Virus record (IMG/VR): IMGVR_UViG_3300020463_000085
Span: 1-30,285 of that record
Length of the DNA: 30,285 bases
Source of the DNA: a virus
Reading direction: 5' to 3' (one strand)
Shown here: positions 1 to 30,285 of the stretch, in pieces
Layout of the letters: each line of letters starts with the position of its first letter
Numbering within the stretch: position 1 is the first letter of the stretch
Notes under the pieces: model-generated
What the model was told of the DNA's origin: nothing
Database searches by the model: none
Seen by the model: the letters and a program-made list of their open reading frames with translations, nothing else
Made by a program: the position numbers and the translations under genes

Positions 1-77
1 TCATTTTGAAATCCAGCATAAGTATGCTGATGGAATACGAGGGATCCTTTGGGCTGATAAGTCAATGTGTGAGTCAT
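1..77 (-). CDS. Partial small protein of unknown function (N-terminus only)
   Basis: An ATG at 77-75 opens a reading frame that runs off the left edge after 25 codons (MTHTLTYQPKGSLVFHQHTY...). The start is preceded by AAGGA five to nine bases upstream. That AAGGA lies inside one copy of the CAAGGACG octamer that recurs in this block, so the octamer may double as a ribosome binding site here. Gene direction matches all its neighbours. I do not recognise the family, and the frame is too short to be sure it is coding. It would be the next gene downstream of the 104-residue gene ending at 209. Confidence 0.45.
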   Translation of the reverse strand, partial: MTHTLTYQPKGSLVFHQHTYAGFQN

Positions 78-208
78 GGCGTCCTTGCTGATGCTTGTGA
101 AGAGGCAAAGGGTTTTATGACAGTTTGCTTGTCAGGGTGGTGTTTTTAAGGGTAGGAATGTATTGCTAACTTTTTTCAGGCACCTTACAGGCGATTCTGA
201 GAGGGCAT

Positions 209-523
209 TTAGTGGCTACATTGGCGTTGATATTCCATATCGTCTATATGTACCTTGACGTCATGTTCTTCTAGTAAATCTGTATATGCTTGAGCGTCCT
301 TGCTGAACTCTTCGAGCTTTTCAAAGATTTCACGTGGTGAGTACTTGAGGTGAGCATCTTCTCCGAATGCTAATTCGCACACGTTTATGATGAACCATTT
401 GTTTAGCAATGAATGCTTTGGTAAACTACCTTCTTTTTCTAAGTTTTCAGTTGCATTTTTGTATGTCATAACTTCCATGTATGAAGTCCTTGGATCTGGT
501 GGTGTTGGGTATTGGAAGCTCAT
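209..523 (-). CDS. Small protein of unknown function (104 aa)
   Basis: The start ATG at 523-521 overlaps the TGA of the preceding gene (ATGA), a typical translational coupling junction, which supports this start. The product is soluble and acidic, with Pro-rich residues near the N-terminus (YPTPPDPRTSY) and a probable helical segment with several charged residues (PREIFEKLEEFSKDAQAY) toward the middle and C-terminal half. It ends in a His/Cys-containing tail. One CAAGGACG octamer lies inside it and encodes part of Ser-Lys-Asp-Ala. I do not recognise the family. It is the last intact gene of a four-gene coupled run that starts at 1163. Confidence 0.75.
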   Translation of the reverse strand: MSFQYPTPPDPRTSYMEVMTYKNATENLEKEGSLPKHSLLNKWFIINVCELAFGEDAHLKYSPREIFEKLEEFSKDAQAYTDLLEEHDVKVHIDDMEYQRQCSH

Positions 524-756
524 AAGATTGGTTCTCCTTCAGGTGATAGTTGTACTGCGTATTCAATTACTGGTACTCGTTTGATAGTGTCTACTTTCTG
601 TGCCTTGATAAAATAATCGTCTTCAATTCTTTCATTACTGTTACTGCCGTAACCTACGTGTTGACTAATTAAAGATTTGGCTTCGTCCTCGCTTTTGGCT
701 TCAAGGCGGTAGTAGTCAATGTGTGTTTGCTTAACTCGTACTTCGTAATTGGTCAT
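520..756 (-). CDS. Small protein of unknown function (78 aa)
   Basis: The start at 756 overlaps the stop of the upstream gene as TAATG. It is preceded by the strongest Shine-Dalgarno in this block, AGGAGG nine bases upstream at about 773-768. The product begins with MTNYEVRVKQTHIDYYRLEA and has alternating charged and hydrophobic residues that suggest a small mixed alpha/beta fold. No membrane segment or signal peptide is present. Its stop overlaps the start of the next gene (ATGA). Family not recognised. The coupling and strong ribosome site make it very likely real. Confidence 0.78.
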   Translation of the reverse strand: MTNYEVRVKQTHIDYYRLEAKSEDEAKSLISQHVGYGSNSNERIEDDYFIKAQKVDTIKRVPVIEYAVQLSPEGEPIL

Positions 757-920
757 TACTTAGTCCTCCTTTTGATAGCGTTTCTTAGTTCTTTGATATC
801 CAAGTTCTCTAGTGAGATCTCGCCATCGTCAGTGATAATGTGCATACATGACATACCTTCGTGGTAGTAAACGTGTGCGTCCTTGAGGTAGTAAGTGTGT
901 GATACTTGTGGTTGTAACAT
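756..920 (-). CDS. Small protein of unknown function (54 aa)
   Basis: ATG at 920-918, 54 codons, stop TAA at 758-756 sharing a base with the next start. The protein (MLQPQVSHTYYLKDAHVYYH...) is rich in His and Tyr in its first half and charged in its second, ending with a basic tail (NAIKRRTK). The codons for that tail supply the AGGAGG ribosome site used by the next gene, a sign that the two are co-expressed. An overlapping frame at 809-1003 is less likely because it breaks this coupled arrangement. One CAAGGACG octamer encodes Lys-Asp. Function unknown. Confidence 0.7.
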   Translation of the reverse strand: MLQPQVSHTYYLKDAHVYYHEGMSCMHIITDDGEISLENLDIKELRNAIKRRTK

Positions 921-938
921 GATTGGGTGGGTGATTGG

Positions 939-1163
939 TTAATAGGATGGGTCGCCGTCTGGCTCTGGTAATGTGTACTCAACATGAGGTATTGTTCCAA
1001 CAATTATTGATTCGTCAGGGAACTCCACGTCCTTGCGTCTGCATGCTTGGTCTAGTATTTCCCAGATTGCTTGCATGTCGTCTTGTTCGAGTAGATGACC
1101 ATATGTCTTAATTAAAATATGTTGTCCCGTCCTTGCGTCCATGCTTGTGATGATTGTGTCCAT
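939..1163 (-). CDS. Small protein of unknown function (74 aa)
   Basis: The frame starts at ATG 1163-1161 with a CAAGGACG octamer 8 bases upstream of the ATG, whose AAGGA could act as a ribosome site. Two further octamers lie inside the gene. The product (MDTIITSMDARTGQHILIKT...) is acidic and soluble, with an acidic proline-containing C-terminus (EYTLPEPDGDPSY). Its first codons are part of the TGATTGTG repeat cluster at 1142-1201, so the N-terminal coding sequence is constrained by a DNA-level repeat. It lies just downstream of a terminator-like hairpin at 1203-1242. Family not recognised. Confidence 0.7.
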   Translation of the reverse strand: MDTIITSMDARTGQHILIKTYGHLLEQDDMQAIWEILDQACRRKDVEFPDESIIVGTIPHVEYTLPEPDGDPSY

Positions 1164-1201
1164 GATTGTGGCGTCCTTGATTGTGAATGATTGTGATTGT
1201 G
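1142..1201. repeat. Iteron-like cluster of TGATTGTG beside AT-rich DNA
   Basis: On the plus strand TGATTGTG occurs at 1151-1158, 1163-1170, 1178-1185, 1188-1195 and 1194-1201, with the variant TGCTTGTG at 1142-1149. That is six direct copies in 60 bases. The cluster overlaps the start codon of the 74-residue gene and one CGTCCTTG octamer. It is followed by a long AT-rich tract interrupted by a hairpin (1203-1292). Clustered direct repeats beside AT-rich DNA resemble plasmid and phage origin iterons, or a multi-site binding array. Replication function is inference only. Confidence 0.55.
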
Positions 1202-1202
1202 G

Positions 1203-1242
1203 AAAAAATAAAAAGGGTTAAACCCCAGTCATAGACTGAGGT
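1203..1242 (-). terminator. Intrinsic terminator-like hairpin
   Basis: In minus-strand orientation ACCTCAGTC (1242-1234), a three-base loop TAT and GACTGGGGT (1230-1222) form a 9-bp stem with one G-U pair. It is followed by TTAACCC and then T-rich sequence (TTTTTATTTTTT, 1214-1203). The T-tract is displaced by about seven bases, so strength is uncertain. It lies after the 50-residue gene (stop at 1290) and before the 74-residue gene, a reasonable place to end the transcript from the 231-residue gene. Confidence 0.5.
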
Positions 1243-1289
1243 CTCGGGATTATTTAATTATATTATTTATTTATAACTTAACTACTAAT

Positions 1290-1442
1290 TTACTTTTGAT
1301 ACTCAACCCTTGTTGATGTATAACCTGCTTCAGAGTGTATAACTTTATAACCCTTACTTATTAAGTTGGCATGTGTTAAGTCATTGATATGACTAACATC
1401 TGTGTGGTCGTCCTTGTAGATGACATAAATGTTTTGATGCAT
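1290..1442 (-). CDS. Small protein of unknown function (50 aa)
   Basis: ATG at 1442-1440 lies two bases past the stop codon of the 231-residue gene, and the frame ends with TAA at 1292-1290. The product starts MHQNIYVIYKDDHTDVSHIN and ends STRVEYQK, soluble and mixed charge. One CAAGGACG octamer encodes Lys-Asp. The tight spacing to the upstream gene, the natural end before the AT-rich stretch and the downstream terminator-like hairpin support a real gene. Family not recognised. Confidence 0.65.
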   Translation of the reverse strand: MHQNIYVIYKDDHTDVSHINDLTHANLISKGYKVIHSEAGYTSTRVEYQK

Positions 1443-1444
1443 AA

Positions 1445-2140
1445 TTAATTAGGTACGATAGTGGATAGATTAGCATTAACTTTCTTAGCGCGGCTACCAT
1501 GTGATAGGAAAGCGACGACGCATTTACGGTTAGACTGTTGGCAAATCCCGCAGTCCTTGCAGTTAGTGTCAGAGGTTTGAGCTGGGCAAACTAGAACACG
1601 TGTTCCGGCTGGCGTCCTTGCTGGTACTGGCTTAGAGTTATCAACAACACACACGGCAGGAACACCGGCGGCTATCGCGTCGTCTGCTTGCTGCATGCTT
1701 TCGCATGAGGCGTTGACGGTGAAGCCGTTAGTGTTGGCGTACTTGATAGCCTCGAGGTTATGGGTATGAAGTTCATGATGGGTGTAGGTATAACCCTTGG
1801 CACCACTGGATTTGTTAGCATCAACCAATGACTTAAGTAAGTCAAGCCTGATGTACTCACGTCCTTGGTGCTTGGTGTAACCCCAGTCACCCGCTTGGTT
1901 GTGACGCCATAGTTGACCCTTACTTAACTTACTAACGTAAGTTGTAAGCTCATCCCAAGTACCACCACGTAGACCGTTGCTCACTTTTTTCCAGTGCCAA
2001 GAGACTGGACCGGACTTGGCGTAACAGCCGCCGGACTGTAAGTGTGGGCATGATGTTGGGCATGATGATTCCTCGGTAGTGGTGACAGGCATTGCACCCG
2101 TCTTGGCATTAGCTGATTTCTTTGTAATGTGGACTAGCAT
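1445..2140 (-). CDS. Cys-rich protein of a phage/bacterial family of unknown function (DUF7227-like)
   Basis: The 231-residue protein has Cys27, Cys31 and Cys39 near the N-terminus (CPTSCPHLQSGGCYAKSGP) and a Cys194-x2-Cys197-x2-Cys200 cluster plus Cys207 near the C-terminus. Further conserved-looking motifs are LWRHNQAGD (78-85), GYTYTHHE (116-123), ANTNGFTVNASCES (135-148) and RVLVCPAQT. This layout matches, from memory, a family spread through phages and bacteria (DUF7227-like) with no known function. The cysteines suggest a metal or iron-sulphur site, which is inference. There is no signal peptide. It heads the 1445-1290 gene pair and has no clear Shine-Dalgarno. Three CAAGGACG copies or variants lie inside, in different frames. 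Confidence 0.7.
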   Translation of the reverse strand: MLVHITKKSANAKTGAMPVTTTEESSCPTSCPHLQSGGCYAKSGPVSWHWKKVSNGLRGGTWDELTTYVSKLSKGQLWRHNQAGDWGYTKHQGREYIRLDLLKSLVDANKSSGAKGYTYTHHELHTHNLEAIKYANTNGFTVNASCESMQQADDAIAAGVPAVCVVDNSKPVPARTPAGTRVLVCPAQTSDTNCKDCGICQQSNRKCVVAFLSHGSRAKKVNANLSTIVPN

Positions 2141-2194
2141 AAGTTGGGTGCGAAAGTGGACAGAATAACTAGACTACGTAGTAGTTAGTTAAGT

Positions 2195-2235
2195 GCGTCC
2201 TTGCGGAGTTGAACCGCAAGTGAAAACCCAGACGC
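2195..2235 (-). other. tRNA acceptor/T-arm-like minihelix
   Basis: In minus orientation GCGTCT (2235-2230) pairs with GGACGC (2200-2195), with one G-U pair. Nested inside, TTGCGG (2219-2214) pairs with CCGCAA (2206-2201) around the loop TTCAACT. The loop and its closing G-C pair fit the tRNA T-loop consensus TTCRANY exactly. The two stems can stack into a 12-bp helix with no spacer on the 3' side. Only GGGTTTTCAC separates them on the 5' side, so D and anticodon arms are absent and this is not a normal tRNA gene. The 3' strand contains the last CAAGGACG octamer. It lies just after the KTSC-like gene. Confidence 0.5.
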
Positions 2236-2237
2236 TG

Positions 2238-2253
2238 CCTTGCTTTAGCAAGG
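2238..2253 (-). terminator. Hairpin across a stop codon
   Basis: CCTTGCT (2238-2244) and AGCAAGG (2247-2253) form a 7-bp perfect inverted repeat with a two-base centre. It overlaps the TAA stop of the KTSC-like gene at 2247-2245. There is no T-tract, so it is more likely an mRNA 3' end-protecting or processing structure than a full terminator. It is followed at once by the T-arm-like minihelix. Confidence 0.35.
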
Positions 2254-2556
2254 TAGAGCGGCACTCGCTGAGTAGCTAGCACCTAAGAACTGGTAGCAAA
2301 GCTTACCAGTAGCGATAGTGTTACCTCTTAGGTAACCAAGCTCTTGAGTTGCAACCTTGGAAAGGTTGTTGTAAACCCAGAACCCAAGTGACATGTTGGG
2401 CTGTAGTAAAAGATTTACAATCTTTAAGCGGCTAACGTTTGAGTACTTGTACTCATAGCCATTGACTCTGAAGCGAGTGACTACAGTACCAGCGATAGGA
2501 TCAACCTTGATAGCCTCGATAGCTTCGCTAGTTCTAGGGTTTGGAATGATGAACAT
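2245..2556 (-). CDS. KTSC-like domain protein (103 aa)
   Basis: Residues about 13-66 follow the pattern of the small KTSC domain: an Ile/Val strand (IEAIKVD), then a strand with Phe and an N-G-x-x-Y-x-Y-x-x-V turn (FRVNGYEYKYSNVSRLKI), then a Ser-Gly-Phe-x-Asn segment (MSLGFWVYNN). The KTSC family is a small domain often found in phages and linked by genome context to lysyl-tRNA synthetase; its role here is not shown. The C-terminus is hydrophobic and ends AALPC. The start at 2556 lies 36 bases after a very large stem-loop and behind a possible promoter, so this gene probably leads the left block. Expression may be controlled by that leader. Confidence 0.6.
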   Translation of the reverse strand: MFIIPNPRTSEAIEAIKVDPIAGTVVTRFRVNGYEYKYSNVSRLKIVNLLLQPNMSLGFWVYNNLSKVATQELGYLRGNTIATGKLCYQFLGASYSASAALPC

Positions 2557-2592
2557 AATTTGTGAAAAATGAATGAATAAATTTTTGGAGAG

Positions 2593-2665
2593 GAGTTGTA
2601 GTTAAGTTATATTTATCTCTCTCACCCTAAAGGGAGAGAGAAATATAACATAACTAAAACAACTC
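2593..2665. promoter_or_regulatory. Giant stem-loop in the leader of the KTSC-like gene
   Basis: Left strand segments GAGTTGT (2593-2599), AGTTA (2600-2604), GTTATATTT (2606-2614) and CTCTCTC (2617-2623) pair with GAGAGAG (2634-2640), AAATATAAC (2641-2649), TAACT (2651-2655) and ACAACTC (2659-2665). That is 28 bp with one mismatch and two small bulges around a 10-base loop (ACCCTAAAGG). Neither strand ends in a T-tract, so it is not a standard terminator. In minus orientation it would form the 5' leader of the 103-residue gene. It could stabilise mRNA, be an RNase III site or act as a DNA cruciform. Confidence 0.75.
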
Positions 2666-2676
2666 TCTCTGTTCCC

Positions 2677-2707
2677 AGTATAGTCCATTCTGTCCACTAT
2701 CGGTCAG
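2677..2707 (-). promoter_or_regulatory. Weak sigma70-type promoter candidate before the stem-loop
   Basis: On the minus strand a -10-like TATACT lies at 2682-2677 and a poor -35-like CTGACC at 2707-2702, with a long 19-base spacer. Transcription would begin near 2670, a few bases before the base of the giant stem-loop at 2665. The promoter match alone is weak; the geometry with the stem-loop is what makes it worth listing. Confidence 0.25.
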
Positions 2708-2725
2708 AGTACTTAACACTTTGTA

Positions 2726-2752
2726 ACATTGTATTACATAGTAATACTATGT
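2726..2752. promoter_or_regulatory. Near-perfect dyad, operator-like
   Basis: ACAT (2726-2729) and GTATTAC (2731-2737) are mirrored by GTAATAC (2741-2747) and ATGT (2749-2752) around a three-base centre ATA, with one T-T mismatch on each side. The AT-rich dyad lies just upstream of the candidate promoter at 2677-2707, where a regulator could bind. A role as a protein site is inference. Confidence 0.5.
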
Positions 2753-2756
2753 TGTT

Positions 2757-3052
2757 TTGGTATGGCAACAGATCGCTTGACTTGCAGCTCTCAAGCTCGC
2801 GATCAAAACAATCCACCTGCCCACGCGTCGCGAATGTTTAGCAACGCGCGATATGTTCTCAACCTTGGCACCTCGTCGGTGATGGAGCGAGCGAAGCGAG
2901 CGGAACTCCTTGCTATCACTGCATTCTCTGTGGACTATCAATCCGCAGTCCTCGCGCATGTCGCGATAGTCTAGCTTCGCGCGATCAATTAACGCGCAGC
3001 CGCCTGCGTTAGAAAGAGCGACCCCCCATGGGGGCTCCTGCCGCCGTCGACT
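2757..3052. other. GC-rich, CpG-rich island with no convincing gene
   Basis: By my count 2761-3060 is 167 of 300 G or C (56%), far above the AT-rich surroundings. It is packed with TCGCGA (2797-2802, 2828-2833, 2961-2966), ACGCGT (2823-2828) and many GCGCG and GCGATC half-words, and has a reiterated GCGAGCGAAGCGAGCG-type stretch near 2887-2901. These words recall cyanobacterial HIP1 (GCGATCGC), though no exact HIP1 is present. Open frames on both strands are short, basic and unlike proteins. It may be host-derived DNA, an origin or packaging-end segment, or a structured RNA. Confidence 0.6.
3016..3037. terminator. Strong GC hairpin at the edge of the GC island
   Basis: CCCCC (3023-3027), AT and GGGGG (3030-3034) form a perfect 12-base palindrome. 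GAGC (3016-3019) and GCTC (3034-3037) can extend it across a small bulge. In minus orientation it follows the tiny membrane-protein gene (stop at 3080) by about 43 bases and is trailed by a short pyrimidine stretch, so it may end that transcript. No long T-tract is present. Confidence 0.35.
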
Positions 3053-3079
3053 ATATATAAGACTCTTCAGACATTTTTG

Positions 3080-3163
3080 TCATTTTTTAAGGCGACCACT
3101 ACGGTTTAAGAGATACAACCCCAGAATCATCCAGAATGCTATTTCTAAGCCGTAATTAGACAT
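3080..3163 (-). CDS. Tiny single-span membrane protein (27 aa)
   Basis: ATG at 3163-3161 lies inside the end of the 91-residue gene, overlapping it by eight bases, and the frame ends with TGA at 3082-3080. The product begins MSNYGLEIAFWMILGLYLLN. Residues about 6-19 are hydrophobic enough for one short membrane helix, followed by the basic tail RSGRLKK, an arrangement typical of small inner-membrane regulators or lysis helpers. The coupling to the upstream frame and the clear helix-plus-basic-tail design argue that it is real. Function unknown. Confidence 0.5.
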   Translation of the reverse strand: MSNYGLEIAFWMILGLYLLNRSGRLKK

Positions 3164-3431
3164 CTTTCTCCTCTTCATCCGGGAAATATCCTATAGTCCA
3201 TCCATCCTCGCACTCTTCTACTACTGCTTTGTAAACAGGCTCTGAGAGCTCGTCCATTTCCTCGTGATACTCATCAATAGCCATATCGACAGTCTGTTCT
3301 GCTTTAAGATTTACCCATCGTTCTTCTAATCCAACCAACATACCAAGTATTAAGAAGTTAATAGGTGGGAAAGGAGTTTTAAGACTCTTATATAACTCTT
3401 GGAAGTGGCTTATATGTAATTTAGTTTTCAT
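3156..3431 (-). CDS. Small acidic protein divergent from the HTH gene (91 aa)
   Basis: The frame starts at ATG 3431-3429 and is divergent from the plus-strand HTH gene across a 29-base gap. The N-terminus is basic and hydrophobic (MKTKLHISHFQELYKSLKTP), with a hydrophobic patch INFLILGMLVGLEE at about 24-37. The second half is strongly acidic (EYHEEMDELSEPVYKAVVEE, then DGWTIGYFPDEEEKDV). I do not recognise it. The position suggests a gene controlled by the HTH protein, or its antagonist. Overlap with the tiny membrane-protein gene suggests a two-gene unit. With the start so close to the dyad, its mRNA may be nearly leaderless. Confidence 0.7.
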   Translation of the reverse strand: MKTKLHISHFQELYKSLKTPFPPINFLILGMLVGLEERWVNLKAEQTVDMAIDEYHEEMDELSEPVYKAVVEECEDGWTIGYFPDEEEKDV

Positions 3432-3438
3432 GTTATAG

Positions 3439-3457
3439 TGTATGTAGTGACCATACA
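3439..3457. promoter_or_regulatory. Operator-like inverted repeat in the divergent intergenic gap
   Basis: TGTATG (3439-3444), seven bases, then CATACA (3452-3457) form a perfect 6-bp dyad in the middle of the 29-base gap between divergent genes. A TATAGT -10-like word at 3434-3439 points toward the HTH gene, and a TACACT word at 3442-3437 points the other way. Both overlap or touch the dyad, so a bound protein would cover both start regions. Size and placement fit a Cro/CI-type half-site pair. No convincing -35 elements were found. Confidence 0.5.
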
Positions 3458-3460
3458 GAC

Positions 3461-3733
3461 ATGACCCGTATAATCTATGAATTAGGAGGCAAAGCTCCTG
3501 CTGTTGTATTGACTCAATCCGACAAGGATCAAATAAAGACAGCTTTAAAGTCCGTTAACGTAGGTGAGTTTGTTAAAGGTTTAGGTATAAATAGAACTCA
3601 TCTCTACTCACTACTCAAACAAAACAAGATGGAACTACTCAGGTTTAATCAATTATGTAAAGCTCTCAATCTCCAACTACTATCTACTAATGATCTAGAT
3701 AACTTCTTTAAAGTAGTTAGTGGTAGTAGTTAG
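3461..3733 (+). CDS. Small helix-turn-helix DNA-binding protein (XRE/Cro-like, 90 aa)
   Basis: This is the only gene I support on the plus strand. Residues about 31-65 read as a compact helix-turn-helix: VNVGEFVKGLGINRTHLYSL, with a turn at Gly-Ile-Asn and a recognition helix around RTHLYSLL, then QNKMELLRFNQLCKALNLQL. That pattern is typical of small XRE/Cro-type regulators. Divergence from 3156-3431 with a dyad between the two genes suggests it regulates itself and its neighbour. It sits directly after the terminase module and converges on it. No Shine-Dalgarno is seen, so translation may be leaderless. Its role in a lytic or dormant decision is inference. Confidence 0.75.
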   Translation: MTRIIYELGGKAPAVVLTQSDKDQIKTALKSVNVGEFVKGLGINRTHLYSLLKQNKMELLRFNQLCKALNLQLLSTNDLDNFFKVVSGSS

Positions 3734-3737
3734 AAGT

Positions 3738-3798
3738 GATATCTTTCATGGATATCCAGCTAACAGTATTTAAGAGGGAGAGTCCACCCTTCTCTCCC
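3738..3798. terminator. Paired hairpins between convergent genes
   Basis: GATATC (3738-3743) and GATATC (3751-3756) form a 6-bp stem around TTTCATG. Then GGGAGAG (3776-3782) and CTCTCCC (3792-3798) form a 7-bp stem around TCCACCCTT. They fill the 84-base gap between the ends of the HTH gene and the large terminase gene, where a bidirectional stop is expected. Neither is followed by a long T-tract, so termination is plausible rather than certain. Confidence 0.45.
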
Positions 3799-3817
3799 CT
3801 ATAGGTACGTGCTTGAG

Positions 3818-5548
3818 CTAAACCCAGTTATTGTATGCTTTCTTACCTGCGTTACCTCTAGCCTCTCTACGCTGCTCTACATCGAGTCCTAGGACTAGGT
3901 GATTAGTAGCTGCTTGAGGGTCATCTATGAATTGTTCTAGTATGTCGTTCCACTCTTCTTGCTTCTTTAACTTGATCTGTTCCCTAGCTGAGATAGCTAG
4001 TGCATCTATGTAGTATTTAACTCCCTGTGCTAAACAGTCGAGTCTATCGTCGTGTTTGACAGCGTATTTCTGTCTACACATCCGACTCATTTGGTAGAAC
4101 AGCATGTATAGAAGCCTTTCTTCGGGTGCTGCCTCTCTGTTTGAGTTATAGTCCCATTCGATGAGAGAACGATTGACAACAAGACGGTGTTGATTAAGAA
4201 CAGGCTCAAGGGTATCAATAATACGATCTTCTTTTCTGACATTAGCTCTTACTTCTTCTACGAGTATTCGTTGTTTAGTTTGTTGTAGATGCTTTTTGAA
4301 TAGCTCAGCTACGATACCGTCACCGAAGTTAGATTCGATAACCATTGTATTTACGTTGTACTTCTCACACCCTTTGAGTATGTCTAGAAGTGTATTGTCT
4401 GAGTATCCGTCTCTGTATGCACGCATCTCGTGTACATATAAGAAACCATTCTTTTGTGATATGTAGCAGGCTGCGGTTTCGTCAGCACCTCTACCTGAAG
4501 GGTCAACACTGCATATGGTTTCTTGGTATTTAGTCCATTCACCCTGCATTTGCATAGGTGAGTAGAAGTAGTCTCCCGGTAAACCGACTGTAGGTAAGTC
4601 TTTTAGACAGTTCCTAGGGTCAGAGCACCATATAACGTTGTCTGGAGCTTCTTTAGGGTTAACACTTGCTACTACAAGGTCAGCCATCTTAAGTGGAAAC
4701 TTCTCTGCGTCAGACAGACTTGTATCAAGCATGAACTGCAACATAAAGTTGCTACGTCCCATGGACGCTTCTCTTTCAACTAGATCATCTTCTGTGAATC
4801 TGTCGTCAGTAGGAGTCCAAGGCGTTACACCTTTATCTATGTCTTCTTGTAGCTGTGGAGCTATCAGTCCTTCGTAAGGTGTATTGTTTCTTGGGTATCT
4901 GGCGGTCCAAACAAACGGTCTGTAATTCCTAGCTGCCAATTTACGATAAATAGTAAAAGTAGTCTGAGGAGTCCCGAGATACATAATACGGCTATCGTCT
5001 TTCGGCGTAAGGATTGATTCCGCTTCTGTGCAAAGTTGAAGAAGTTTTTCACGCATCAACTCCGTCATGCTGTTCCCGGGAACTTCGATGTCGTCTAGGA
5101 TCATTAGATCCGCTCTGCTTCCCGTTAACTGACCAGTAATACCAACACTCTTCACGGACGGAGCCTGATGAGGAGCGCAAGCGACGTCGAAGGAAATTCT
5201 TGACCATCTCCCGTCGTCGCTCTTTGGTTGTAAGTGATTTAGCCATGGTGTTTCGATAATTAGTTTCTGTAGGAAGATACTCATGTTGTCTGCTCTCTCT
5301 TTAGAGGCAGAAATTATCATTATTTTCTTTTCCGGGTCATTAAATAGAGTCCAAAGAACAAAAGCACCAGTAATCCAGCTCTTGCCAACTCCCCGAAACG
5401 CCTGTATCTGTAGTCGCTTGGGACCACTCTGCAAGTAATCTGCAATTGCATATTGTGCCCTTGTTGGAGAAGGGAGATCAAGCTGGTCCCATAATGCTTG
5501 CAGAAACAGCTTGAAATCGCCCTGTAAGGACGTTAAAACGTCTTTCAT
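3818..5548 (-). CDS. terL: Terminase large subunit (DNA packaging ATPase/nuclease)
   Basis: The 576-residue length is close to T7 gp19 (586). The ATPase domain has a Walker A-like loop FRGVGKS (51-57) and Walker B LMILDDIE (148-155), with a coupling-motif-like YLGTPQT segment at about 190-196. The C-terminal RNase H-fold nuclease shows acidic residues in SVDPSGRG (Asp349), VIESNFGD (Glu405) and KHDDRLD (Asp500/501), the usual metal-binding set. It docks on the portal, pumps DNA into the prohead and cuts concatemers. It is the last gene of the late module, 16 bases after the 272-residue gene. No obvious Shine-Dalgarno precedes the start. Confidence 0.96.
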   Translation of the reverse strand: MKDVLTSLQGDFKLFLQALWDQLDLPSPTRAQYAIADYLQSGPKRLQIQAFRGVGKSWITGAFVLWTLFNDPEKKIMIISASKERADNMSIFLQKLIIETPWLNHLQPKSDDGRWSRISFDVACAPHQAPSVKSVGITGQLTGSRADLMILDDIEVPGNSMTELMREKLLQLCTEAESILTPKDDSRIMYLGTPQTTFTIYRKLAARNYRPFVWTARYPRNNTPYEGLIAPQLQEDIDKGVTPWTPTDDRFTEDDLVEREASMGRSNFMLQFMLDTSLSDAEKFPLKMADLVVASVNPKEAPDNVIWCSDPRNCLKDLPTVGLPGDYFYSPMQMQGEWTKYQETICSVDPSGRGADETAACYISQKNGFLYVHEMRAYRDGYSDNTLLDILKGCEKYNVNTMVIESNFGDGIVAELFKKHLQQTKQRILVEEVRANVRKEDRIIDTLEPVLNQHRLVVNRSLIEWDYNSNREAAPEERLLYMLFYQMSRMCRQKYAVKHDDRLDCLAQGVKYYIDALAISAREQIKLKKQEEWNDILEQFIDDPQAATNHLVLGLDVEQRREARGNAGKKAYNNWV

Positions 5549-5564
5549 GTACGAATGTGGATAG

Positions 5565-6383
5565 TTATGGTTTAAAGCCCTCTGCGTTGCTTTTAAGCAT
5601 GTCTAATAAATCTGCTTTTAAGTCTGCTGGGACACCACTTGTATAATTATTTGGCATAGGTATAACACCAAGTATTTTTCCTGTACTTACTTCTAAAATT
5701 TCTAGATCTTTCATATTAGATCTATCTGTTTTTACAACCCAGTTATTACCTTTTTTCTTTTGCCAGTTATAAAACCAATACTCAAAGTTATTTTTGTATT
5801 CTCTAGCGTAATGATCTCTAGCTATAAATAAATTTGAATTGTTGTTAGCTAATGGTCCAACTTTAGACCACCATTTTTTGCCGCCCATAATAGCTATATC
5901 ATGTTCAATACTAGCTTTAAAGTTTCCGCCAGCAGCTTTAGTAGTATTGTTTTCATTTCTGACAATACCCTGTAATCTTGCGTAGTTTTCTCTTTCTTTA
6001 TTAGAAGTAAATCCTACTTCGTTTCTGTTTTTTCCATTGAGCGTTTTACGTGCTGCATTCTTTGATTTGTCTTGTAATTGAAGCGGTCTTTGACCTTCTA
6101 GTGATATATCTGTCTGTTTTGTTGGTGTTGAACCACCAGAAACATACATTTGTTCTTCACCTTGCCAAGTTCTTGCACCTTTACCAAACTCTGAATCATA
6201 CTTCTGAGTTATCCCTTTAGGTGTGATATCAGGGTTTAGTTCACGTTGTCTGTATGCGAAAGCTTTTAAGTTCTTTCTCATCCCTGTTTTACTTAGTGCA
6301 GATTTTACATATTGTGTCTTCGCAAGCTGCCCACCAGACGTCGCAGCATTCTTTAACGAATGCCGTAAAATATCGTCGAGCAT
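5565..6383 (-). CDS. Unknown phage protein between lysine-rich protein and terminase (272 aa)
   Basis: A basic, soluble protein with no signal or membrane segment. The N-terminal third is Arg/Lys-rich (MRKNLKAFAYRQRELNPDIT). The C-terminal half holds the most conserved-looking stretch: NFKASIEHDIAIMGGKKWW at about 160-178, then FIARDHYAREYKNNFEYWFY. The Glu-His-Asp and spaced His/Arg residues could belong to a nuclease, but I see no standard HNH or resolvase motif, so this is only a guess. The start codon follows an intrinsic terminator T-tract by one base, leaving no room for a Shine-Dalgarno. A later start (Met35) cannot be excluded. Confidence 0.7.
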   Translation of the reverse strand: MLDDILRHSLKNAATSGGQLAKTQYVKSALSKTGMRKNLKAFAYRQRELNPDITPKGITQKYDSEFGKGARTWQGEEQMYVSGGSTPTKQTDISLEGQRPLQLQDKSKNAARKTLNGKNRNEVGFTSNKERENYARLQGIVRNENNTTKAAGGNFKASIEHDIAIMGGKKWWSKVGPLANNNSNLFIARDHYAREYKNNFEYWFYNWQKKKGNNWVVKTDRSNMKDLEILEVSTGKILGVIPMPNNYTSGVPADLKADLLDMLKSNAEGFKP

Positions 6384-6384
6384 T

Positions 6385-6404
6385 AAAAAAGCCCCTTTCG
6401 GGGC
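6385..6404 (-). terminator. Intrinsic terminator directly before a start codon
   Basis: In minus orientation GCCCC (6404-6400), GAAA tetraloop and GGGGC (6395-6391) are followed by six T (6390-6385). One base later comes the ATG of the 272-residue gene (6383-6381). It lies 10 bases after the stop of the lysine-rich gene, giving a textbook Rho-independent terminator. It should reduce expression of the 272-residue gene and terminase relative to upstream genes. Confidence 0.88.
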
Positions 6405-6413
6405 GGTTATTGT

Positions 6414-6908
6414 TTACTTCTTTTTGTTTTTAATTTTTAGTTTTCTTTTACGCTGAAAATCAGCATTTCGTTTTCGAGCTGCATCTTGCATAGCTTTTTT
6501 AGCTTTTGCTCTACGCTCTTCAATAGTTGACTTACCAGTCTTTTTAAACTTTTCGTTTCTTTTACGTGCAGCGTCACGCATTGATTTCTCATTCTTTGCT
6601 TTAACTTGAGCGATAGTTGTATCTGGGTTTTTTGCTGTACCTTTACCAATACGTTTTCTTGCTAATAGTTGTGCTGGAGTAGGTTTTTTTTTGTTATAAG
6701 TTTTTTTAGTGCTTTTGTTATTGAACTTTTTTGATAAAGTCTTGTAAGGTGAATCTTTTTCTGATCCGGGTAAAGCTCCAAGACGACTCATATTTGAGTT
6801 AGGTTTGCCAGATAAAATCTTTTTTCCAAATTTCTTTAATCTTGAAAGTATTTTAAGATCCTTTTTTTCCTTCTTTTTTTGCCCGGGAATGTATCCTATT
6901 TGTGACAT
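6414..6908 (-). CDS. Lysine-rich basic protein with internal repeat (164 aa)
   Basis: Extremely Lys/Arg-rich throughout. Residues about 109-156 hold two copies of a unit of the form K-(S/A)-M-(R/Q)-D-A-A-R-K-R-N-(E/A)-(K/D)-F, separated by about 30 residues. The composition resembles eukaryotic H1 tails or nucleic-acid condensing proteins, and most residues would be disordered or helical. Its place among packaging genes, between HNH nuclease and terminase, suggests DNA binding during packaging or a role in the capsid, which is inference. It is followed by an intrinsic terminator. No family recognised; composition-driven homology would be misleading. Confidence 0.75.
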   Translation of the reverse strand: MSQIGYIPGQKKKEKKDLKILSRLKKFGKKILSGKPNSNMSRLGALPGSEKDSPYKTLSKKFNNKSTKKTYNKKKPTPAQLLARKRIGKGTAKNPDTTIAQVKAKNEKSMRDAARKRNEKFKKTGKSTIEERRAKAKKAMQDAARKRNADFQRKRKLKIKNKKK

Positions 6909-6910
6909 CG

Positions 6911-7240
6911 TTAATTAATGTGTTGTTGAATAATTAGTTCTCTAAGTGGTTGAAATCCAAATGCTTTTCTCATCCATTCGAGCCAATTGCTACTACCTTT
7001 GTCTGCATTACATTTCCTGCAAGCGCATACAACATTAGTTGTAAGATCTTGACCACCTTTGCTACGAGGCTTAACGTGATCAAGTGTAAGTTCTTTAAAT
7101 TCATAAGTTTCTCCGCAATAAACACATGTACATTGAAAGTGCTCTTTTACAGCTCTTCTCCAGAGCCGTTTAGAATCTGAACTTGTCATGGTTATTAAGT
7201 TGTGTAAGTAATGTTTTGGACTAGGTAATAGAGGGGTCAT
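6911..7240 (-). CDS. HNH endonuclease
   Basis: The 109-residue protein has the HNH layout: a Cys39-x2-Cys42 zinc knuckle (CVYCGE), the catalytic Asp54-His55 (LTLDHVKPRSKGG), Asn69 (LTTNVV) and a second knuckle Cys74-x2-Cys77 followed by NADKGSSNW. HNH nucleases cut DNA with a single metal ion. In many phages one is encoded beside the terminase and is required for cos cutting or packaging. Homing activity is an alternative. The ATG overlaps the stop of the preceding gene (ATGA), supporting the start; an inner Met18 is also possible. Confidence 0.9.
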   Translation of the reverse strand: MTPLLPSPKHYLHNLITMTSSDSKRLWRRAVKEHFQCTCVYCGETYEFKELTLDHVKPRSKGGQDLTTNVVCACRKCNADKGSSNWLEWMRKAFGFQPLRELIIQQHIN

Positions 7241-7491
7241 GTTTTACGTATTTTGAGTCTGCTTTTTCTGTTAGTAGAGGCTTTCTGTAATCTGCCTTTG
7301 GTAGTACTACCTTTGTAGTGAGCAGCATCTTTGCCGTCACCATTTCCGTAGGTACCAAGTTGTCTATTAAGTCGATTTGCATTCACACGTAGTGCTAATC
7401 CCTTCTCTGTTTTGTTGTATTTTCTTTGCTGCTTAAGTCTTCTTTGCTTAGCGGCTGGGTTGGATTTGTAGTATGAGCTAGTACTTGCCAT
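7237..7491 (-). CDS. Small basic conserved cyanophage-type protein (84 aa)
   Basis: The sequence starts MASTSSYYKSNPAAKQRRLK and continues with a Lys/Arg/Gln-rich middle, then YGNGDGKDAAHYKGSTTKGR and a basic C-terminus. This Tyr-Tyr-Lys-Ser-Asn-Pro start with a later Gly-Lys-Asp-x-x-His segment is, from memory, a recurrent small protein in marine cyanophages, with no known function. High basicity suggests nucleic acid or virion binding. It overlaps the small terminase gene by 14 bases and couples to the HNH gene through ATGA. Confidence 0.8.
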   Translation of the reverse strand: MASTSSYYKSNPAAKQRRLKQQRKYNKTEKGLALRVNANRLNRQLGTYGNGDGKDAAHYKGSTTKGRLQKASTNRKSRLKIRKT

Positions 7492-7720
7492 AGAGTTTCG
7501 CCTGTACTAATTCTGGATCAACAGTTGGCATAACTTTCGCTAGTTTTGATAAAGGATTACCGTCATAAGCAACACCGCTAATGTCATTAGCTTTAAGCCA
7601 ATCACAAGCTGCTTTCAAGTCCTGTGTAGTTGCTTCGCCGCTTTTTATACGACCAAGAAATTCTTTAGTAACTAGGTTATGCAACTCGTTAAATTGGTCT
7701 TCGGTTGCTTTTTTCTTCAT
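7478..7720 (-). CDS. terS: Terminase small subunit (DNA recognition)
   Basis: The 80-residue protein has the podovirus small-terminase pattern: an N-terminal helix ending in TKEFLGRIKSGEATTQDL, followed by KAACDWLKANDISGVAYDGN. T7 gp18 is 89 residues. Small terminase forms a ring that recognises phage DNA and regulates the large subunit. It lies three genes before the large terminase in the transcript. The ATG overlaps the stop of the preceding gene (GCATGA), so translation is coupled. A slippery heptamer 18 bases upstream could also produce a fused, N-terminally extended form (see 7738-7744). Confidence 0.82.
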   Translation of the reverse strand: MKKKATEDQFNELHNLVTKEFLGRIKSGEATTQDLKAACDWLKANDISGVAYDGNPLSKLAKVMPTVDPELVQAKLYGKY

Positions 7721-7872
7721 GCGTTGTACTTCTTTTTCTTTTTTTTCTTCTTAGCTTTTTCTATCTTTTTGATAGTTCGATACTGATCGCCATATCTTTC
7801 CTTATCCATGTTGTATAGATATTTAGGTACTCCACGAACAGTTCTTATTTTTAAAATGTTGTTTGCTGCCAT
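7717..7872 (-). CDS. Small protein with polylysine tail (51 aa)
   Basis: ATG at 7872-7870, 51 codons, TGA at 7719-7717. The N-terminal part (MAANNILKIRTVRGVPKYLY) is mixed. The end is a run of lysines (eight consecutive Lys residues, then YNA). It couples upstream by TAATG to the 47-residue gene and downstream by ATGA to the small terminase. The lysine run is encoded with AAA AAA AAG, a classic -1 slippery sequence in phase. Function unknown; the basic tail suggests nucleic-acid contact or membrane association. Confidence 0.72.
   Translation of the reverse strand: MAANNILKIRTVRGVPKYLYNMDKERYGDQYRTIKKIEKAKKKKKKKKYNA
7738..7744 (-). promoter_or_regulatory. Candidate -1 ribosomal frameshift heptamer A AAA AAG
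   Basis: Codons 43-45 of the 51-residue gene are AAA AAA AAG. This places A AAA AAG, the heptamer of E. coli dnaX, in the zero frame at 7744-7738. A second slippery G AAA AAG follows two codons on. The -1 frame from this point is open (EKEVQR) and leads straight into the ATG of the small terminase at 7720. A shift would give a fused protein of about 130 residues. I see no clear downstream stimulatory hairpin, so this is a candidate only. Confidence 0.35.
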
Positions 7873-8015
7873 TATCTTTTTGCTGTCTTAGCAGCACGTT
7901 TAAAGTTTGCTTTAGTAGGAGCACCTTTAGCTCCGGGTTTTCTCATAGATTCACCAGAACCTTTTTTGATTCTTAGTCTCTTAGCGTGGATATTTGCATA
8001 GAGTCCTTTTTTCAT
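7872..8015 (-). CDS. Small basic conserved phage protein (47 aa)
   Basis: ATG at 8015-8013 and TAA at 7874-7872, sharing a base with the next start. The sequence MKKGLYANIHAKRLRIKKGS followed by a Glu-Ser-Met-Arg-Lys-Pro-Gly-Ala-Lys-Gly-Ala-Pro-Thr stretch is a very recognisable small phage protein pattern that recurs widely in tailed phages, from memory. Its function is not established. It is strongly basic with no membrane segment. Tight overlap on the downstream side and zero-base spacing upstream place it in the lysis/packaging operon. Confidence 0.85.
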   Translation of the reverse strand: MKKGLYANIHAKRLRIKKGSGESMRKPGAKGAPTKANFKRAAKTAKR

Positions 8016-8171
8016 TTATACGCCTAACCCTTTTTTAACTATTGCTAGTGCTTTGTCATCTAAGTCATTATCTGTTTGTTCTACTAATTTTTCTAAAAGT
8101 TGAATTACAAATACCTTAAATTTGTCAGTTTTTAAAAAGCTTAAAACTATTGGTTTTAGTATTGTTAACAT
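8016..8171 (-). CDS. Small amphipathic protein (51 aa)
   Basis: ATG at 8171-8169, stop TAA at 8018-8016, directly abutting the next ATG. The sequence begins MLTILKPIVLSFLKTDKFKV and continues FVIQLLEKLVEQTDNDLDDK. Hydrophobic and basic residues alternate in a way that suggests an amphipathic membrane-surface helix, followed by an acidic patch. Small proteins of this shape (Leu-Lys-Pro start, Thr-Asp-Asn-x-Leu-Asp-Asp-Lys middle) occur in several phages from memory, sometimes labelled holin-like. I cannot assign a function. It overlaps the end of the preceding secreted-protein gene by 47 bases. Confidence 0.72.
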   Translation of the reverse strand: MLTILKPIVLSFLKTDKFKVFVIQLLEKLVEQTDNDLDDKALAIVKKGLGV

Positions 8172-8703
8172 TTGTTTTTGGTAATAATGATTGAATAGGA
8201 ACTACGTCTGTACACATATGTGCGACACGAGTTCCCGGTCTTAGGGTGAAACCCTTTTGTTGTAGTTCGGCACATTTGAGAGCACGTACCAGCTCATGAT
8301 CTAACCTCATCTTTTCTTCTTGTCTTGCCGCGATGCGTCTGCATTGCTCTAAGCCACGTTTATCAAGAGGAACCATAAAGTTAACTTGAAAACCCCAGTT
8401 CTCATTTAACTGATAACTAGACGGGTGTAGTCCATCAAGACCTTCTTTTTCAGAATATGGATTGACATGGTTGCCCATGTAAAAAGGTGAGAAGGTCATA
8501 GTTGACCCATTACATGAGATTCCACTGCCATAGTTCTGTCTTGACGAAGTTCCATTGTTCTGGAACTGCACCGCCTGATTGGTCACATTTCCCGTTGCGG
8601 CTGCAACCGGATTTGACGTGTTATTAACTTCTGGTTCAGTTGCTAAAACAGGACTTATTGTGAGAAGACTGATAAGGATGTAATAGTAGTATTTATAGTC
8701 CAA
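8125..8703 (-). CDS. Predicted secreted/periplasmic cyanophage protein (192 aa)
   Basis: I choose a TTG start at 8703-8701. It gives a signal peptide MDYKYYYYILISLLTISPVL with likely cleavage after Ala21. Longer versions of the frame back to 9003 would be unlike protein and would lie wholly over the neighbouring gene. The mature part has SGISCNGSTMTFSPFYMGN, a Pro-Leu-Asp segment, then a charged helix (CRRIAARQEEKMRLDHELVR) and two further cysteines (ALKCAELQQKGF, AHMCTDVVPI). This pattern recurs in cyanophages from memory, function unknown. Three paired cysteines fit export. It overlaps the preceding secreted-protein gene by 49 bases. Confidence 0.7.
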   Translation of the reverse strand: MDYKYYYYILISLLTISPVLATEPEVNNTSNPVAAATGNVTNQAVQFQNNGTSSRQNYGSGISCNGSTMTFSPFYMGNHVNPYSEKEGLDGLHPSSYQLNENWGFQVNFMVPLDKRGLEQCRRIAARQEEKMRLDHELVRALKCAELQQKGFTLRPGTRVAHMCTDVVPIQSLLPKTNVNNTKTNSFKLFKN

Positions 8704-9011
8704 TCTGTTGTTGCGTCTATCTGTTCTACTAGACCAGCAGCTCTTGTCACTGTTTCCATTGACCAAGGTTTTGTTACGTCTTTGACGGAAAATGTTGTAT
8801 CTGCTGCTGTAATGTTTGAAGAAGGTTCGACATTGCTTCCAGACCAACTTTTTACTGCTGATCCAAAGGTTTGTGTCTTTTTGACTTCTTTGACGGTTTG
8901 GGTAGTTGTTGTCGTTGAGTTCATTGACCCCTGTGTGAAATTTGGGGTTATTGAGTTTGCTCTTGCAACTGCGGGTGACAACAGAGCTAAGAGAAGAATC
9001 CATTTCTTCAT
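8655..9011 (-). CDS. Predicted secreted protein, Thr/Ser-rich (118 aa)
   Basis: A clear signal peptide MKKWILLLALLSPAVARANS (n-region Lys-Lys, hydrophobic core, cleavage after Ala-Arg-Ala at about 18) is followed by a Thr/Ser-rich mature region with SITPNFTQGSMNSTTTTTQT near its start. There is no lipobox cysteine and no later membrane segment. ATG at 9011 overlaps the TGA of the holin-like gene, so the two are coupled. Position beside a holin-like gene suggests a role in lysis or at the cell envelope, but nothing in the sequence proves it. Paired with the following overlapping secreted-protein gene. Confidence 0.78.
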   Translation of the reverse strand: MKKWILLLALLSPAVARANSITPNFTQGSMNSTTTTTQTVKEVKKTQTFGSAVKSWSGSNVEPSSNITAADTTFSVKDVTKPWSMETVTRAAGLVEQIDATTDWTINTTITSLSVFSQ

Positions 9012-9322
9012 TGTTTTGGTTTAGTTGTGGGTTTTGCCATCGGACATGTTGGAGGTTTTCCGTTTCCGTTTTTTCCAGTCGTCAAGCCGAATGTGGCGAG
9101 TGCGCCCGTAAATACGCTGGCGACGAAAGTGATATCTGAGTTACCAGATTTCTTTACCATAGGAATATCAACGTAGTTCATCGTAATGATGAAACCAGAC
9201 CAGACAACAACGCCTAGTCTGACTACTGTTCCAAGGAACTCTATCTGATGTTCTTTATCTTCAGCTATATCTTTTACTTTGCCTAAGAAACCTTTTTCTT
9301 TGGTTGTCTTATCTTCTTCCAT
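9008..9322 (-). CDS. Two-span membrane protein, probable holin
   Basis: From the ATG at 9322-9320 the product is 104 residues with a charged N-terminus (MEEDKTTKEKGFLGKVKDIA), a first hydrophobic span at about 29-50 (FLGTVVRLGVVVWSGFIITM), a second at about 63-82 (DITFVASVFTGALATFGLTT) and a basic Pro-rich tail. Two spans with a charged tail fit class II holins, and T7 places its holin (gp17.5) right after the tail fibre gene, as here. An upstream ATG at 9361 would add 13 residues; neither start has a good Shine-Dalgarno. A holin would time lysis by opening the inner membrane. Confidence 0.6.
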   Translation of the reverse strand: MEEDKTTKEKGFLGKVKDIAEDKEHQIEFLGTVVRLGVVVWSGFIITMNYVDIPMVKKSGNSDITFVASVFTGALATFGLTTGKNGNGKPPTCPMAKPTTKPKQ

Positions 9323-9687
9323 GTTGTTTTTAATATTGGTTTCATAGCTGTGACAAGCCATTTAAAAACTGCTGTGGCAGTAAGAGTGGCAGCTACAGAA
9401 ATCACTGCTGTAGTTCCAGCCGTAATTAATATTTCACTTTCAGGGACAGGCATCCGGACATCAATGATGGGTATATCTATTTGTTTTATACCAGCCGTTT
9501 GATTAGTATTAGCTTCTTTTTTAGTTTTAGACTTATCTACAACTTGTGATTTAACTCCTTCTGGTGCTCTTAAATCACTAGGCGGAACAACTAAAGGAGT
9601 GTACTGTGGTATTTTTCCTATAGGTAATTCAAATTCAAAATTTGGAAAGTCATAAGCATCAGGTAAGAGTAAGGTGGGTAGTTCCAT
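9283..9687 (-). CDS. Single-span membrane or virion protein of cyanophages (134 aa)
   Basis: The N-terminal 60 residues are Pro-rich (MELPTLLLPDAYDFPNFEFE). Then comes IDIPIIDVRMPVPESEI, followed by an Ala/Thr/Val-rich hydrophobic span at about 86-112 and a strongly basic tail (KKIRQPKKKVS). The combination, in particular the Arg-Met-Pro-Val-Pro segment before the span, is recurrent in marine cyanophages from memory and is usually unannotated. It could be a lysis accessory or a minor tail protein. The ATG follows the fibre gene stop with no gap, and the 3' end overlaps the holin-like gene. Confidence 0.75.
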   Translation of the reverse strand: MELPTLLLPDAYDFPNFEFELPIGKIPQYTPLVVPPSDLRAPEGVKSQVVDKSKTKKEANTNQTAGIKQIDIPIIDVRMPVPESEILITAGTTAVISVAATLTATAVFKWLVTAMKPILKTTWKKIRQPKKKVS

Positions 9688-12600
9688 TTAGCCAGCTTCT
9701 AGTGCAGCTACTTTTGTTTCTAAAGTTTCTACTTTTGTAATTAACTCTTGTATAGCTTTAGCAGATACAGTAATAAACTTTAAAGGAATAATATGTGATA
9801 TCCCTTCTTCTTCAGTTATTGGATCTTTAGGCTTAAAGGTAAAACCATCATCTAATACTTCTATTTCTTGTGCAATGACACCACAAGTTTCTCTTGTAGT
9901 ATTATCAAATCCACTGTCTTCTTTATAATCAAAATCTACAAATCTTAGATTTTTAATTACTGAAGTTGCATTATATGTAGTATCAGCTATGTTTTCTTTT
10001 ATTGTTGAATCAGATACGGTGTAGTAAATACCTTTGGGTCCACTTGAAGTACTAAAGTGTGCATAAGAACCCATGTTTGCAATCAGACTGATATTCTGCA
10101 AAGCATTAGGTCCGGCAGGTCCGGGTACACCGGGTACACCGGGTACACCAGCAACCCCTTGAGGTCCAGTCGGTCCCGGTCCTCCGGTTGGTCCAGTTGG
10201 TCCAGTTGGTCCGGGTCCACCGTTACTTCCGTTACTTCCAGAAGAACCTGTAGGACCTGTAGGACCACTCGGTCCAGTCGGTCCGGTAAAACCTCTAGGT
10301 CCCGTTGGTCCGGTTGATCCTGAAGATCCAGTTGGTCCGGTTGGTCCCGGTCCTCCGTTAGAGCCATCGTTTCCGTCTGATCCAGCAGGACCAGTTGGTC
10401 CAGTCGGTCCAGTCGGTCCAGTTGCTCCATCATTTCCATCAGTTCCGTTGCTACCAGCAGGTCCAGTTGGTCCAGTTAATCCAGTCGGACCTGTCGGTCC
10501 CGTTGGTCCAGTATCAGGGTTTACCCAATCGAGTACACCTGATCCATCTGTTTTTAAAACTTGGTTTGCATTCCCGTCAGTTGTCGGAAGAGTTAACGTA
10601 TAACTAGCACTAGCTGAATGTGGAGGAGATTGTATTACTACTCCATGACTGTTTACTGAACAGTTAAGTCGTAGTTTAGCGTCATTTCCTCCAGCACCTC
10701 GTACCTCAAAAAGACCAATACCATTTGGTTCTACTGAAACGTTACCATCAGTGGTACTTGTATTTATTTTATTGGATTGTACATCTAGATGACCACCAAG
10801 TTGAGGTGTTGTATCTTCAGATAAATCAGCTATAGCATTAGCTGTAATATTATCTAACTTAGTACCATCAATAACTAAATCACGACCATCTACAGTTCCT
10901 GAAACTACTATATTTCCTGTAACCTCAGTTCCTGTACTGGTAATTTCTATCTTTGTATTACCACCTGTTTGTAATTTTAAATTACCTGTACCACCTTCAT
11001 TAATTATGGAGTCCGTACCATTATGGAATATTTCTAAATCATCATCTGCACCAAAACGTTCTTTGACATTATCGTTATGGTCATTATCACCAGTAAATGT
11101 ATTACCAGTTGTAACTGAGAAGTTACCTGTAGCTGTTACACCACCTTGCCAAACACTACCGGAATAAACCTTAAGTTCGTCAGAAGTAGTATTGAAATAT
11201 AAATCTCCTTCTACCAAAGCTGAACCGTCAGCTCTTGTTGTTGGATTACTAGAAGCTACTTGGTATTTGTCACCAAAACTATTAACACCAGTTAAATTAG
11301 TTGCAACTGAGTTTACGTTTGCTATAGAACCGCTAACTGTATTTACGTTTGCTATAGAACCGCTAACTGTATTTACGTTACTTATAGAACCAGCAACTGT
11401 AGTTACATTAGCGTTGTTACCAGCAACTGTATTAATGTTTGTCGCATTAGTAACAGCCGCATTTATATTAGAGGCATTACTATTAACTGCATTTATATTA
11501 GATGAGTTACCAGCAACCGCAGTAACGTTTGCGTTATTTCCAGCAACCGCAGTAACATCACTATTAATACCAGCTACGGTATTGATGTTACTTTGGTTAG
11601 CTTGAACAGCATTGATATTTGTCTCATTACCAGCAACTGCATTTATATTACTTGCATTAGAAACAACGGCGGTAATATTACTTATGTTGCTTGCTACGGT
11701 TGTAACTTCCGTTGCTTTAGGTACTAATCTATGAAAAGTATATGTATGTAATGTCGTTGTAGATTCTACTAAAAATCCAAATCCTACAGGTAAAACTGAA
11801 GTTACACCTGTAATCGTGATGTTTGCATTACCAGATACGTTACCGTTAGTTATAGTTACTGTCGATCCAGAAGGAATTAAATTACTACCTATAATTTCTT
11901 TAATACTTAAAACAGCAGATTGTCCAGATACACCTTGAGGGTTTGTATCAGGAAAACTATTTTGATTTTGAACAGTATCAAAACCACCGACATCATCGAG
12001 TAAGTCAACAATTCTGTCGTTTATAGCTGCTGTTGTAGCAATAGTTGTATCGTTATCTGGAAATGGATCACCATCTTTAATAGTGTCTCCAGTACTTACA
12101 TTAAAAAATTTAGCGTCTGCTGCTGCTACCGAAAGATACCTACTGTCAAGAACACCATCAGTTGATAGTTCAGTTTCAGTGTAATATCTGTTATCTAAAG
12201 TACCAGTTGCTATTTCTGAATCAGTAACCGCATTAGCTGCAATATGTTCAGAACCTATAGCGTTATCTTGTATGTTGTCACCATCTATACAGTCATTAGA
12301 TAAATGCTGATGATCAATAGAAGCATCAACATAATGTTCTGAATTAATTTGATCGTCAGCAATCTTATCAGAGGTAACATTATCATTTTTAATGTTGTCA
12401 GTCTCTACCGAATTAACTGCTAATTTATTATGGGTTACGTTACCATCAGCTATTTTTGCAGTTATAACAGCATTATCTTGTATTTTGCTATGAGTTATAT
12501 TACCGTCAGCTATCTTAGCTGTCGTAATATTCCCGTCAGCCATCTTAGCTGTCGTAACACTAGCGTCATTTATTTTTGAAGTGGTTACTGCATTGTTAGC

Positions 12601-12783
12601 TAATTTAGTAGTTGTAACACTTGCATTATCAAGTTTAGCAGTTGTTACTGCTAGATCTTGGATTCTTGTGGTGATAGCAGAATCATCTTTTTTCCACTTG
12701 CTTCCATCCCAAACATAGGAAGCATTATTTTCAACATGTTGTTGCCCATTAGTGGGGTTGTTGGGAAAATTAAAAGCTGGCAT
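9688..12783 (-). CDS. Large tail fibre/collar fibre with collagen-like stalk and S74 chaperone
   Basis: 1031 residues. The N-terminus has [17 protein letters not shown] and [10 protein letters not shown], a virion attachment start common in cyanophage fibres. Residues about 38-200 are tandem ten-residue repeats of the form V-T-T-A-K-(L/I)-x-(D/N)-(N/G). Residues about 360-500 are N-I-N-x-V-A-G-N repeats. About 758-893 is a collagen-like Gly-x-y stalk rich in Gly-Pro-Thr. The C-terminus (from Ser924) is an intramolecular chaperone domain with SDSTIKENI and an AQEIE motif, plus a trimeric coiled-coil tail. Such domains trimerise the fibre and then cut themselves off. A strong Shine-Dalgarno (AAGGAGAG) precedes the start. 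It probably binds host receptors. Confidence 0.88.
10107..10512 (-). repeat. Collagen-like coding repeat (Gly-Pro-Thr codons)
   Basis: About 136 codons of the large fibre gene encode Gly-x-y triplets, dominated by Gly-Pro-Thr with Gly-Ser-Asn, Gly-Asn-Asp and Gly-Val-Pro variants. The DNA is a string of related 9-base units (GGTCCAGTT and similar on the plus strand). This region also generates long spurious frames on both strands (10057-10317, 10083-10439). Such repeats are prone to length changes by recombination. Confidence 0.9.
11312..11371. repeat. Perfect 30-base tandem duplication inside the fibre gene
   Basis: The 30 bases at 11312-11341 are repeated exactly at 11342-11371. The unit encodes ten residues of the fibre repeat ([10 protein letters not shown]). 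Other repeats of the same protein have diverged, so this copy is likely a recent in-frame duplication that lengthened the fibre by one unit. Confidence 0.9.
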
Positions 12784-12784
12784 T

Positions 12785-15700
12785 TTATGAGCTCTCCTTA
12801 GTTTCTAATGCTTCAATTTTTGCTGATAGCTCTTGTACTGCTTTTACAAGAATTGGCACTATAAATTTCTCATTTACACGTTTAGTATCGTCTATAGTTG
12901 TGTCTCCAAATTTTACTGTTCCAAATTCACCTGTTAAATTAGGATCTACATTTTCTACTTCTTGTGCTAAGAAACCATATAAAGTATCTTTTTCTTCATC
13001 GCAGAAACCTTCTTTCCAATTAAATGAAACAGGGTTTAAAGAATTGATTGTTGACAAACCTTTATCTAAACCAACAACATTTTGTTTTAATCTAGAATCA
13101 GAAGCAGCAAAAATATTTGATCCATTTGGTGCTCCAATATTTCCATTAGATGATATCTGTAGTCTTTGACCATTTGTAAAGAATTTAATATCAGAATTAT
13201 TGGTACTTTCTACACCAGCACTACCGTCACTGAAATTAGATAACTTAAATCCATCAGTACCGGACATTAATTCTAATTGAATATCTTTATTTGTATGACC
13301 AGCAATTACGTATCTGTTAGCTTCTGCTTTTAGAGAAACAATTGAAGTATCTCCATAAGCCTCTGTAACAGTTACACCTGAATATCTATTGTCACTTAAC
13401 TGCGTGTTAGTTGTGGCAGTCTGTAATTCAATTCCAGTATCGAATACTTTAAATACATTATTAGCTGCAATATTAGAGTCTCCATGCTGAATCCTAATAC
13501 CTATTTCTGATACGGCTGCACCATTATTGGTTCTAGCTGCATGGAATATATTGTCAGTTATACTGTTGTATTTATTATCAGCATTAGCATTTATGTTAAC
13601 GCCTACATAATCAACAACAGCAGTTGGAGCATCAGTATAAGCATAAAATAAATTATTACTAATAATAGATTGCTCTGATTTACTTAGTCTTATACCAAAT
13701 TGTCTAGTATTAAAATGAGAACCTATAACAGAAAGATATGGCTCCATACCGGGAGTAGCGTGATCAACTCCAATTTTTGTATTAATTACTAGAGCACTAT
13801 TTATTAGTATTCCTTCACTAGTACCTTCAACAATAAATGCTTGACCACTGCCAGCACCTATATCATTTGCTTGACATCTCTCAGCTTTAAAATCAAGACA
13901 TTGACCTGTAAATAAGTAACCATAAGTTGAATAGATATATGTACCATTAAAAATACATTCAACCATATTACTGTTTCTACAGTTATTAAATCTAAATCCT
14001 TCTGCCCAATAACCAGATGAAACAGGTGCGGCTACAATATTTTCTAGGGAGACTCCGGGTCTAATGCTTCCAACACTTACACCAAAGCTTGCATTTACAG
14101 GTGAACCTGACATCTGTGTTGCAGCTTGGAACTGTAATCTTTCTAGTATTAAAGAATGACTATCATCAGTAGAAGTCCAAGATAAACCATCTGTACCACC
14201 AGTAAATTTAATTATTGATAACCTTTCCCCTTCACCAATCATGGTGACATTATTATCAGTAACACTTAAGGTCGAGGTTATACGATAATTACCTGCTGGG
14301 ACGCGTATAGCTTTTTCAGTAGCTAATGCTGCATTAAAAGCTGCTGTGTCGTCAGTAGTACCATCACCAACTGCACCATAATCTTTTACTGAAATATAAT
14401 CGTCTAGTTTTCGTTTATCGTCATCTGTCATTACACCCCAAGCTGAAGAAGTAGCAGCCGGTAAAGAAACGTTACTACCAGTAGATGAGTTAACTGATAA
14501 GGATGTTCCGCTTGCTGTGCTAGTTAAATTTGTAGCACCGCCACCGCCACTGCTAGGTAAACTTGTAGTGTTTTGTGATCCTGATGTTTGGTCAACAATG
14601 TTATGCGTACAATTCTTGAAGTAGTTTAGTTCTTCGTATGCAGTTATTGTTCCAGCAGTTCCTTGTTGCAACCAGATAGCTCCACCCGCAGTTTTAAAGC
14701 CTGCAAATGTATTGTTATTTATTAAACCAAATCTGTTGCCTGCTAATGCAGGGTTAGATTGAGTAGCAACTGTTATAGCTGTATTACTATATCCAGATCC
14801 TGTATGACCACCATCAAGGTTTACAAAATTATTACCTTGAATATTAAATCTTCCACTTTCGTCAAGATAGAGAGATCCTCTATATAAAGGACTATTAACA
14901 CCCGGTGAAGGTGTGTAGTTTGTACTACCTGAGTAGAATAAATTATTCGCTATCAGAATATCGGATACGCCTCTAACATGTAGCGCATAACCGTGGACCC
15001 CAGAGGGTACATAGGTATTTGTGTTGAAATGACTATTAGTAATTTGTAGCCCCGGTTCATTAGCAGCAGCAGTTCCCCCTTGAGGAATTGCAAACATTTC
15101 TATTCCGTTTTGACATGCTACAAAACCACAGTTATTTATATATAAACCTTCTACATATGGATAGGTTCCATCTGTATCATTTCCAACTCTTATACCCGCA
15201 TTTCCATATAAGAATGTGCAATCACTAAAGAAATAATGACATGGCGAGCCTGCATTAGTTCCATCTATAAATACACCAGTACAGACTTGATCTGCACTTT
15301 GGTTGTTGTCAGAATAGAAAGCACAATTACTAAATGCAACTTCAGAAAGATTATCTATTCTTACTCCAGCAGAAAAAGCTAACTGTAATGAATCCCATGG
15401 TACAAATTGGCAATTTTCTATTACTGACTGTTGTGGGTGTACTCCAGCAATATTATTACCAACTAAATGTATTGCATGTCCTTGTCCATTAGTGGCTCCA
15501 TCATAAGCAAACTCTACATGGCTTATGGTAAATCTTGGTGCACCTGTACTTGTATCAGAGGCATATTGATTTGAATCAATATCTACTACTAAACAATCAA
15601 CATTGGAATTAGGTTGGAATTTAATTATTGCATTACCATTACCACGAATATGCAATTGCTCATGCTTTGCGTTTAAAAGCGCAGTTATTGTGTTAGTAAC

Positions 15701-16879
15701 ACGGTAGACTCCGGCATTTAATACAAGTTCTGCTCCACCGTTTGTAACACAATGAGTTATTGCAGCTTGAAGTGCATTTGTGTCATCTGTAGTTCCGTTA
15801 CCTGTAGCTCCAAAATCTGCTGCATTAACGTAATCTCTTAATCTTTCATCCCTACCTCTAGTAACTGAGTTAGTCCAACCGGGTACATAGTTTGCTGTAG
15901 TACCACCTCCACTACTAGTATTATCAGTCCCCGGAATCCATTCAGTACCATCATATTTAAGTATTTGACCTGATGATGGGCTTGCAGCATTTATAGTACC
16001 GATTGATAATGTAGCTAATTTAGTTGTGTTAGCGTCTAAATTTGTTTTATCGGTTGCGGACATTGAACCAGCAGCAGATGTTGTAGCTGCTGTAATGCCG
16101 ATAGCTGGGGTATTTCCACCAGAAGAAGTTATCGGTGCTGTTCCACTTACGCCTGTAACTGTTCCACTTCCGCCAGAAGTTCCACTTTGAGCTGAAGTAA
16201 CTCTACCTTGTGCATCAATTTGTATATTTGCATTCGTATAATATCCAGCATTAACTGAAGTATTTCCTAAATTTAGAGTTACATCACCAGTGGTACCACC
16301 ACCTGATAATCCTGTTCCAGCATTTACAGCAGTTATATCTCCACCGCCGCCACCGCCAGAACCTCCAGTTCCAGCTCCAGAACCACCAACTCCTAAATTT
16401 AAAGTAGCAGATACCCATTGTGATGAATCTGCATCGGTGAAGTAAACGTAAAGATTACCATCCTCAGTATTCCACCATAAATCTCCTGAATTAGGAGCTA
16501 TAGGAGCAGTGCCGCTTGTAGTTAAAAACCCTCCTAATTTATCTCTTAGTTCTGCTATTGCATATAAAACTTGTTTTTGATTGTCATTCAAATCAAGTGC
16601 TTTTATAGATGAACCAGCTTGATATGTTGCGGCTGCTGGATCTATATCTGTTTCTCTATATATATGTACGTTATTTGTTCCTGACGGAGCAGCAGATCCA
16701 AGAGTAATAACATTACCAGAAACGGTATATTCACCAGAGCTAGGGTTGCTGTCGACAAAGGTTAGAGTAGCTCCATCAACAGAAACTTTGATGTCGCTTT
16801 CCGTAACATATAAGATATTTGTAGTGTAGGTGGTTGATCCTCCATTTGGAGTTTCTTCAATAATCATTAATTCGACCAT
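12785..16879 (-). CDS. Tail fibre/tailspike with T7-type N-terminus, two beta-helix units and S74 chaperone
   Basis: 1364 residues. Residues about 1-110 match the T7 gp17 N-terminal particle-binding domain ([20 protein letters not shown], then [20 protein letters not shown] and [18 protein letters not shown]). A glycine-rich linker with a run of six Gly lies near 180. Two pectate-lyase-like beta-helix units begin at about 350 ([20 protein letters not shown]) and 827 ([20 protein letters not shown]). The C-terminus from Ser1260 is an intramolecular chaperone domain with SDSRLKQNV and LAQEVE. It anchors to the tail and recognises, perhaps degrades, surface polysaccharide. Enzymatic activity is inferred from fold only. 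The start overlaps the stop of the gp16-like gene. Confidence 0.92.
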
Positions 16880-16880
16880 A

Positions 16881-19800
16881 TTATTTTGGCATTTCTAGAA
16901 TTTTGTCTATCGTGCCTTTGTTTGCTTTTCTGTTTTTTAATTTTTGATCCCTTTCTTCGATGAGAAGTTTTTGGACGTCGGTATCATTTTTAATTGATGC
17001 CCAAGCTCGTTTCTTAGCTCTATCAAACGCTTTTGCAATTCGTTTGTAGTGTGGAAATGATTTTGGTTCTACATCAGCCATACCATTTTTTCTATGCCAA
17101 TTCATCTCAGCAATGGATGTTTGTATAGACTCTTCTCCAGCCATCTTGTCAAAGTCAGCTAATAGGTTTTGTTTACCAATAGCCTTTTGAAACATAGACC
17201 TGACTTTAGGACTGTCAGATAGATCTGTTCCATCTGGAGCTGAATATGTAGAAGTTCTCATGTCATAACCACTATCAAATAACAACTGTCTTCCTTCTGA
17301 ATAATCCAAGTTAAAGTTCACAGGTGAGACTGAATTAAACATACGAGTAATAAAGTCGTGATCTTTGATAGGTTTACCAGTTAGGATGTCGTACTTAATA
17401 GGAAGTGCTTCTCCTGCAATATTTTCAGTTATAAGGTTTCTATTTCTTATAGAACTACCAATATCAGAACCTAGTTCTCTTGTGTAAGGAGTTAATACTT
17501 TACCTATCTCATTTCTAAGACCAGATAAAGGAACTGTGTTGTTCATTAAGGAAGCAATAATTCTGCCTTGTTGTCCGGGTTGTCCGGAAAACAAATCAAC
17601 AAAGGACTGTAGTCCAGCTAAGTAAGATTTACTTGTAGCAGTACCAGCTAACGCCATTGCTAATTTTCCTAAATTATTTTCAGCCCACTCTTCACCCATT
17701 AATTCTTGGTGATCTCCAATATCTCCTACTAATGCAAGTATTTGGTTATAAGGTTCAAAAGCATCATAATTAATCCAAGTTCCACCAATTTTAATTGTTC
17801 TTGGTTTCCACCCAGCATCCATCCATGCTTGCCTTTTCTTTCTATCTGTTGGTCCATTTCCATGCAATCCACCACTAAGGTATGCCATAGAAGCCATACT
17901 TAATGCTGCTGTACCCATACCAAGCCTTCCTCTTTGGATAGCTTGTTGAGTTATAAGATCTCTATTACTTTTTATTCCATACTTTGCAAGATGTCTAAGA
18001 TCATCTCCGGGTTTTGCTTTAGCAATCTGATTAAACTCATCAACTAAAAAATTTAATCCGGGAGTATGTTTTGCTGTTAAGGTCAAACCATTAACACCTG
18101 TTCTTGCAAATAGGAAGAATGGTCTAGCCCATGGTGCTGACTGAAAAGCATCTCCTAATTTCTGTGAGAAACCAGTTAAGTCTTGTGTTAAGGTAGCTTC
18201 TTTCTTTGCATACTCAGCAGTCTCGTCAGCTAATGTTCCGTCTGGATTAAATATTTTCTCATTAAACTTATCTTCCATATCCTTAAAGAACTTGGCATCT
18301 AAGTTTGCAAAATTAGAATCAGGTAATTTCTCAGCAGCTTGTAAAAATGCTTTTTCTCTAGCTCTAGCTCTACCAATAATTAATGTAAAAGCATCATCAG
18401 TTGATGCCATAATTTTAGTGGAGTAAGTTAAGAAACTACTGTCATTCATAGCTCGAACAGTATTAGCAGTTCGATATAAAAGTTTGTCCGAAAGATCTCC
18501 TCTGGTTTCTGCCCAATGACCATAAGCAACCCACTCGTCATCCATCTTTGTACGTTCAACAAATCTAGTTTTCATTGTTGAAATATCACCAGCCCAATAA
18601 CTATTAAGCTTGCTTTTAAATAATTTAAATGACTCAGGTATTGCTTCACGCATAGCGTTTAACGAAGCTAGACCAGCTCTTGAAGTTGCAAAGTCACCAC
18701 TCATTAAACCTCCAACTGCCATTGACATTGGACGTGCGAAGGTTGCACTAGATGTTCCCATAATTGCTCGTACAGCAGTCTTAGGTCCAGACAAAACACT
18801 ATGAGTAAACATAGATCCCATCTCTCTTAGAAATGCACCTGTTTTCTTTTTATCTCCAGCAAACGTACCACCTCTCATTTTCTTACGCATGAATGCGTCA
18901 AGATCATCTAAGGTATGTACTCCGTCAGCCATAGAGATACCTTCAAACATAGCTTTGAATACTTCATCACCGTCTTGTTCGGTAGTCATATCTAAAGCCA
19001 TACGGAAAGCATCTATACTTTTCTGCACATCTTTGTCTATAGATTCTGCAAATTCTTTTGGTGATTTTCTAATACGTGAGTCACCAATTTCTGCAAGTTG
19101 TTGTGAAGCTTCAGCACTAGATATTTTTCTAAGTCTTAAACCAGCTATTAGTTTTTCAACCATCTGCTGAGCTGGACCGTCTATATCTTTAATGTTGGCT
19201 ATGTTTGCTAATTCTCTTGCAGCTATACCTGAATCTCTAATGTCATTAAACAAAGAAGTATTAACCATGTCTAATGCTTTTATATATTCAGGTCTCATAT
19301 ATTGACCAACTTTTCTTTTCTTACCAGTAGCTTTGTTTACTTTGTATAGTGGTGTTTGGTCTTGAGTAAAGTTTTTAAAAAACTCTTTAGTACTTACATC
19401 ACTTGTATTTCTACCTTCGTAAACAGACCTAAACATATCTAGATCTTCACCAATACTTTCTTGTAATGTTTTACCTTGTCTTCTTGCAGTATCTGTTAAT
19501 TGTGCAATAAATCCTTGACTTCTAAAATTACCTAGAATTTCTTTTATAACTTCTTCTGTTTCTTTTGTACCTTTACTCATCCTTTCTATTTGAGTATTAG
19601 AGGTAAGAGATCCTACATGACCCTCTTCAGCACCCCATTCTTTTTTAGTACGTTTAATAGATTTATCTACACTAGCTGCTTCACTATTCGAAGTAGTAGA
19701 TCCTTGCCATGGATCTGCAATAGGTTCATTTTTTGGTGCTCTAAATCCGGGATCTTTCATCTGGGATTTAGCTTGTTCTCTTTTCTGTGTTTCTATGCTG

Positions 19801-20810
19801 TCTAGTCTTGACTTTCTAAACTCAGCAAAGTTACTTCTGAAATCATCAACATCAAAATCAGCTACGTTTCTAACTCCTTTGCCAAGCGCAGATAAATCTT
19901 CTGGATTAGCTGAAAGCACCTCTTTTTTAATTGAGGAAAGCTCTCCACGAATTGGTGCAAGGTCTTCTTTTAATGCTTGTTTTAATTCACCTCTACCGTC
20001 ATACACTCTTTTACCGGCAGCCGTTGCTTCACCAATAGCATCACCAGCTTGACCTTTTAGCACTTTAGCTAGAGGAGTCATCTTAAATATAGTTGCATCA
20101 AAGACAGCACCTATACCCATACCTTCAACGATATGTTTCAGCTTTCTCAACGCAGGGTGATCTGTGTCGTTAGTAGCGAAAGGTGTATCCATCCAACCAT
20201 AGTGTTTGGTTAGCATTCCAGATAAATTATCTTGTGCTTCGTTCTTAGCTACAAGGTCATAACGCAAACCAAGTAAAGCACCTTCTTTAAGCGTCCCAGC
20301 TAAAGTTGTAGCTTTTTGTGCGTTAGATAATAAACCTACACCCTTACCAATAGCACCTGTTGTAGCAATAGTACCAACAACATCAGTAGCACCTCTGACT
20401 AATCCTCCCCACCATGTTTTGGTTTCGATAGGATCGCCATCGCCATACATAAATTGGTCCCATTCAGTCTGGTATCCTTCTTCAGTTTTTCCTTCCTCTT
20501 CCATTTCACCATTGAAAAAGTCAATAACTCTTTCTGGTGTAGTGATGATGTTAGAAGCAATATCTCTTGCTCCAGCTCCTAAACCAACAAAAGTGTCAGC
20601 TACATAATCGCCTGCTGTCGCACCTTCTTCTTTTACTACTTCAGGTGTTGTTGCTTCAATAGCTTCTTCTTCTGCAACCTCTTCTTCAGGAGGTCTACCT
20701 AGTTGTATATCAGCAGCTTGTATTTGTTCTACTGCTGTTTTTGTATCCTCTTCGGACAACCCTTCTCCAGATATTCCTACCTCGAGTGTTGGGTCAAAAT
20801 TTTCATTCAT
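16881..20810 (-). CDS. Internal virion protein, T7 gp16-like
   Basis: 1309 residues from ATG 20810-20808; a GTG at 20819 would add three. The length matches T7 gp16 (1318), and the order gp14-gp15-gp16-fibre is conserved. The N-terminus is acidic ([20 protein letters not shown]) and then has Gly/Ala-rich amphipathic segments (about 130-180). The middle is highly charged and helical. In T7 this protein forms part of the ejected core that spans the envelope. Unlike T7 gp16 I see no N-terminal lytic transglycosylase motif, so peptidoglycan cutting may be lost or done elsewhere. Neither start has a clear Shine-Dalgarno. Confidence 0.85.
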
Positions 20811-20856
20811 AGTTACCACGGTAAATATTGCCCTAGGAAAGGCAAGTAAACCTTAG

Positions 20857-22920
20857 TTACTTGTCCTTTCTCATAAGTGCTTTTTTGTTATAAATGGATG
20901 TTTTAACATTTTGTTCTCCAGCTCCTTCTACTTCGAGTCGTGCTCTTGTAATGCTTGAACGAGTTGGAAATTTATAGATTAGTTCTAAAACTTTATCGTC
21001 ATACTTCTGTTCTTTCTTATCTTCTTTTACTTCTTCTTCTGTGTAGTATTTGAGCTGTTGATTAGCTAAGTCAATAGGATTAACTCCCATTCTCATAGCA
21101 AGATCACGATAGTATTCTGGTATGTCAGAAGATTGTTTTAGTGGTGTTTGACTCCAAGCTAATAACTCTTGCTCACTTTTAACATCAGTAGCAAGTTTTA
21201 CTTTTTTCCAATTACCACCAGAAGCTTGTTCTAAATTTAACTGTATTCTTCTACTATATGAATCATCTAAAGGATCTAACTCAGGAACCATTAATCTTTT
21301 AACAGCTCGATCATCATCAAGTACTTCTTTAACAGCAGCTTGTGCAGCTCTAAAAGCATCTTTAGGTGTACTGACAATCACTCCGTTTTGCATATAAGTT
21401 TCTTTGTAAGTTGAGTTGAATATTTCTTCTAAGTTTCCATATAGTGTTAACCATGCTTCTGACTTAGTATCTGTTTCACCAAAAGTATCTCCAGTACCAG
21501 CGTTCGTATATGCCTTTAATAGATTTTGAGCTTTTTTATAATCCTCAGTTCCAGCATTTACTGCACCACTTGCAATAATTTTATCTTTGTACTTATTAAA
21601 GATCTGTGTACTGACGTTCTCCATCTCATAATCATATACACCACCGTTGTAGCGTAATGATTTTTCAATCATATCTTCAGCTACATCATCATCTAAATGA
21701 CCACGTAAAGCATCAGCTAATTCTGTAGGAACATATCCGTCATACTTTTCTCTATATACAGCCATAAGTTGTGCTTTCCCATCATTAGATAAATTCTTGT
21801 TTTCTCTAATAACTTGTAGATCAGCAGCAATATTATTTGCTTTAGCTTCTTCTCTAGCTTGTGTGCCTTGCTTAGCTGCATCAGCTAGTTCACCTGTTAG
21901 ACCAGACCATTCTTTCCAAGAACCCATAGTCTTAGTAGAACCATCACGAGCTTCTATTTCGTGATTAACTACAGACATAGCTTCTGGATATGTAATTACA
22001 TTCTGACTAACTAGATCAACAAGGTTCTCTTTGAATGCTGTTCTACCTGCTCCAATAGTAGTTCTATTTCTAGCGGCATACCTAGCAGCCCAGTCGTGAG
22101 CGAGCTGATGTCCATCTCCAGGATTTGCAGTAGAGAATCCTACTGAAATCATTCTGCTGTCAGAAGCTTTTACAGTTGCCTGATAATTAGCTTCTCTTTC
22201 AATAGCTTGTTTCTTACGTCTAGCTGCATCAAACTTATCAATCTCAGGTTTAACAACAGTAGCTACAAGAGCTTCGTTTAATCCTGCAAATTGTCTTGCA
22301 TATTCAAACTTAATCTTTTCGTCTAAAGCTGCATATTCTGATGGGCTTTGTAAATCATCATATTTTAGACCTCTTACTTCTTGACCATCTCTAATTAAAT
22401 CGACGGTCATAGTTTCATAGGAGTCATAAACATACTGGTCATAACCTTTAGCTTTCTCTAAAGCATATTGTTCTGCAACCATATACTTTTCCCAGCCAGC
22501 CATATTACGAAATTCTTGAGCGGTGATACTGTCACCGGTTTCCTCTTCGTATTTAGTAGCAAACTCTTGTGTGGCTAAATCATCTTCAAAGAGTAGATCT
22601 CGCTCACCTCTAAATGTTGCTTCTAGTTCTGGACTTACACCTTTAGTAAGTATGTCTAACTTAATCTGTGCTTCTCTGTCTGATCTATGTTTGTCTTGTT
22701 TCTTTTTTAAAACATCAGCGACTGTTGATGAGAGAGTAGCTAAGCCTTCGTACATTTTTTCAGTGTTACGTACCTTATCAGCATTGTTTTTTTCTAACTG
22801 CTGTAGGTATCTTTCCTCTGACGCTTGTATCTGTGCATCAGATCGTTCTTGTTCTGGGATGACATCTAGTACTTCTTGTGGAGTTACTGACTGCCCAGAT
22901 ATTTGATAATTAGGAATCAT
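20857..22920 (-). CDS. Internal virion protein, T7 gp15-like
   Basis: 687 residues, near the 747 of T7 gp15. The position between gp14-like and gp16-like genes decides the assignment. The protein is strongly charged and helical, with a coiled-coil-prone N-terminal region (ERYLQQLEKNNADKVRNTEK) and no membrane segment, as expected for a core protein that unfolds and passes through the portal. The start follows GGAGG (about 7 bases upstream), one of the best ribosome sites in the window. The C-terminus ends basic (NKKALMRKDK). Sequence similarity to T7 is not obvious by eye. Confidence 0.8.
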   Translation of the reverse strand: MIPNYQISGQSVTPQEVLDVIPEQERSDAQIQASEERYLQQLEKNNADKVRNTEKMYEGLATLSSTVADVLKKKQDKHRSDREAQIKLDILTKGVSPELEATFRGERDLLFEDDLATQEFATKYEEETGDSITAQEFRNMAGWEKYMVAEQYALEKAKGYDQYVYDSYETMTVDLIRDGQEVRGLKYDDLQSPSEYAALDEKIKFEYARQFAGLNEALVATVVKPEIDKFDAARRKKQAIEREANYQATVKASDSRMISVGFSTANPGDGHQLAHDWAARYAARNRTTIGAGRTAFKENLVDLVSQNVITYPEAMSVVNHEIEARDGSTKTMGSWKEWSGLTGELADAAKQGTQAREEAKANNIAADLQVIRENKNLSNDGKAQLMAVYREKYDGYVPTELADALRGHLDDDVAEDMIEKSLRYNGGVYDYEMENVSTQIFNKYKDKIIASGAVNAGTEDYKKAQNLLKAYTNAGTGDTFGETDTKSEAWLTLYGNLEEIFNSTYKETYMQNGVIVSTPKDAFRAAQAAVKEVLDDDRAVKRLMVPELDPLDDSYSRRIQLNLEQASGGNWKKVKLATDVKSEQELLAWSQTPLKQSSDIPEYYRDLAMRMGVNPIDLANQQLKYYTEEEVKEDKKEQKYDDKVLELIYKFPTRSSITRARLEVEGAGEQNVKTSIYNKKALMRKDK

Positions 22921-22922
22921 AG

Positions 22923-23627
22923 TTAACCTCCATATGGTGAATAGTAACTAGGTGAATAAGGTCCTACAAAATTTGTATTGTCAAAAGGTTTTAAGCCGCC
23001 AGTTTTACTTGGCATACCTTCTATACCAGCACCTAACGCCTGACCCATGCCAAGCATGAATGTCATTCCTACGTTCTGCATTACTGGAGGTGGTGGTGCT
23101 ATGTCTTGTACTGGTTGGATAGCTACCTTGCTGAATGATCTATTTAGTAATCCTTTTAATTGTCTATTGACATCTTGATTACTATCTTGAGCCATATAGC
23201 CAGCCTGACTTAAACCTCTAGATCTAAGTCTTTGACTCATACCAAACTTGGCATTGTTCATAACTAATTGTCTAGCTACTAATTTACCTCTAACACCACG
23301 TTCTGCGGCAGAAGCTTCTATCGCTCCTTCGTTAGCTAGCATCTTTTTAAAGTCTTCTTGGTTCTCAAGAATTGCTAGAGACTTTGCATTATTTAATTGT
23401 ATTTGTGTTCTTGAGTAAGCTCGTTGAGCTGCAATATTTGCTTGGTCAACCTCTTGCTCAAACTGTACTTTTTTAGTTCCGTAAGTGGTTCTTGTTTGCA
23501 TCCACTTACGTTCGCGGACTTTTAGCTGGTGTTCGTAATTACGTCTCGCTTGTTTGTTGGCTGCGGACGCTGACGCTGCTGAGCCTATCGCTCCTATCGC
23601 TGGTCCTATTGCTGCTGGACTGCACAC
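22923..23627 (-). CDS. Internal virion protein, T7 gp14-like
   Basis: 234 residues. The N-terminus MCSPAAIGPAIGAIGSAASA, a Met-Cys start with an Ala/Gly-rich hydrophobic stretch, matches T7 gp14, which inserts into the outer membrane at infection. Then come a long helical coiled-coil region (EHQLKVRERKWMQTRTTYGT onward, about 32-110) and a C-terminal Pro/Gly-rich tail (APPPPVMQ, then PYSPSYYSPYGG). The gene starts inside the 3' end of the gp13-like gene and ends at the ribosome site of the gp15-like gene. Confidence 0.85.
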   Translation of the reverse strand: MCSPAAIGPAIGAIGSAASASAANKQARRNYEHQLKVRERKWMQTRTTYGTKKVQFEQEVDQANIAAQRAYSRTQIQLNNAKSLAILENQEDFKKMLANEGAIEASAAERGVRGKLVARQLVMNNAKFGMSQRLRSRGLSQAGYMAQDSNQDVNRQLKGLLNRSFSKVAIQPVQDIAPPPPVMQNVGMTFMLGMGQALGAGIEGMPSKTGGLKPFDNTNFVGPYSPSYYSPYGG

Positions 23628-24051
23628 GGCAAAATTCTATAAAGGATAAATTGTTTGGTCCGTAGGGAAATCTCCTAAGAAATTTAAAACCTAAAAACCT
23701 AAGTAACTTGATATGGACTTTGTTTCTTTCGTCAACAATGTTCCACAGTAACTTTTCTTTTCTTGATTTCACATACCGTCTTGCTTCTCTAGCAAACGTA
23801 TGTGGATATTCGATAATAGCTGGGGTGCAAAGCATCCAGATTTGTCCACCATTGTGAACTCCTGCCATGCCTGCTATATCGCCATTTGGCACTTCAAAAT
23901 ACACTGAGTCACAGTTATGTAATCCTACGACTAGAGCATTTAAAGGGTCATGTCCATGACCTTCTGTTACCTCCCGATAATCATCGGGTAATAAATTAGA
24001 AGCCACACGAAGTGCAGCTTCTACGGTTGCTGGGTGAATGTATTTAGACAC
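23539..24051 (-). CDS. T7 gp13-like protein (DUF2833, acetyltransferase-like fold)
   Basis: 170 residues from a GTG start at 24051-24049 that overlaps the stop of the tail tube B gene. The sequence pattern (ALVVGLHNCDSVYFEVPNGD, then GQIWMLCTPAI and a hydrophobic-basic segment KLLRFLGFKFLRRF) fits the DUF2833/T7 gp13 family. That family has a GNAT-like fold and is needed for virion morphogenesis; catalysis has not been shown to my knowledge. The last 35 residues are Ser/Arg-rich and overlap the gp14-like gene in another frame, so they may reflect overlap rather than function. Confidence 0.8.
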   Translation of the reverse strand: MSKYIHPATVEAALRVASNLLPDDYREVTEGHGHDPLNALVVGLHNCDSVYFEVPNGDIAGMAGVHNGGQIWMLCTPAIIEYPHTFAREARRYVKSRKEKLLWNIVDERNKVHIKLLRFLGFKFLRRFPYGPNNLSFIEFCRVQSSSNRTSDRSDRLSSVSVRSQQTSET

Positions 24052-27016
24052 GCTTATAATTATTAGTTGTATAAACTCCTTCCCACGTCATGTTATGTAT
24101 TGTCGCTGGAGCTGGGTGTGTAGATTTAATAGTTAAATTTGCGTTTATATTTCTGTCGTAAATAGGAACTGTTCTTAAATTATTATCGTCATTAATAGGT
24201 GAAGTAGTAGCTTGATATCCATCAGCATCAGTTAATTCAAATACCTCTGTATAGTCAACTCTACCTGTTCTTTTTAAAGTAGTTTCGTATAAACCTATTG
24301 GACCAAATCCAAACTTAACTCTATGTAAAACAGTATTAGCTCTTGTATCAGCTCTCCAGTTTTCACCAGCTTGAGTTAGGTAGTAAATAGTAGGAATTTC
24401 AACTTCCATGGTAAATAAATACCCAAGTATAAAATTAGTGCCACGCCAATCACCATCTACTTCTATATTATTGCCGACGAAATAAGCTTTATTATATCTT
24501 CCTAAAGTATTAGGACCAGTATCAACAACACTATAAACAGCTAATTGATTTGAACTTTCTAATCCAGTTGGTTTTGAAAAAGAAGTTCTATCTGTATCTC
24601 GGTTGTAAGAAGCACTTGATGAAATACTTAGACTCATTAAATGATCTAGGTGAACCCTGTTCTCTGCCAAAGCGTGAGTATTAGAATCCATTTTTATTGC
24701 ATATTTAAGTAACTGATCTTTATTATTATTCCTTACAACTACAAACAAGTTATCATCTTGCATACAGTGATACTGAATAGTTCCAGTTAATGTCCATTTA
24801 AACCAAGAAGCAAGTTTCCTTTCAGTTATTTGGTCAAAATATCTATATCCATACAAGGTTGATGTTCCTTCCTCACTAAAGAAAATAACTGAGTTTTCTC
24901 TAGAGTTAGATATAAGTTTTAAATCTTTTTCAAATAACCTAGAAACAACTGCACTCTGTTCTATAACCTGTGGCTCACCTTCTCTCTGGACTTGTGCCAT
25001 CTCAAAGAATCTGGAGAACTTACCAGCATTATCTAAGAAGCCAATAGTTGTACCAAGAGAGATAGGGTTAGTTGCAAAGTTAAAGTTGTAAGTAGAAAGA
25101 GCATTGATTTTAGCGGTTCTAGGGCTGAACACATCACTATCAGTAGTCAACATAAACTGTTGATTTTTAGAAAATAAAACTAATCCTGTATTTACCTGTA
25201 TTCCATCAAAGATAATTGCTGGATATTCTGAACTAGCTGCTATATCTATTGGGTCACTATCTATAAGTTGTATAGCTGACTTAGCAAAGAAATTAGTAAA
25301 GTCTCCGGGACGAGACATAACTATATTTTCATCTGCAAGTATTGAAAATCTGTTTCTAAAAAACAGCATCTTGTTAATGTTCTTACCTATAAAAGAAGGT
25401 TCAGGGTTAGTTACATCATCACCAACTAAAGCATCATCCCATTGAGGAACAGAATATTGTACACCTGAAATTGTATAGGTAGATCCATCTAGCTCAGTCA
25501 ATCTAAAATTACTGTCAGCAGTTCTAATTAAAAGTACTGGCATGGTTGACCTTTTAAGTCTTATCTTTCTCCCGGGCTTAGCACATTCTTCCCATGTACC
25601 CTCACCATCTTTATCATTATTTCCAAAGAATTTAACGTAATAATTATCTTCTTCAGCAGTACTATTAACAACTTCTACAACCATTCCGTGTTTACACTGA
25701 GTTGGTAAATCACCTACATCATTAACCTTACTAGCTACGACATTTAATAGCTGTCCTACAGGTGTGGAAGCGTTAAATATAGAACTGCGTTTTATATGTA
25801 GTCCTGTACCTATCTGTGTAATATCAGAAGCAGTAAAATTACCACTAGCTATTAACTCAGTTCTTATATCACCAAGAATACTCTCAGCCGTAATAGTAGT
25901 TTCTGTATCAAATGGTGTTGGTTGTGGTCTGACTAAAGAAAGGTTAGCTTGAATTACTGATGTACTTATTTCATCTATGGTTATTTTGTAGTAACCATCT
26001 TTCATAAATACATAGAAATAATCCCCTTGCTCCCAACCTTCTCCACCATGTAATAGGTCATATGTAGTTGTGTATCTAGCCTGATATGTAGTTGTTTGAG
26101 TACTACCAGATCCTTCTGTGTAAGGAACTGATTGACCAGTTGTAGCTATACGAAAATATAAATTCTTTCTACCAGTCTGACTGCCTTGGTTGGATGAGTT
26201 AAATATATTAACTTGATAGCTGTAACTTGTATCTGACAGAGTACCGTTTGCCAAGGTACCACCTGTAGCTCCCTCGTCAGTAAGAGTCTTATTACTATCT
26301 ACTGAAAATATACGAGTACCAACGTTAGGTGCAAAGGCATCTCTACCATCACCAGCCTGAGTACCACATCTAGCAAAGGGACTATTACCTCTATTAGCAT
26401 GTGTTCTCATATGAAATGCAGAATCACAATAGTTATTACTTGAGTTAACAAGGGCGACATTTATCCTTGTAGCTGTAGTAACTGTTGAGGTAGTGGTGTT
26501 GTCAAAAACATTTAACGAATACTGTTTTGAATAAGATATAGTTTTTAATTCTACAAAAATTTCTTTCTGAAAATCTCCAAGAGGTTCTGTAGTAGTATCC
26601 ATCTCAGTAGGAATGGATCTGTTATTGATGTAGGTAAAATCATTAAGAGTTAATGTCTGTATATCTTCGTCACCTGTGTGAGTTAGATATGTGTTATTTC
26701 CAATACCATTAACAACTGTTTTCTCTGCACCAGTTAAACAGTCCCACATTTTAATAGCACCATTTCGTGCTACCTGTCCTATATATTGTTCGTTCTCATC
26801 ACGATAGTAGTGAAACCATTTACCATCTGCTGTTGAATTATTTGTACCATCAGACAAAGATGCCACAAACTTTCCACCCGGTCTTTTTAATAGTCCTTGT
26901 GTTACGTCAGGCAAAGCGTTCACCATATTTTTTACCTGACCGGGAATCTTTTGCTCGTCAGGTTGCTGTGAAATGCCAGCCGTTAACGCTGGAATAGTTT
27001 GTGTAATGTTTGCCAT
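24044..27016 (-). CDS. Tail tubular protein B (T7 gp12-like)
   Basis: 990 residues; T7 gp12 is 794, so this version carries extra sequence. The N-terminus ITQTIPALTAGISQQPDEQK, then KRPGGKFVASL, is the hallmark start of podovirus tail tube B, which forms the nozzle of the short tail. Segments such as PSFIGKNINKMLFFRNRFSI and DSDPIDIAASS are also typical. The start overlaps the stop of tail tube A (TAATG). The additional length probably lies in surface domains of the beta-propeller nozzle that touch the fibres or receptor. Confidence 0.93.
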   Translation of the reverse strand: MANITQTIPALTAGISQQPDEQKIPGQVKNMVNALPDVTQGLLKRPGGKFVASLSDGTNNSTADGKWFHYYRDENEQYIGQVARNGAIKMWDCLTGAEKTVVNGIGNNTYLTHTGDEDIQTLTLNDFTYINNRSIPTEMDTTTEPLGDFQKEIFVELKTISYSKQYSLNVFDNTTTSTVTTATRINVALVNSSNNYCDSAFHMRTHANRGNSPFARCGTQAGDGRDAFAPNVGTRIFSVDSNKTLTDEGATGGTLANGTLSDTSYSYQVNIFNSSNQGSQTGRKNLYFRIATTGQSVPYTEGSGSTQTTTYQARYTTTYDLLHGGEGWEQGDYFYVFMKDGYYKITIDEISTSVIQANLSLVRPQPTPFDTETTITAESILGDIRTELIASGNFTASDITQIGTGLHIKRSSIFNASTPVGQLLNVVASKVNDVGDLPTQCKHGMVVEVVNSTAEEDNYYVKFFGNNDKDGEGTWEECAKPGRKIRLKRSTMPVLLIRTADSNFRLTELDGSTYTISGVQYSVPQWDDALVGDDVTNPEPSFIGKNINKMLFFRNRFSILADENIVMSRPGDFTNFFAKSAIQLIDSDPIDIAASSEYPAIIFDGIQVNTGLVLFSKNQQFMLTTDSDVFSPRTAKINALSTYNFNFATNPISLGTTIGFLDNAGKFSRFFEMAQVQREGEPQVIEQSAVVSRLFEKDLKLISNSRENSVIFFSEEGTSTLYGYRYFDQITERKLASWFKWTLTGTIQYHCMQDDNLFVVVRNNNKDQLLKYAIKMDSNTHALAENRVHLDHLMSLSISSSASYNRDTDRTSFSKPTGLESSNQLAVYSVVDTGPNTLGRYNKAYFVGNNIEVDGDWRGTNFILGYLFTMEVEIPTIYYLTQAGENWRADTRANTVLHRVKFGFGPIGLYETTLKRTGRVDYTEVFELTDADGYQATTSPINDDNNLRTVPIYDRNINANLTIKSTHPAPATIHNMTWEGVYTTNNYKRV

Positions 27017-27672
27017 TATCTAATAAGTGCTTTATATGGTTGATAAGATCTATAGTTACTTTCATGAGGAAAGCCAAAGAATGTATGATCTCCTTGTTCA
27101 CAGTCATATTCAATAGCAGCCGCTCTAGTTTGTGCTTCTTGTAATTGAAGAAGTTGTACTAACTCTGGATTAGAAACTAATTGTGTAGCTGCTCTAACTG
27201 ATGCTCTTGCAATTATGTATCTTTGAAAAGCTGAAGGTACATCTTCAAATGCTATTAAATAAGTTATGTCAAAATACATGTCGTTAGTAAAGACATCAGT
27301 ATGTTTTACGACGTCATATAATTTTCCATTTCTTCTAACAACATCTTTGTTCCTATCGTACAAACCTTCGTGTACGTCGTACCTAAGATAATTATGTGGA
27401 ATTAAATAATTACCATTTCCGTCAGGTGATCTTTTTACGTGATCTTCCTTATTAAAATGCCAACCTTCGTTTTGAACATCTTTAGTTGTTTCTATAAGTA
27501 ATCCATGGATCATTGCAATCTGTGGATTTGCAAAAGTATTTACTATTTCTTGTGCTGTGTTAGTGGTATCTGTAGTAACTGTTCCTAGAGTAGTTACCGG
27601 TGATTGACCAATACTACCCAAGATAGAGTTAACTGCGGATAGTTCTGTATCGGTTCCTATTTGAGTAGTCAT
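27016..27672 (-). CDS. Tail tubular protein A (T7 gp11-like)
   Basis: 218 residues from ATG 27672-27670; T7 gp11 is 196. The N-terminus TDTELSAVNSILGSIGQSPV is the classical tail tube A motif, followed by NPQIAMIHGLLIETTKDVQN and GWHFNKE. It forms the adaptor ring between portal and nozzle. A longer frame back to 27780 exists but would be translated through the terminator hairpin and the capsid gene, so I reject it. The ATG lies directly against the T-tract of that terminator, leaving no space for a Shine-Dalgarno. Confidence 0.94.
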   Translation of the reverse strand: MTTQIGTDTELSAVNSILGSIGQSPVTTLGTVTTDTTNTAQEIVNTFANPQIAMIHGLLIETTKDVQNEGWHFNKEDHVKRSPDGNGNYLIPHNYLRYDVHEGLYDRNKDVVRRNGKLYDVVKHTDVFTNDMYFDITYLIAFEDVPSAFQRYIIARASVRAATQLVSNPELVQLLQLQEAQTRAAAIEYDCEQGDHTFFGFPHESNYRSYQPYKALIR

Positions 27673-27698
27673 AAAAAAAAAAGGGAGCCGAAGCTCCC
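27673..27698 (-). terminator. Intrinsic terminator after the capsid gene
   Basis: In minus orientation GGGAGC (27698-27693), a TTCG tetraloop and GCTCCC (27688-27683) are followed by ten T (27682-27673) and immediately by the ATG of tail tube A. It lies about 17 bases after the capsid stop. T7 has its single strong terminator at the same place, after gene 10, so capsid protein is made in excess over tail proteins. Confidence 0.95.
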
Positions 27699-27715
27699 GT
27701 ATAAAAGAATAAAAA

Positions 27716-28861
27716 TTAACCGTTCTCTGGGTATGTTGTACCGAACGCTGTTGGTGCTGATGCTCCAACGTATAGTTCAACGGCTGCTGCTGGGTTTAGA
27801 AAATCTGCTCCCATAGCTAGACGCCCTAATATCACATCGCCTTGGTAGACAACTGAAACGTCTCCAGAAGTTACCTGAACCTGTGGTCCAATAGCTTCTA
27901 CAACACCGGCTGCTTCTTTTTGGAAGATCAAACCACATGACTTATTGAAGTCAGTAGAGTTACCGTAGTTGTTGTTTAGTCCTGTTACAGACTTACGTCC
28001 ATCAGCCATATCAGTACCGATGAAGTCTCCTAAGTTTGAAGGAGATGTCTCACCTGTAGTTCCGCCATAAGCTACACCATGCTTAGCAAGGAATGGGATG
28101 TTCATTGACTTGTAGATATGAATACCTGCAATTTCAATGATTCCATTACCTGACTGTAATGCTGTACCTTGTGTGTCTCTATTGATAAGACCGTTTGAAC
28201 CGATGTCTTGGATCAAACTGTAGTATTGGCGAGGGTTTAACACCGCGCATCTACCTTGAGAGCTGACTCCTTTTTCGTCAAGTGCTGCTGCTGCATCATA
28301 GAATGCGTTGACGAGATTGCCTGCGTTGTAAGCATCAGAATCATTAGTTGTTGTACCAACTCTGACCTGTGTACCGCCGGGCTCTTGGAAGTTAGATTTT
28401 GAAACAGGAGATGCTTGTCTAGCACCTTTAGTGATAGCTCTGAAGATGAGTCTGTCATACTTCTCTGCTAATGCGTATCCAATCTTCTTGGATATCTCTC
28501 CTCTCAATTCGTAGTGAGCCAATGTTTCATCGAGCTCGTACACGAATGCACTTGAAATGAGTAGGTCGTCGCATGTAATTGTTTTCTCTGCGACTGGAGG
28601 TGCGCCGTCACTGTTACCTAATATGCTATTTCCGGGCGTATGGAACTCAGCAGTGGTCCTACCTGTGTAGATAAACTGCAAAGATTTTCCATTCTTAAGT
28701 GTTCTCTTCATTACCATGTCACGAGCTATTGACTCATGCTGGAATCCTTTGAACATCTCGCCTGAAAACAATTTAAGGTAAAGTGCTCTAGCGTCACCTG
28801 CTGAATTAAGCTGACCCTGACGTGTTAATGAAGTAGGGTTAGCTGATGACTGTTGTGCCAT
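27716..28861 (-). CDS. Major capsid protein (T7 gp10-like)
   Basis: 381 residues, HK97-fold T7-type capsid by pattern: LYLKLFSGEMFKGFQHESIA near the N-terminus, the SLQFIYTGRTTAEFHTPGN segment, LDETLAHYELRGEISKKIGY and ALAEKYDRLIFRAI, and a C-terminal region with VVYQGDVILGRLAMGADFLN and PAAAVEL. Length fits (T7 gp10A 344). It is followed by a strong terminator. The leader upstream is long and structured. No good Shine-Dalgarno precedes the ATG (TTAAGCAAAATG). Confidence 0.95.
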   Translation of the reverse strand: MAQQSSANPTSLTRQGQLNSAGDARALYLKLFSGEMFKGFQHESIARDMVMKRTLKNGKSLQFIYTGRTTAEFHTPGNSILGNSDGAPPVAEKTITCDDLLISSAFVYELDETLAHYELRGEISKKIGYALAEKYDRLIFRAITKGARQASPVSKSNFQEPGGTQVRVGTTTNDSDAYNAGNLVNAFYDAAAALDEKGVSSQGRCAVLNPRQYYSLIQDIGSNGLINRDTQGTALQSGNGIIEIAGIHIYKSMNIPFLAKHGVAYGGTTGETSPSNLGDFIGTDMADGRKSVTGLNNNYGNSTDFNKSCGLIFQKEAAGVVEAIGPQVQVTSGDVSVVYQGDVILGRLAMGADFLNPAAAVELYVGASAPTAFGTTYPENG

Positions 28862-28980
28862 TTTGCTTAAAAGTTAAGGGTATATATTGTTGTTCCTAAC
28901 GTTAGAATTGTTGCAGTCTTACTTGGTCTAGCGTGAGACTGGCACGCTTTGTGGTCTTTTCCCACCGTCGACGGGTAAAA
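28862..28980 (-). promoter_or_regulatory. Structured leader upstream of the capsid gene
   Basis: No gene is supported here. In minus orientation it holds CCGTCGACGG (28974-28965, perfect palindrome), a hairpin AGCGTG-CCAGTCT-CACGCT (28948-28930, 6 bp, 7-base loop) and CTAACGTTAG (28905-28896, perfect palindrome). These would fold in the capsid mRNA leader or act as DNA sites. Dense small hairpins next to the most highly expressed gene suggest mRNA processing, stability or a promoter, none proven. Confidence 0.45.
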
Positions 28981-29011
28981 GGTATCCTCCTCAGAGGGCT
29001 TTTCCCAAATT

Positions 29012-29056
29012 GAGTAGGGAGGATTTGCACCTCCCCAATGGTCTACTTGACTACTC
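29012..29056 (-). other. Second tRNA acceptor/T-arm-like minihelix
   Basis: In minus orientation GAGTAG (29056-29051) pairs perfectly with CTACTC (29017-29012). Inside, GGAGG (29034-29030) and CCTCC (29022-29018) enclose the seven-base loop TGCAAAT, one base off the T-loop consensus TTCRANY. The inner and outer 3' strands are contiguous, so an 11-bp stacked helix forms as in a tRNA upper half. The 5' linker is 16 bases (29050-29035), too short for D and anticodon arms. The stop codon of the 17-residue peptide lies in that linker. Confidence 0.45.
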
Positions 29057-29096
29057 TTGTGTAAGCAACGCCACGATATACGAAAGTAACTTTCAT
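29043..29096 (-). CDS. 17-residue peptide resembling a truncated DUF4278 protein, possible leader peptide
   Basis: ATG at 29096-29094 is preceded by GGAG at a good distance (GGAGATAGCTATG). The peptide MKVTFVYRGVAYTRVVK ends at TAG 29045-29043. The (Thr/Val)-Tyr-Arg-Gly-Val-x-Tyr core is the signature of DUF4278, a small cyanobacterial and cyanophage family. Here the stop comes after 17 codons, and the minihelix starts within the same RNA. It may be a truncated moron gene or a leader peptide that controls folding upstream of capsid. A longer 86-residue frame over the same DNA (28867-29127) looks unlike protein. Confidence 0.4.
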   Translation of the reverse strand: MKVTFVYRGVAYTRVVK

Positions 29097-29143
29097 AGCT
29101 ATCTCCATATACTAAGCCCCGTTCCATGCTTAGTTGTCATGCG

Positions 29144-29158
29144 TCCCTAAATTAGGGA
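29144..29158 (-). terminator. Palindrome across the oxygenase stop codon
   Basis: TCCCTAA (29144-29150) and TTAGGGA (29152-29158) form a 7-bp inverted repeat that includes the TAG stop of the oxygenase-like gene. No T-tract follows, so it is more likely a 3' end-protecting or processing hairpin than a full terminator. Confidence 0.35.
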
Positions 29159-29719
29159 TGAACGGACGACTAAATTAAATGAAACAGAAACCCTATCGTC
29201 CTGAGTTCTGTTTGGTTCTACTCCGTGCATTAGATGTGCAGGAAAGATAAAGCACTTACCAGTTTTTGGTTTCAAATACATCTGTACTTGCTGTGCTAAA
29301 TCACTATCTTTTCCGTATAATTCTGACTCTAAAAAAGTTGCGTAAGGATCTGAATTGTAAAACATTAGATCACCAGAATCCTCTGATGCCTGTATGTAAA
29401 CTACGCCAGCTAGTGTGGCTCCGGGATGACAGTGAAGAACATTGTAGTTATCGCGACTGTTAACGTTTATCCAATAATTTTGTATTCCAAGTTCATACCT
29501 ACATACTTTCTGTATGTTTTCATTTACGATTTTTTGTATCAGATCTTTGATGATTGAATCATCGTTGCTATCTAAAGATTGTTTGCCACCTCTATTTGAT
29601 CTGTTTCCTAAATCAAGCTCTGGTCTAGTAAGACAATAATTTAAGAGCTTATCTGAAATAAGTATGTTATCTATGCAATGTATATAGGTGGGAAATACTT
29701 TATGTATTGAATACGGCAC
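29147..29719 (-). CDS. 2OG-Fe(II) oxygenase-like protein
   Basis: 190 residues from a GTG start at 29719-29717. The C-terminal half has the motif set of the phage-common putative 2OG-Fe(II) oxygenase family: NVLHCHPGATLAGVVYIQ with His96 and His98, a Gly-Asp-Leu-x-Phe strand, then GKCFIFPAHLMHGVEPN with distal His165 and an Arg176 (DDRVSVSFNLV) for 2-oxoglutarate. Such enzymes use iron and 2-oxoglutarate to hydroxylate protein or nucleic-acid substrates; the substrate here is unknown. It lies between psbA and the capsid leader, four bases after the 35-residue gene. In cyanophages this family is frequent among accessory genes. Confidence 0.82.
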   Translation of the reverse strand: MPYSIHKVFPTYIHCIDNILISDKLLNYCLTRPELDLGNRSNRGGKQSLDSNDDSIIKDLIQKIVNENIQKVCRYELGIQNYWINVNSRDNYNVLHCHPGATLAGVVYIQASEDSGDLMFYNSDPYATFLESELYGKDSDLAQQVQMYLKPKTGKCFIFPAHLMHGVEPNRTQDDRVSVSFNLVVRSSLI

Positions 29720-29723
29720 GTTG

Positions 29724-29831
29724 TTACTCTTCTGTTTTCTTTGTTTTCTTAACTGGTTTTACTACCTCAGTAATAGGAATATTTTTCCTACCAGTTGTAG
29801 TTTGTTTCCAGTGTCTCTGATTCTCTGCCAT
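29724..29831 (-). CDS. Small basic protein of unknown function (35 aa)
   Basis: ATG at 29831-29829, TAA at 29726-29724. The product (MAENQRHWKQTTTGRKNIPI, then TEVVKPVKKTKKTEE) is Lys/Thr-rich and probably disordered. It lies four bases upstream of the oxygenase start and may help its translation by coupling. The short length makes similarity-based support hard. It is listed because it is open, in line with its neighbours and fills the gap. Confidence 0.5.
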   Translation of the reverse strand: MAENQRHWKQTTTGRKNIPITEVVKPVKKTKKTEE

Positions 29832-29850
29832 TGTTTTTTGGTAAATTATG

Positions 29851-29870
29851 CCAGTGTCTAGTGACACCGG
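29851..29870 (-). other. Stem-loop between two tiny genes
   Basis: In minus orientation CCGGTGTC (29870-29863), loop ACTA and GACACTGG (29858-29851) form an 8-bp stem with one G-U pair. It lies 14 bases after the stop of the 37-residue gene and 19 before the next start. No T-tract follows, so it is probably an mRNA processing or stability element behind psbA rather than a terminator. Confidence 0.45.
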
Positions 29871-29884
29871 ACATAATAAAAATG

Positions 29885-29998
29885 TTAGTTATTAGTGTTG
29901 TCGTCGTTAGAAAGCTCTTTATCAGTTTCTTTCTTTTCTTCCTTTTGAGGTGCATAGTAGGTGATGCTTGCTCTCATTACATTTGATTGATGACTCAT
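29885..29998 (-). CDS. Small protein coupled to psbA (37 aa)
   Basis: The ATG at 29998-29996 overlaps the psbA stop TGA (29997-29995) as ATGA, strong evidence of coupling. The protein ([20 protein letters not shown], then [17 protein letters not shown]) has a short N-terminal ordered part and a charged, probably disordered tail. No membrane helix is present, so it is not a high-light-inducible protein. Function unknown. Confidence 0.6.
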
Positions 29999-30285
29999 CC
30001 TATTGATGGTGCTGTAAGTGCAACTTGAGAAGCTTCAGTTGAAGCCAAGTCAAGTGGGAAGTTGTGTGCATTTCTTTCGTGCATTACTTCCATACCTAGA
30101 GACTGTCTGTTTAAAATATCAGCCCATGTAGGAATAACATTTCCACTAGCATCAACAACTGACTGGTTAAAGTTAAAACCATTCAAGTTAAATGCCATTG
30201 TGCAGATTCCCATGGATGTTAGCCATATGCCAATAACCGGGAAAGCACCAAGAAAGAAATGTAAAGCACGAGAATTATTGAAAGA
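29995..30285 (-). CDS. psbA: Photosystem II D1 protein, C-terminal part (auxiliary metabolic gene)
   Basis: The last 96 codons of D1; about 263 N-terminal residues lie beyond the right edge. The part seen has [20 protein letters not shown], then [18 protein letters not shown] and [18 protein letters not shown]. The latter holds the Mn4CaO5 ligands (His332, Glu333, His337, Asp342 and the C-terminal Ala344 in usual D1 numbering). After Ala344 a 15-residue extension [15 protein letters not shown] is left for CtpA to remove, as in host D1. Phage psbA replaces the host's fast-turnover D1 during infection so that photosynthesis keeps supplying energy. It lies upstream of the capsid region, on the same strand as all virion genes. 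Confidence 0.98.

Follow-up and report, generated by a model that had tools for sequence, protein, structure and literature searches.

Described short words and the cyanophage motif

The CsrA/RsmE site has the consensus (A/U)CANGGANG(U/A), while Chi, KOPS and DNA uptake words are short, asymmetric and present in high copy number. The sites of the T4 RegB endoribonuclease are GGAG/U in early mRNAs (PMC3014915), and ATCTGT is the class II pause word of T7 RNA polymerase, with ATCTGTT as the terminator (PMC9624206). The motif described here, CANGGACG, resembles each of these in part. Like the CsrA/RsmE sites, it is a sense-strand motif containing CANGGANG, in which the third base is likewise free, but the base after GGA is nearly always C in the cyanophage motif, whose copies are scattered along genes instead of sitting at ribosome sites. 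The GGA hairpin loop with a pairing stem is also missing: no hairpin was found at the motif, neither pairing nor flank covariation exceeded that of shuffles, and there was no extra accessibility or preference for unpaired RNA. Searches of the phage records and of 12 host genomes gave no CsrA protein above the cut-off, so the motif is not a member of the CsrA/RsmE system. RegB sites resemble CANGGACG in being short, linear sense-strand words of early mRNAs built around GGA, with a possible role in the early-to-late switch, whereas the cyanophage motif is longer, lies mostly within genes, occurs in tandem copies and shows no Shine-Dalgarno bias. Similarly, Chi, KOPS and uptake words are short asymmetric words of many copies whose density is kept as positions turn over; in contrast to them, CANGGACG is limited to one transcribed block, has no excess in host DNA and varies between phages of the same host strain. 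The T7 class II terminator ATCTGTT is likewise a sense-strand word tied to phage transcription (PMC9624206), but it is purged from all but one place, whereas CANGGACG builds up in early genes and is neutral in the rest of the genome.

For comparison, 26 cyanopodovirus genomes were rotated to the terminase end. In these genomes, ATCTGT is the most depleted sense hexamer (25 observed vs. 304 expected); exactly one sense copy is present in 23 of the 26, two in one, and none in P-SSP7 and G001. The single sense copy always lies 0.7–2.5 kb after terminase, while antisense copies number 19–50, and the phages seem to purge the pause word of their own polymerase everywhere except at the genome end. 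Meanwhile, the palindromic hexamers GCATGC, ACGCGT, TTCGAA, TGCGCA and TCCGGA are strongly depleted in the same 26 genomes, which fits the expected avoidance of restriction enzymes.

Copies of the word in the window

The window, that is, the whole stretch of DNA analysed, is the 30,285-base virus record IMGVR_UViG_3300020463_000085, which is linear in IMG/VR and is therefore probably a genome fragment. Its gene content identifies the source as a T7-like cyanophage. All main window genes lie on the minus strand, which is thus the sense strand; the structural genes come after the terminase, with the psbA end, as judged by sequence, at the far right. Positions 1–2560, which follow the terminase, are where the early genes start; the gene for the phage RNA polymerase lies outside the window. 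The features are as follows:

80–87, minus strand: CAAGGACG, directly before the ATG at 77
295–302, minus strand: CAAGGACG, within ORF 209–523
485–492, minus strand: core variant CAAGGACT
878–885, minus strand: CAAGGACG, within ORF 756–920
1028–1035, minus strand: CAAGGACG, within ORF 939–1163
1128–1143, minus strand: tandem CATGGACG-CAAGGACG, written CATGGACGCAAGGACG, with 8-nt spacing (CATGGACG at 1136–1143, CAAGGACG at 1128–1135)
1157–1164, minus strand: core variant CATGGACA, which includes the ATG at 1163
1172–1179, minus strand: CAAGGACG, in the leader upstream of the ATG at 1163
1409–1416, minus strand: CAAGGACG, within ORF 1290–1442
1552–1559, minus strand: core variant CAAGGACT, within ORF 1445–2140
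1613–1620, minus strand: CAAGGACG, within ORF 1445–2140, in a frame different from that of the copy at 1860
1860–1867, minus strand: CAAGGACG, within ORF 1445–2140
2196–2203, minus strand: CAAGGACG, between ORF 2245–2556 and ORF 1445–2140
2245–2556, minus strand: first early gene, a KTSC-fold protein of 103 aa, candidate reader by association
2768–2773, minus strand: ATCTGT, the only sense-strand copy in the window, taken as a landmark for the genome end or concatemer junction
3818–5548, minus strand: terminase large subunit, 91.5% identity to P-GSP1

Ten exact copies of CAAGGACG are found at 80–2203, all on the minus (coding) strand, and none elsewhere in the 30,285 bases on either strand, while 100 dinucleotide shuffles gave a mean of 0.33 copies per window and a maximum of 2. 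The earlier note on this DNA had claimed exactly this, ten same-orientation copies in one block and none in the other 28 kb, and had described copies in all frames, intergenic copies and irregular spacing, all of which hold. The octamer is one spelling of the degenerate motif [A/G/T]CANGGACG[C/T]A, and the block holds 14 sense copies of its core, CANGGAC, vs. 3 sense and 3 antisense copies in the other 28 kb. A CRISPR array, which the earlier note had set aside, is excluded because the window copies lack regular repeat spacing. Helical or fixed spacing is also ruled out, and the sole spacing signal is an excess of the 8-nt tandem, which is found again in P-GSP1, L038, NATL1A-7, P-SSP2, L063 and L086.

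Early enrichment across the clade and its controls

The confinement to one block holds within the window, but the block is not a local peculiarity, as it is the start of a clade-wide early pattern. The motif clade, one large clade of T7-like marine cyanophages, comprises 20 of the 26 genomes, and the sister clade the other six, namely P-SSP10, 9515-10a, P60, Syn5, SS120-1 and S-CBP2. Among 18 genomes of the window's clade used for 7-mer enrichment, CAAGGAC is the top early-enriched 7-mer (log10 p of −50) and is present in 18 of 18, with 98 copies at 1.2–7 kb vs. 47 in the remaining ~38 kb when summed over these genomes; CATGGAC is the next most early-enriched. A substitution scan left the third base free (A53 C7 G15 T31), while most other substitutions lowered the enrichment. 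In a non-redundant count over 64 early stretches, IMG/VR contigs included, and ~1.2 million bases of other, mostly late sequence, CANGGACG occurs 176 times in early sense, 4 times in early antisense and 16 times in late or other sense orientation, whereas the six sister-clade genomes have next to no copies. The density of the core CANGGAC is 1.9–2.0 per kb from ~1.2 kb after terminase to the RNA polymerase gene, ~1 per kb in that gene, where protein constraint may lower it, 0.5–0.7 for 2 kb after it and 0.11–0.32 beyond. A similar density elsewhere, or a background rate in related phages, would have spoken against a signal; the related genomes were checked, and the word is not as dense elsewhere and lies above background in the early region. 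The T7 genome has no early word comparable to CANGGACG, and no earlier description of the motif was found in the literature on cyanophage early motifs or on CANGGA in phages. The observation itself is secure, which cannot be said of the mechanism.

An artefact of codon usage or composition, for instance a preference for one Lys-Asp codon pair, would explain why the Lys-Asp phase holds more copies than any other (146 of the 255 in coding sequence), but the other two phases hold 64 and 45 copies, and another 64 lie outside called genes. Synonymous-codon shuffles within genes, which keep the protein and the codon usage, gave 26.6 ± 3.8 early coding copies where 94 are observed, while late coding copies (8) matched their shuffles (8.1). 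Early regions hold 112 copies vs. 6.6–10.5 expected under Markov order 2 and 3, and Markov expectation was matched in sampled Prochlorococcus and Synechococcus RCC307 genes, in the T4-like cyanophage S-PM2, in late regions and in the sister clade. The early antisense count is also at Markov expectation, so the word has built up on the sense strand without being removed from the antisense strand. With synonymous shuffles, Markov expectation and the lack of antisense excess all against it, the artefact is highly improbable; coding and composition effects are excluded by four controls, which bears out the proposal of a frame-independent nucleic-acid signal. Between relatives at 62–85% identity, 46% of aligned sites retain the motif, compared with 0–22% for five control words, the aligned pairs being not independent of each other. 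Since about half of the sites are lost between relatives, conservation seems to apply to density more than to the precise placement of copies.

The host genomes, in which the earlier note had proposed to look for the word, carry the motif at Markov expectation in the sampled Prochlorococcus and RCC307; an apparent depletion in Prochlorococcus relative to the reversed pattern was considered as a host word and rejected, as it vanished under Markov expectation. A Chi or recombination word is disfavoured by this host count and by the differences between phages of one host strain. In Synechococcus CB0101, for instance, early copies number 11 in S-CBP3, 8 in S-CBP4 and 1 in S-CBP1, so the host does not decide whether the motif is present. 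A role as a ribosome site, suggested by copies before two starts, does not survive the count either, as 5 of 319 sites lie 5–11 nt before starts vs. 4.6 at random.

Other early elements were observed in these genomes. A second sense-only early word, CACAATCA, is present in the motif clade (1145–1200 in the window), with 25 sense and 1 antisense early copies and 10 sense late copies, often directly before ATG; the sister clade has a weaker signal, CACCATCA, in a similar position (23 sense and 0 antisense early, 23 late), and both are possibly start-codon context. In addition, a tRNA-like element without a D-arm lies ~3.13 kb after the terminase end in P-SSP2 (L010) and is also found in P-SSP3, L038, L063 and L070. 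It consists of an acceptor stem, an 8-nt anticodon-type loop ACTCCGAA and a T-arm, and its stems vary by paired changes (GGACG/CGTCC, GGACA/TGTCC); ARAGORN made no call for it in L010, L038, L063 and L070, and Rfam gave no match in L038, L063 and L070. Meanwhile, phrog_9569 is a conserved early gene upstream of the RNA polymerase gene, present in 20 of 20 motif-clade genomes and in 2 of the 6 others.

Reading of the mark and candidate readers

The strand bias is the main guide to how the motif may be read. A site read in duplex DNA would not need to point one way throughout the genes in which it is scattered, and a plain duplex silencer or protection site, one of the options of the earlier note, is at odds with 176 sense vs. 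4 antisense copies; its option of an mRNA-level site is the one best supported by this bias, while no positive evidence was obtained for a packaging or replication signal. We therefore lean, by a modest margin over doubt, towards CANGGACG being a linear cis mark on the early sense strand that is read by a factor of the phage lineage. By analogy with T7, the early block would be transcribed by the host polymerase. The mark would be read as a single strand, most likely in early mRNA, or in the non-template strand by a factor that travels with the polymerase, and the reader would come from the phage lineage and not from the host, because the three CB0101 phages differ so widely in copy number. 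Such a reader would bind early transcripts at many dispersed and sometimes tandem sites, and binding may set their stability, their translation or their removal at the early-to-late switch. Roles that would fit such recognition are protection, control of translation, removal at a set time and control of elongation.

One specific form of removal is a RegB-like mark, in which an endoribonuclease of phage or host would cleave early mRNAs at GGAC and clear them after the early phase. This is consistent with a linear motif built on GGA that is confined to the sense strand of early genes and lies within genes too, and T4 offers a precedent (PMC3014915). However, the lack of ribosome-site bias, a motif longer than RegB's GGAG with a different base after GGA, the absence of a nuclease match among nine window genes searched and the tandem copies, which cutting does not need, make this explanation unlikely.

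In these genomes the early-transcribed DNA is also the DNA injected first, and an RNA mark and a strand-specific DNA mark are therefore indistinguishable by position. A polar DNA signal of the left genome arm, serving entry, left-arm replication or recombination, would follow the genome and not transcription; the zone does begin at the genome end and reach roughly to where T7 has its primary origin, and selection keeps up density while individual sites come and go. Against it, the right arm shows no mirror excess (late sense 15 and antisense 16, with 18–22 expected), the word is unused by host DNA and by a phage of another type on these hosts, and phages of one host strain differ. We hold this signal to be even less probable than the RegB-like mark.

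Elongation control, by contrast with these, would involve a phage factor that reads the word in nascent RNA or the non-template strand and keeps the host polymerase processive, or paused, over the early operon. The sense-only placement agrees with it, as does a density that peaks in the stretch bounded by the genome end and the phage RNA polymerase gene and fades within 2 kb after that gene, but known antitermination systems manage with one or few sites. The phage early regulator pMarR (PSSP7_011) is known to bind the host polymerase. Its candidacy as reader was rejected, since the true-pMarR profile does not track the motif: the gene is absent in the motif phages P-GSP1 (16 copies), S-CBP4, S-SBP1 and S-RIP2 and present in S-CBP1, SS120-1 and S-CBP2. 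CANGGAC was also not found in the rne region of MED4 relatives. An elongation mark thus has about the same small likelihood as cutting by a RegB-like nuclease.

To return to the preferred reading, a mark on the early sense strand read by a phage-lineage factor, the product of the first early gene (2245–2556) is the leading candidate reader of CANGGACG by association, although the odds are clearly against it. Its family has a strongly conserved core, and 11 of 19 family members match PF13619 (KTSC) at E up to 0.1, the best being 2.2e-4, with the two scores examined below the gathering cut-off. The predicted model (pLDDT 81) has as best Foldseek hits the KTSC structures 4rgi (probability 0.99) and 7x8c (probability 0.97), at weak E-values of 0.037 and 0.13; Pfam and the predicted fold both relate the family to the KTSC domain. 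In the clade, motif density is 2.30 per kb with the KTSC gene vs. 1.04 without it (p of 4e-4, ignoring kinship), and the gene is present in all 14 complete genomes with at least 5 copies except S28C3. The association has exceptions in both directions: S28C3, L072 and L086 have a sense-biased motif and lack the gene, and P-SSP10 and 9515-10a of the sister clade have the gene and lack the motif. In one survey (PMC9503650), KTSC is classed as DNA-binding. The gene at 1445–2140 was rejected as reader, as it is found in just a few motif phages; it encodes a DUF7227 protein with two cysteine clusters, whose relatives are in many Pseudomonas myophages and a few cyanophages. As a tentative extension, CANGGACG may be a self tag for RNA by which an early protein, possibly the KTSC-fold one, tells early phage mRNA from host and late mRNA.

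The hosts of T7-like cyanophages are among the most abundant photosynthetic cells on Earth, and to our knowledge little is known of how these phages handle their early messages. The findings point to CANGGACG as an undescribed tag read on early viral messages within the infected cell, counted as undescribed because the searched literature held no matching description and the motif did not fall within the known systems compared. If its reader is a known type of RNA-binding regulator, the newness of the system shrinks. The mark is directly testable, since it is short, can be removed with synonymous codons, differs between cultured phages of the same host strain and has a small candidate reader. 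A dense, frame-independent mark on early sense strands would give phage genomes a regulatory layer of a new kind.
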